Shown piece by piece: positions 1-64,000 of a stretch of 64,000 bases of DNA (positions are counted from its first letter, which is position 1; each line of letters begins with the position of its first letter). The stretch covers positions 558,001 through 622,000 of the forward strand of contig BCKL01000006.1 of NCBI GenBank assembly GCA_001600635.1. The letters are read 5' to 3'. The stretch comes from Leucosporidium creatinivorum (Eukaryota; Basidiomycota; Microbotryomycetes; Leucosporidiales; Leucosporidiaceae). Under the pieces are notes generated by a model. That model saw nothing but the letters and a program-made list of their open reading frames with translations, was not told the DNA's origin and did no database searches. The position numbers and the translations under genes are program-made.

Positions 1-237
1 CTTTCTCGGCGAAGAGGTGACTCGGCTCGTCCCCTGCTCTCTGGCTGCTCGGCTGGGCGTTCTTTTGCAGAGCTAAGCTGGTGCTCCCCTGGTCCTCCAT
101 GGCCCGAGCTCAGCTCAAGCTCGTCCGCTACAAAAGCGAGCGGCTCGGCTTTCACAGCTTTCCTTCCCATCCATCACGGCTCCTTCGCCCTCGCCTTCGC
201 CTTCGCCCTTTCACCCTTCGCCAACTCCTACCTCAAG

Positions 238-1275
238 ATGCTCGCTCGCACCTTCACTCTCGCCATCGTCGCCGCCCTCTCCGCCACCGGTCTCGCCTGG
301 TCGGGAGACGGAGAGGATATCAGGGTGGGTCTCTTTTCTCTGCTCACCTTCCTCCTCCTCCGCTGACCATTCCCTCCTCTCCCTTGACAGTTCGCCGAGA
401 TTAAGGCTATCAACGAGGACAAGTTCAAGAAGACCAAGTTCAACGTGAGTTCTCCCTCGTTTCCGATCGCTCAAGCCTCCGCCGAGCTGACCTTTCCCCT
501 CCCTTCGTTCACTCAACAGGTCCACGATGCCACCGAGCACGACAAGAACTTCAACCAGGTCGAGGCCAAGGATCGCGATGTCCTCAAGGTGGTCGACTTC
601 CGCAAGGACGAAGATGACTTTGGCGTGAGCTCTCTCTCGCATCTCGGCGCTCCCCTCTCAGCTTTCCCCCCAGCTGACTCTTCTGCTCTCCTTCAACACA
701 CACACAGCGCTTCGATCGCTTCGGTGGAGGCAAGCACGACTTCTACCGCCGCGACGTACGTTCCCGTCAATCTCCAGCTTTCTGCTCCAGCTGACCTTGC
801 CTGCCCGCTTCTCTCCAGTTCGGCGACAACGACTACTACCGTGGAGACGGCGGCAAGTTCGGCCATGGTCGCAAGGGCAAGGTACGTCTCTCACTACTCT
901 GTCACACTCCTTCCCTCTCCCACACTCCTTCCTCGCCCTCTCTTCTCGGCGCTGACCCGCTTCTTCCCTCTTCCCAGGGCGGCTACGGAGGAGGATACGG
1001 AGGTCGCAAGGGTGGTGACTTCAAGCACCGCAAGGGAGGTGACTTCAAGGTTCGTCTCGCTCGCTTTCATCCCTCCCTCCCTCAGCTCGCCGTCTTGCTC
1101 CTTCTCTCGTTCTCTTCGCTGACTCTGAAATCTCTGCCCACAGCACCGTCCTTTCAAGGGCGGCAAGGACCACGGCTTCAAGGTCAGCCATCCGTTTCCT
1201 CGCCCTTTCCCTCCTTCCCCCTCGCTGAGCTTGACCTTCTCCTCTCCTACACAGGGCAAGCACGGCGACTACTAG
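238..1275 (+). CDS. small secreted Gly/Lys/His-rich protein
   Basis: Rebuilt from eight exons: 238-324, 391-444, 520-624, 708-755, 819-881, 978-1049, 1144-1182 and 1255-1275, giving 162 aa. Every intron lies in phase 0, has a GT donor, a CTGAC-type branch site and a CAG acceptor. The first 20 or so residues (MLARTFTLAIVAALSATGLA) form a clear signal peptide. The mature part starts acidic and lysine-rich, then becomes rich in Gly, Arg, Lys, His, Asp and Tyr, with two near-identical copies of a KGGDFKHRKGG-like unit around residues 120-140. No catalytic motif or cysteine pattern is seen. A cell-wall-associated or secreted effector-like role is possible but is inference only; I do not recognise the family. 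The start is the first ATG and directly precedes the signal peptide. Confidence 0.8.
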
Positions 1276-2204
1276 ACTCGTCTACCCCGCAAGTCGCTCT
1301 CTCATTCTCTCCTCCACCTACATCTCGCTGACCCGCCTCCCTCTCTTCCACAGCTGCTCCCCCTCGCCCTCGGCTTGAGCCTCCTCCTCCCCATCTCCCC
1401 TGCTTAGCTATTCTCCCCGAGTCTCTTTGTTCTTCCCCTTTCTTTGTACATAGCTTGGGAGTCTCACCCCCTTGTGCTTTCCCCCATCTTCTTCGTCCGT
1501 CTCTCCCCCTTCTCCCGCGAGTCGGCTCACGCTCTTCGCCGAGAGAGCTTCGCGCCGTGATTCTCGCCTGCTCCCGCGCCCTGCGCACTAGCTTGCACTT
1601 CGATTCGCCTCCTCGGCTCGGCTCTCACTTGTTATCTTGCTTGCCATATCCAACTCCACGCTGCCTCATATCCTCACTCGCCTCTCCAGCTGCGGTTGCT
1701 CTCGCTACCTCGCCTGCCATCCCATCGCTCGCCTTCTGCATCTCGAGCAACCCCTCGCGCGAGCCTCTCCTCATCGCGACTCAGCTCGTCTTGCTACGCT
1801 ACTGGACATTTATACGTCGCTCCTCGCTCGCAATAGGTTCCCTTGGCCGCTGGCCGAAGCGGGAGCGCCGAGCCGAGCCGTGACTGGTCACTGGCGACGT
1901 CCGACGGGAACGGGAGGAGAGCAGCAGCGCATAGCTGATAGTGCTGAGAGACGGCGAGCAGTATTGCCGACCATCCTGCGAGCTGTAGACGAGCAGCGAA
2001 GCTCTCCTCGTCCATAGCTCCCTTCGCCCGTGCACTCGCCTCTCCCACCGAGCCCTCAACCAAGCACAGCGAAACCAAAGTCATATGTATCATCATGCTC
2101 ACCCTGTAGATGTCCTTCCTCTACACTCATTCCTCCCACCCGTGCAATATCCCAGTTCCGCTCCCTCCCGCATCATCCTGCCCCGGGCGTCCTCGAGTCC
2201 CAGC
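1276..2204. other. intergenic region between convergent genes
   Basis: This is the 3' flank of two convergent genes. Just after the stop codon there is a likely 3'-UTR intron or leftover splice signal (a CTGACCC branch-like site and CCACAG near 1330-1350). I see no ORF with protein-like composition or supporting splice sites in the rest. Confidence 0.5.
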
Positions 2205-2753
2205 TCAGATCTGAGCGGTGTACCACTTCTCCTTGTACGCCTTTGAGACCTCGGGCGAGATGGAAGCTCCTCCGCTCTGCAATGTCCCCCCCTCGTCAGC
2301 CATGAACCGCGGCCTCCAGAGCTCAAGCAACCAACTCACAAGAACCGCCTCGACCTCATCCTCCAAAGGTGCATACCTACTTCTCTTGAGCCATTCGGGG
2401 AGGTTTGAATCGTCGTATTGTGCTGTTGGGAGGGAGGATTGAAAGCCCGAGCCCTGGGCTTGACCGCCTGCTGGGCCGAGGAGGGGTTTCGTCTCTGATG
2501 AGCTGGAGGAGCTGGAGTGGGAGGAGAGGTTGGAGAGGAAGGGAGAGGAGGAGATGATGGATTCGGGGGCGCAGGGGTGAGGTCCCAAAGAGTGGGAGGG
2601 AGCTGTAGGGAGGTAGAAGGGGTGTTAGCGCTGGGAAACCTGACGAGACGACGAGAGCTGCTCACTCTTTGAGCGGTCAGGGAATGAGATCATGGGTGTA
2701 CGAGGTGCATGAGAAGCGAGCAGCCGGCTGGAAGGGCGAAGAGCGGTGTACAT
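2205..2753 (-). CDS. small probable mitochondrial protein, family unknown
   Basis: Three exons on the minus strand: 2753-2666, 2602-2340 and 2276-2205, giving 140 aa. The second intron (2339-2277, 63 nt) is in frame, so a form 21 residues longer is possible, but its GTGAGT donor, GCTGAC branch and CAG acceptor argue that it is spliced. The N-terminus (MYTALRPSSRLLASHAPRTP) is rich in Arg, Ser and Ala and lacks acids, which fits a mitochondrial presequence. A serine-rich linker follows, then a conserved-looking C-terminal part (LPEWLKRSRYAPLEDEVEAV, then a Tyr/Lys/Trp-rich tail). A 5'-UTR intron probably ends just before the ATG (donor GTAATC near 2820, acceptor CAACAG). I do not recognise the family. 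It is divergent from the PPR gene. Confidence 0.65.
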
Positions 2754-3391
2754 CCTGTTGTAATGAGATAGCAGAGCGAGGTGAAGGGGAGACAGAGCGG
2801 AGGGAGAAGCTCGGGATTACCTCTCCGTCAGAAAGAGGGGGCCCAGTTTCACTGGGGCTACTCTATTGCACTTGCAGAGTGTTATTCGATTAGTATAGCA
2901 CTAATTCTTTGTAACAAGGTGGCACATGGTCTGATCCTACTGGCGCCGAAGCCTCTCGGCGCAAGACGCGTATGCTTCTCCCTCGCCTCTCAAACATCTT
3001 GAACTCCCGCCTTATACCTCGTCTCCTTCGCCGCCGACTGCGCTCGTTTCTTACACCCCACCAGCCACTGGGGCTTTCTCCTCCCTCCTCCCTACCGCCC
3101 TACAGCTTACAGCTCGCCTGACTGGCACCCCTCGCCGCTTCTTTTTCTTGAAGTCGATCCCCGGCCGACTCTCAGTGCCCTCGTTCATCAAGCTACAGGT
3201 AAGTTAGCCTGGGGCTCACTACAGCTTCAAGACCACTGCTAAGCCTTTCTCTACACCTTCACCACCCACAGTCGACTCGCTAGATTCCATTCGCTTGGAA
3301 CCTCGCCGACTGCCTTTAGCTCCCTCGTCAGTCTCGCTTCTTTGCACCCCTACAGCTTAGGTCAAAGCTCACACTTCTTACTACGACAGCA
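2754..3391. promoter_or_regulatory. divergent promoter region with 5'-UTR introns
   Basis: This 638-nt region separates two divergent genes. On the plus strand a 5'-UTR intron is visible at about 3198-3271: GTAAGT donor, GCTAAG branch-like site and CCCACAG acceptor, just upstream of the PPR gene start. On the minus strand the leader of the small mitochondrial gene also seems to contain an intron. No other gene is supported. Confidence 0.5.
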
Positions 3392-6300
3392 ATGGTCGTC
3401 CACCTCTCGTCCAAGCTCTCCCACTTGGCCCAATCCTTCCGCCCTCAGCACCACTTCAACACCCTCCGAAACGCCTTCCCTTCCGCCTCGGGAGGTCACA
3501 CCCCGGGCTTCTTCGACCCCGCCAACGTCTTCCAGCAGACTAATCATGCTGTAGGAGCTGCGTCGGCTCAGGCGGCCGGAGCGGGAGCTAGTCAGACGGC
3601 TGGAAGTGCGGGAGGAGCAAAGTGGAGTGCGGGCAGCAGGGCGCCCAACTGGGGATTCCAGGTGAGTTTGGACTGATGGAGGCGATTTTGTAGATCTGAT
3701 CAAGCTAACACTGCTCTCCCATGCAGTCTCGCCTCGTCTCCCAAGCACCAGCGACCGCCGACCACCCCTCGCGCCTCAACGACGACGATGGCGACGATGC
3801 CATCCACATCCGTCGCCCTTCCCTCTTCACCAGCACTCGCAGGCCATCGCAATCGCGTCTAGCAGTCCGCCAGCGCAGCGGCTCGCTCGTCTCGTCGGAT
3901 CGGCCCGATCTTCTCACTCTCGAGGAGGCCGGCCTGCCCTCGGCGCGCTTGTCGAGCGCAGAGATGCAGAGGAGGTACAGGAGTGCCTTCTCCAAGGGAG
4001 AGATGACTCAGGAGGTCAAGGAGATGGAGCTGGAGGCCGATGAGATGGACTTTGGACCGCCCTCGAACGTCGTTAGCTCTGGTCGCCGAGCGTCCATCTC
4101 CTCTCCTTCACCAACACTAGGCGCACAGACCCTTCCCAAACCCTCAGCAGCGCGCTCCGCCACTCCTTCCTCGACTCGCACCCTCCACACTTCCTCCCGC
4201 TTCGGTCGCGCCTCCCCTCCCCGCGCCGACGTCCCTCGCGTTCGCCGCAACTCGACGTCGGCCGCTCCCTCCGCCTCAACACCTCTCGCCAACATCGACC
4301 CTCTCGACTTCCCTCGCAAGACTCACCGCAGATCGGCCGACGTGAGGCCACCAAACTCTGCACCGGCGGATCGCTCGCCGCCTCAATGGCGCTCGTCGCC
4401 CCTCGATGCTTCGCCGGAAGCCAACGTGAGTTTGAGATTGAGCTTTGTGAGAGGGGGCGCTCATGCTCACACTCTCTATTCACAGTCCCGCCACCAGGCT
4501 ATCCTCTCGGCGCAGAAGGCCAACAACTACGGCCAGGTCGAGGCTGCCGTTCTTCGCTACACAGCCGTGCGCGACTCCTACTCGACCTCGACCCACAACG
4601 CCGCTATGGAAGCCCTCCGCATGACTCGTCTCCCCAACACCCCCATCCGCCGCATCGTCGAGCTCTACACCGAGCTCTTCAACAACGAGAAGCTCCGCCC
4701 CGACCGCCAATCGTACGAGATCATCATTCGCACCCTCGCCCAGCGCGACATGGAGGTCCAACGCAACATCAAGTTCCTGGAGCGTCGCGTCAAGAAGAAG
4801 CAGCTCGCCATGGCCGCCAGGGGGCCGTGGTACGTTCCCCTCGCCGGCGGCGACAACTTCTTGCTCGACGGCGAGCACAAGGAGCTGCAACGCCTCGAGA
4901 AGGAGGATTACCTCTCCTCGGCAGTCGAGATCTACAAGGCTCTCGGCGACATGGGAGACCGCCTGCACCACTCGGCCGTCGCCGCCCTCATCTCGGCGGC
5001 CGCTCAGCGCAAGCGCGTCGACCTCGCCCTCTCCCTCTTCAGCCGGCTGGAGAAGAGCCCGACGCAGAACGTCTCGTCTTCGGTCTACGAGATGCTCATC
5101 AAGATGTACGGCGAGGACAAGGACGTCGCCTCGGTCCTCGAGGTGTTTGAAGCCTACCTCGATGCCCGCTCGAGGGGACTCCAGGTCTTCTCCGCTCCTC
5201 GCGCCAACGCCTACCGCACCACCGCCGTCAAGCATGGACACACCGCGTCACCCGAGTTCGAGATGGTTGTCGACTCGGGCTACTTCTCGGGAGGCGACGA
5301 GGCGCTGTGGAAGGCGACCATGATGGCCCTGTTCGCTGCCGGCGATTCGGCGCAGGCCATCACCGTCTTCCAGCGGATGCTCGATTCCATGCCCGGAGGA
5401 GAGAAGGCTCAGGATGCACCAGGATACCCCAAGGTCCTCCGCCCCGACGTCATCTCCAACATTGTCAGCGGCTTCATCAGGAGCGGCGACCTCGAGACGG
5501 CCAAGACGTGGTTCGACCGAGGATTGCAGCCCACGGCCGAGAACCCGGCCCCTTCGCACATCGCCTACTACACCAACCCCTTCTACGCCGCCATTGACCA
5601 CCTGCCCAACAACTCGCTCGTGAACCATATCTACCGCGCCATGCTCAACCGAGCTAGCTCCGACTTCCTCCTCGTCATCTCCGATTTCGTCGCCGTCGTC
5701 GACCACAACCTCGCCGTCGTGTACGCCGCTTCGACCCCCGAGCAAGCCACCGTCGCCATCGACGCCCTCCTCGAATTCCGCGCTGGATTCGAGAAGGCCG
5801 CCGAGGCGGGCTTCGTCGACGATCGCGGAGAGAGCTACTCGCACTCGTCGGGAGTCGTTCAGCGCATCTCCATGGCCCTCGGACACACTGGTCGCTTCAA
5901 GGAGGCCGCCGATTCTTACGTTCACCTCACCAAGATCGTCCGCCGCGCCTTCAACTTCGCCGAGCGCAACACGAACGAGAACCTCCGCCGCGACTCGCAG
6001 AAGTGGTTGCTCGTCGGCTCGGGAGACTCGGTCGCTGGTGCTCTTGGCATGCAGCGCCAGGGCAAGGCCAAGGAGACGACTTGGGTTTACCCCTCGGCTG
6101 CTCGTCCTCCCGTCAAGTTCGTCGCCCAGATCGTCTCGGCCCTCAACCAACTTCGCCAGCTTAAGGCGTGGGACCTCGTCCCCGTCTTCGAGACCACCGT
6201 CGTCGAGTCGTACCTCCTCAGCAAGGCCGAGGTCAACGGCAACGTTGCCAGCCTCGCCCTCTCGGGCGCCCAATGGTACACCGTTATCGAGGCCTTCGCG

Positions 6301-8387
6301 TCGGTCCAGTCGCAGCTCGCGCGTGGCTACGTTCCCGCCTTCGACTTCCCTGGCTTCGAGCCCATCATCGACGACTTTGCCGCCTCGGGCGCCAACATTC
6401 CTTCCACCGGCACCAACTACCCTCTCCTCGTCCAGACGCTCAAGGCTGGAGGCATGTCGCGCGATAGGACCCTCGCCGTCCTCGCCGTCCTGGATCAGAA
6501 CCTCGCCCAGTCGATCGAGCAGGAGAACGCCGCCATCCTCGCGGCCAAGCCTCCCGTCCCTGCTCCCGTCGTCTCGGAGGAGGAACTCGCCGCTACCACT
6601 TCGTCCGTGGAGGAGGTCACCTCCGACTCGGCCGTCGATGACACCTCTGCCACCTCGTTCCCTACTCCTCCTTCCACGCCTCCTACTTACTTTGCCGAAC
6701 TCCCCGCCGCCGCTCCCGCTCAGCAGACCATCACCATCGACAAGGCCGTCTCGCACCGCATCGACGCGCTCCTCTTCAACGTCAAGTCCGACAACGCCGT
6801 CCAAGTCATCCGCGACGCCGCCACCCAGGGTCGCTCCGCCCACCCCGAGGTGCTCGGTCGTCTCATCGAGGCGCTCGGTCGCGAGGGCAAGGTCGACGCC
6901 GTTCGCGAGGTCTACCTCACCGCCTACACGACTCTCGCCGCCCTCGAGTCGGACCCTGCCGCCCAGTCGGTCGCATGGGTGCAGCTCGAGGACCACATGA
7001 TCATCGCCCTCGCTCAAGCTGGACTTCTCAACGACGTCGCCTACCACCGCGACCGCCTTCTCGAGGCTGGCAGCGCCCCCTCGGCTGATGGATACGCCGC
7101 CATGATCCTCAACATGAAGGAGACGACCGATGATGCCGCCGTCGCGCTCATGCTCTTCGAGGAGTCGCAACGCTTCGGAGTGGTCCCCAACGTCTACCTC
7201 TTCAACACGCTCATTTCGAAGCTCTCGCGCGCCCGCCGCGCCAAGGAGGCGCTCGAGTACTTTGAGCTCATGAAGCGCCACAACCTCCCTCCTTCGTCCA
7301 TCACCTACGGCGCCATCATCAATGCCTGCTGCAAGACTGGAGACGACGTCTCGGCCGCCTACCTCTTCCAGGAGATGGTCGCCTCGCCCAAGTTCAAGCC
7401 CCGCGTCCCCCCTTACAACACCATGATCCAGTTCTACACCCAGACCAAGCCCGATAGGGAGCGCGCCCTCCACTACTACCAGCAGCTCGTCGACGCCAAG
7501 GTCCCCCCCACTGGCCACACCTACAAGCTCCTCCTCGACGCTTACGGAGCGATCGGCACCCCCGACCTCAAGGCCATGCAGCAGGTGTTCGATGCCCTCG
7601 TCAACGATCGTACCGTCTCCATCACCGGCGCCCACTGGGCTTCCCTCATCAACGCTCATGGAGTCGTCGCCCACGATCTCGAGACCGCCATCAAGGTGTT
7701 CGAGTCGGTCGAGAGCCACCCCGCGACCAAGAGGAGCAAGGTCCAGCTCCCCGATGCTGTCGTGTACGAGAGCCTCCTCAACGCTCTCCTCGCCAACGAC
7801 CGCGCCGACCTTTGCGACAAGTACCTCGCCGAGATGGAGAAGAAGGGCGTCAGGATGACTGCTTACGTCGCCAACACACTCATCAAGGTGCGCTTCATCC
7901 TCTCTTTCGCTCTGCTAGTAACACCGTCACTGACCCGCTTTCTCACCCTACAGGGCCACGCCGCTCAAAAGAACCTCGACGCCGCTCGCGCCGTCTTCGA
8001 GTCACTCGCCGACCCTCCATCAGGCGTCGCCGCTGCTGGCAACCACCCCGTCGACCGCCACCCCAAGCACCAGCACCAGCCTACGCCTTCCCCTGCGGCC
8101 AACGCCGGAGGCCCTGTCTACCGCGAGCCCTCGACTTGGGATACCATGATTCGCTGCGAGTTGGCCGCGGGCGAGAATGAGAAGGCGGTGCAGCTGATGA
8201 GGAGGGTAGAGGAGAGGGCATTCCCTGAGGCTGGTGAGTGGCTCGTCTGAGGCTCGAGATTGATCTCAGTGCTGACCCTCTTCCCTTCTCAACAGTGGTC
8301 AATCGCATTCGCAAGCTCCTCTCGGACGTTGGTCTCGAGAGCGTCTCGATCCCTGTATCCAGCACCTCCACTGCCCCACCATCATAG
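3392..8387 (+). CDS. large pentatricopeptide-repeat (PPR) protein, probably mitochondrial
   Basis: Five exons (3392-3661, 3727-4425, 4486-7887, 7954-8233, 8296-8387) give 1,580 aa. The 60-nt and 66-nt internal introns are multiples of three and could be misread as coding, but both have full splice signals. PPR-type helical repeats are clearest around residues 1190-1420, for example a repeat ending in PNVYLFNTLISKLSRA and another with SSITYGAIINACCKTG. The N-terminal 300 residues are Ser/Pro/Arg-rich and low in complexity, fitting a targeting and linker region. Fungal PPR proteins of this size usually act in mitochondrial mRNA stability or translation, as Pet309/Cya5 do. That assignment is inference and I see no motif that settles it. 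The C-terminal exon reads through to SSTSTAPPS and stop. Confidence 0.85.
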
Positions 8388-8623
8388 ACTTCTCCCTTCT
8401 GCCTTATAACCTCTGCTCGCCCTCCGTCGTCGAGGATTGATACCCCCTCGCTCGGCGTTGGCCTTTTTTGCCCTTCCTTGCCCTCCACTTTGTATCCACC
8501 TCTCACTGATCTGCAAAGAGCACCACCCTGTAGGATTCGCCTCTTATGCTCTTGCTCTCGCCTCACTTTAGCGAAGTCGAGAATAGCGAAGATGAGGTAG
8601 AGTTGAGAAACGCTCGGCTTCAT

Positions 8624-9499
8624 CTACACCAGATGCCTCCCCGTCGCCGCTGCTGCTGCCGGTGTCGAATGCCCTCCATCGTCCGCCCTCAGTAGCTCGG
8701 CTGAATCTCGTGTCCGTAGATCCAGCACCTGTCCATCGTCGCGAGTGATGTTCCATCGCAGGACTTCGAATCGACCCTCCTTGCCTCGACGGACCGAGGT
8801 GAAGGCGGCGGTTCCTCCAGCTGTAGGGGAGTGTGGGTCAGCGACTAACGGGAGAAGGTAGCAATAGCCGAACCTAGCGAGCCCTTCACCCTGAACTGTA
8901 CGTCGATACGGCCAGCGAGCATGTTGATCTGCGAAGGGGTTGGAGAGCGAGGGTCAGCTCGCGTTTCAGAGCTGTAAGCGAGCAGCGCGAAAGCACTCAC
9001 CGATCCCTTGACCCTCTTGAACTCTCCCACCAGTGGAGGCATCTTGACATTGTCGCCGAGGAAGTCATTCACCACGGGCGAGGAGCGCAACTGGAAGGCG
9101 AGCGAGCGGACGACCGACGAGTTGGCGCGCTCGTTGTTGGTGGCGTAGAAGAGGAATGCACCCCATGAGGCGGTTGCGACGAGGGCGACGGCGAGGAGAA
9201 CGGGAGTCGACGACTAGGAGAGAGAGCGTCTTGTCAGCAGAAAGGCCGAGGTGAGTTTTGTAGGATCTCGCAAGGCTCACCTGCACTTTGGGAAGATCAC
9301 GAGGTATCGGTGCTTCTCTCCTGTAGCGATGAGGCCGTGCCGAGGGCGACGAGTACTTTGGCGGGAGTGAGGAGGAGGTCGAGGGGAGGGGAGCAGCAGC
9401 AGCGGAAGGAGGAGGAGGGGCGGTAGAGTAGCGAGCGGGCGGGCATGCCGTCCTACAGAGTGGCCGGGCCGAGAGACGAGCGCTGTAACGAGATAGCAT
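8624..9499 (-). CDS. COA1: cytochrome c oxidase assembly factor 1 (COA1 family)
   Basis: Four exons on the minus strand (9499-9281, 9213-9001, 8928-8874, 8820-8624) give 227 aa. The N-terminus is an Arg/Ser/Ala-rich mitochondrial presequence of about 60 residues. One transmembrane helix follows (about residues 76-97, with LLAVALVATASWGAFLFYA). The intermembrane-space domain then shows the Coa1 pattern: VVNDFLGDNVKMPPLVGE, then GRIDVQFRVKGS, then GGTAAFTSVRRGKEGRFEVL. In this family the protein binds newly made Cox1 in the inner membrane. The joins preserve the family sequence across all three introns. The start is the ATG just before SRYSAR. A UUG upstream is also in frame but is not a credible start. 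Confidence 0.88.
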
Positions 9500-9966
9500 A
9501 GTTGAGCGAGTGTGGAGGAAGAAGGCAACCTGCAACCCGCTCCTTCGCCTTCAACGACATCGCTGCAATTCGGCCACGTAGCTCAGCAGGTCGCCAGGAG
9601 CTATCTGAAGCTGTCTACTGGCCTGCAAAGCCTTGCCAACGACTCGGCGCTTGCTGGACTGGAACAACTCCGCCCATCTCGCTTCGCTCCCGTCTCGGCG
9701 CTCGCTCTTCTCAACCGCCGAAGGCTATGCTCGAGTTACCAGCCTTCTTTCGTGCACGTCCATCGAGCTTCTCTCTGCTCCTACTCACTCGCTCCTCGAA
9801 CATGAAACGACGCACAGTCCCTCTTCCCCTTCACCTCAAGATCAGAACTCCTCGCCTTCACGGACTCATCTACCAGGCTACAAGAGGCTGCTCATCCACT
9901 CTTTCCTTCCTGTAGATCACTTCTCGCTCATCCTCTCAGCCTCCCAATACCTCCCTCCACTACAAG
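9500..9966. promoter_or_regulatory. divergent intergenic region
   Basis: This is the 467-nt spacer between the COA1-type gene and the Pro-rich membrane protein gene, which point away from each other. It holds several CTCGGCG/CGCCGA motifs and pyrimidine-rich stretches, but no supported gene. Confidence 0.4.
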
Positions 9967-10683
9967 ATGGCCCCCTCCCTGCGCGACCAACGCCGACCCT
10001 CCCTCGCCGACTCTATCGAGGTGGTCATTGTCCAAACCGAGACTTCGACCTATCTTCCTCCTCCACCACCATCGTCGGCGACTCCCTGGTCTCACACCCT
10101 TATGCCAAGTCGCTCGGCGTCGCCTCCTCCGACTCCCATCCTCGCCAACTTCCCCATCATCAGCTCGGCGCCCTTCTCACAATATCAGTCGGATGCGCTG
10201 CCTCCTACGCCGTCGTCGCCACCACCCAACTACTCGCCGAACCCCCTCAGCACACCTCAAACCACACCTCTCTCCTTCTTCCCCTCCTCTTCCACCTCGG
10301 TCGACCTCAACCCCCCTCCTCCACCCTCCTACCGCACCGTTCCTCGAACCCACGCCGAGTCCATGTTCTGGTGGGGCTTCCTCTGTCCCCTCATCTTCTG
10401 GCCTCTCGGGATCCTCCATTTCTGGCGCGCCGAACGACCAACGGGCTTCACCGACGACCTCGAGGCAGCGGGAGAGGAAGAGGTGGAGATTAGGGTCGCT
10501 CTGGAGGAGGGTATGTTCGGAGCGGGAATGCAGGCGAGGTGCCCTAGTGTCAAGGAGAGCTTGGAGCTGTGGAGGGAGGAGGAGAGGCTGTGGGCCAAGA
10601 GGTGCGCTTGCTCGCTCGTCGGTTTCGCAGTGATTGGGAGTGTATTCATCGCGGTGGTGGTGAGCGTGGCGGATCTCGTGTAG
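9967..10683 (+). CDS. Pro-rich membrane protein with PPPPSY motif
   Basis: This is a single uninterrupted frame of 238 aa, unusual among its intron-rich neighbours. The first 125 residues are disordered and very rich in Pro and Ser, ending in a PPPPPSYRTVPRTHAE stretch. A short hydrophobic segment follows (SMFWWGFLCPLIFWPLGILH, about residues 137-156), then an acidic loop, and a second hydrophobic helix at the C-terminus (SLVGFAVIGSVFIAVVVSVA). The PPPPSY motif resembles a PY motif recognised by WW domains of NEDD4/Rsp5-type ubiquitin ligases, which would fit a membrane adaptor. This is inference from the motif only. I do not recognise the family. Confidence 0.65.
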   Translation: MAPSLRDQRRPSLADSIEVVIVQTETSTYLPPPPPSSATPWSHTLMPSRSASPPPTPILANFPIISSAPFSQYQSDALPPTPSSPPPNYSPNPLSTPQTTPLSFFPSSSTSVDLNPPPPPSYRTVPRTHAESMFWWGFLCPLIFWPLGILHFWRAERPTGFTDDLEAAGEEEVEIRVALEEGMFGAGMQARCPSVKESLELWREEERLWAKRCACSLVGFAVIGSVFIAVVVSVADLV

Positions 10684-11470
10684 TCTCTTTGAGCTTTGCG
10701 GTGTAACATCAAGGTCTTAAGGCATGACGAGGCCCGGTCGTCGACAAGTGAGGGTTCGGCGATGGTTTGGTCGTTCGCTCTTCGGCCGTCGCTGGACAAG
10801 TGAGGTCCCAAATATCAGGCAAAGATTACGCTGACCCTCCTTTTACATCCTCAGGCTTGTGGAACCTCCCCAAATGCCCTGCAAGCTTCCTTCGGCGCTG
10901 CTCGGAGCCTCGAAGGCGGGATTGAAAATCGAGGTAAGAAGCAACGTGGGAAGATTAAGAAAGCCCAGTCAAGCTGAAGACTGATAAGACCTTGGCCTGC
11001 AGATCCATATGGCGACTTCAATGCAGACGCCTTCGATGAGGCGAGGCGCTAGAGGATGGCGAGCTCGGCCCCTCACAAAGGAATCTGTGGTGGGCACCTC
11101 CAGCGCCGTAGGGCGGGGCTCGGGGGCTCTGCAGCGCTCAAAAGTGCGGTGCGAGGGGCGCTGAGGAGCAGCGAGTCTCCTGAAGAGATGAGTTGGCGCT
11201 CGGCGGTGACCTTCTTCTTCCCTTCCTTTCGGCGGAACACGCTGATATATCGGTACATTTAGGGCGCCGTTGAAATCATGCAAGATGAGCAGGAAGCGTA
11301 TCATGATCACCCTCGAAGACGTCTTGCAGCACAAGAGTTCTCGCAGCTGGTTCTGAGCCTTTCTTTCCGCTCGTCCTACCATCTCCGCTGTTCAGACACC
11401 CCTCACCCCTGTCACGGCCCCCTGAACCGCTCACTGCACCCCTTCTCAGCTCCTACGTCGACCCAGCAAG
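10684..11470. promoter_or_regulatory. intergenic region upstream of the MFS gene
   Basis: These 787 nt lie between two genes on the same strand, so they hold the 3' end of one and the promoter and leader of the next. A TGATAAG GATA-type sequence sits near 10981-10987. I see no coding pattern that survives comparison of the three frames. Confidence 0.4.
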
Positions 11471-13709
11471 ATGTCGTCCCCCAACCTCGAAGCTTCGCCG
11501 ACTTCGGCTACCCCTCGCAAGATCCTCTGGTACCGCTCGACCTGGTTTGCGGCGACGGTTCTCGGTCTCTGTAACCTTGCAGCCCCCGGTATCTGGGGTC
11601 AGTGCTTCATTCTTGCTCGGCGCTTACTTTCCTGCGGCTCGGCGCTGACTTGCCGTTTTAAACTGGACAGGCGCCATGAACTCGCTCGGTAGGTCGCCTC
11701 GTCTGAATCTTCTTCTGTTCTCCCCTTTCGACGGTGCCGCCGCCTCGCCAATATTCGGCGATACGGCGGTGTACAGCTCGGCGATCAAGCGCTGACCGTC
11801 TTCTCGCAGGCGCCGGAGGACAGGCTACTCCTTACCTCACCAACACCAGTAACGCCCTCACCTTCTGTCTTATGGTCCTCACCGCCTTCCTCACCTCGGC
11901 CATCGTTCGATACATCGGAGTCAAGGTGCGCCGAGCCCTTCCTCGCGCCGAGCCTTCCCTGCGCCGAGCCTTTCCCTTCGCTGAACCAAAGCTGACCCGC
12001 CTCTCCTTACAGTGGACCCTCTTTTTCGGCGCTGCTGGATACGCACCATACGCTGCTGGACTGTACTGCAACAACGTCTTCGATAACCGGTGGTTCATCC
12101 TTCTCGGCGCCGCCCTCTGCGGAATCTCGGCCGGCACGTTCTGTACGTTTCGCAACGCTCCTCCCCATATCGCTGCCTCGTGACACTTGCCTCATGGAAT
12201 CCGCTCCGCTGCATCCAACTGACCCGTCTTCTGCTTTTCCAGGGGCTATCGAGGCTGCCATCGCCCTCTCCTACCCCGAGCCCGAGAATCAAGGTCGTTT
12301 CTTGGGCTGGTGGCTCTCGTTCCGAGTTGGAGGACAAATTCTGGGAGGAGCCGTCAACGTAGGCTGCTCTCGCCCATCTCTCGCTTGATCACTGACAGGA
12401 GCGCTCGAACTCACCTCGCCCTCTTCCTCTCCTCAGCTCGGCCTCAACGCCAAGCGCTCGGGAGCCGGCAAGGTCAACCCCAAGGTCTACCTCGTCTTCA
12501 TCGCTATTCAGGTGTGTAGCTCACTGCTTCATCAGCGCCTGTTCAGATTGCCTACTGAGCCAAACGCCGACGGTTTCTCTTGCGCAGGCCATCGGACCCT
12601 TCCTCGCCTTCTTCCTCCCCTCGCCCAAGAAGGTTCAGCGTACCGACGGCCTTCCCGTTCGCTTGTTCGTCACCACTGGCCTCCTTCACGAGATCAACGC
12701 TGCTGGTCGTCTGTTCTTCACCAAGCGGGTGAGCCGCGAACGTCTCGGCGCTGCCGTCGCTCGGACGGTCGTTAACCAGCTCTACACCCTTAGTTCCTCC
12801 TCATCGTCCCTCTTATCGTCTGCACCGTCTTCCCCGAGTCGTACTCGTACACTTACACCGCCCTCGTAAGTTCTGGGCCGTCGACCGACGTCAGCGCCGA
12901 GCGAAAAACTGACCTTCCGTCCCTCTCCCTCCCTCAACAGGCCTTCTCCGTCCGCGGCCGCGCCCTCGGCTCCTTCCTCTCCGGAGTTGTCGCCATCGTC
13001 GCCGGCAACCTCCTCGGCTTCCTACTCGACCGCAAGAACATCTCGCTCAAGACTCGCGCTCGCGCCGCCTTCGGTATCGCCATGGGACTGCAGGGCTGCT
13101 GGTGGGTGTGGTCCACCATCATCACCAAGCAGCTGCACGATTCGGGCAAGGTGTACGATTGGTCGGATGAGGGGTTTGGCAAGGCGTTTGCCCTGTACCT
13201 CTTCCTTGTCACGGGCTTCCAGCTCAACTACCTCTACCTCTACTTCGTTTGCGGTACTCGTAAGCTTGCTCTTCTGTCTTTCCTCTCCTGTCTCTATTCT
13301 CCCATGCTTCCTCGGTCGCTCGAGACCTGACCGCTCTACCTCAACTCGGCGCTCCCTCGCTAACCGACCCTCTCTCTCCACCACCACAGTGGTCGAAGAG
13401 CCCGCCGACATCATCCGCATCGGCGGTCTCCTGCGCGCCACCGAGTCCGCCGCCCAGGCCGTCAGTTATGGCTTGAACGCCGTCGAGTCGTTCGGCTTGA
13501 TCGGCGCCTCGGCGCTCAATTTCGCTCTCTGGGCCGTGGCCGTCGTGCCCGCTTGGTTTGTCATCAAGGAGATTGGGGTGACGTACTGGGGAAGGGGGGA
13601 GAAGGAGACGAGGGAGGCGGAGGCCTTGGTGTATGGCTCCCATGCGGTGGAGAAGGGGAGTGACTCGGTGGGGACGCTGCCTGGATCGCCGAGCTCGGAG
13701 AAGGCCTGA
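11471..13709 (+). CDS. UNC93-like / DUF895 major facilitator protein
   Basis: Ten exons: 11471-11597, 11671-11688, 11810-11925, 12013-12142, 12243-12358, 12437-12511, 12588-12728, 12794-12865, 12941-13259 and 13390-13709, giving 477 aa. The second exon has only 18 nt. The protein is a polytopic membrane protein of about 11-12 helices. It has the early NLAAPGIWGAMNSLGAGGQ loop and a GRFLGWWLSFRVGGQILGGA segment, both typical of the fungal UNC93-like branch of the MFS. The substrate of this family in fungi is not established. The C-terminal tail is cytosolic, acidic and Ser/Gly-rich. All exon joins keep phase and restore membrane helices. It is convergent with the next gene. Confidence 0.85.
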
Positions 13710-14446
13710 AGGGGGCTGGTGTAGAGGTCGGTAGAGAGACGAAAGATAAGCCGTTGGCTTCAAGGTAGACTTCTTACGGTTGTAAAAGGATTGGGTTCCG
13801 CTTCTCAAGCCGCCGAGGATTGAGCGAGAGTTTCAGCTTCGACGTCAGACTCGCTTCTGCCATTTTCATGGGCTGCAGGCAGCTCGAGGCTTCCGTCACG
13901 CCATCTTGTGTCCCATCGCACTCTCTCTCGAGATCGTGCTCGCCATCGCACGCTCTTCTGGCCCCTTCGGCGGCGAGGTCCTGAATTCGTTCGCCGGGAT
14001 TGCACGTCTTGCCTTGAGCTCTGAGTCTCTTGCCCATCCATGGCGAAATTGGTGCGATGCATCACGCTTTGTGCACCTTGACGCTTGTGACCCTCAGCTT
14101 GACTCGAGCTCGACTGAGCGCACCCTCTCGGCGCAACTGGAGCAGCCGATGAGGCAATTTTAAGATGGGTCGCCGGTGAGGTGTTGGGGTACAGCGAAGG
14201 GTCGCGAGGGCGCTGAGAGGTGTCGGAGCAAGTGACAGCCCTAGCGAGCCGATCCAGAAGCAGCAGAGGTCATTTCGCCGAGCTCGGTCGAGTGAGGCTG
14301 AGAGGGAGGGGAGGGGAGCCGTTGAGGCCGACATGATATTGCTACAAGCTGCAAACGAAGGGGAGGGGAGAAATTATAGAAAGCGAAGGGTACTAACAAA
14401 GAGCGAAAAACGTCCTATCAACAGCCTGACCAGCAGCAGCTCGGAA
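13710..14446. other. intergenic region between convergent genes
   Basis: These 737 nt lie between two gene 3' ends. Two or three short frames exist on the minus strand between 13774 and 14334, including one starting MMHRTNFAMDGQETQ. They lack splice support and have Arg/Ser-rich composition like that of out-of-frame translations here. I do not call a gene. Confidence 0.35.
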
Positions 14447-15201
14447 TCAAAGTCCCGCCTTCTCCATCTCCCTGCTCCACCTCCTGACCCCCTCCCTCGG
14501 CGTCCTGCTCTTCAAAACGGGCAACGGCCCCCCCACCGCCCTCTGATGATACGCCTCGAGCACCTCCATGGCGTCGCCATCGACCTCGGACCTCCAGAGC
14601 AAGCGCGGCCAGCGCGACCGCCCGCGCCGAGCTTCTTCGTACTCGCGTGAGGGGGGAGGAGGCGAGGGAGCCGCTTTGGCGAGCTTGCGGGGTGCGGTGA
14701 GGTTGACAGTGGGGGTGGGAGTGGGGGTGGGAGCGGCGGTGGGCTTGGGTGCGGGAGGAGGGGCGAGGGATTGAGGGGAGAGGGAGAAGCTGTTGGGAAG
14801 ACCGAGGTGTGGTCAGCGAGGGGTTCGAATTTTAGGCATCGGCAAGGTTTGTAGCAGTAGAGAGATGCAGAGATGTATTTATGTACTCACATAGGGTGCA
14901 AAGGCTCCTTGGCTTCCTGTAGGGCGACCTCGTCGGCCCAGCTGAGATCGTCGACGCCGACGATGAGTTGCTTGTTATCGTTGAGGGAAGGAAAATTGGG
15001 CGAGAGGGGAGGAGTGCGTAGACCGTCCGAAGAGCTGCTGCCCGAGCTGGAATGGGAAGAGGAGCGGTACGAGTCGAGGCGAGGAAGGTGCGAGAGTGCG
15101 CTGGAATCGTCGGTTGATTTGTGGAAGCTGTAGGACTCTTCGGAAGGAGGGAGTTGGGTGGTGTAGGAGGACATGGCGAGTGCGTGCCAGCGGGAGGACA
15201 T
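14447..15201 (-). CDS. hypothetical protein with conserved-looking C-terminus
   Basis: Two exons on the minus strand (15201-14891 and 14789-14447) give 217 aa. The N-terminal half is Ser-rich and disordered (SSHSSSGSSSSDGLRTPPLS). The middle has a Pro/Thr/Ala repeat (PTAAPTPTPTPTV) encoded by a GGTGGG-like repeat on the plus strand. The last 70 residues are charged and probably folded (EYEEARRGRSRWPRLLWRSE, then a VLEAYHQRAVGGPLPVL stretch). The frame stays open upstream of the chosen ATG, but that part looks like leader sequence. A second ATG lies nine codons downstream. I do not recognise the family. Confidence 0.6.
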
Positions 15202-15651
15202 GTAGGGTGTTCTGTAGGGTCCTTTGAAGTGGGATTCGAGGCGCGAAGGCGTGCGCGTTGCGTGCGGGGTTGACTCTTTGAAGGCGGAGAGAGGGAGGGA
15301 GAGGTGCAAGAGGGTGCAGCGAGGGCTGAGCGTGTAGCCTGATAGGTAGCTCGGAAGCTGAGAGGGCGAAAAGCGAGGTTTGCGAGCGAGGCGAAGGATG
15401 AGGAAGGAGAAAGAGAGATTCGCCTTTGCCGAGCTGACTTGGCCGATGGCGCGAGTGAGCACTCGGGAGGTCCTCTTTGTTCGCCATTTTAAGCAGACAA
15501 GACAGCACTCAAATTGTATCACAATCACGGTCATTCTGCTCCTGCTCGGGCGAAAGTAGCTTGCTTGACTCCTCTCTTCGCCCAGTTGGTCTGACTCTCT
15601 GGCTCGGCTGCGAAGGTCTGACTTAGCCAATTCGACTCGACTAGGACCACG
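15202..15651. promoter_or_regulatory. divergent promoter region
   Basis: This 450-nt spacer lies between two divergent genes, the unrecognised minus-strand gene and the fasciclin gene. It contains CT-rich tracts and CGCCGA-type motifs. I see no separate gene. Confidence 0.4.
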
Positions 15652-18600
15652 ATGAAGACACGGCTGCTAGGGGTGCTATTAGCCCTCGTAGCATCAACTA
15701 CAGCACAACTTATAGCCCAATCTACCTCATTAGTCGACTTACTCTCGGCTTCACCTCAGCACTCGCTCCTCCTCTCGGCTCTCCAACGCGCTCGCTTGAT
15801 CCCTACCATCAACGAACTCAACGGTTCCACTCTCTGGGCACCTACCAACGAGGCTATTAAACAAGAGATTAAAAGGGAGAGGAAACAACTCGATTCGGCT
15901 ACAGCAGCAGCAGACGCACCTCCTCCCTCCCTCTGGACTTGGGCCACTCAGCCTGTAGTAGCACAGCAAGCGCAGGAGCACCATCAACACGATAACCTAC
16001 AACTCGCTCTCCGTGATACTCTCCTGTACCACATCTTCAACTACACCCTCTTCCCCACTCCTTCCAACGACTCGCTCTCCTCCCCCGCTTACCACCCTCC
16101 CTCGGCGCTCCCCCTCAACGTACCCACCCTCCAAGAATCTCTCTACCACCCCTCCCTATCACCCTACAACAAGTCCTTCCCCGCCCCACCTTCCCTCCCA
16201 GGCTCGCCACCCGACAAGCCCGACCCCGATGCACCGGACGGCACCGTCGAGGGATTGCTCAGAGCTCAGGGACAGCGCGTTCGTCTTGTTCGTAAAGGGG
16301 AGACGGAGGAGGATGTTTGGATTGGAGGAGATTGGAAGGGAGATGGAGGCGCTAGGGTCAAAGGGAAGCTGCAGAGGGCCGACAATGGCGAGCTGCTCGC
16401 GATTGATGCCGTCTTGCGCAAGCCGGTCGATTTAGGTGGGTTTCTCGACTCTATATCTAACAGCACAGCTAACCCTTCTGTCCCTACAGCTACCCACATT
16501 CGCACTAACCCCGACCTCTCGACCCTCGCCGCCCTCCTTCCTCCGGCCGTCCTCGATTACATCTCGACCGCCCCTCACCTCACCCTCTTCGCTCCCATCA
16601 ATGAAGCATGGGACTCACTCTCTGAGCTGGAGCTGTAGGTCTCCTTTGCCGCTATCCTGCTCTGCACGCAGACGACTGACTCTGCCCACGTTCTCGCAGC
16701 CGATACCTCAAGTCGGGCTTCGCAGAGCAGGACCTCTCGGAGATCTTTGGTGACGGCGCGTCGAGGGAGGGTGCTGGAGGAGGCAAAGTGGGATACCTGC
16801 CCGAGTTGCTGGGCGAGGATGGCAAGGGATCGGCCAAGGGTGAGTTGTCGCTTTCTGAGCTCGGCGATGGCGGCGACGTCGGTCCTCCGAATGTAGATCG
16901 GTGGTGCTGACTCTGGTATACTCTTCACAGTCAAGACGGTCTGGAACAACACCCTGGAGGTCACTCCTGGGGAGGATGGGGCGCCCGCTCTCGTCAACGG
17001 CACGGCAGTCTCCACGCCCGACATTCTCGCGATGAACGGTACGTCCGGCGCTGGCTCTCACGCTCGATCTACATAGCTAACTATCGTCTCACAACAGGCG
17101 TCATCCACACCGTCCCCACCCTCCTCCTCCCCTCCGGCACCCTCTCCCTCACCGCCGAGAAGTACCTAATCGCTCTCAACTGCACCCGTTTCGTCTCCCT
17201 CCTCCGCTCCGTCAACCTTTCGCACTACGTCCAAATTCCCTCCGACGAACCCGCCACCGCGATCCTCCCTCCTCCTCCCTTCTCTTCCAACATCGACGCC
17301 ACGCAGCAGCCTCTCGCCTCTTTCGCCGACTCGACGAAACGCAAGGCCTACACGATCCTGGCTCCGCGCGACGAGGTGCTCGATAGTCGTACTTTCGCTC
17401 CCTTCTTCGCCGATTGGGAGGGCGAGGAAGGCGACGCGCTCCTCAGCGGTCGAGCCCTCCCTGCGCCAGGTAGCGACGCTCTCAAAGAAGTGCTCGAGTA
17501 CCATATCGTGCACGGGAAATGGACGACCGAGGATCTCGAGGATGGGATGCTCGTGGGCACGGAGTTGAGGGGGGAGAATCTCAAGGGTGCGAGGCAGCAG
17601 TTGTCGGTGAGTGTGCAGACGCCTGAGACGCCGGGTGGGGGGGATGGTGGGCTGTTTGGTTGGATTGGAGGGGCGGTGGGGAAGGAGAAGGAGAAGAAGA
17701 AGTTGGATGTGGTGGGATTCGGTGGGGCGAACGTCGTGGCTGAGCCTGGTGAGTCTGAGTCTGAGCGGCGAGAGAGCTTCGCGCCGAGCTGACCTCCCCG
17801 CGTTCCATCTACAGTCCTCGTCGGCAACTCCATCATCTACCTCATCTCCTCTGTCCTCGAACCCCCTTCGTCCGTCATCAACGAAGCCGTCTCCGACCTC
17901 CGACTCTCAACCTTCGTCGCGTCAGTCTACGCCGCCTCGCTCGACAAGGTCCTCTCGCGCCAACCCGCCGTCACCTATCTCGTCCCCGAGAACAACGCCT
18001 TCACCTCCCTCGGCCTCGTCATGTCCTACCTCCTCCTCCCGCTCGCGCGCATCGAACTCCGCTCCGTCGTCCGCTACCACGCCATCGACGAGATTGTCTA
18101 CCTCGACGAGTTCCCCCTCGGCGGAGCAGTCCGGTACCCTACGCTTGATAACGCCGAGATCTACGTCGAGCGCGACGGCACGAACGGCACGTTGACGGTG
18201 CATGGACCGACCTCGGCGGGATTGCCAGCCAACGGCGAGACGAGGGACGCCAAGATTATTGAGGGCGACATTCTTACCTCCACTGGCGTCATTCACATCA
18301 TCGACCAGGTCGAGCTTCCCCCAGAGCTTGACATCACCATCCCCAAGCTGCTGCAAGGCGCCAGAGCCAACACGATGGTCGACCTCATCCGCGCGGCCAA
18401 CATGTCATGGGTCCTCGACGGCGACGAGCCACCCGAGGAGGACGACGACGACTCGTTCGCTCTCTCGACCTCATCGCTCAAGAAGAGCAAGAAGCGCACC
18501 AAGCACCGCTCGTCCTCCTCGCCCCCTCCTCGCGCCTACACCATCCTCTGCCCCACCGACAAGGCCCTCAGCCGCCTGAACCTCACCTACTACCTCTCGC

Positions 18601-19169
18601 ATCCTCCTGCTCTGTCCGCCCTCGTGCGCCTGCACATCATCCCCACCGACGCTTTCGCCCCTCTCACGCCCGATGGACGACCCCTCCTCCTCAGCGATGA
18701 GAAGGCCTATTCGACGTTGTTGGACAAGAGCGAGGGTGGGGGAAGTAGTTACGGCAAAGTGGCGTTTAGGAGGTGGGGCGAGGAGGGCTGGCTGGTGGGC
18801 ATCAAGAGCGTGAGAGGGACGGGCGGGCAGACCGACTCAGCACGAGTCGTCTCGTACGGTCGAGCCTCGCCTTGGTTCCTCGACGAGGAGAGGGATCCTT
18901 CCCACGGCGGCGGCAGCGGAGAGTCGGACGCCTATATCCCTGGCCTTCCCTTTGGCTTTGCGACCCCTCGACTCGCAGCGGCGGGAGGCGTCCTCCTCAT
19001 CGACTCGGTCCTCCTCCCTTATGAGCCGGGGTGGTTCCGTCGCTTGTGGATCTTATGGATCGTGTTGAGTGTGGTGGTCGTGCTTGGTGTTGCTGGGTTT
19101 GTGGGGTGGAGGTGGTGGAAGGGGAGGGGGAAGCAGCCTTATGAGCCGTTGGAGCGCGAGGAGGATTGA
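15652..19169 (+). CDS. fasciclin (FAS1) repeat type I membrane protein
   Basis: Six exons (15652-16435, 16490-16634, 16700-16839, 16931-17038, 17098-17748, 17815-19169) give 1,060 aa. Residues 1-18 are a signal peptide (MKTRLLGVLLALVASTTA). Several FAS1 domains follow. Their typical strings include STLWAPTNEAIKQE near residue 60, HLTLFAPINEAWDSL near 290, and AVTYLVPENNAFTSLG and AYTILCPTDKALSRLNL in the C-terminal half. There are several N-glycosylation sequons. A single transmembrane helix lies near residues 1015-1040 (LWILWIVLSVVVVLGVAGFV), followed by a short charged tail. The layout matches fungal FAS1 proteins of the vacuole or cell surface, such as yeast Ylr001c; location is inferred. 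The 54-nt first intron is in frame but carries two branch-like sites and CTACAG. Confidence 0.87.
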
Positions 19170-19574
19170 TCGAAGTCGCCGAGCTTGGATTTTAGCAGCA
19201 GCAGCAGCAATATATTGTCGTTCACCGTCTTGTTTGTGGATAGATTCTACTTGTATAATGACACCCCCTTGCAACTCAATAGCACATCTTGTTCGATCTC
19301 ACCTCTTGCCGACTCAGCAGCGAGCGAGTATTGACCTCGTTTCTCCTCCGCTTTTCGCATTTCTCGACCGCAACTCGCCTTCGTTCGCCCACTCTTCACT
19401 CGTAGGGCAGTGTTCGGCTCCGGCCTTGCTTGCTCACTCGGAAGCTCACCCGAGCCGGGTTCTTTCGCCTTCGTGGTGGACGAGCACGCGAGACTCGCGG
19501 GAGATGGAAGCGAGTCGGCCGGCTGAGCTTGTCTTTGCATTGGTCGCTTCATCGTCTCCCACAGACTTTTCTCG
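19170..19574. promoter_or_regulatory. intergenic region with short CAG repeat
   Basis: These 405 nt lie between two plus-strand genes. A five-unit AGC repeat lies at 19194-19208, followed by an AT-rich stretch that probably belongs to the 3' end of the fasciclin gene. The remainder is the promoter and leader of the monooxygenase gene. Confidence 0.4.
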
Positions 19575-22080
19575 ATGTCCTACAGTCACCGCGCGCCGAT
19601 CCGAGTAGGAATCGTGGGAGGTGGCATCTCAGGTGAGCTGCGCCGAGCTTGAGAGCAACTCACGAGGCTCCAGAGGGTCAGCGTCCAGTTCGCTAACTCT
19701 CTCTTATCGCAGGTATTGCGCAAGCTATCCGGCTCAAGGAGCAGCTCGGTAACAAGGTCGAAATCACGGTGAGTCAGGTTTCGGGCCTCAACGCCGAAGG
19801 CAGGAAAGGAGCTGACGGCTTTCGGCTTTCGCTGGCTTGACGACAGATCTTCGAAAAAGCATCTGAGCCCGGTGGTATCTGGCGAGACTCGAAGTGGCCT
19901 GGCGCAGGTTAGGCGACATCCGACTCGGCTCGGTGCTCGAGCTCGGCGCTGACCCTGCTTTGTTCTCGACAGGCGTCGACGTCCCTATCCATCTTTGTGG
20001 GCACCAGAAGCTGTCCATGTATCTTGAGAGCCTTTCTCTGACTTCTATACCTCAACAGACTCACTCTACTCGGATCTCAAAGCCGAATGGTCGACCGTCT
20101 ACGCTTCGCAGCCCGAGGTGCTCGAGTACTGGAAAGGACTGATCGTCAAGTATGGTGAGTTGTAGCTTCTTTCACAGGTTGAGTTTAATTTCACCCGTAG
20201 ACTCAAGTGGCTAATATCTGCTGCTTTGCAGAGCTCCAAAAGCTCTTCCGCTTCAACACCGAGTGGATGGGATCGAGCTGGTCGGAGGAGACTCAGTCAC
20301 ACACACTCACGCTCAAGCAGCAGCCTTCGGGAGAGACTTACGACTTCATGGTCGACGTCCTCATCTCGGCCAACGGACCTCTCTCAACTCCGCTCATCCC
20401 GAAGCTTCCAAGCCTCTCCTCGTTCAAGGGCATTCAGTTCCACAACCTTCGATGGCGCTCAGACGTCGACTTCACCAACAAGAGGGTAGCCGTGGTCGGT
20501 AATGGTTCTAGTGGCATACAGCTTGTGGTGAGTGACTAATCCGGCGAGCATGAGGAAGCTCGGCGATGGGCTCTGCTCGGCTTCTGTCTCTGGGAGGGAC
20601 CTGCTGCCTAGGTTACTGACGCTCCGTCTCCTCTATACACTCTACAGCCCGGCGTGGCTGCTATCCCCGGCGTGCAGCTTACCCACTTCATCAGGAGCGG
20701 CGGCTACTTCATCCCCAAGCACAACCTCAAGTACTCGGCGCTCGTCAAGTTCGCCTTCCGCTGGCTTCCAGGCGTGCAGCGAGTGTACCGCTTCTCTCTC
20801 TTCCTCGAGGTGGGCTCATTTCGACGGCTGTGTCCCCGCAGAGCTCGTGGCTAATCCTATCACTGATTATCTCCGCCGGCCCTTTTTCGGCGATAGTCGA
20901 ACGCCTACTGGAAGACGCTGGCGAACCTATCCCCATCGCCGACCACCCAGGAGAAGGAGCTACTCACATACCTCGCCGATCAAGCTCCCTCCCAATACCT
21001 CGAGCTCCTCCGCCCATCGTATCCCCTCGGCTGCAAGCGAGTGGCCCTCGACTTCGACTGGCTCAAGTCGCTGCACCGGGACAACGTGCATCTCGTCAGG
21101 GATGAACACCTCAGCGTGAACGAAGAGGGTCTAGTGACCTCGGACGGCACCTCTCACCCTTTCGATGTCATCATCTTTGCCACGGTGAGCCCGTCGACTC
21201 GAACAGGTCATCGCCGAGACTGACTCTCTCTCTTTGCCAGGGAGCCGACGTCGCTCAACATGGCCTTGGGCTCAACATCGGCCTCAAGGGAGAAGGTGGC
21301 ATTGAGCTACAAGAGTACTGGAAGTCCCTGGGCGGTCCTCAAGCCTACCTCGGCGTTGCCGTCCCGTCCTTCCCGAACCATTTCACCGTAATCGGTGCGA
21401 ATGCGGCCTCCACTTCCTGGGGTTTTACCATCGGGGCGAAGACTCTCTTCATCGCCCGACTCGTCAAGGGCATGGTGGACAACAACCTCTCTTCGATCCA
21501 GCCGAAGCAGGAGCCGTTCGAACGCCTTAACGCCGAGATTCAGGAAAACCTCGCGCGGTCGACTACCAACTCGTCGCTCTGCTCCAACTGGTTCAGGATC
21601 GACGGGAACGGTCTCCATACAGTACATCACTGGAAGACGGGCTGTGAGTCTGCCTTTCGCCCCCGTCTCATCTGAGCGAACGATACTCGGCGCTCCTCCT
21701 CCCTCTTCGACGTTGCTACCTCTGATCCCTCTGACCCCTCATACAGTTGGATTGCTCAAAGAGACTTGCTTCATCCGATGGAACGACTGGAAGGCAGTTG
21801 AGCGTGTGCCCGACGCCTCAAAGAAGGGTTCGGCGTTGGTTGTCGTCCACGTCGGGAGCCGTGTACGCTGGCGCTACCTCAAGCGGGCTCTCAAGGTGTC
21901 GCTCCCGCTTTTGATTGCTCTCATACTTCGATTGACACCCACGGGAGAGCGGTGAGTCTAGCTGAGAGTCTGAGGGCGAGCTCGGCGCTGAAGCTGATCC
22001 TTTCATTTTGCAGTCACATCGACAAGGTTGTCGGGAGGGTGCGAGAGGTCGTAAGGCGGGTGCTGCATGGGATAGCTTAG
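19575..22080 (+). CDS. FAD-dependent Baeyer-Villiger-type monooxygenase
   Basis: Eleven exons: 19575-19632, 19713-19768, 19847-19907, 19973-19996, 20059-20154, 20232-20527, 20648-20809, 20897-21184, 21241-21643, 21747-21951 and 22014-22080, giving 571 aa. The FAD-binding Rossmann motif GGGISG is at residues 16-21. The Baeyer-Villiger fingerprint FxGxxxHxxxW is complete at residues 163-173 (FKGIQFHNLRW). The second nucleotide motif GNGSSG is at 188-193. A hydrophobic helix near the C-terminus (VSLPLLIALILRL) suggests membrane association. Such enzymes use NADPH and O2 to insert oxygen into ketones or to oxidise N/S centres; the substrate cannot be predicted. Exon 4 has only 24 nt. No clustered biosynthetic genes are visible. 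Confidence 0.85.
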
Positions 22081-22356
22081 AGTTCAAGGTATCAAGGGAC
22101 ATAGAACGAGCCCAATAGACGTGCAGAACCGGGGTTCGGAAGCGAGCTCGGCGAAGCTGATACTTTCCCTTCCGGCGCCCGAAGAGGCTGTAGAGCAAGC
22201 TTGTCGGTTGGAGATCGCGCTACTTCTACTTTCCATCGCAGGTCTACTGCTTCGAGGCAGTGCACAGAGTCGAGTCTGAACGGCGCAAGCCGAGCTCTCG
22301 ACTCTCTCCCTCCTCCACTTCGCTTGCTCGCCTCGTCCGGCCTCTTCACCTCGACC

Positions 22357-23134
22357 ATGGCTTCCTACGACTACCCAGAGACCAACTCCTCACTGATCAA
22401 GATCTACAACCTCGAAGGTGCGCTCTCACTGCTTATCGTTCCCCGACTCCGTCTGACGTTTGTCCCACGCTCGCCTGCAGAGCACCCCGAAGGCGGATTC
22501 TTCGTGCAGACCGAGATCATCAATGAGGAAGTGCCTTCTCCTTTCGCCGGTGAGCTCCTGCTTCCTCACAGAGCCGTCCCGAAGCTGGACAGGACGCTTA
22601 CTCCGCAACAGATGGATCGTCCCGCTCGCTCGCTACGCAGATCTACTACCTTCTCAGTTTTGCTTCTCCGCGAGGTAGAATGCACATGAACAAGTCTGCT
22701 GTGCGTCTCTGGCCGGGTCTTTCTTCGCCGAGATAGAACTAACCCGAGCTTCTCGGTGCCGGCGAGATCAGACCTTCCACCTGCACCACTCCGGTCGGGC
22801 TCTCTACACTCTCGTCAACCCGCAGACCTCCCGACCTGAGATCAACCGCGTCATCATGGGACCGAACAGCTCGGTCGGGGAGGTCAAGCAGCTCTTCGTT
22901 GGCGGAGGGTGGTGGAAGGCGAGCGAGTTGCCCGAGGAGGACCTCAAGGCGGCGGGAGAGGATGGGGAGAAGAAGGAGAGGACGGGGTGCTTGATCTCGG
23001 AGGTGGTGGTGCCGGGTTTTCATTGGGAGGATCATCGTTTCTTGGATGAGGTGGGGTTGAGGGAGTTGGCGAAGGGTGATGAGAAGTTGGTGGAGGAGTT
23101 AAGGAAGTATGTGAGGCCGACGAGGCAGGCGTAG
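22357..23134 (+). CDS. cupin_5 (DUF985) domain protein
   Basis: Four exons (22357-22417, 22481-22549, 22612-22700, 22772-23134) give 193 aa. The sequence follows the DUF985/cupin_5 family: an N-terminal helix with EHPEGGFFVQTEI, then SLATQIYYLLSF, the cupin strand HLHHSGRALYTL, and the C-terminal VVVPGFHWEDHRFLD. The exon-3 to exon-4 join is the least certain; the first residues after it could differ by one or two codons. Function in this family is poorly known; a small-molecule binding or isomerase role is inferred for relatives. The gene follows the monooxygenase in the same direction after 276 nt. Confidence 0.8.
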
Positions 23135-23245
23135 TGGTGAAGAGAAGGAAGGGGCAGCTGCCGAGAAGGGGAGACGATAGCTCGAGGCTCGCGGTCGGGC
23201 TCGGCGATAAGTTTAGCTTGGATATTGCGATTACGATCTACGAAT

Positions 23246-24395
23246 CTACACATCAGCGAGGACGATCCCTGGTCCCTGAGTCGAGGAGAGGAGAACACGA
23301 GTGATGGCCGCTGTAAGTGAAGGCGAGTTAGCTACGGCGGGGGGGAGAGAGCTCGGCGAACGGTCGAACTCACGTCGCTTTGTCCGTGCGGGAGTGCCGT
23401 TGACAACACCAGATCCACCGAGAGCGATATCCGAGACAGATGCAAGAAGGGTGTGGACGTTGTCCTGCAGAGCATCGCCGGTGAAGTGCAGCTGTGAGGA
23501 GGACGGAAGGTCAGCTTTCGGCGCAGGGGGGAAGCTTGAGTAAGGGTGAAACGAACCCTTCCGATAGCTGTAGGGGTAGGGAGCATGATCAGCTACATCG
23601 TCCGAAATCGTTCGTATCTTCCAGCACTCACCAGCACGAACGACACCCTTGGAATCTCCCTTCCAGTCTAATCCACCCCTCGCCTCCTTGACGGCCTGGG
23701 CGATATCGGTCGCTACGGTGCCACGCTTGACACTGGGCATCAGTCCCTTGGGTCCGAGGGTCCTGGCGAGGGTAGGATTCCTGTTGAACAGGCTGAGGAG
23801 GTCGGGGGTAGTGATGAGCTTGTCGGGGCTGAGCTCTCCCGAGAGGATCTGCTCAACGAGCTCCTCTCCGCCGACGACGTCGGCTCCGGCAGCACGAGCC
23901 TGTACGGCGGCGGGACCTTGGGCGAAGACGACGAGGAGGGTGGATTTGGTGTTTGAGGCGCAGGAGTGAGGCAGGAAGACGCGACCGCGGAGGGCGTTGA
24001 GTTGGATGGAGGAAGAAGGCTTGGTGGTGATGTTGATCTCATAGGCAGCGTTAGGAGTAGCGATTGACCAGGCCTGTACAAGATCGCCCAGCAAAGGGTT
24101 AGCTGAGCGCCGAGGAGCGGTCGGAAGGAGAAGGGAGGAAGGTCAGAGAGTTATAGCTCACCTGGAGGACCTTTGCAGCTTCTTCCAGCGGGAGAGTATC
24201 CGCCTCTTTAGTCTTGGCGTGCTTTCCTGCACCCCTTGCTGCTCGTTGCTGACGGGCGATGGTAGTCTTGTTGAGAGGCGAGAGTTTTGAAGTGGAAGCT
24301 TGAGCAGAGGAAGCGAAGGAGCGAATGTGTTGAGGTGCAGCAGTAGTAGCTTGTGCAGCGAGTGCTCGTAGTGATTGAAGCGACCGAACAGACAT
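23246..24395 (-). CDS. MRPL1: mitochondrial large-subunit ribosomal protein uL1m
   Basis: Five exons on the minus strand (24395-24162, 24073-23632, 23567-23557, 23491-23374, 23310-23246) give 289 aa. The N-terminal 45 residues look like a mitochondrial presequence. The body follows ribosomal protein L1: LLVVFAQGPAAVQARAAGAD, then TPDLLSLFNRNPTLARTLGP, KGLMPSVKRGTV and AIGRLHFTGDALQDN near the C-terminus. Exon 3 is only 11 nt and supplies AIG, needed to join VVRAG to RLHF; without it the frame is lost. uL1m lies in the stalk next to the tRNA exit site. The gene is divergent from PSO2 with only 110 nt between the start codons, so they may share a promoter. Confidence 0.9.
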
Positions 24396-24505
24396 GATCG
24401 ACGAGTTGTAGCGAGGTAGGCGTAAGAAGGAGAGCCTCTCTCGCTTCGACCTCTCGCTCGCTCCAAGAACTCGGACTCACTCCTTACAGCGCTGTACCGC
24501 TTCAG

Positions 24506-27500
24506 ATGGCTTCAACTAGCAGCAAAAGCAAGCGGAAACCTCCCTCCCTCGACACCTTCTTCTCCCCTCCTCGCACTACTACTACGGCTTCCCCCGCTCG
24601 CTCGACCACCGCCTCTCGCAAGAGCACCTCTTCGACCAAATCCACCGCTACCAAGAAGCCCAAGAAGGTCGTCAATCGCAAGAAGGTGGAATTGATACAT
24701 GTCGACACGGACGATAGCGACATTGAGATCCTCGAACCAAAACCAAAGCTGCCCCGCCTCGACGCGTCGACGTCAGGACAAGTGGCGACTCCTGCGACTG
24801 GACAGGACATCAAGTACAAAGGGAAGCAGAAGCAGGTGGAGCAGGATCAGGGAATGGTCTCCGGCGTCGTCGAGCAGCAGACGCCTGCCGAGCCGAATTC
24901 AGAAGGCGATCTCGACGCTGCGATGGACGACGGAGTCGGAGCATCGGCGACGACGAGCAAGGTGCAGGCCGAGAGAGCGGGAGCCAGCGGAGCCGTAAAG
25001 GTCGATACGCCGCTGGCCGAGTCGTCAAAGAGCGAGCCAGGCGAGGACAGTCAATGGGGAGACGATGAGGCCGTCGTGCTGGACGATGGACCTTCGGAGG
25101 GAGCAGAAGGAGAGCAGAACCCGCTCTTTCGCGCCGAGACGCCGGAAGAAGAAGCTTTGCTGGAGGATGAGTGGGGTGAGGAGCCGCCGATGGAGGTTGC
25201 AAGCGAGGATGATGGGGAGTTTGAGGTGCCGCCGGTCGGCGAGGACGACGAGAGCGACGATGTGGTAGTACAGGGCAGCTCGAAGGACCTGGAGCCGTCT
25301 ACCAAAGACGATGCAATGTGTCCTGTGTGCTCGCTAGTGCTCTCCTCTCTCCCCGAATCGGTTAGTTGACTTCGCCTCATCGCCGAGCCGCCGAGCTCAC
25401 ATCTATCCTCGCTCGCAGAAACGTCAAGCCCACGTCAACATCTGCCTCGACGGTCCCAAGTCCAACGCAGGCGGCTTCTTCGCTCCCATATCCTCCCTCT
25501 TCCGCTCTCGCACACCCGCCGTCGATTCGGCGCCCGTCGCCTCTTCCTCCTCGAAGTCCAAGGTCTCCGCCGACAAGAAGCCGGCTCTCCCCTCCAAGCC
25601 CTTTACCAGCGACAAAGCACCTCGTCGACCACTCTCCTACCTCCCTACCTTTGGCATGCCCGCCGGCGGTCCCTCCATACCGAACGCCTTCACGGCGCTC
25701 ATGACGGGCCATGTCGAGAATAAGCAGTGGAAAGAGGCCGAGGAAGCGGACAAGAGGAAAGGAAGGGTAGCGAAGGGAGAGACGAAGGCTGTGCCGTTCT
25801 ACAAGTGGATCGAGGGAATGGAGGTGACGGTGAGTCGGAGCGGTTCGAGGGGAGGGGTTTCGCTGACGACCAAACTCGAACAGGTCGACGCCTTCCGCTA
25901 CAACAAGATTGAAGGCTGCAAAGGCTACTTTCTCTCGCATGCTCACTGTGAGTCTGCACCTCGGTCTCTCGCCTACCGACGCTGACCCGCTCGCCCCACT
26001 CAGCCGACCACTGTTCGTCCGAGCTCGACGTTCTTCCGCGCTTCTTCGCTAACCCTCCCATCGCAGACCAAAACCTTAGCAGCAGCTGGAGCTATGGCCC
26101 CATCTACTGCTCGCTCACGTACGTTCTCTCTTTCGACGACGACGAGGGCGAGGACGGCGAGCTGACCTCCCCCTCTCGCTCGCAGGACGGCCAACCTCAT
26201 CAAGCTGAAGCTCAACGTCAAGGACGAGTACCTCAAGGTCCTACCGATGAACAAGACGGTCAAGGTCGAAGGCATCGACGTCACCCTCATTGACGCCAAC
26301 CAGTTCGTCGTCCTCCTTCGGCGATGTCGAGCGCTCGCTGACGATGCTACAACACAGCTGCCCCGGCTCGGTCCTGTTCCTCTTCGAAGGTCCTCATACC
26401 GACCCCAAGAGCGCCTACAGCAAGAACCCCAAGCGCATCTTCCGTTACCTGCACTGCGGTGGTCAGTCTTGCTCCTCCTCACGCTCCCCTCCCTCACTCC
26501 CTCCCTCACTAATCCTCCTCCTCCCGCTCGCGCAGACTTCCGCGCCTCTCCCGACCACCTTACCCACCCAGCGATGGCAGGCAAACGTATGGACGCCGTG
26601 TACCTCGACACGACCTACCTCGACGCCAAGTACTGCTTCCCCGCGCAGGAGCTCGTCGTCTCGGCGTGCGCTCAGCTCGTGAGGGAGCGGGTGTTGGATG
26701 GGGACGAGGAGGCGTTGGGGAGGACAGGAGGGGAGGAGCAAGTGAGGCAGGTGGGGATGATGAAGGGGTGGTTGAAGGAGGGGAAGGCGAAGAAGGAGGA
26801 GGAGGACGCCGAGGCGGAGAGGCTGCTGTTGGAGATGGAGACCGGAGAGGAGGGCGAGGGCGTCGCGGGAGCTGTTAAGAACGAGGAGGAGAAGCCAGTC
26901 GTCAAGTCGAGGAAGAGGGAGAAGCTGCTCGTCTTGGTCGGGACTTACTCGATTGGCAAGGAGAGGTGAGTTGGGCTTGCCTTATAGCTCCGTGCCGGGC
27001 TTCGCTGACTCTCTGTACTCTCACACAGGATCGTCAAGGGTGTGCTACCTATTCTTGTGTCTCTACATGGCTTTCCGCTGACCTCTCGTCGTTCAACAGG
27101 CATCGCCCGAGCGCTTGAGACCAAGATCTACTGCGACGACAAGAAGCTCGCCATCCTCAAGGCGCAAGACGACCCCGAACTCCACTCGCTCATCACTCGC
27201 AACCCCCTCGAAGCCCAAGTGCACGTCTGCTGGCTGCAAGAGATCAAGCACGACGCTCTCGCCGACTACCTCGGCAAGTACAGCGCAGGGAGGATGGAAG
27301 GAGGGTTCACCAAGTGCATCGGATTGAGGCCGACTGGTGAGTGGAGCGGTGACGAAGGCGAAGGCGAGAGCTGGCTTGCTGACCTGCCTTCGCCGAGCAG
27401 GATGGACCTATCGCGGCGAGGGCAAGTCGTTCGAGAAAACTCCCTCCATCGCCAAGATCATCGAACGCGAAAAGACAAGGAAGTTTTCACCAGCTGGAAT

Positions 27501-27956
27501 GTGTGAGTGCCGGCTGTAGCGATCCCCTCGTCCGGAGCTGATGCTGATCATGTTCAATCTCGCAGACCCTCAACGCGATTCGACCTCGACCTGCCTCGCC
27601 TACGGCGTGCCCTACTCGGAGCATTCGTCCTTTTACGAGCGAGTCTCACTCTCGCTATTGTCGTGATCTCCACGAGTCGTCCACGAGTCGAAGCTGACCC
27701 GCCGCTCGCTCGCAGACTCACCTGCTTCGCCCTCTCGCTCGACTACGGCAAGATCATCCCCACCGTCAACGTGCATACGGCTGCTTCGAGGGACAAGATG
27801 AAAGAGTGGATGTCGAGGTGAGCTATGTTCTCTCTCCCCTTCGTTGAAGTCGAGCTAATTCCTCTCGGCGTTCACAGGTGGATGCAGGAGAAGAAGCGCC
27901 GAACCGCGGCAAAGGTCCCCTTGATGGTCCCTCATCGCTCGTCTACCTACTGGTAG
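24506..27956 (+). CDS. PSO2: DNA interstrand crosslink repair nuclease PSO2/SNM1
   Basis: Fourteen exons give 881 aa: 24506-25360, 25419-25829, 25884-25947, 26004-26012, 26067-26118, 26186-26302, 26358-26461, 26536-26965, 27029-27039, 27100-27336, 27401-27502, 27566-27638, 27716-27817 and 27878-27956. The N-terminus is basic, with a PIP-box-like PPSLDTFF lacking the usual Gln. A UBZ4-type zinc finger has Cys272, Cys275, His290 and Cys294. The metallo-beta-lactamase/beta-CASP nuclease begins at FLSHAHSDHY (His441-His446), followed by DANHCPGSVLF, LDTTYLDAKYCFP, VGTYSIGKERI and YGVPYSEHSSFYELTCF. All family motifs are present, so it should be active as a 5' exonuclease in crosslink repair. Two microexons (9 and 11 nt) and one GC-AG intron lie within the catalytic part. 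Confidence 0.92.
26004..26012 (+). other. PSO2: 9-nt microexon in PSO2 catalytic motif
   Basis: The exon reads CCGACCACT. Joined to CAC-T before it and AC-CAA after it, it yields HAH-SDH-YQN, the metal-binding HxHxDH motif of the metallo-beta-lactamase fold. It is flanked by a GTGAGT...CAG intron and a 54-nt GTTCGT...CAG intron with a GCTAAC branch. Skipping it would delete Asp and His of the active site while keeping the reading frame. Confidence 0.85.
27639..27715 (+). other. PSO2: GC-AG intron in PSO2
   Basis: Intron of 77 nt with donor GCGAGT, branch AGCTGACC and acceptor CGCAG. Using it gives SSFYE-LTCFAL, the conserved family sequence. The only GT nearby (GTCTCA, four bases further on) leads to the wrong frame. 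Confidence 0.85.
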
Positions 27957-28297
27957 TGTATCTGTGCTCCCCGCCTCCCTCCCTCTTGTTGCTACATACC
28001 CTCGCAGATGATATATGACACGCCTTGCAGAGTCCGAGACGAGTGAGCTTTCGGCAAAGAGTTCAAGATTCGCTTGCCTCCTCAAGTACAATCGCTTCGT
28101 ATCCTATCGCCTCCGCTGCAGCTCTCCAGCTCGCTTATGCAAGCTATCGGCAAAGTAGGGAGATGGACGGGGCTCCAGGCACATCTTGACTCAGCTCCCA
28201 GGTGGAGCTTCATCTCGACCTGTCCATCCAGTCCTTCCTCTCCTTCGTTCCATTCTTCACTTGCTTGCGCTCTCAGTTACAGACTCGCTAGTCGAAC
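27957..28297. promoter_or_regulatory. intergenic region
   Basis: These 341 nt lie between PSO2 and the reductase gene, both on the plus strand. I see only leader and trailer sequence. Confidence 0.4.
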
Positions 28298-29740
28298 ATG
28301 CAAGCTCTCATCGCCACCACCTCAGCCGAAGGTCGACCAGTTGCAGCTCTCTCGACCGTCACTCGCCCTCCGTACGTTCCCTCGTTCACCTCGGCTGTGT
28401 TGCTCTGCTGACCCTATCCATCGCCAGCCCCGGAGACGACGAGATCCTTATCAAGGTGGAAGCCATCGCCCTCAACCTCGTCGACTCTCGCTACGCCTAC
28501 TTTCCCATCAAGACAAGCGAGACTCGGGTCATCGGCAGCGACTTGTCGGGCACTGTGGTTGAGCTGGGTGAGTCTCATGTATACTGCCAGACTATGTGAT
28601 CGGAGCCTGACCCCAAGCACTTGCAGGAAAGAGCGTGACTGGCTTCCAGATTGGCGACCGAGTCGCCACCTTCCTTCACGGCGGTGCGCTGCCCTTCTCC
28701 TCGGTCGCAGACTCTCAAGCTGACAAGTGCCTTACAGCGTGTACGCCTAACGACCTTCCTGGCGCCTTCGCCGAGTACGCCGTCAGTCAGGCGGAGACGG
28801 CCTTTCACGTTCCCTCCGACGTCTCGCAAGAAATTGCCGCTGCTGTACCCCTCTGCGCTCTCACCGCGGCTCAAGTAGGTGCCAGATCACCTCAAAAGCT
28901 GTGCGCATCTGCTGATGCTCACTTCTCGACCACAGGCTCTCTGGGAACGTCTCGGATTGGCCGCTCCCTTCTCCTTTCCCAACTCGCCGACTCCGGTCAA
29001 GCCGACCTCCCCCTCCAAGCCTCTCACACTTCTCGTCTACGGCGCCTCTTCTACTCTGGGACAGTTTGTTGTTCAGCTCGCTCGCGCCTCGCCCGTCCCC
29101 GGCCTTCGGATCCTCGCGACCGCTTCGCCGAGGAATCACACTCTGGTTAAATCCCTCGGCGCCGACGAAGTGTTCGACTATCGCTCATCGGACTGGGTGG
29201 AAGCTGCTACTCGTGCATCTGGTGGATCGGTCGACCTCGCTTTAGACTGCATCAGCGAGGGAGCGACCGCCGTCAATTGCGCGAGGACGATGGGTGGCCG
29301 GGCTGGACGACTCGCGGTAGTAGAGAAGGGCTTCGACCGGGAGGGCATCCCCGAGAACGTCTCCATTCTTCCTGGATTGTGCTGGACTGGTCTGGGTCAG
29401 CGAGTCGAGTACACCCGTGCGTTCCTTCGTCGCTACTCGCCTTCGCCGAAGCTGACCTTTGCCGCTTGCAGACCGTGCTCCTCTCCCCGAGGATCCTACA
29501 TCTCGAGCCTTTACTCGAGCCTTCTACAACTACATCGCTCCACTCGGCTCCACTACCTTCCAACACATTCGACCTCCCACCATTCGCCGCATGCCCGGCG
29601 GCCTCGACCGAGTGATCCCAGACGGCTTCCAACTTCTTGGGGTGACTTTGATCGGGGAGCGGAAAGAGGAGCAGGAGCGGGGCGAGGAATACATGCGACC
29701 CATCTCAGCGGAGAAGCTTGTGTACGGGGTTGGTGTTTAA
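28298..29740 (+). CDS. medium-chain reductase, quinone/enoyl reductase-like
   Basis: Six exons (28298-28371, 28428-28567, 28627-28683, 28738-28874, 28936-29416, 29472-29740) give 385 aa. It is a member of the zinc-type alcohol dehydrogenase-like (MDR) family. The GroES-like half has EILIKVEAIALNLVD and RVIGSDLSGTVVELG, then GDRVATFLHG and GAFAEYAV. The cofactor half has VYGASSTLGQFVVQLARASP and the ADEVFDYR element. No catalytic-zinc Cys/His set is visible, so it resembles the zinc-free quinone or trans-enoyl reductases that use NADPH. Fungal relatives are sometimes trans-acting enoyl reductases of polyketide clusters, but no polyketide synthase is in this window. Exon 5 to 6 joins as VEYTHRAPLPED. 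Confidence 0.85.
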
Positions 29741-31688
29741 CGCCCGCCTGCAACTTCTCGGCTTTGTTCTGTCGAAGCAGCTGCTCGGTCAATCCTGCGA
29801 GCTCGAGAGATAACGAAGTGTCGGTGTGTTAGCTCTGAGAGAAGAAAGGACCCCGAGAGTCTTGCACTGGGCCAGTCAAGCTTCTCAGAAGATCATGCAA
29901 GCGAGATGTGCCCTCCTTCCCCTTCGGCGCACGCTGGACAGCTCGATTTGAGCCGGGAAGTCAGGCAGGGGGGTGTAGGTGTAGCTGAACATGTACTGAG
30001 TAGCCTGAAGCCTACTACACCACACCTGCACCCCATCGTCGAGTCGAGGACTAGCGAGGTCTGCCAAGTGCCGAGAGTCGAAAACGGCTCGATTCGCCTC
30101 TCTCATTTCTTTCTCTCGCACCACATCCTCCTGGAGTGAGGCGTTGTGTGCAGTACCCTCGCGTGGTGCTCTCGCTCTTGTGAGTGCAGGCCTCTGTAAA
30201 AGGCTCTGCCACTGGATCAAGGCCCGACTCTTCCTCGCGTGAAGAGGCCGTCGACCTCCAACCTCTGTCAGCGAAGGACCGCAGAAGCAGTGCTCCTCCC
30301 TCCGGGGGTCCTGGGAGTATCTAACTCACGATCCTGGGACGACCGCTCTAAGCCTCCCAACAGCTCTCGCAGCTTGCTCCTTTCGGGGAGCGAGCTCGAA
30401 CTGAGATTGAGCGCCCGAGGAGCTCGCTGCCCTTTGCTCCTCCCTAGCGATGGGAAGACAGCTATAGACTTCCCCCTCGACCCCGAGCCATCCTAGTGGT
30501 GGAGACCCTCAGGCTACTGCTCACGCTGTACGCCTTCGCAACGAGGAGCCGCGAGCAAGTGCTCCTCAAGGCGTCGACGGGAGGCGCGCTACAAGTCTTC
30601 CCACTGCAGCTTTCGAGTTGCTGGTGCATCTAAGGTGTCTGTTCAACGTCGGGTGTACTTTGCAGGCGAGTAGCATCGCTCTTTATCGACTGCTAGGGTA
30701 GGAGAGCAGCGTTGGGAGTTGCAGCGAGCGGGCGGAGCGGGGGCGGTGATTAAGGTGCAGCGCGGGGAGGCTCTGAGGTCGTGCGGCAAGGAAAAGCTGA
30801 TTGAGAGCCATTTAGTACGATCCCGGCTGCTGGGAGGACTACAGCTGACCACCTTCTCGCTATCAGTCCATCCTCGGCGTCGACTCGGTCGTCCTTAAGC
30901 TCGGCGCTCTTGCTATAAGGCGAGTTCTTTCTCTCCACCCGCCACCCCCTCTCAAGCACCCGCTACACTCGAGCTTTCAAGTACAGCCGACTGTTGGGAT
31001 GAGCTTTGAGAGCTATGAGGTTTGGGAAGGCGAGGGACGAGGTCTGCTTTCGCCGAGCATCTGAGCAAGCGCTCTACAGCGACGCGGAGGGGCTGATGAC
31101 TCCCGAGAGTCCCCGACCACGCCATCATAGCCTGTCGTTGCGTCGGGTCGCGCGTACGCTTGAGTCGAGGGAGAGCGAGGGATGGGAAGCGGCGGGCTCT
31201 TCCTATCGCCGAGAGCAGCGTGCTGATTGTTGGTTCTTTACCGCGGTGCCAAGCTGTGGGTCTAGGACAGAATGCATAGTAGACCTGAGGGTGAGATCAC
31301 AACAGGTAGGTGCGGTATAGGAAAGGAGGGTTGAATTGGATAGCAAACGAGGAGAATCTGCCAAAACCTCGGTCGTCCGGGAAGTGCTCGGAAGGAGCTC
31401 GAGACTGAGGGAGCTCGTCGGCGGTCTCGAGACAGTTGTTGGTTCTGTACGATGGGGGAGCGGAGAAGGGGGCTACTGGGCAGAACGAGGCTGGCAGAAA
31501 CCGAACGGACGCCGAGAAGTAAGCGCTGGTGATGAAATCGAGTCGAGCAGCACTCTGCTCGCGATGAGCTGCTGAAATAGACGAAAAGATGTATACCAAC
31601 TTTACGTAGCACGAAGAAAGCCCTATAAACCCTGCTCCACCTACAGCCTGCCGAGCCACTCAGCGCCGAAGCCACCTCCGAGATCGCC
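29741..31688. other. long gene-poor stretch (1.95 kb)
   Basis: This is the largest gap in the window. Both strands have only short frames of Arg/Ser/Leu-rich composition, such as 30239-30496 plus and 31675-31262 minus. None has a convincing set of splice sites or a recognisable motif. The right end is the 3'-UTR side of DUR3 and the left end the 3' flank of the reductase. No tRNA box-B pattern or repeat element was seen. It may carry a non-coding RNA or a poorly conserved gene, but I cannot support either. Confidence 0.5.
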
Positions 31689-34600
31689 CTACTCCGACTC
31701 AGCTACGGCTTTCGGGGTGCCCTTGCCCTTGAGGTCGGATTTCATAGCACTGAAGATGTCGCCGATGGCCTCACGAGACTCGTAGATGGGGTAGAGGACC
31801 ACAGCGAAGGCACCATCTGTCGGCGCAGGGGCAGGGTCAGTCAGGGAAGCGGCTGGAGAGCCCAGGGCGGCGCAGGGAGAGGCTTACAGAACACCCAGAC
31901 AAACGAGACAGCGATCCACACGTAGAACCCGGCCTTGGGATAGATGTGGCTTGAGAAAAAGAGGGGAAGGGGGATCTGAGAACGCCGAGTGAGCGCCGAG
32001 GGTTAGCTGGCGAGCCTCAGCAAAATAAATCTCGATGTGAAGCTCACGAGAAGAATGAGGACGACAACGAGTATCAGAGAGATGTAGACGGCGAGCCGGA
32101 ACGCAGCGCGAAGCTTGACCGGATCTTTGTTCTCATCGTCTAAGGATTTGCCGGAGTCAGCTGACATCCTGGTCAAGGGTACATGGTACGTACAAACTGG
32201 CTCCTCGTTGATTGATGCGCGAGCCGACATGAGTTGACCGTCAGTGGGTGCCTCGGCCGTCTTCTCGTCCTTAGAGTCCGAGTCGGCGACGGCCTTCGAG
32301 TCCGGCTCCTCCTCCTTTGAGTGTTCCTCGTGCTCGTGGAGGGCGCGAGTAATGTCAAAGTTGAAGTTCTCGGGCCAGATGAGGGAGGTAGTGACCGAGA
32401 TGATGCCGCTGAGGAGAGAGAGGTCAGCGAGAACTCGGGCAAGAGGAGCGAGCGAGAACTCACGACATGCCGAGAGATGCAAGATTACCGGCCAGCATAG
32501 GGTAGTCTTGGAAGGTGGTTTCAATGTTGACGGCGCCGTCGTTGAGCGTCGAGGCGGTGACGAGCCAGGCGATGACACCGGCGGCGAGACCGACCCAGCT
32601 GTGCGCCGAGGCGGGTCAGCTTCGACCAAGGAGGTGGCTGGAAAAAGGAGAGAGTCACTCACGCGCCACAGATGCATCCCCACTTGTTGGCCTTGGACGA
32701 CATGATGGCGAGAGCAATTGGACAGACAGCCCCGCCAAGAACGACTCCCATGAACTCGTCTACCGGGGAGGAGGTCAGCGAGCGCTCGGTGACTCACATA
32801 GACCTCTGTACGCACATAGCCAGCCCATAGAGATTCCAATCTCAAAGAAGATGACGCCGAGAATGCCGCTGAACAACCCCCAAACGACGATGGCGATGTG
32901 GTCCACCGCCAGGATTTGCTTCTCCGTGGCGCGAGGGTTGATGTAGGGTACGTAGATGTCGTCTGTAGGTCGATTCGGGTTAGTAGGTGCTACTGGGCTT
33001 TGACTTCCGCCTTTAAACGTTCTCTCCGCCGACGCCGAACAAGCTGAACTCACAGGTGAAGAGGGAAGAGACGGCGACCAGCTCAGCCGAGAGAGCACTC
33101 GTAACGGCAAGAAAGAGGAGAACCAACATAAGCGCAGCTCCGCCCTTGCCGAGAAGGGCGGCAGCGGCTGATGGAGCTGGTAGTCCTGCGCCGATAGCGG
33201 CGGCTGAGAGGGGTGCAGGATAAGTGGGGAAGGAAGGCTGTGTTTGGAGAACAACGGCAGCGAGACCCATGGTCGTAGCGAATCCCAATGGTATGCTGAG
33301 CCACGCGGATCCGCCGAGGCAGAATGCCTTCACGCAAGAGACCGGCTGCGAAGCAATAGCTCGTTGCCAGTACGCTACGAGAGTGAGCGCCGAAAGTCAG
33401 TGTTGACTTCCACCGTACCATGAGCTTGTAGGCTCACCTTGGTCGTTGACTGTGACGAAGGAGCGAGCGAAAGCCGAGGTCAGCTTCGGCGCCTAATGAC
33501 GGGCGAGAGGTCATTCTTACAGACTGTAGCAAAGTTCCCAACAATGTTGATGACACCGAAGATGAGACCAGACTTGGAACGCATGGTAAGATATGAGCCG
33601 CCGGCGTTCCCAGGAATGGGGTTGCGCTCGGCGGCGGCGACGAGCTGATCGTACATGGCGCCGGGTGAACCAATCATGGGCGATGTCGAATACACGCAGA
33701 ACATGAAGGTGAGGATGATCGCGAAGAGGAACGTCGTGTCTATGGAGAGGTGGCGGTGGTTAGCGCGACTAGCGCCAACGCCGAGCGCCGAGCCCCAAGC
33801 AAGACTCACGAATGTAGTCGGCAAGCAGAGAGGCGCGCATGCCACCAACAAGAACGTAGACGACGACTCCAACAGGGATGAGCATGCAAGCAGCCGGCGT
33901 GGACATGCCTGGGGAAGCGAAAGCCGAAGTCAGCGCCGTCGTCTTCTTCAATTGCTCGGCGCAACCGGCAGACGATGTACCGACTCACCAGTCAGATCGG
34001 TAACGGTAGCACTGCCTCCCGTCATGAGCATCGACGTGACGATGATGTTGGTAGCGAGACCGAAGAAGAGGAAGGTGCCGTGCGCCGCCTGTCCCCAGCG
34101 GCAGCGGATGACCTCGGTGAAGGTATGGGCGTTAGGGGCGTTGAGCTTGAGTTTGGCGGCGTTTTGAGCGAAGAGGAGGATCTGGATGGTCGCTCCCGCG
34201 GCGTCTGTCGGTCGAAAGGTCAGTGGTCGGCTGCGACGACGTTTGCTCGATAAAGGCCTACACCACCAGGGCCCAGAAATGCCAAACTTGTAAGCTACAG
34301 CTGAGCTCTGAAGGAGCGTAGCTACAAGAAGGGGAGTGAAGGAGCGCCGAGGGTCAGCTTCGAATCGCCGAGAGCGTAAGCTCTGCCTCAAGCTCACCTG
34401 CCCATGTCCATGCGGAAACAATTCCCGACGCGATGAGTCCAGGCTTGACTGAGTGAGATGCGGAGGTGTACTCGCTCGCCGACGAGGTCTTGTGGCTCGA
34501 GTAGCGGTTCTGAATGGCGGTGAGGCCGACCTGAGGAGAGGTGAGGGTTAGTAGAGCACTCGTGAGCAGACACGGGATACGAGAAAATGTTTACTCACCA

Positions 34601-34740
34601 TGAGTACCGAGAAGAAGAGTCCGATACCCAGCACCTGCACGAGAAGACGAGACGATGAGCAATCGCCGAAGCAAAAGAGGCGAGCTGTAGCATACTACTG
34701 CATAGCCGACTCCTTGCGAAAGGATAGCAGTACTAGGCAT
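31689..34740 (-). CDS. DUR3: urea/H+ or polyamine symporter of the DUR3 family
   Basis: Sixteen exons on the minus strand give about 690 aa; I traced 15 introns and all joins keep phase. It is a sodium:solute symporter family protein with about 15 transmembrane helices. Recognisable DUR3 segments are QGVGYAVVLGIGLFFSVLMV near the N-terminus, SASHSVKPGLIASGIVSAWT, GGMRASLLADYIHTTF, NFATVFNDQAYWQRAI and YDIYVPYINPRATEKQILAV. A cytosolic acidic loop (HEEHSKEEEPDSKAVADSDS) precedes the last helices. In yeast the DUR3 transporter takes up urea and polyamines at the plasma membrane under nitrogen control. The start lies at MPSTAILSQGVGY, and the first intron (GTATGC donor) follows 15 codons later. 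Confidence 0.92.
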
Positions 34741-35468
34741 GATATTCGATTCCCTCTGGCGTTCCCGGAAAGGCGGCGATTGAAGTTGTTCGACGAGGAG
34801 GAGAGGCAAGGAGGAGCAGAGGCTCGATGCTTGAGAGAGGAGAAGGGGCGGTGGGTCGACGGGGCGTTCGAGGAAGATGCGACGAGTGAGTACGAGGAAG
34901 TCAAGAGGAAACGGCGAGCAACGCAAGAGGTATCTCCCTCCCCGCCTTATCTTAGCTCCAACGAAAGGATCCGATCACTCACCTGGCTGCCTTGCTTCCG
35001 TCGCCTCCGTTCTCGCTTGCGGTTTCCTGTAGGGATGTGCTGGGTCAGCGAGGCTGTAGTAATATGATAGAAGTAGCTAGCTACCTACTCTGCTCATCTC
35101 AGCCCGCCAAGAGGCAGCTCGACGACCTTCTGCCCCTCCCGAAGTTCGTTATCTTCGAGCTCCATCAAAGTGGGTCGGTCGCCTCTCGCTGATCCCGCTG
35201 CAGAGCGAGAAAGAATGGTCGTGTTTGGAGCAGATCTGGACCAATCTCGAGATTGAGATAGGGAAGCATGAGGCGATAGGAGGTTTTTGCGCCGAGCGCC
35301 GAATGCCACTCCCGTCTCCTTCGACCGCCCTATCGCTCCCGATTTCCAGGCTTCCGAGTGATAGAGTTTGCGAAAACAGCTTACAGAACTAGGTACATAA
35401 CGCAGCACAACTCTCACCCCCCAGCTTAATCTCGAGCACAAGTCCCACTCGCCGGCTCGACATCGAGA
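34741..35468. promoter_or_regulatory. DUR3 upstream region
   Basis: These 728 nt hold the leader and promoter of DUR3 and the 3' flank of NSE2, both on the minus strand. A GTGAGT donor on the minus strand near 34980 suggests a 5'-UTR intron in DUR3. No further gene is supported. Confidence 0.45.
34946..34953 (-). promoter_or_regulatory. possible GATA-factor site upstream of DUR3
   Basis: On the minus strand the sequence reads AAGATAAG, a full GATAAG consensus about 205 nt upstream of the DUR3 start. GATA factors drive nitrogen-catabolite genes, including DUR3, in other fungi. A single hexamer is weak evidence, and the site may fall within a 5'-UTR intron. Confidence 0.3.
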
Positions 35469-36748
35469 TCAATCCTCCTCATCACTGCTGACGACCTCGT
35501 ACTGAGTACCCTTCTGCGTCGCCGACACTCCGTTCGCCTTGTCCTGCGCCGCCCTACGAGCCGAGGCCTCCACGCGGCGCTGCAATCCCTCGTTTGGTTC
35601 GATGTCGGCGAGCGAGAGGGTTTGAGGACATCCGCTGACGGGACAGCCTTGAGGGCCCTTCTGCAGGTACTCGCGGATGTGCTTGCCAGTGAAGGAGTGC
35701 GGGCATTTTTTTCTGTGGGGGAAAGAGACAGAGCAAGGTCAGCGGACTGCAGAATACGGGATGCCAGCGCCGAGTCGGAAGTCGGAACGCACGAGGTGTG
35801 CGCATCCTGGAGCAGCTGAAGCGAGAGTGGGCACTTGTAGTCGGTCGATTGAGCGCCGACCTCGAGCTCGTCGTCCGAGTCTTCGTCGTCGTCGTCCTCT
35901 GCGAGTGGAGAATCGAAACAATGGTCGGCGAGAGCGCACAGGCCAGCTCGGCGATGGACGTACCGGCGGGAATGAGCTTCTTCATGCTCGGTACTGCTCG
36001 TCCGTTGTAGAGTGCTTCCTGTTGTAGAGAGCAAGGGTCAGCTGTGTAGGGAGGCTCGGCGAAGAAGGGAGACGAACAAAGATGAGACTTCGGAAGCCAA
36101 TGTAGGTATCGTCCTCCATGAAGCGTTGCCGGGTGGTCATCTTGGCACGTTCCGTCAGCGCTCCCTCGGTCCTCTTCTCGTAGACGTCGAAGATGTCGGC
36201 CTGCGAGGAAGAGCATCAGCTTCGGAGCGAGGGCGTCGCCCCTCGCCGAAACTCACAATGGGAAAGCCCTGGGCGATGCGTTGTCGCGTGTCGCTGAGAG
36301 CCTTCTGACGAGTAGTGACCTCGTACGCCTTGTCGAGCACGGCGCGGAGCTCTCGGTCGAGCTGCTTGATCTCGTCCTGTCGGTCGCCTCGAGACGCGTG
36401 AGCCTCAAAGAATCGCGCTGAGGTGCAACAAGGACTCACGGGATCCTCTGGGAGGTTGTCGTAGTCGAATGGAGCATCATCATCCTGCTTCAAGCTCTCT
36501 GCCAAGTCTCCCGCGACCTCTGTAAGGTTGTCTGCGCTCTGCTTGAGGATCTTGGAGAGGGCGGCCAGTTCTCCGATGAGCGTTTTGAGCTTGGATTCGC
36601 CTTGCTTCTGGTTGACGGGTTGGTTGAGGTACTCTGGATGAATGTCGCCATACTTTGGTAGACGGAGGTCGTCGCCGTCCGAGTCGTCCGATTCCTCTAC
36701 GCGCGCCGCCTGCTTGCCGCTTGAGCTCTTGCGACCGGGAGGGGGCAT
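35469..36748 (-). CDS. NSE2: SMC5/6 complex SUMO E3 ligase NSE2/MMS21
   Basis: Six exons on the minus strand give about 320 aa. The N-terminal half is helical and charged (LIGELAALSKILKQSADNL, then DEIKQLDRELRAVLDKAYEV), as expected for the arm that binds SMC5. The SP-RING is clear near the C-terminus: YKCPLSLQLLQDAHTS, joined to KKCPHSFTGKHIREYL and GCPVSGCPQTLSLADIEPN, with the Cys/His zinc ligands in place. The tail is acidic (EVVSSDEED). The first intron is 63 nt and in frame, and ends at the CAG before GACGAGATC; reading through it would add 21 unlikely residues. The protein attaches SUMO during DNA repair. It is divergent from the next gene with 147 nt between starts. Confidence 0.85.
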
Positions 36749-36895
36749 AGCTGGGTCGAGGTGCAGAAAGAGAAGAAGGCTTGAGAGACTGCTAAAGGTT
36801 GCTGTAGGCGATTGAAGCGAGAAGCGAGTGTATGGTTCAAGTTGAAGAGACGCGACTCGAGCTCTCCCTCCGCTTCTTCTCGTCTGCTGGGCAAC

Positions 36896-37876
36896 ATGTC
36901 GTCTGCACCTTCACCGTTACCTTCACCATCTACTACACCACCACCAGGAGGCTATGATAGCGGCGTACACTTCTCAGACTCGGCGTAAGCTCTCTCCCCC
37001 CCCCTCCTTACAGCTCCACCTCAGCTAACTCATCGCTCTCTCCCTGTAGCGCATCACGGAGTCCTCACTTTGTCAGCCGAGCAGAAGCTATCAAAGGTGT
37101 ATCCAATAGGTTCATCTTCTCGCGCTTCTACATCTACCTCTACCTCGCCATGGCGGCCATGTCGTCCGTCTCCAGCTCTCTCACGTCTCCGAAACGATCT
37201 ACGTGCTGACCCTGTGCACCTCTGACAGCCTCACCACCGTCGTATTAAGCCTGCTATCCGACTGCCCCACCTTCACCTTCTACATGCTCGAGATCATCGT
37301 CAACACGGCCATGATCGCAGAGGTGTCCATCCGCCTGGTCGCTTTCGGCAAGGTGCGCTCTCTGCTGAGCTCCAGAATTGCCGCAGAGCTCCAAACTAAC
37401 CCCTGCTCTGTCCTACAGCAATTCTGGAAGTCCTACTACAACACGCTGGACCTCGCAGTCACCGTCCTCTGCGGCGTGACCATTCTCGTAATCTTCTTCT
37501 CGGGGTGCTCCGCCAAGGGTGAGGAGGTATTCGACACCTTCCTACTCGTCGTGCGCAACTTGTTCCAGTTCGGCCGCCTCGCTTTGGTCATGCGCAAGTG
37601 AGTCTCGGCTTGGCTCACGCTCGGCAGTGCTCGACCGAGCTGACCCCTTCTACTCTGTACAGATCCGGCAAGAACGTCTTCACTCGACCAGCGCCTATCG
37701 ACCTCTCCTCGGCGCGGCAATACGCCTTCTCCCTCGACCTGGATCTGGACGATGAGGAGGCCCTCTCGACCGAGCGCCGAGCTCTCGGGGGCGACGCTGA
37801 GGCGATGGGAAGGGGAGGAAATGGACGGCGGCAGGAAGAGCGACCGTTTATGCTGGACAGCGATGAGGATGATTGA
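36896..37876 (+). CDS. voltage-sensor-like four-helix membrane protein
   Basis: Five exons (36896-36984, 37050-37163, 37229-37352, 37419-37597, 37663-37876) give 239 aa. Four hydrophobic segments match the S1-S4 order of ion-transport domains: an S1 around YLYLAMAAMSLTTVVL, an S2 with acids (FYMLEIIVNTAMIAEVSIRL), an S3 with NTLDLAVTVLCG, and an S4-like helix with basic residues (VVRNLFQFGRLALVMRK). No pore helices follow; the C-terminal 75 residues are acidic and Gly-rich and probably cytosolic. It could be a stand-alone voltage-sensor protein, like proton channels or related fungal proteins. The S4 basic residues are six or seven apart rather than every third, so function is open. Confidence 0.7.
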
Positions 37877-38264
37877 TATTGGGGAGTGCAGGGCACGATG
37901 TAAGCATAGAGTTGGCGGGACAAGACGAGCGCCGAGAGAGGAAGGAAGACTCTCTGATGGAGGAGTCGCTTGACAACAGCTCGAGTGCTGATGTACGGTC
38001 CTAGATCACGGAGCGTAGTCCGCAGCCCATCATCAAGGTCTACCTACACGTCCATCAGGCGACTCGGCGATGTTGCCCATCTCGGCGGAAGGGTGAAGCT
38101 TCCAGATTGGCTGCAGAGAGTCCAGAGCGCTCCAGTATAACTCGGTAGATTGATTTCAGCCACACTGCTCAATCGAAAGCCTGCAGGACACTCGCTGAAC
38201 TCGACGACTTGACGGCGAAGCTCTCTCTCGCTCCTTGTGCTCTCGTCTCATTTCCGACCTCGCC
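37877..38264. promoter_or_regulatory. intergenic region
   Basis: These 388 nt lie between two plus-strand genes, with CGCCGAG/CTCGGCG motifs on both sides. I see nothing else in it. Confidence 0.35.
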
Positions 38265-40161
38265 ATGAGCTTTCGCGGGCGGCCTCAGGCGTCGACCTCA
38301 CGTCTGCCAGATGCTCCTCCTGCTATAGCGAGTACTCGCAAGCTACGCAAGCGGCCATCGAGCAAGGGCAAGGAGCGAGCAGCAGCCGCAGAGACGACGG
38401 TCGACGAGGAGACCAGCGCCGACGAGTGGAAGCCGCCATCGGACAACGAGCAGCTCAAACGGAACAAGGCCAAGCGAGCCAAGCGCAAGGAGAAGCGTGT
38501 ACGAATCGCCTCACCTTCCTCGGACGAGTCTGATCAACAACAAGAGGACTTTGTCTCGCTCTCGCCTTCGCCGACCACTACAGGACGACGACGGCTTCGT
38601 GGAGCAGACGAATCGACCGATGATGAGGACCAGCTCAATACGGACGACTACTGGGACCCGCGCGTGCTCCCCATCAACGGCGCTCAGCGCAGGACGCGAG
38701 AGCTGAGGAAGCTCGAGTACGGACTCTACCGCTCGGCGCTCTACGATACGGCAGTCAATGAGACGGATCTGGGGAGGATTCTGCTGGAGTGGGAGGCCAT
38801 CAAGCGGAGGCGGAGGGTCGAAGAGCAGGAGCAGCAAGAGCAAGCAGAGGTGCTGGAGGGCACTCGAGTCGAGCAGCTGGCTCGACCAAGGGCTACTCGC
38901 TCTCGCTCCGGCACCCCAGCACATCTTACCGACCGCGAGGATACCCCTGTCACCCCGCGCGCCCACCTCGACGACTCTAACGTTCTCCCCTTCCCCTCGG
39001 CGCACTCCCTCGACCTGCTCTCTCGCTGGCCAATTCACCCACTGGCGCAGGAGGACCCCACTACCGTTGGACACACCCTCTCAGACTCCCTTTGGTCCCT
39101 CGTCTCCTCCACTACCAGCCAACTCGAGCGCCTCAACCCCGCCCTTCGCAAACCACCTCGGCGCCGACCTCGCACTCGCAGCGCCTACGAGGTCAACGCC
39201 CCTCTCGCACCACCTTCCACTCTCGCGCGAAACGGTACAACGAGTACCAACGGCGGTTTCGATGGGCACACCGAGCTAGAAGACTCGGACAGCAGCGCCG
39301 ACTCGGACGAGCTCTGCTCGGGCGACGATGACCTCGACCCCTCCGCCCCTTCCCCCGCCCAGGCTAGCACCTTCGGCCATCTTTCCACCTCCCTCGACAT
39401 TCTACTCATGTCGCTGGTCGAGAAGATCCCACTTGGCCCTCCACCGGCCCTCGACTACTACACTCAGCAAAAGATCAAGTCGGCGCAACCGAGAGAGACG
39501 GCTATAGGGTGGGAGTCGGTGTTGGAGGTGGTAAAAAGCATGAATGGCGTACCAGAGGGGTGAGTTCTCGAACCTCGAACGACTGACCAGGAAGCTGACA
39601 CTGATTCTTCGCCTTCGCAGCGTCGCCGAGCAGCTGGAGCAGCGCCTTATCTCCCTCTTTGGCCCTCCTCGAGCTGGTGCGTATCCCCAGTCCGGTCTGC
39701 ACACTCCTTTGCTGACCTCGTCTACCCTCAGCTACTCCACCACCCGCTGTCGACTCGGACACTCCCACTTCGCCTCAAGCGCAAGGTCCAGGTGGCAAAA
39801 AGAAGCGCGCCAAGTCGGCGCCCGCTACAAGCTCGAAGAGTAAGAGCAAGCGAGGAGCAGATGACGGGGTGGAGGGATGGCCGAGGAAGAAGGCCAAGCG
39901 GGGCAAGAGCAGGTAAGGCTTTTGCACTTGCTCGTCACTCGGCGTCCGGACATCTAGCTGATCTGCTCGTTCTGCAGAGCACGATCCTCCACTCCCATCT
40001 CTCCGGCAATCATCGACGATTCGGACGAGGACATGCCAGCGTTTGAGAATCAGCTCCCTCCCCTCCCCGAGCTACCTCCCCTCCCCGAACTTCCCCCCTT
40101 TCACGTGATGCAGGAGTATCGGCGTGGACTCTATGCGAGTAGCGCGGCTTCGGAGCCTTGA
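38265..40161 (+). CDS. charged nuclear-type protein, possibly RRN9-like
   Basis: Four exons (38265-39559, 39621-39676, 39732-39912, 39978-40161) give 571 aa. The first 120 residues are rich in Lys, Arg and Ser with several nuclear-localisation-like runs (KRNKAKRAKRKEKRVRIA). A folded helix region follows (RELRKLEYGLYRSALYDTAV, then LGRILLEWEAIKRRRR), then LLSRWPIHPL and an acidic region. Near the C-terminus a Pro/Leu/Glu repeat (LPPLPELPPLPELPPF) is seen. The LY...helix followed by RWPxxPL is faintly like RRN9-type RNA polymerase I initiation factors; this is a weak impression, not an assignment. The start is the ATG at MSFRGRPQAS. An upstream in-frame non-ATG extension is ignored. Confidence 0.65.
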
Positions 40162-40346
40162 TGAAGCGTGATAGACTGTCAACACTCGATGCACAGCAGA
40201 CAACGTGCTAGAGACGGATCGCCAAGCTTCGCCGAAGCGCGACGGTGAGGATGCGAAGCGGGAGCTCTTCGCTCGATTACGGGGCCACACCTCTCGGGGT
40301 GGAGTTCAAAGAAGGGTGAGCGCTGTATTTAGCCGACCTCGATCTA

Positions 40347-43300
40347 TTATTCCCAGATCTTCTTCTTACTCTCAATCTCGGCGTTGATCCCGTCCCTCCC
40401 TTCTTCCCTCTTCTTCCCCTCCCTCGACATCGCCCTCAACTCGACCACACTCCGCGAAGGCCTGTTCTTGTAGTCCATACCCTCCGACATCGGAAACCTT
40501 ACCGCCAAATCGGACGGGTCGAGCTCCTCGGCCTCTCCTTCGGCGACCTGCTCGGCTTGACGACGAGCAGCGGCTACGACGTCCGCGCGAGACACGCCGG
40601 AAGGAAGAGTCAACGCGGAGAACATTCCTTGGAACTCGCGTGTGGCAGCGAAGAGGCGGAGGATCTCGTGGGGAGGGACGCGAGATGGTGAGGAAGGGGA
40701 GGTGTGGTCTTCGAGGTCGGTGGTGGAGGATTTGGTGATGGTGTAGCCGACTTGCCAGATGGGTGTGGAGTCGTCATCGGCTGTTGAAGGCTCGGCGGTG
40801 GCATCCTCTTCCTCCGAGCTCGACTCGGCGGATGTGGCCGGCTTGGAAGCGATGTCGACCTGCACCTGGGGCTGGCCGTCGAGGTAGTTGGTACCTCGTA
40901 ACTCGAGGAGGGTAATGTCTTTGATGACGGTCTCGGGTGTCTCATCATACGGCGAGACGAAAACTCGGAGCACATCCTCGGGCGCTTCCTGCCTCCCGAT
41001 GAAGGCCGCCTGACCTGCCGCGAAGGTCAACTTGATCGACTGGCCGGGGTAGCACTCCTTGGCCTGGAGAAGGATGGTCTCGAGGAACCCGAGCGACAGC
41101 TTGAAGACCTGGTCACCGGCTTGGGAGGAGCCGAAGAGAGCGATGTCCATCTCGGGAATGGGGACGTATTGGAAGCCGAAGAAGCGTTGGGTCGAGTGGT
41201 AGGCGACGAAGCAGCCGTCCATCCCGCCGATGCGAGCCTGGAACTGGTACTTGAGGAACGCCGAGCGGATGAGGTCCTGCGTCGGTCGAGGGAGACGACG
41301 GGTCAGCTGTCAGCTTTGCGGAGAGATGCAAGGAGTAGTCGGCTCACGTAATACTCCCTTTCAAAGCTCTCCCACGGCCCTTGTAGCATATGCACGTCGT
41401 AGCCAGCCGCTTCCTGCATGAGCGAAGGAGGAAAAAGGGAACCGAGTCAGCTCGCTGCTCCAAACTTGAGTCGACCAAGGCAGACGTACAACATAGTTCA
41501 AGCGATCCTGCCTGACGGCGACGCTACCCCTCGTCTTGACGTCGAATGAGACGTTGGGAAGATGCTCGTCGTGGGCGTCGAGTTGCGAGCGGAGGATCAT
41601 GTGCTCGGTCTGCGAGGCGAGGGAGGACAGAGTCAGCTCATGTGAAGAAGGAGCTCGAAAAGAGGCATGCGCGCACAGTCGAGTACTGATACGCCTGCTT
41701 CTCGTCGGCGAGCGAAGGAGCTGGGTCGGAGCTCGTCTTGAGGAAGCGGTCAAACTCGTCCGGCTCGGTCGTGAGCAGCTTCTCCATCATGTGACCCTAT
41801 TGTGAGAATAAGTGGCGTCAGAGAGGAGCGCGCTAGGAGCTGGAGAAGGATTGCGAGACGAACGTAATCGGCGAGGATGTTGAGGTTGATCCCGGCGTCC
41901 ATAGACTTGTCGGCATCGATGGCGTAGTGGTCGTCTTTAAGATGCATGACGATTGAGGCGGGTAGGCGTTGCCCGGCGCTGAAATCAGGACTCTGTGCGT
42001 GAGAGGAAGTCAGCTCGGCGCCGAGAAGAGCGGGGAGGAGCGACGAACGGCATCCTGCCACGATGCACTCAGCATGCCCAAGTTGACGGGCCTGCCCTTG
42101 CTCAGCCAGAAGTAGATCTGTGAAGTGTCGCGAGGCCACTTTCAGCTCTGGCTCGACTCCGACCCTCAACGCCGCCGCCGACCTCGCCCTCACTCACCTG
42201 ACAGAGCATCGCCACGGTCGAGCTCGTCGATCCCACAAACTGCTTCCCTTCCCTCTTCGCCAACTGACTCAAAACCTCATCCTTCGAACTCGTCGTATAA
42301 GCCGGCATCTTGCCCAACTCGAACTCCTCCACCGGGGGGATATTCTCCAATGCCCGCCGAGGGAAGTTGTACACTCCGCTGCGAGGGTCTCGGAGGAAAT
42401 GGACGCCCGGGTTGAAGAGGACGCGAGTGAGGCCGTGCGAGAGCGAGGCGATAGGGACGGTGGGGTCGCGAGGGAGGGGAGTGAATGGCGTGCTGGTGGA
42501 GGTGAGGTGGTGGGAGTAGGAGGAGAGGGAGGGGAGACGTGAGAGTTCGGATTTGGAGGGCGAGGGACCCCGTTCTGGTGCGGTGGTGCGGCGTGGTGGT
42601 CCTGAAGAAGGTGGGAGAGCCGAGGAAGACGGAAAGTCAGCGCCGGATCGAGAGGGAAGGGCTGATCTACACGACACTCACGACGATACGGTACACCAGC
42701 AGTCTGAGCCATCTCCCTTGATGGCAAGACCTCCGACAATTCCTTCGCCAACTCCTCCTTGCTCGTCTCCTCGCCGTTCTGCTCCCAAGCTCCTCGCCTC
42801 TTCTCGGCCTTGCCATCCCCCGACCCGAGCTTGAGCTTCTCCGCAAACGAAGTCAATAAAGAAGGCTCAGGTGACCGATCTCCGGGCCCTCGCTTCGGCC
42901 GTGGGGGCTCGGACAGCTTGAGCGCTTCGGCCGCCTCCTGCTCCTCCATTTGGTAGACAATCTGTTCGAGACGAGTTTCGTAGGAGGCGAGCTCGGCGAC
43001 CTGGATAGTGGCAGAGGAGAGGAATGCAAGAGGAAGCGCGAGGCGGTCAGCTCGACGCGCCCTCGGAGCTCGGCGCACGGGGAGAAGCCTACCTGGTGCC
43101 GTCTTCGTGACTCCCACCGCTCCTTTGCCGCTCGCTCATACTCAGCGTAGTCGGGACTGCCCTTGCGAGATGTTGCTGGTCCTCGGTCGCCTGGCCTTGC
43201 CTTGAGCCGAGAAGTCGGACTTGGCGTAGCGGATGGGTCGCTGAGGGAGAGTAAAGAGCCGGCGATTCCACCATCGTCAAACCGAGATTTGAGCTATATC

Positions 43301-44209
43301 AGGGGAGAGGAAGTCGGCTTAGCTTCGAGAACCTTCGAGCAAGCGTGAAAGCCGAGCCGACTCACCTTCCGCTGCTCTTCAGCCTCCCGCTCCTGCCTAG
43401 CCTTGGCCTCCACCCCCTGCTCGGCCTTCCACGCCTGCAGTTCCTTCTTGCTCTCGTCGAGCTCGTCCCATGGCTTCACAAGGACCTTGCGGAGGAACGC
43501 TATCCGAAGCTCGGCCTTAGCTCGGCGCTCCTCGAGAGTGGGAAGAGGCTCCTTGGCAGCAGCGTCGGAAGGGTGAGGACGGTCCTCCTTGCGCGTGTAT
43601 GGGCGAGGAGAAGCTGATTGGGCGGCCTGTGGTGATTGCAGGTCAGCAATCATGAGCCGAGAGATCGCCAACTCTTCCGCAGCGAGCGAAGTCAGGCGAA
43701 CTCACCTGCCGCCGAGCGTTCTTGCGTTTGACACGGCTCTCTGCTCGACTCCAAGGAGCTTTTGTTGCCTTTCCCTTCCCTGCGGTGGCAGCTCCGCCGA
43801 GTCGCTGCTCGGACGACTGCTTTTGCGTCTCGGTTCGAGCCTGAGGCGTGGAGGATGAGGACGCAGGTGGTGGTGAATCGGTGAGGGATTCCACGAGTCG
43901 ATTTAAGCGGGATGTAGTGTTTGCGATGGCAGGAGATGGGCCGCGAGTACGGCGGGAGGATCCAGGCGAGTGAGCATCGGCGGGGGAGAACGACGAGGAT
44001 TGCTCTGTTGAAGGAGGGGGAGCAGGACGGCGTTTCTGTAGTCGAGCAGCGAGTGATTCGGTGGGAGTTGACGGTGTTGGTGTTGCGCTGACCGAGCTGG
44101 AGGAGGCAGAGGCGAAAGGGGAGGAGAGGTGAAGGGGGCGGAGGGAGCAGAGGCAGGTGGTAGTGGTGGTTGTAGGCTTGATTCTAGCCCTTTTACCAAT
44201 CTGTAGCAT
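40347..44209 (-). CDS. PET127: mitochondrial RNA-processing protein PET127
   Basis: About eleven exons on the minus strand give roughly 1,040 aa. The N-terminus is Ser/Pro/Arg-rich and fits mitochondrial import. The Pet127 domain spans the second half. Its landmarks are GVHFLRDPRSGVYNFPRRAL, QFVGSTSSTVAMLCQIYFWL, SKGRPVNLGML, ASIVMHLKDDHYAIDADKSM, HMILRSQLDAHDEHLPNVSF followed by DVKTRGSVAVRQ, and VAYHSTQRFFGFQYVPIPEM. The Asp-x-Lys in DVKTR fits the PD-(D/E)XK-like core attributed to this family. Yeast Pet127 acts with mitochondrial RNA turnover and 5' trimming. The C-terminal exon, 40347 to about 41280, holds the last domain part and a basic tail. Some internal splice sites were located only approximately. 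Confidence 0.88.
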
Positions 44210-44322
44210 CTTCTGTCGAGAGATGGCCCGGAGAAGTACAAGTCGAAGCCTCTCGAGCAGTCGCGCTCCTTCCCTTCTCACCTCTTCGCTGCTCCTCCGC
44301 CGCTCGACTCTATTTCCTCAGA

Positions 44323-45964
44323 ATGAAGTGCTCTTGCCTTCGTCCTTCTGCTGCATTGCGCTCTGCTACAAGATCATCTCGGACTCCTTCTCTCCTCCCT
44401 TCCACTCGCCCTCCTGCTTCAACTCCCTCTCGCCGCCCTCTCTCCTCCATGCCCGGCCAATCCTCGCCCTCTTCCTACTCGCGCTCTTCCTCGTCGGGCT
44501 CCTCCGCTGGGTCACCGCTAGGCGTAGCTGCTGCCGCTGGTCTCGTAGCCACCGCTGGAGCTCTCTACCTCGTCAAGCAGGCGAGCTCCTCCCCCTTCTT
44601 ACCCCTCGCGCCGGCTTAGCTGACCTCGCAGTCACTTACAGGCATCAGAGCCATTAGCATGCGAAGCTCAACAGCCTGAAGCAGCTGCTGCCCCTACGCT
44701 CAACGGTCTGCCCTCCTTCATCGTGAGTAGCTCGCCTTCGGCAGCATCAGGCGCGTCGCTTCGGGGTTGCGCTGGAAGCTGTACAGCATTCTGGCTGGGC
44801 GTGAGAAGGGTGCAGAAGGATGGATGAATGCGAGAGCAATGAACCTGCAACATTGCAGCCTGAGACGAGCCAAAGCAATCGAAGCTGACCCCATCTCCGA
44901 ACTCCCCCCTTGGCAGCCCTCGCCCGGCGTCGACCTCGACGACGAGTCCATTCCTCTCCGCCTTCGCATGGTCCACCACATCAAGTCCCTCCAATCTACC
45001 ATCTGCACCGCCCTCGAAACTCTGGAGCCAGAAGCTCGCTTCCAATCATCCTACTACCTCCGCGACGCCTCGAAAGGCTTTGGCGATTCCCGAGTCCTGC
45101 AAGGAGGTCAGACGTTCGAGAAGGCGGGATGCAACATCTCGGTCATCAAGTCCACCCTCTCGGTTGCAGCGGTCAGGCAGATGAGGGCCGAGCGGTTCGA
45201 CTGGTGGGATGGAGTCTCGGAGCTGCCCTATTTCGTCGCCGGCTGCTCTCTCGTCGTCCACCCTTCCAACCCTCACGCCCCGACCATCCACTTCAACTAC
45301 CGCTACTTTGAGATCCAAGACCCCAAGGACCCGAACGGCCCTCCCAAGGCCTGGTGGTTCGGCGGAGGAACGGACCTCACCCCTTCCTACCTCTACGACG
45401 AGGATGCCACCCACTTCCACTCGTCCTTCAAAGCCTCCTGCGACAAGCACGACCAATCCTACTACCCGCGCTTCAAGAAGTGGTGCGATACCTACTTCCA
45501 CATCCCCCATCGCGGCGAGTCGCGCGGCATCGGCGGCATCTTCTTCGACGATCTGGCCGACCGGTCGCCCGAGGACTTGTTCCGCTTCGTCAGGGATTGT
45601 AGCAATACCTTCCTCCCCGCCTACTACCCTCTCGTCGAGAAGAGGAGCAAGATGGCCTTCACCGAGGAGGAGAAGAGGTGGCAGCAGTTGAGGAGGGGTC
45701 GCTACGTCGAGTTCAACCTCGTCTACGATCGTGGAACCAAGTTCGGGTTGGCGATGAAGGAGCCGAGGACCGAGAGTATCCTCATGAGTCGTGAGTTTGA
45801 CCCTGCCGCCTTTCTCTGAAGCGCCGAGCTGACCCTCGCTCTCTCTCGCAATCGTAGTGCCGCTCACTACTCGCTTCGAATACCAGCCCGAGATTGGCAC
45901 GATCGAGGGAACACGGGAGAAGCGCATCATGGACGTGTTGCGCAAGCCCGTCGAGTGGGTGTAG
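44323..45964 (+). CDS. HEM13: coproporphyrinogen III oxidase (oxygen-dependent)
   Basis: Four exons (44323-44580, 44642-44722, 44917-45790, 45858-45964) give 439 aa. The N-terminus is Arg/Ser-rich with a hydrophobic Ala/Gly segment (VAAAAGLVATAGALYL), suggesting mitochondrial intermembrane-space targeting. The enzyme domain is unmistakable: FEKAGCNISVIKSTLS, FNYRYFEIQDPK, WWFGGGTDLTPSYLYDEDAT, FHIPHRGESRGIGGIFFDDL and GRYVEFNLVYDRGTKFGL. It catalyses oxidative decarboxylation of coproporphyrinogen III in haem synthesis. The first intron appears to be of the GC-AG kind (44581-44641). The second is unusually long for this window (194 nt). The gene is convergent with the prephenate dehydratase gene, their stops 112 nt apart. 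Confidence 0.93.
44581..44641 (+). other. HEM13: probable GC-AG intron in HEM13
   Basis: The exon ends AAGCAG and the intron begins GCGAGC, with a GCTGACC branch site and a TTACAG acceptor. A GT donor nine bases upstream (GTCAAG) would also keep the frame and lose three residues, so this case is less certain than the others. Confidence 0.6.
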
Positions 45965-46075
45965 GGTTGTCGGTCGTCGTCCAGCTCCCTCGGTGTAGAT
46001 ATACCCTTCCTCTCAGTAATCGCAATTTAGTCGACTCTGCATGTCCCTCGTATCGCGACTAAGAAGCGAGTTGCA

Positions 46076-46950
46076 TCATGGACAACTGTTTGACACTTTT
46101 GTGGTGCTCAGTATTGGGAACTCGTCGGGCAAGGGAGTCGAAGCCGCCGAGATCACGACGAAGCGAGTCGTATTGGCTGTTGAAAGAGAGAGATCAGCTC
46201 GGTCGCTGGCAGTTTCGGAGCGAAGGACACGACTCACTCTCTCCACCATCCTGAATATCCGTGTCCACCACCTGCAGGCCGTAAACCTCGGCGCACTTGA
46301 TCGAGCAAATGGCCAGCGCCTCCTCGTCCGCTGCTGCCTCTTGCGCCGCCTTGGCCGTCGAGTTAACGGGAATAATCTCTGCACTGGGATACCGCCGTGC
46401 CAGGTACTCGACGCACTGTCCCAGTCCCTGTGGACAGCGAGAGGATCAGCTTCCCCTCTCCCTCGCCGCGGCAGCTTCTCCCGCCGCTACAGAAGCCCAA
46501 CTCACCTGCTCATGACTATAGACCCTCTTGATCGACTCTTCCCGCTTCCCTCCCTTTCGCCCCAGCAGCGCATGTCCAATCTTGAGGCTAGTCATCCCCC
46601 TCACGCAGAGGGTCGTCGCTCGTAGAGCATCCATCGTCTCCTTGACATCGCCGATAGAAGAGTTCTCGATAGGTACGAGGCCGAATGGGGTGGATGAAGA
46701 TGATACCGAGGTGAAGACGTCTGTGCAAGAGCGGATGGGTGAGCTGCTGTTGCCGAACCGAGTCAAGTAGCTGTAACGCACCGACGATACGCTCGCAGGG
46801 GACGAGGGAGCAGTCGCCGAAGAAGTTGTTGGTTGCCTGTAGGTACATGATGAGCTACAGTCGCTGCGAGACGACACAAGCGAGCCTCACCTGATGCGAA
46901 TAGGTGCCCAAGGGACCGAGGAAAGCGACGCGAAGCTCGGAGGGAGCCAT
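46076..46950 (-). CDS. PHA2: prephenate dehydratase without ACT domain
   Basis: Five exons on the minus strand (46950-46891, 46836-46782, 46720-46506, 46427-46238, 46176-46076) give 206 aa. The catalytic domain is complete: VAFLGPLGTYSHQATNNFF at the start, GLVPIENSSIGDVKETMDAL, IGHALLGRKG, the KAAQEAAADEEALAICS segment, and the catalytic NTTRF. It converts prephenate to phenylpyruvate for phenylalanine synthesis. Family members usually continue with an ACT domain for phenylalanine feedback. Here the frame ends 28 residues after TTRF, and only 111 nt separate the stop from HEM13, so the ACT domain is absent, not merely missed. The final exon is short and ends PILSTTKVSNSCP. Confidence 0.88.
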
Positions 46951-47160
46951 GATGGTAGTAGAGTGCTGTAGCTGATGCTGCAGCTGGCTTATCTAATTGA
47001 ACGCGGCGAGACGGAGAATAGTGTGCGATTGACCAGAGAACAACCTAGAAATGGACTTGGGCAGCCCTAAGCGCGAAGGAGCGGCTCCCTCGTTTCTCTT
47101 CCTCCTGCACTTCACTCGTCGCACTTTTCTCTCACTTCAACTCGTCACTACTTCTACACC

Positions 47161-48624
47161 ATGGTGCGCTGCTCGACTCTCCTCCTGCCCTACAGCCTCG
47201 CTAACCAGCTCGTCCACCTACGTAACTTGCTCAGGTCGCTACACTCCGCCTCGCCAACAAGGTCGCCATCATCACGGGAGCAGGGAACGGCATTGGACTC
47301 GAATCCGCTCTCGCTTTCGCCTCCGAGGGAGCTCACGTTGTCTGCGCCGACATCAGGCTCGCGGGAGCTGAGCGCGCCGTCCAGCTTATCAGCGAGCTCG
47401 AGGGAGGTGCACCCAAGGCCATCGCCGTCGTCGCTGATGTAGGAAAGGAGGAGGATATCAAGAACTTGGTGGCCAAGGCGTTGGAGGAGTTTGGCAGGCT
47501 CGATGTCATGTTGTGAGTGGTTCGCGAGGGGAGAAGCGTCGGGGAAGCGTCGGGCAAGGCGGATGTTGGGTGTTACGCCAGCTGACCAGCGGAATCTACT
47601 CTACACCACTTTTGAACAGCAACAACGCCGGTGAGTTGCTGTAATGGCTTCAGCTCGGCGCTCGACGCTGACTTCCAAGTTCCGCTCTCCCCTTTCGCAC
47701 TCGTCCACGCTCCTACAGGCATCATGCACCCCGCCGACGACAACGCTCTCAACACCGAGGAGAAGATCTGGGATCTGACCATGAACATCAACCTCAAGGG
47801 AGTGTGGTGGGGCTGCAAGGTGAGCTTTCTTGACTTCGTGGCCTTCGGCGATCATTCTGAAGCTGATCAGTGCTCGCTTCGAACGCATGCAGTACGCTAT
47901 CGAGGCTATGCGCAAGAACCCCGGAGGAAGCAAGGGAAGCATCATCAACACCGCCAGTTTCGTCGCCCTCATGGGAGCCGCGACTCCTCAGCTTGCTTGT
48001 GAGTTGATTTTGGTCGTGCTCGGAGGCGAAAAGAAGCTGACGAAACGATTATCCTCCCTCTCGCTGCAGACACCGCCTCCAAGGTTCGCTCCCTCGCGCC
48101 CCAGGCCCTCCCTCGTTATCGCCGAGCTGACCTCTCCTTCTCTCTCACCACAGGGAGCCGTCCTCGCCATGACGCGCGAGCTGGCCATGGTACACGCTCG
48201 CGAGGGAATCCGACTCAACAGCCTCTGCCCCGGTCCTCTGCAAACCCCTCTGCTGATGGACTTCCTCGACACCGCCGAAAAGAAGGAGCGTCGCATGGTC
48301 CACATCCCCATGGGACGCTTCGGAGAGGCTATCGAGCAGGCCAAGGGAGCTCTCTTCCTTGCTTCGGATGATTCGTCGTTCATTACTGGAACTGGTGGGT
48401 CTTCTCGTGGTGGAATCAAGCTCGGCGGTTCGGAACTGACCCTAACCTTCCTCATTCGCAGATTTCAAGGTCGATGGAGGAATCAGCTCCTGCTACGTTG
48501 TGAGTTCGAGCGACTCCATCCCTGTCTCATCTCCTCCGAAGCTGACCTCCTTCCTCACTCTGCGCAGACCCCCACCGGCGAGCAGGTCCTCGCTGCCCCC
48601 AAGAACCTCGCCCCTTCGTCCTAG
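47161..48624 (+). CDS. short-chain dehydrogenase/reductase (classical SDR)
   Basis: Nine exons: 47161-47163, 47235-47512, 47620-47630, 47719-47819, 47893-47998, 48070-48083, 48154-48394, 48462-48499 and 48568-48624, giving 282 aa. The first coding exon is just the ATG. The cofactor motif TGAGNGIG is near residue 16, NNAG comes from the 11-nt exon 3, the Ser is in IINTASFVAL, and the catalytic YTASK comes from the 14-nt exon 6. PGPLQTPLL and the GTDFKVDGGIS end are typical of classical SDRs using NAD(P). The tail after SSCYV is longer than usual. The substrate is unknown. All phases agree with this model, and the family motifs require the microexons. Confidence 0.88.
48070..48083 (+). other. 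14-nt microexon encoding the SDR catalytic YxxxK
   Basis: The exon reads ACACCGCCTCCAAG. With the T ending the previous exon it codes for YTASK, the catalytic Tyr and Lys of the family. It lies between a GTGAGT...GCAG intron and a GTTCGC...CACAG intron. Skipping it shifts the frame. Confidence 0.85.
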
Positions 48625-49751
48625 ATGGATCGCAAGAGGTCAACAAAAACCCATGTAGAAAGCTTGATCGTCGTCTGCAAGACCACTTGTGGACGTCGCA
48701 TGTCATGCTGGCGAGGTGGGCGAGCGAGGCTGTGGCTGCGCCGAGGGCATGCAGCTGGTTCAGCGCGCTGAGTAGCCCTGCGCTATACTCGGATGGGTAC
48801 AGAGAGACCTCCTCCATTCATTTTCTCTACCTCATCTCTGCAGCCTTCGCCGTTCTGTCGAATGCGGCGAGGCCATCGACAAGCTCGGCGCCGAGTTCCG
48901 AGCTCCCTTTCTTTCGCTGCTCATCTCTCATCGTTCGGCTCCTATAAACTTACAGATCAGATGGAACTCTACCGTACTACACTGCGACACCTGACTTCTG
49001 TACGTCACCGAACTTCAAGAAGCTGGCGCTCGAGCCGGCCGTCTCTCATCCCCTCTCCGTCTCAGAATCGAGCCACCTTCAAGGTCTGTTTCCTACCAAA
49101 TCGCACTCGGAGCACCCACAAACGCCGCACAAGCAAGTAGTGGCCCAAGTGGACTCCCTACGGAGGCTTTGAAGGTGAGCGAGACTGCTCCGACTCCGAG
49201 CCCCCTCTCTCGGCTTTGGCTGCTGCAGGGGCAGCACCGCTTTGTGGCGGACGAGGAGACCCATGGTCCTCCAGAGACGATGTTATGATAACGCTGGATA
49301 GCGATCAGAGCTCGGTACAGAGTCGTGCTGAACTTGGTTGTGACAGTCGGAGGGCCGAGCGAGGAGCGCGGAGCTTGTCGAGGAACTCTGCCTTCGACCA
49401 CACCTCGAGCTGACACCGCATCTTGCTCGTCGACTAGTCTGCACAGAATCGAGGGAGACTCTCCTACTCGGCACCAGCACGGCTTGTACCTCTTCAGCAC
49501 CTCTCTCCCGCCCTTCGCCTCTCGTCGCATAAGCCCGCCAGCTCGCTTCGACCGCCAGCAGTAGGTGCGTTCTTAGCTGAACTGAGGAAGGAGAGCTGCT
49601 AGGCTGTACTAGAGCGGCGAAGGGGAGCTGCAGGAGGGCAGCGCTGATGTTTCCTCGCCTGACGTACTGCAGATATCCCCGTCCGCTCCTCTCCTCGACA
49701 ACTCGCCTGTGCACCTCAGCGCTCGGAGACAGCTCGCTGCTTCACGACACG
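48625..49751. other. intergenic region with one weak gene candidate
   Basis: These 1,127 nt lie between two plus-strand genes. Several short frames overlap in different phases, and only 48961-49288 gives a spliced model with consistent phases (listed separately). Otherwise I see leader, trailer and CGCCGAG-type motifs. Confidence 0.4.
48961..49288 (+). CDS. candidate small three-exon gene, unrecognised
   Basis: A model with exons 48961-48973, 49020-49174 and 49229-49288 gives 75 aa with all phases in agreement. The first intron is short (46 nt) with a CCTGAC branch; the second has a GTGAGC donor and CTGCAG acceptor. The predicted C-terminus (RFVADEETHGPPETML) looks more protein-like than the other frames. 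A CTTACAG just before the ATG may end a 5'-UTR intron. However, the other two frames also read open over parts of the region, and the first donor (GTACTA) is weak. No family is recognised. Confidence 0.3.
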
Positions 49752-51015
49752 ATGAATCAGTCGCGCCCCAGCCTCGGTCGTCGTAGCTCGCTCGGAGGAC
49801 CTGGAGGACTGGTCCGCTCCCCTTCCAGCACCCTCCTCTCGGCGCAGAGCCCCGCAGAGTCGCTGCTCTCGACTCCCCACGCCTGCTCTCGCGCTCCACC
49901 TCTCCAAAGCACCGCTTTCCAACATCTCCCTACCCTCAACACTCGCACTCGTCCTCTCCCCATGTCTCCCACTCCTCACGTCGAAGGACCGACGGCGGCA
50001 GCTTGGGCAGGAGGAACGACCACTACGCTCCAATTCGCCGTGCGCGCTGGCGACAAGGAGCTCATCCGGCAGGAGAGGGCGAGGCTCGCTCGGCTGGGCA
50101 TCAAACCCGAGTCGGAGGAGGAACGCTCGAGCGACGAGAGCGACCGCTCCTTCGCCATTCCCGTCAAGGACACTCGCCTCCCTCCCTACAACAACCATCG
50201 CCGCTCCTCCCTCGCGACCTACACTGGAGCCAACCCTGGATACCCCAACGAGCCCCGAGGCCGTTCCTCCGCCAGTCGCTCCTCCCAAGCCGCTCGCGCA
50301 CCCTCTCCTTCCGGTCGCCTCGGCTTCGGCGCAGGCGGCAGTTACGCCCGCCAGCCTTTGCCCAGTCGTCTCGCAGGAGGAATGGTTCGTGGCGCCTCTC
50401 CCGCGCGAGGCTTTCCTTCTCCCCCTTCTTATGGCGCAAGCGGCAGCGGAGGAGGAGGTCTCGGCATCAGCTCCCTTCGTCGCTCGGCGTCGCGTGACCG
50501 CCTCAGTGGAGCGGGTCACACACCCGGAGCTTCTGCTGGCAGCAAGCTCGGCGGATTGACTTCGGCGACGAACCCTCAGCACATCTCCAGCCTGTCGAGG
50601 AGGGCGTCGAGTCCGAGTCGCCCGAGCAGGCCTCTCGGAGCCGGTCCCGTCATCCAACGAGGCTTCGACATACCAGGAGCAGCGCCGAGTGGACAGGCGA
50701 GGACCGCTAGTCCTGCGGGAAGAAGATTTGGATTCGGATCGCCGTCGATGGGAGGAGATGCGTCTCAGTCGAGAGTCGCGAGAGGCCGAGCTGGCAGCAT
50801 CGCTGGGTTGGGGGCTGCAGCTGGCTCTCCACCGACGCCGGAGGTGAGTTCACCTAGTTTCCCTACACTAGTCTCTCGCTGACCTCCTTCTCATCGTGCA
50901 GGCCGAAGTGCAGGCGAGCCGAGACCTCGAGGACCTCGGCAGGAGGAGGAGGCTTACGACGGAGGAGCGCCGCGTCATCGAGGCGAGGATCGCTCGTGGC
51001 TATCGCTCGCCTTAG
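49752..51015 (+). CDS. disordered Ser/Gly/Arg-rich protein
   Basis: Two exons (49752-50843, 50902-51015) give 401 aa. The N-terminal 80 residues are Ser/Pro/Leu-rich. A short helix-like part (LQFAVRAGDKELIRQERARL) may be folded. Residues 120-360 are low in complexity with many SRR, RRAS and SPxR motifs, typical of phosphorylated disordered proteins. The C-terminal exon encodes a helical basic end (DLEDLGRRRRLTTEERRVIE). An earlier in-frame ATG at 49647 would add 35 residues that look like leader sequence, so I chose 49752. The family is unknown. A regulatory or cytoskeleton-linked role is conceivable but has no direct support. Confidence 0.65.
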
Positions 51016-51455
51016 TAGCAAGAGGTGGTAGCAGGGCCGTGTCGGCGGGCTTGAGGCGCTCTTAAGAATCCCTTAAGTTTCGGTGGAGGCAGGACCCTCC
51101 GGAGTCGTTTAGCGGTTTTTTGGTGCTGTCGTATAGTTTTCTCTTGTTTCGGAACCGTTCGCCCTTCTTGTAAATGATCTCGTCTGATCGTAAACGGCTA
51201 GCGGTGAAGCGAAGCCTCCTCTCTTAGCTCGACTTGAGCCCCACCCGCTTCAACCTCTCTTTCTCTCCCGCTTCTTCCTGCTCGCTCTTGCCTTCCTCTC
51301 CCGACTCGGACTTTCTGGGGATCAACGAACGTTTTCTCCCTACTCATTGCTACTCTTGATACAAAGTAAGCTCGCTTCGTGCTCGAGACGTGTCGCTTGC
51401 TCATTCGTTGGCCTTCACCAGGTCCTCGCCATCGCCTCCACGGTCTCACGAAAGC
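51016..51455. promoter_or_regulatory. intergenic region
   Basis: These 440 nt separate two plus-strand genes. A T-rich stretch near 51115-51175 is probably the 3' end of the first gene. A GTAAGC donor near 51365 and a CCAG acceptor near 51420 suggest a 5'-UTR intron in the next gene. Nothing else is seen. Confidence 0.35.
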
Positions 51456-52229
51456 ATGCTCGACCATCTGAGCCTACCCGAAGCCGAGCGTACATACCTA
51501 CACAAGCTCACCAAGCGCCTCCGAACGACTCTCGCTCCATCCCTCGTCGCCGTCTACCTCTTCGGCTCCGCCTCACGAAACGCCTACATCCCCGGCCAGA
51601 GCGATCTGGACGTGCAAGCCGTCATTTTCGAAAGCCTCCCTCCCTCGAGCTACACGTTCCTCGCCTCCGTAATCAGCCACTCCTCCCTCCCCTGCCCAGC
51701 CAGCAAGCTCGAGTTCGTGCTCTACAGCTCCACCGAGGCTCAATCCGCTCACGAACGAGCTCCACGATACGAAATCAATTTCAACACTGGCCGAACGATG
51801 CCCAAGGGGGACTACCTCTCCCTCGATTCAACGCAGGATGCCGAGTTTTGGTTCGTGCTCGACATCGCAGCCGGCCGAGAAGTGGCTGTAGGGCTCTTTG
51901 GTCCTCCAGCCGCCGACGTGTTCGCTGCACCATGTCGTATGCTTGTCCTGGAGTCGCTGAAGGAGTCGTTGGAGTGGCATGAGGGGGAGGAGCGAGGGCT
52001 AAACGGGTTGGCGAATGGCGCCCGAGCTTGGCGTTGGCTCAGTGAGGGGACATGGTGCTCAAAGGAAGAGGGAATGGAGTGGCTGAGGAAGCAGTGGAGT
52101 GATGGGAGTGTCTTGGAGAGGTGGGATGAGCTGCAGGGTGATCAAAGCCTGGAGGAGGACGAGGTGGGCCGATTCCTGCGATTCCTCAAGGGAGAAGTGG
52201 AGGAAGCGATGCAGCAAGAGCAGAGTTGA
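51456..52229 (+). CDS. aminoglycoside nucleotidyltransferase-like protein (ANT(3'')/AadA type)
   Basis: A single intronless frame of 257 aa. Near residue 35 it has the nucleotidyltransferase signature VYLFGSASRNAYIPGQSDLD: Gly-Ser, then 11 residues, then Asp-Leu-Asp for metal binding. The C-terminal half is helical with GARAWRWLSEGTWCSKEEGM, matching the layout of the DUF4111 domain that follows the catalytic domain in AadA-type enzymes. In bacteria these adenylylate streptomycin and spectinomycin. The role in a fungus is unknown and need not be drug modification. The lack of introns among intron-rich neighbours and the bacterial family suggest past transfer from bacteria, but this is inference. 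The start is the first ATG; a GTG 22 codons earlier is in frame. Confidence 0.75.
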   Translation: MLDHLSLPEAERTYLHKLTKRLRTTLAPSLVAVYLFGSASRNAYIPGQSDLDVQAVIFESLPPSSYTFLASVISHSSLPCPASKLEFVLYSSTEAQSAHERAPRYEINFNTGRTMPKGDYLSLDSTQDAEFWFVLDIAAGREVAVGLFGPPAADVFAAPCRMLVLESLKESLEWHEGEERGLNGLANGARAWRWLSEGTWCSKEEGMEWLRKQWSDGSVLERWDELQGDQSLEEDEVGRFLRFLKGEVEEAMQQEQS

Positions 52230-52384
52230 GGTATCGAAAGTCGCAGCGTATGCTCGTTTTGTCGACTTCCTCTTTGCGATTTGAGCTCTCTTCAGCTTCG
52301 GCGCTCGGTCGAGAAAGATGGCGAGGGTAACGAGGCTCGTGACAACACAGCAAAGCGAAGAGACCAGAAGATGCGAGCGAATTA

Positions 52385-55300
52385 CTATACAGACTGTCCA
52401 CCCCAAGCACCGTTGCCACCGCTGGCCTGCCTCGACCCTCCATCCTTCGATTCTCCCTCGCCGAAACGTCCGCCTTCGCCATAGCGCATCGTGTTGGTCG
52501 GGTACGAGTCGGCGGGAGGGTACGAGGCGGTGAAAGCTGGGTTGTGGAGAAGGTGAGAGTCGGCAAAGTCGGCTCCGGCGGTAGGATAGGTCGGCTGAGG
52601 AGGAAGCGCAGGGGGAGTGGGGCGCCAATCGTTGACTGGTGGCGGGATGGCTGGTGGGTACGAGGAATAGACGGTCGAGGTTGGACTGGGATATTGCGAA
52701 GCGGGAGCGAAGGGCGAAGGCGTGTAGCGAGGGCCGGGCTGAGAGCGGGCGCGAATGTAGTCGGTTTGAGCCGCCGAGGAGGCGAGGAGAGCCTCGCGAG
52801 CAGCGGCGATGGCGAGATTGTACGCGGGCCAACACCATCCGAGAATCTTGAGTGCGTCGATGAGCCTGTAAAGAGAGACATCAGCCTTCATGCCCGAAGC
52901 TCAGTCGAGCAGCGAAGCTTACCAGTTGACCTCCTCGTGCTTGTTGGCCCAAGTCCATCCTTGCACTCCTCCCTCCTCCCAGACCGGCATGCTGACTAGG
53001 TGGTGAAGGTACTCGGGAGCGTACTCGGAGCCGAGCGAGCAGGCGTGGACGAGCGAGGTCGAGTAGCTCCTCTACGAAGCGGGGCGAGTTAGTGACAGCT
53101 CACTCGAGCTGCGTAGACGGCAAGCACTCACGGCCAGGAGCGCAAACTCCCTCGCAGCGTCCAGGAACTTTTTGTCCGATTCGATCTTGACACGTTGTAG
53201 TCCTTCGAGGTAGAGGTGGAAGCCAGGGTCGCGCATTTCGGCTCGTGGGTCGGTTTGCTCGGCTTCGAGACGGTCGACGATGTTGCGGTGCATAGCAAGC
53301 AAAAGCTGGGCTCTCATGACGGTGAGGTCGCGGAACCTGCGAGAGCGAGTGACGTTCTGCCTGTCAGCGAGCCTTCGGCGAGAGAAGGAGCAAAGGATCT
53401 TGACTCACCAGCTCTCAGTCTTCGGCGGGTTAGGTCCCCAGTCAACCTTGTTCACCGAGTCGCGGAAGATGGCTCCGTAGCGTTTCGACTGCTCCACCTC
53501 GTGCCAGATCTCCTTGACAGCGGCTTCGTCCAACCGAGCTCGTTGAGCCAGGGCTGTGGGGGTTTGATGGTCAGCGGTCGGCCCAGGAAAGATCATACGG
53601 GGCGGCCTACGACCAGTAACGCGAGCAGCGCAAGTGCGAATGAGCGTGGTAAGGTGACGGAACGCGGAGACGACAGCGAGGCCGGACAGGACGGGAGGGA
53701 TGGTAGATGTGACGCTGGACATGATCTCGGTGACGTGAGGAGTAACGGCAAGTAGGTCGCTGAACATGGCGAGATCCTCGCTCGACCTGCACAGCGAAGG
53801 AGGGGATCAGCGGTCGGCGCTGAAGCAGCAGGGCAGCCGACACTCACATCGAGACGACCCGGCCGACGAGAGCTGATGACAGGGCATCCCTAGAGTAGCA
53901 CATCCACAGAAGGGTACCCCCCGAGACCTGTTCTGGAGGTAGCGGCGTCTCCTCCGGGTCGTCTGAAACGTAGGTCGAGGCGTCGCTCATAGAGCGCAAG
54001 TGCTCGACGACGCTGACGAGCATGTGTCGGCCGTAGTTGGTGCCGTCTCGAGGACTGTTCTCCCCTGTTGACGACGACGACGGTGAAGAGTCAGCTCTCG
54101 CCTTCGAACTCGGCTCGGAAGGGTGAGCGGCTCGGGGCACTCACAAGTAAGGAGGAACTCAATCAAGAGCAGAGCTGAACAGGTGGCCGCACTCGCCTTC
54201 CTCAGCGCACCCTTCTCATCAATCTTCTTGAGCGCCCTGTCCACCATCGCCCTCGCAAACTTCTCCCTCCGGTTGCCGACCTCAGTGAAGTCGCGCCCGA
54301 CGTGCTCGCGCAAGTCGTCCAGCTTTGGTAGCGTCTTTGCTCCTTCTTGACCGAGTACGAGAGGGTGGTCTGAGAAGCGAGCGCCCCAGGCTTGGATGAC
54401 GAGGGCGAGGCATTCGTTCGAAGGGCTGAGGCGATCCGAGTTGCGACCGGCGGCGTCCCAGTTTCGGCTGAAGGCTTGCCAATCTACGACGTGGCACTGT
54501 CCTTGAAAGACGGTGAGGTAGGTCTGAACGAGGTCTGTAGATGAAGAGTTCGAACAGGCTCAGCAAGTGATCTCGGCGAAGCGAGAGCAAAAAGCAGGCC
54601 CGGAAAGCTCACGATCCGAAATGGCCAGTCCGAGCTCCGAGGTGACGAGGCGTGCTTCACTGGCGTGCATGATGGGAAGCGGCTTCGACTCGAGGGTGCC
54701 TTCTACTTCATCGGCGTTCTCGGTCGTTGGCGTAGGGGTGTCGCCTCCGCCGAACATTTTCCTGGAGCGAAGGCGGGTCAGCGGAAGGCTGTACGGAGTT
54801 AGCTCTAAGGCTCACCTCGCCTGCTGGATCAGCTTGCCCGTCCTGACGACCTTGGGCTTGCTCTTGACATACGAGTCGGTGCAGCTAGAGGCGCGAGCGT
54901 CGTGAGCTTTCCGTTTCGGCGTTACATTGCAAGGCTCTGAAAGCAACTCACTTGATTCCCTTCTTGGAGCACTCGGTACAGTCGGCGTCTCCCTTGTCCG
55001 ACTTGTCGCATTTCACCCTCCTCAGCCTGCAGCTGTCACAAGCGCTGCGAAATCAATTGGTTAGCCGAGAGCACGGGATCGCTACTGGGCAGCAGCAGAG
55101 AGCACAGACATACACGAGCTGTATTGTAGAGCAAGCGAAGATGGTCAGCTACATCAGCACAGCTCTGCAGCAGCTCCTCGCCTCTTCCCGCCAGGTCTCT
55201 CCAGCTCTGGCTCGTCATGGGCTCACCTGCTTGCGCTTCTTCTTGACGGGCATGGGTTGTCCATCCTTGTCAAATGACGGTGTAGGCGTGTCTCCGCTCG

Positions 55301-55448
55301 ATACCGCCCTCTCTTGAGGCGGTCTCCCACTGCCGTTGCTCGTAGACGCGACCGGCGGCGCTGAGCCTGAGCCTGAGCCGTGGGAAGCGAGACTACTGTA
55401 GGTGAGGTGAGAATGCTGGTGTTCTCCTCCGTTGTCGTAGCCCTCCAT
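52385..55448 (-). CDS. Zn2Cys6 fungal transcription factor (first of two paralogues)
   Basis: About twelve exons on the minus strand give roughly 770 aa. Exons 1-3 are 55448-55227, 55118-55114 (5 nt) and 55044-54952. The zinc cluster reads ACDSCRLRRVKCD, then CTECSKKGIN and C, giving the six-cysteine binuclear cluster. The basic KKKRKQ stretch precedes it. A fungal-specific regulatory domain follows, including DLVQTYLTVFQGQCHVVDWQ, CLALVIQAWGARFSDHPLVL and ILGWCWPAYNLAIAAAREAL near the end. The C-terminus is Pro/Tyr/Ser-rich and may be an activation region. It acts as a DNA-binding regulator in the nucleus; target genes are unknown. The gene at 58448-61447 is clearly related. Confidence 0.87.
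55114..55118 (-). other. 5-nt microexon before the zinc cluster
   Basis: The exon CTCGT lies between intron 55226-55119 (GTGAGC...ATACAG) and intron 55113-55045 (GTATGT...TTCGCAG, branch CTAAC). It supplies KQ-LV-ACDSC, a common sequence at this point in such factors. Without it the frame is broken. Confidence 0.82.
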
Positions 55449-55903
55449 GGTAGCTTGCCGAGCAGGAGTTGTAGCGAAGCAGAAGCAACAAAGAAGCGGT
55501 CGAAGGGAGAGAGACTGCCTGCAGCTGAGGGTCTCGAACGACCCTCTGTCGGAAGCGAGGGCAAGCTCCAGTTGCTGGAACAAAGCCGGCGTGAACGGTT
55601 ACAGAAATGCCAAGCTTCCGAAACCTTGTATAAGACTTCCTCTCCCGCCGCCAGGTCGGCTGCAGGGCTAAGCGCCGAGGCCCCCCTTAAAGCCTGCGAA
55701 GCTCCGCTCGAGGTTGCGAGTCTGCTACAGAGCGTGAGACTTGGTGGGAAGGAGCGTACGTTTCATCTGTAGGCTGTTAGGGCAGCAAGAGACTACACCT
55801 GCCCCTGTAACTCAACCTGGGCTCGCCTCCGCGCCTCTTGCCTTCGCCCGCTCCGCTCCTCTGAATCAACACATCCTTCAGCCTACAGAGGGCTTACAAA
55901 CCG
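55449..55903. promoter_or_regulatory. divergent promoter region
   Basis: This 455-nt spacer lies between the transcription factor and FAM32A-type genes, which are divergent. It has short palindromic CGCCGAGG/CTCGG motifs and no supported ORF. Confidence 0.4.
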
Positions 55904-56485
55904 ATGGCAGGCGGCTCTTTGAAGCTCAAGGGGACCCCATCAGGGCCATCGTACGTCCTCCGCTGCTCTACACGCTGCTTCACCGCTGACTCGCCCTCTC
56001 CCGCCCGCCAACAGCAACAAGAAGAAGAAGTCGAGCACGACCAAGCGGCTCAGGGGGGAGGAAGGTGCAGCTTCAGGCTCGGGATCAGGTGGAGAGCGCG
56101 AGGGCAGCGCTAGCAAGGAGGAGCGCAACCGCGACGAGTCTCCCTCAACCTCGTCGACGGCCAACACCTCGCTCTCGGGCAAGACGGAGGCTCAGCGCAA
56201 GTTTGAAGAGGTGCAGAGGAAGAGGGTGAGTGTCTTGTAGCTTATGCGTGCTCGACGAAGCGCTGACTCGAATCCTGTTACAGCTCTTGGAGAAGGCGGC
56301 CAAGCTCGCCAACAAGTCCCACAAGGAGCGAGTCGCCGAGTTCAACGAGAAGCTCGAGGCCATGTCGGAGCATCACGATATTCCTCGTGAGCAGTTTGAG
56401 CCCGCCAGGAGCTGGTAGAGACCGACGCTGACCTTGCTTCTCCTCCCTTCTTCCGCGCTCGCTCACAGGTGTTGGACCCGGTTAA
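55904..56485 (+). CDS. FAM32A-family splicing factor homologue
   Basis: Four exons: 55904 to about 55950, 56015 to 56226, about 56282-56385, and the end at 56469-56485. They give about 125 aa. The pattern fits FAM32A: an N-terminal GGSLKLKG, a KKKKKSSTTK basic run, an acidic/Ser-rich middle, then the conserved TEAQRKFEEVQRKRLLEKAA, SHKERVAEFNEKLEAMSEHH and DIPRVGPG end. In human spliceosomes FAM32A reaches the active site and aids exon ligation in step 2. The small last exon gives only VGPG and the stop. It is convergent with the dioxygenase gene. Confidence 0.85.
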
Positions 56486-56675
56486 AGTGCTGTGTACTGG
56501 ACTCTCAAGGTACCGAAGCAATACCATCGCGATTTACAGGACTCGCAGCTGCCATCTCGGCGAGATCACGCTCGCTTTCGCCTGCTCTCGCCCGACACTT
56601 CGCTCGCCGTGATCTGCTCGCAAGCCTGCTCTGCTACACACTTCCCGGTGTACCTTCCTCCATTGCGTCTCTTCT

Positions 56676-58204
56676 TCAAGCCTTCTCGCCCGTGACGGGA
56701 TCGACCTTGATGTACGTCTCGGCCAATCGCTGCTCGACCCACTTGCCGGCGATGATGGGCTCGTACATGGCGGGTCGCTCGGGCGAGATGCAGGAGGGCA
56801 ACACCTCCAGCAGAGTGTCGTAGTCCGTTCCGAAGAAGAAGGGAAGAGACATCTGCGGAGGAGAGAGTCAGCGCGGGAAAGACTCGGCGCCGAGCTCAGC
56901 CTCAGGCGAAGCACGGCTCACCCTCTCCTTGCCGGTGCGGTTGATGGCGCGGTGGATGGTCGACTTGTAGATGCCGTTTGTCCACCGCTGTAGCTGGTCA
57001 CCGAGGTTGACGACGACTGTGTGAGGTGTGGGGTCAGCGAAGCTCCGAGTCAGGCAGAAGCTCGGCGCAGAAGCTCGGAGCAGGAGCTCGGCGCAGAGGT
57101 GAGCTACTCACTGGTGCGAGGAATAGGAGGAGCCTGAACCCAGTCGCCCGCAGCGTTGAGAACTTGGAGGGCCTGGACGTCGCCGTGCTGGCAAAGGAGC
57201 GTGAAGCACTCAGTGCCGAGGGAGGGGAGGTCAGTTTGGGAGGTCTAGGTCACCTACTGCGGGCATCAGAGTGACTTATTAGTCAGAGTGTGCACCGACT
57301 GGATGCAGGAACATGCAGTCAGTCAGACTATTCACTTGGAAGAGCTTCAAGGACTTACTGCCGATCTCTTTGAGGTCGACCTCGCCGGTCTGCGGAGCTG
57401 TCGGGCGAGCAACTCGCTTCAGCTCCCGCCTAGCAGTGAGAATCAAGTACCCACTCACGATACGACAAGACCCTCATGACCGAGCCGGGGTTGGTGAGGT
57501 ACTTGTTGAAGTAATCCTCCTCGAGGTCAAGCGAGAGGGCGATGAGGGGGAAGAGGCGCTTGCCGAGTCCCATGATGGCGTCCCAAGCGCCTTCCAGAGC
57601 GGGTCGGAAGGCAGGAAGGTCCTCAGCAGGCGGCCAAAGGTTGCCGCTCTTCTTGCCTTCGGACATGACCTGCGAGTCCGAGCCGAGGTCGAACGACTCG
57701 TGAACGTCTCCTCGGGAGGCGGGGTCGACCTGCTCGCCCATCAGGGGAGCGTAGCCTTTGAACGAGTCGCCCTTGTGTAGGTCGACGAGCATCTTCTTGT
57801 CGAGAGGTTGATCGAAGAAGGCTCGGGCTTGAGTGAAGGCGGTTTCCAAGACCTCGTTGGCGATACCGTGGTTCTTGACGTAGAAGAATCCAACGTCGAC
57901 GCATGCCTAGAGTAGCGAAAGGGAGGGTCAGCCTCGGCCGCTGTAGCCTGCAGGGTTGCACGGCGCAGAGCGCCCTTCCAAGCGAGCCTCACCGCTTGGA
58001 TCTGGGGAAGAGGAGTGTTAGCAGAACTACACACGACCTAACAAGTGTACCAAACCCGCTCACCTCGGCCGCCAGAGCTTTCCTGTCCTCGAGATTGGGC
58101 GAGGAGAGCGCCGCGAGGTCGATGATTGGCAGCTCCGTGAAGGCCTTCCCCTCGATGTCATTCGAGATGAGCCTCTCCCCCAAACCAGTCTGAAGAGTCG
58201 TCAT
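56676..58204 (-). CDS. 2-oxoglutarate/Fe(II)-dependent dioxygenase, isopenicillin-N-synthase-like
   Basis: Eight exons on the minus strand (58204-58064, 58001-57993, 57906-57459, 57397-57359, 57298-57280, 57212-57112, 57016-56922, 56852-56676) give 342 aa, the usual length of the family. The DIOX_N domain has TELPIIDLAAL and CVDVGFFYVKNHGI. The iron site is GAHSD plus the distal His in STIHRAI; the co-substrate Arg is in RMSLPFFFG. The DYECFTLLCQHGDVQALQVL segment is typical of fungal members. The joins require a 9-nt exon (IQA), a 19-nt exon and an AT-AC intron at 57213-57279. The substrate is unknown. It lies between two related transcription factors. Confidence 0.85.
57213..57279 (-). other. 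AT-AC intron with U2-like donor
   Basis: On the minus strand this 67-nt intron begins ATAAGT and ends GGCAC. A CTGAC branch site lies 18 nt before its end, like the ordinary introns here. Removing it gives GAHSDYECFTLLCQ, the conserved iron-site segment, and completes the frame of an otherwise normal gene. No GT-AG choice gives this sequence: in frame, the HSD codons are followed at once by TAA. Confidence 0.75.
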
Positions 58205-58262
58205 GCTGTGCTGCTGTGTGTGTGAATCAAGGCGAGATGCGAGCAGAACGAGCAGCACGAGC

Positions 58263-58280
58263 GAAGAAGAAGAAGAAGAA
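58263..58280. repeat. GAA microsatellite (six units)
   Basis: Six GAA units lie about 60 nt upstream of the dioxygenase start, reading as TTC on its coding strand. This is probably a pyrimidine tract of its leader or promoter. Confidence 0.7.
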
Positions 58281-58447
58281 GAGCAGTGATCTGCAGTTCT
58301 CCGCCTTCCTTGGCCACCGGCAAGCCTTCGGCCGATAACCTGCGCGCTTCTGTACAGCCAATAAGCTTTCACGAAAGTACGGATCTACTGAGATACTGAT
58401 GCTGTACAAGCCGGAACGCCGAGAAGTAACTCCTCCTTCCCGCCTCT

Positions 58448-61447
58448 CTACATCCCATCAGAGCGCGAAGAAGCTCCTCCAGACCCCGGCAAACTAGCAC
58501 TACGGTACATGCGCGGCGGAGGAGCTGAGCCTTCGGTGAGATGGCGAAGCTCGGTCGGCTCATGTTGCGAGACAATGGTGGGCTTGATGGAGTGACGACG
58601 ACGAGCTGAGCTGAGCGATGAGGAGGAGGCCGAGGAGTGAGGCGCCGAGGTACGATTGTACGAGGAGGCAGGGGCTTGAGGAGGCGGCGGCGAGAGACCA
58701 GGAGAAGGCGGCGTGTTGGAGGGGCTGTAGCGAGGAAGCGTGTCGAGATGCTCAATAGCAGCGCGAGTCTCATCCACACTTTTGCGGTAGCCTGGCCAAC
58801 AGAATCCTGCGCAAAGGAGATGGTCAGTCTGAGGCGGGCTCGGCGGATCTTTTCGGCGCTCGGCACGACCTCACCCTGGCACTCCATGGCTCTCAGTATC
58901 CTGGAGGAAGAGCAACAGTTCAGCTGAAGCCTCGTCGGTGGATTTAATTCTCGACTCACCAGCCCAGCTCGCGCACTTTTGAGTCCAACGTCCAGTCTTG
59001 CCCCCACCGTGACTCGGCGCCTCCTTCCTCCTCGTCGCAGGGTACGCTAAGCATGTGTCGCGCATATGCAGGCAGAAATTCAAGCTCGATGCCGGCCTCG
59101 AAGATGAGTCCGTAGTCGTGAGCTGCCTGTGGGAGTGCTTCGAGTCAACACTTCGGCGCCGAAGCTCTCGGGCGAGCGCGACTCACGAGCTGACGCGCGA
59201 CCTCGCGAGTACCGGAGAGGAAGTAGAAGGTTGACTCCGTCTTCATCTCCTCGAGATCATTGAGGTAGGTAGTGTCGTCGGGACCGATGGCGCCACGAGC
59301 TCTCGAACGCCGCTCGAAGGTGATCCGCCCCTCGAGGTGGCGATGGACGGCGTAGGTGAGAGCTACGCGCATCGAAGCGAGCTCGTGGTAGTGATACGGG
59401 TGGTTGTTGGCGTCTCCCGAAGCTGCCGAAGTCTCCGCGAAACGTGAAGTTGCCTGCGAAAAGCGAAAAGCGAGCTCGATTAGGCTCAGGGCGAGACGAG
59501 TTCAGAGAGGGTAAGACGTACAACAGAAGACCGTTCGACCGCATCCCAAAGGTCGAACACTGCGCCGAAGTCGAGTCGCTTTTTTCTTGGAATTGCTGCA
59601 GAGTGAAGCGGTCAGCTTGCGCCGAGCTCGTCGTCGAAGGACCGGATAGAAGCTCACGACCACAGACACGATAGCAGAAATTGCGAAAGGTATCGTTGAG
59701 CTGACAGAAGAGGGCGAAGATGGCGGCGCCGGGCTCGAGTGGCGCGGCCGAGACGAGCTCCTCGAGCGCTCCTTCGGCGCGCAGCTGAGCCAGCTCGGGA
59801 CAGAAGAGCTCCAAGTCGTCCTGTATCGGCAAACGGTCAGCTTAAGATAGAGTCCTCCATGCGCACACGGCACACCTCGGTCAACATCGGCAAGCGGAGT
59901 GCAAAAGCAGAGGCGATCGAATCCCTCCTCCAAAGAGCGAGGAAGAGGCCGCCGTCGACGCGCGAGGCGAGGTGAGGGCCGTCATGCAACGCTTTGAAGT
60001 CTGCAGGAAGTAGCTGGGTGAGCGACTTTCCACTGAAACCGAGGCAGAGAGAGCCTCACGGTCGACGGCGAGCAGGAGCAAATGGCGACCCTCCGAGCGA
60101 TCTTCCTTTGACCCTGTGAAGAGTCGCGGAGCTCAGTCAGCCTCACTTCAGGCATTTATCAAGCTACTCACAGCACACGAGTAGCTCCAGAGCGAGCAGA
60201 GCTTGGGCCGAGAAAGACGAGGGCCTGCCGACCAACTCGGTCGCGATGCAAGCTTGCGCTCGCCCTTGGAGACCGAGAGCCAGGGCGTTGCGCTTCTCTC
60301 CAGCGAGGCAGAAGTCGAACTGATCAAATACGCCTGGTTCAAATTCATCGAGTGACGGCAGCTTGGCGGCAAGACGAGCATGGCGCGAGGAGGGTCCAGG
60401 AAGCACCGAGCGGTCGTCGGAGAAGCGCGCTGCCCAGGCCTGCGAAGTGACGACGTGAGCAAGCTATCGCAACACAGGTGGCGGCATGAGAGTGGAGGAG
60501 GAAGCGGGAGGAAGGGAGGAAGAGCGAGGAGGAGGAGGAGGAGGAGGAAAAGAGAGTGAGCTTACCCTGCCGACCATTCCGAGCGCTCGCGCATCCGGGC
60601 GAAGTCGTTCCAAGGAGGTCACCTCACTGCATACCCCTAGAAGCCGAGTCCAGTCGATCCAGTCGCTCAGTTGGGGATGCACGACCTCGGTGAAGGTGTG
60701 CAAGAGATCTGCGCCGAGAAACCGCCTCCCGATCAGTTTAGGCTAGATTTAGAGAAGGGAGGGGGGAGACTGGCCGTCCGAAGGCGCGCGAGGATTGGTA
60801 GGAGAGTTCTCAGCGAGGAGGTTCCCCGACGTTCCGTCATTGACTGTCAGGCCGCTCGAGGAAGCCATCGCCGAGTCGGGCTCGGGCTGCCCGAACAACG
60901 GTCTCGCAGCGGCGATCCTCTTTCCGTCGCGCACCAAGGGCTCTCCAGCAGCTCTTTTGCGCTTCACGATAAACTCCGACGTGCACCTAAACATGCCTCG
61001 GGGTCAGCTTAGCTTTCCCGGCGCTCTCCTCGCCGACAATTGAACGACTCACTGGACGCCCTTGTGTATACAGCGACCACAGGGCTTGTCCTCGTTTCCT
61101 TCCTCCCTATCACATCTAATTCGTCTGTGAGGTGCAATGAAGGTGCAAGCGAGTCAGCACAGACCGTCGCGGTCCATCAAGCTCTCTCCAACTCCGACTC
61201 GCCGGAGTCGACAGCTGTCGCAGCACTAGTAGGGTCTTATAGTTAGCTCGGACTCGATCTGAAACTGCTCTGGGTGCCAGGTGGGCTCACAACCATCTGT
61301 TTGGCGCGAGAATCGGTCATCGTCAGCTCGTTCTTTGGGCTCGGGGCCGCTAGGGGCAGAGCTCACCTGTCTCCTGGTCACTTTCACCTTCCCATCCTGC
61401 TTCTCTTGTTGCGGTGGAGAGCTCCTCGGTGCGTCGCGAGTCGCCAT
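58448..61447 (-). CDS. Zn2Cys6 fungal transcription factor (second of two paralogues)
   Basis: A multi-exon gene on the minus strand; the first four exons are 61447-61367, 61296-61291 (6 nt), 61225-61203 (23 nt) and 61124-61053. Roughly 700 aa; some later splice sites were placed only approximately. The zinc cluster is CCDSCRLRRIRCD, then CGRCIHKGVQC, a complete six-cysteine set. Later segments align with the first factor: DLLHTFTEVVHPQLSDWIDW against DLVQTYLTVF..., AWAARFSDDRSVL against AWGARFSDHPLVL, and CWPGYRK against CWPAYN. The C-terminus is Ser/Pro-rich. The third intron has a GC donor. A likely regulator; targets are unknown. It is divergent from the aminotransferase gene. Confidence 0.83.
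61125..61202 (-). other. GC-AG intron inside the zinc cluster
   Basis: Intron of 78 nt with donor GCGAGT, a GTGCTGAC branch region and CTCACAG acceptor. It gives CRLRR-IRCD. The nearby GT (GTCGGA) would lead straight to a stop codon. Confidence 0.82.
61291..61296 (-). other. 6-nt microexon before the zinc cluster
   Basis: Exon ATGGTT (Met-Val) lies between a GTGAGC...AACAG intron and a GTGAGC...CTAG intron. It matches in place the 5-nt LV microexon of the other factor: RRQ-MV-CCDSC against RKQ-LV-ACDSC. Confidence 0.75.
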
Positions 61448-62061
61448 GTGGAACAAGAGATGAGGCGGGAGACGACAAGAGGGGCGTCACCCGCCGAGCT
61501 CGGGCCCTCTTGCCCTCTCGCCTCGTTTCGCTTGTCACCTCGGATCATCTACAGCACTTTCAGAAGCACGGGGATCCGCTCTATCAAGTCCTCAACAGCA
61601 CGGACATGTCCACTCCAAGGCCAGTCGAGCCAGCGCCGAGAGGAAGGGGCCGAGGGCTCGTGCGGTGCAGGCGCCGGGCGCACAAGGACGACCACGGTAC
61701 AGAGCCGACGTCTTGCAAGGTGGGGGCAAGCCGATGGTGAGTCGACAGGCTACGAGAGCGGTCCTGTAGCCTTACAGAGCTGATTCCTGCCCCTCGCAGA
61801 GCTCAACTCGCTCGTCAAGCCGTGCAGTTCGGCTCTCGGTATCGCTGTTGACTCTGCGATAGAGCACAAGCCGAGTCGCCGCCTGCATTTCGGTAGAGAT
61901 AGGGCCGGGGAACGTCGACGGTCCGCCGGGCTCTCGCCTTTGCATCTCTGGAGTTTCTCATCCTCGCCCTCTCTCCCCCCTTCGTCACATCTTGAGTCTC
62001 ACCAGAGCAGCAGCTACCTCAGAAGAACTTTCTATACCCCAACCTCGCATCTCGACCCACC
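61448..62061. promoter_or_regulatory. divergent promoter region
   Basis: This 614-nt spacer lies between the second transcription factor and the aminotransferase gene. Short frames are present but lack splice signals or protein-like content. No clear Leu3-type CCGGNNCCGG site was found. Confidence 0.4.
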
Positions 62062-63486
62062 ATGTCGTCCACTGGAACATCTACACCGGCCGGAGGTCTT
62101 GACCTTTCGCTGCTCAGGATTACTCGAAATCCAGCACCCGGCACCCTCCCTCCTTCCAACACCCTGGTCTTCGGTCAGACACCAACGGACCACATGCTCA
62201 CCATCGAATGGAACCTCGAGACTGGCTTTGCGGCGCCCGAAATTAAGCCTTACGGACCTCTCTCGCTGGACCCTTCGGCGTCTGTCCTTCACTACAGCAC
62301 GACCATGTTCGAGGGCATGAAGGTGAGATCCTACCGGTGGATCCCAGGGAAGCCTGTTGACGCCTTGTCTCCCTTTCCACAGGCCTACAAGGACAAGAAC
62401 GGAGTCGCTCGTCTCTTCCGGCCGAACAAGGCGAGTTGACACATTAAGTGAAGCGTTACAAGTCCCTCCGCTCACATCTATCTCTCCACAGAACATGGAG
62501 CGCTTCAACGACGGCGCTGCTCGCATGGGATTCCCCGCCGTCGACGGAGAGATCTTCACCGAGCTCATCAAGAAGCTCGTCACCATCGACGAGCACTGGA
62601 TTCCCACCGACCCTGGATGCTCCCTCTACATCCGACCGACCATGATTGGCACCAAGGCTGGCCTCGGTGTTACCGCGTCGACTTCAGCTCTCCTCTACGT
62701 GATGTGTGCCGAGTTCTCCTTGGTTTCCTTCGAGTTCGCTCGCTGACGCACACAACTCTCGCCAGTCTCTCACCTGCTGGACCCTACTACGCCAGCGGCC
62801 GCAAACCCATCTCTCTCCTCGCCTCGACCGAGCACACGAGGGCCTTCCCGGGCGGAACTGGCAATCGCAAGTTCGGCCTCAACTACGCTGGAGGCATCGT
62901 TCCTCAGACTCAAGCTGCCAAGCTCGGCTACAACCAAATCCTTTGGCTCCTTGGAGATCGTCACATGCTCACCGAGGTGAGTCGCTCGCAGCTCGCCGAG
63001 AAAACGGCTTCCTCTCTGCGCTGCGCCGAGATCACCAGCTGACCCTCCACATCACAGGTCGGCATGATGAACCTTTTCGTCTCTTTCACCCGCCCCGATG
63101 GCACCGTCGAGCTCGTCAGCCCTCCTCTCCTCGACCTCATCCTACCAGGAGTCACTCGGGACTCGGTCCTCTGCCTCGCTCGCGCCCACGCCGACCCCAC
63201 CACCCCCTTCCGCATCGCTGGCTTCCCCGAAAAGCTCGTCGTCTCGGAGCGTGAGCTGTACATGTCGGATCTCGTCTCTGCGGTGGCAGACGGCAGCATC
63301 GCCGAGATTTTCGGCACGGGAACAGCCGCCATTCTCCTCGCTGTCGAGCGCATCGGCTACATGAACTCGGACCTCAAGATTCCTACCGGTCCTGGAGGTA
63401 TGGGACCTCTCGCTACCGCCCTGCTGCGCGAGATTGAGGGAAGGCAGATCGGCGAGATTGAGTCCGACTGGTCAGTCGTCGTATAG
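62062..63486 (+). CDS. BAT1: branched-chain amino acid aminotransferase
   Basis: Five exons (62062-62322, 62383-62430, 62492-62703, 62766-62976, 63058-63486) give 386 aa. It is a fold type IV PLP enzyme: HYSTTMFEGMKAYKDKNG, FRPNKNMERFNDGAARMGFP, SLYIRPTMIGTKAGLGV, LLYVILSPAGPYYASG, then GNRKFGLNYAGGIVPQTQAA with the PLP-binding Lys, and EIFGTGTAAILLAVERIGY. It transfers the amino group between glutamate and the keto acids of Leu, Ile and Val. No mitochondrial presequence is obvious, so it may be the cytosolic form (BAT2-like), or both if an upstream start is used. The second intron is of the GC-AG kind. Confidence 0.93.
62431..62491 (+). other. BAT1: GC-AG intron in the aminotransferase gene
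   Basis: The exon ends AACAAG and the 61-nt intron begins GCGAGT, with a GCTCAC branch region and CCACAG acceptor. It gives RPNK-NMERF, the conserved family sequence. The next GT (GTTGAC) would shift the frame. Confidence 0.88.
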
Positions 63487-63699
63487 AGGCTTCGGAGGTC
63501 GAGGTCAAGATGAGGCTGTAGGAGCATTTTTAGAATCACTTGTAGCTGTGTAGAGTGATGCATAGACGTTTCCGCCCCACTTTCGCTGACCCTAGTTGGG
63601 CGCCTCGCGAAGGCTGTCATCCGCGAGCGACGCTGCTTCGCTCTTTTTGCTTCTCCCAAAACCTCGACTTCATCTCAACTCGACTGAGCAGCAGCAGGA

Positions 63700-64000
63700 A
63701 TGACTACTCAACAGGCGACCCCTCCCAGCGAGACCCTCCCTCTCCCTATTCCTACCAACAAAAGCAGCAGCGGCCACAGCGCCCCACACTCTTCGGCGGG
63801 CGAGGATCCTCTCGCACGTCGCTGCCGGCAGCTCGCTCGCTCGTTCGGCCACGGCGCTGTAGTGGAGCAGCAGTTTGGGAGTCAAGGCAACAGTGTTACT
63901 CGCGACTCGCTCTCGCACTCTCCCCTTCGCGCTTCTCCCAACACTTCGCCCGCTCGGTCGCCTCGAGTTTCCTCATCCTCGCTGTTCCCTCTCTCACCTA
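63700..64000 (+). CDS. 5' end of a gene running off the window
   Basis: An ATG at 63700 opens a frame that stays open for 100 codons to the window edge. The product starts MTTQQATPPSETLPLPIPTN and is Ser/Pro/Arg-rich with several SPxR/SPR motifs, so this part is disordered. The upstream 213 nt look like trailer of the aminotransferase gene and a leader. No domain is visible yet and an intron may lie beyond the edge. Confidence 0.5.
   Translation, partial: MTTQQATPPSETLPLPIPTNKSSSGHSAPHSSAGEDPLARRCRQLARSFGHGAVVEQQFGSQGNSVTRDSLSHSPLRASPNTSPARSPRVSSSSLFPLSP

Follow-up and report, generated by a model that had tools for sequence, protein, structure and literature searches.

U2-dependent AT-AC introns (AT-AC II) are already known, reportedly since their description by Wu and Krainer in 1997, and a yeast double mutant with A at the first and C at the last intron position is said to have been reported by Parker and Siliciano in 1993. 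Both papers are cited in PMC6726248, the second also in PMC8283771. The U2-dependent kind is named in the excerpted text of PMC7072748, which puts AT-AC at 0.019% of annotated fungal introns, and RNA-seq of Trichoderma gave AT-AC ends in 69 of 14,305 junctions (PMC4324775, excerpts); the termini in these fungal surveys are the same as those described here, and the counts in the excerpts are not sorted into U2 and U12 types. Saccharomyces cerevisiae, which has no minor spliceosome, splices an AT-AC protointron in SUT635, and among yeast mutants of a standard intron AT-AC is the most efficient pair after GT-AG, although no standard yeast intron normally uses it (PMC6726248, excerpts). For the rust Phakopsora, the excerpts of PMC2846911 give one predicted U12 GT-AG intron, called by one of two methods and failing the 5' rule, together with two other AT-AC introns. 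Literature on Rhodotorula, Sporobolomyces and Microbotryum contained no mention of AT-AC among the matches listed.

Here we describe one further predicted case, intron 5 of a dioxygenase gene of Leucosporidium creatinivorum, in a stretch of 64,000 nucleotides that we refer to as the window. We regard it as a probable genuine U2-type AT-AC intron (AT-AC II) in a functional gene, putatively removed by the major spliceosome, and give this reading a probability of roughly 0.86. AT-AC ends, a U2-like donor body and branch, and the major spliceosome are what it would share with AT-AC II introns as these are reportedly characterised, the splicing being inferred in our case; it differs in lying in a basidiomycete coding gene, in its 67-nt length, and in being a prediction from sequence. 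The mutant attributed to Parker and Siliciano has the same pair of end bases, engineered there and natural here. The SUT635 protointron is likewise an AT-AC junction in a fungus, its host lacking the minor spliceosome, but it lies in a noncoding RNA in which GT-AG is also used (PMC6726248, excerpts), whereas here a conserved enzyme depends on intron 5 to be intact and no fitting GT-AG alternative was found. The features are as follows.

56676..58204, minus strand: 2OG/Fe(II) dioxygenase gene, 8 exons, 342 aa, with PF14226 and PF03171
57299..57358, minus strand: intron 4, 60 nt, ordinary GT-AG (GTAAGT...CCAG)
57280..57298, minus strand: exon 5, a microexon of 19 nt flanked by introns 4 and 5, which holds the codons of the HSD iron ligands
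57213..57279, minus strand: predicted intron 5 (AT-AC), 67 nt, phase 2, ATAAGT...GGCAC, the best-scoring of 766 joins
57274..57279, minus strand: putative 5' splice site ATAAGT, read from the sequence, with U1 pairing by inspection
57230..57234, minus strand: putative branch site CTGAC, with 57231 as the branch A and a distance of 18 nt from it to the final base of the intron
57213..57214, minus strand: putative 3' splice site AC, read from the sequence, in the context CTCGGCAC
57209..57210, minus strand: nearest AG downstream of the branch (CTGAG), out of frame with this donor and 4 nt past the AC

The minus-strand letters of 57279-57213 are ATAAGTCACTCTGATGCCCGCAGTAGGTGACCTAGACCTCCCAAACTGACCTCCCCTCCCTCGGCAC, and the intron splits the codons GAC TA|T in phase 2, directly after the HSD motif (H216, D218). 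The initial annotation had proposed an AT-AC intron at 57213..57279, directly after the HxD iron-ligand codons, in a complete 342-aa enzyme with all phases consistent; its coordinates and letters are exact, the placement after the iron ligands holds, and the enzyme and its phases are recovered by the 8-exon model, in which removal of intron 5 and six GT-AG introns leaves an unbroken 342-aa frame. The protein contains the DIOX_N and 2OG-FeII_Oxy domains (E 8.2e-29 and 1.1e-24) and matches solved 2OG enzymes, the best being 9ovh_A (E 5.6e-52).

A homology search returned 1,671 proteins; none of the 120 listed is identical (best 74%), and the first 25 of these, at 63-74% identity, formed the sample for the alignment and profile. 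Their source genera, where not named as Microbotryomycetes, are ones that we take to belong to that class. The HxD...H residues H216, D218 and H274 are invariant in this alignment, as are D218, Y219 and E220 as a block across the 25 relatives, while a part of the other listed proteins (P0026-P0059) includes exceptions with DFE, DWE and in one instance DYI, and P0053 has no motif match. The dioxygenase departs from its family in 2 of the 107 columns invariant in the 25 relatives and in 5 of the 49 columns common to 23 or 24; a leave-one-out count of invariant columns gives 0 to 7 differences for the relatives themselves, so no protein decay is seen. Because gene callers seldom allow AT-AC, the clean DYE of the relatives hints that the 25 genes have either no intron or a canonical one at this site. 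Paralogue matches on C12, C40 and C17 of the same genome run unbroken through the intron 5 position, and thus no intron is seen there in these copies. Among the aligned relatives, P0007, P0018 and P0025 have insertions absent from the others that look like retained intron sequence in the annotated proteins.

To ask how far the protein fixes the joint, intron 5 was replaced by every join in the region with any termini, and the 766 joins that kept 330 aa or more open, some of them outside the frame of the family, were scored against the profile of the 25 relatives, from which the query was excluded. The ATAAGT/GGCAC join ranks top at 637.1 bits, with a runner-up at 632.3 bits. The margin is small and due to Y219, and as other joins with unlikely termini lie within 5 bits, the profile alone leaves the exact base unfixed; the runners-up, CTAATA..CTCGG and TAATAA..TCGGC, have no sensible splice termini. 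Retention of intron 5 ends the protein after residue 218. Models with GT/GC..AG ends, in which a single intron replaced either intron 5 or introns 4 and 5, reached at best 614.0 bits with loss of the HSD iron ligands, and none of those tried kept both HSD and an open frame of at least 300 aa. When the 67-mer was shuffled by single letters 300,000 times, 1,191 shuffles had an AT start and AC end, and 5 of these also had ATRNG and a CTRAC whose A lay roughly 14-32 nt before the end.

For comparison with ordinary introns, 53 window introns were chosen from 153 raw candidates by GTRNG, CTRAC, YAG and coding flanks, a selection biased towards the consensus. Intron 5 is ordinary except for its two end bases, and its donor is modest. 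Its length of 67 nt equals the median of the set, and its 18 nt from branch A to last base compares with a median of 20 (range 14-34, n=53). The branch motif CTGAC occurs in 43/53 and CTAAC in 10/53 of these introns, in a set selected for CTRAC. C at -3, present in intron 5, is found in 49/53, and with -1 masked the acceptor context stands at the 75th percentile. With +1 masked, the donor ranks at the 8th percentile, and leaving out the exon bases as well moves it to the 11th; it has A at +3 where 43/53 have G (GTG being usual), and it is preceded by A where G is the commonest last exon base (27/53). The branch and spacing that had been described as those of ordinary introns here are therefore reproduced, as is the U2-like donor body (UAAGU), though with a donor strength in the lower tail.

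Searches of the genome placed U2 above the cut-off at four places and U6 at two. A U1 candidate was found at two places with a perfect AUACUUACCU start and 30.3 bits against a family cut-off of 69.5, and given scores so far under the Rfam cut-off, U1 is seemingly divergent outside its 5' end. The U2 and U6 genes and the U1 candidate carry the usual segments for branch-site and splice-site pairing. The two U1 candidates (L040 and L041, C17:49102-49278 and 51041-51217) have equal scores and opposite orientations, with about 1.8 kb between them, and the four U2 places (L051-L054), all on contig C15, form two equal-score pairs (118.1 and 116.6 bits) with oppositely oriented members. Rfam gave no match in the window, and NCBIfam gave none.

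Intron 5 is most likely removed by the ordinary U2 machinery, as the initial annotation had proposed, and its sequence fits this. By inspection, the 5' splice site can pair at +2 to +6 with AUACUUACCU of the U1 candidate, such that U1 would recognise UAAGU at these positions; U2 would recognise the CTGAC branch site, and U6 would contact the bases at +4 to +6. In the second step, A1 and the last C would substitute for the usual non-Watson-Crick contact between G1 and the last G. Contacts of this kind between snRNAs and intron are well established for U2-type splicing. Counting against the scheme, there are just five continuous U1 pairs at the donor (by inspection), and the same holds for the weak donor context, the AG 4 nt past the AC and the low score of the U1 candidate. 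The intron could have arisen from a GTAAGT...GGCAG ancestor by one change at each end. A broader proposal, to which we would give even odds, is that in a fungus with the major spliceosome alone a GTAAGT...CAG intron has turned to A1 and last C, is now efficiently spliced and yields the sole productive form of a conserved enzyme, such that it would repeat in nature the compensating pair engineered in yeast, perhaps in this lineage only. An introner (recent repeat-borne) origin was rejected, as the genome search found no copy of intron 5 beyond its own.

That intron 5 belongs instead to the minor, U12-dependent class strikes us as extremely unlikely, even though AT-AC ends are frequent among such introns and 18 nt from branch to end would be permissible for them. 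By inspection against the U12 consensus, the donor ATAAGTCA matches ATATCCTT at 3/8 positions and the branch CAAACTGAC matches TTCCTTAAC at 3/9, so that intron 5 has neither a U12-like donor nor a U12-like branch, in keeping with the initial annotation, which had seen no U12 donor or branch; it has instead the AT and AC ends, donor body, branch and ordinary spacing of the U2-type AT-AC kind. No match in the genome was obtained for U12, U6atac or PF18036 (one U11/U12 protein) while U2 and U6 were found, although the control genomes of this search gave no signal either, which leaves the absence of a minor spliceosome unproven. Phakopsora belongs to the same subphylum as this yeast. A U4atac RNA is reported in this rust, but in the excerpts of PMC2846911 it is taken as a remnant and Phakopsora is without a predicted U12 AT-AC intron.

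The model itself could be wrong and a canonical GT/GC-AG intron used in its place, as some models of this kind keep an open frame of at least 300 aa. However, among the one-intron replacements the best falls 23 bits short, relies on a GC donor and has the HxD iron ligands removed or replaced, and we consider this reading hardly credible. Somewhat easier to entertain, and still very improbable, is an ordinary GT-AG intron whose two ends were both misread in sequencing or assembly, or a damaged allele specific to the strain: with a single base altered at either end the intron would read GTAAGT...GGCAG and be an excellent one of the ordinary kind. Two independent errors would be needed exactly at the bases that contact each other, and they would have to yield the known compensating pair, while no decay is seen in the remaining protein. 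On the U2-type AT-AC reading, intron 5 is a modest experiment of nature on how the first and last bases of an intron contact each other, set in a short fungal intron for which the protein permits few alternative joints. Gene prediction that allows GT/GC-AG ends only would miss the active-site motif here. Elsewhere in the window, a coproporphyrinogen III oxidase gene lies at 44767-45819 (+); there is no identical entry among the 120 matches listed (best 85%), and the closest listed entries are about 80-85% identical. Together with the 74% of the dioxygenase, this suggests that the protein collection lacks the species.

In the 27.7-Mb genome the pattern ATAAGT-CTGAC-AC is matched 42 times, several of the matches being alternative ends of a single place, and these amount to 34 distinct sequences. 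An abundant AT-AC class was rejected, since the reversed control pattern has more matches (72). A simple count shows that 30 of the remaining 33 candidates carry GTA/GTG among their first 30 nt or a YAG no more than 45 nt past the branch; L027, L030 and L045 have neither, L027 having GTAAGT further in, and all three fail a coding test with 45-nt flanks. Intron 5, by the same count, has GTA/GTG at +22 and +26 and no YAG in that interval past the branch. Four of the 34 pass this loose test (L018, L020, L021 and L046), and canonical sites adjoin them, of both kinds in three and YAG alone in L021; intron 5 itself fails because its upstream exon is just 19 nt. None of the 34, intron 5 included, passes the stricter test with 90-nt flanks. 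Among the 34 candidates intron 5 alone convinces, the others being judged on weaker evidence because the protein homology test was applied to intron 5 only, and rarity is indicated for the ATAAGT-CTGAC-AC form only. A scan of the window for ATRNG..CTRAC..YAC with coding flanks, which misses intron 5 because of the 19-nt upstream exon, gave 2 matches, taken for chance, compared with 39 for GT-AG, 14 for GC-AG, 11 for GT-AC, 8 for CT-AC and 4 for AT-AG. L024 and L025 (C13:594112 and 624127) are near-identical stretches with about 30 kb between them, oppositely oriented and differing by a short insertion.
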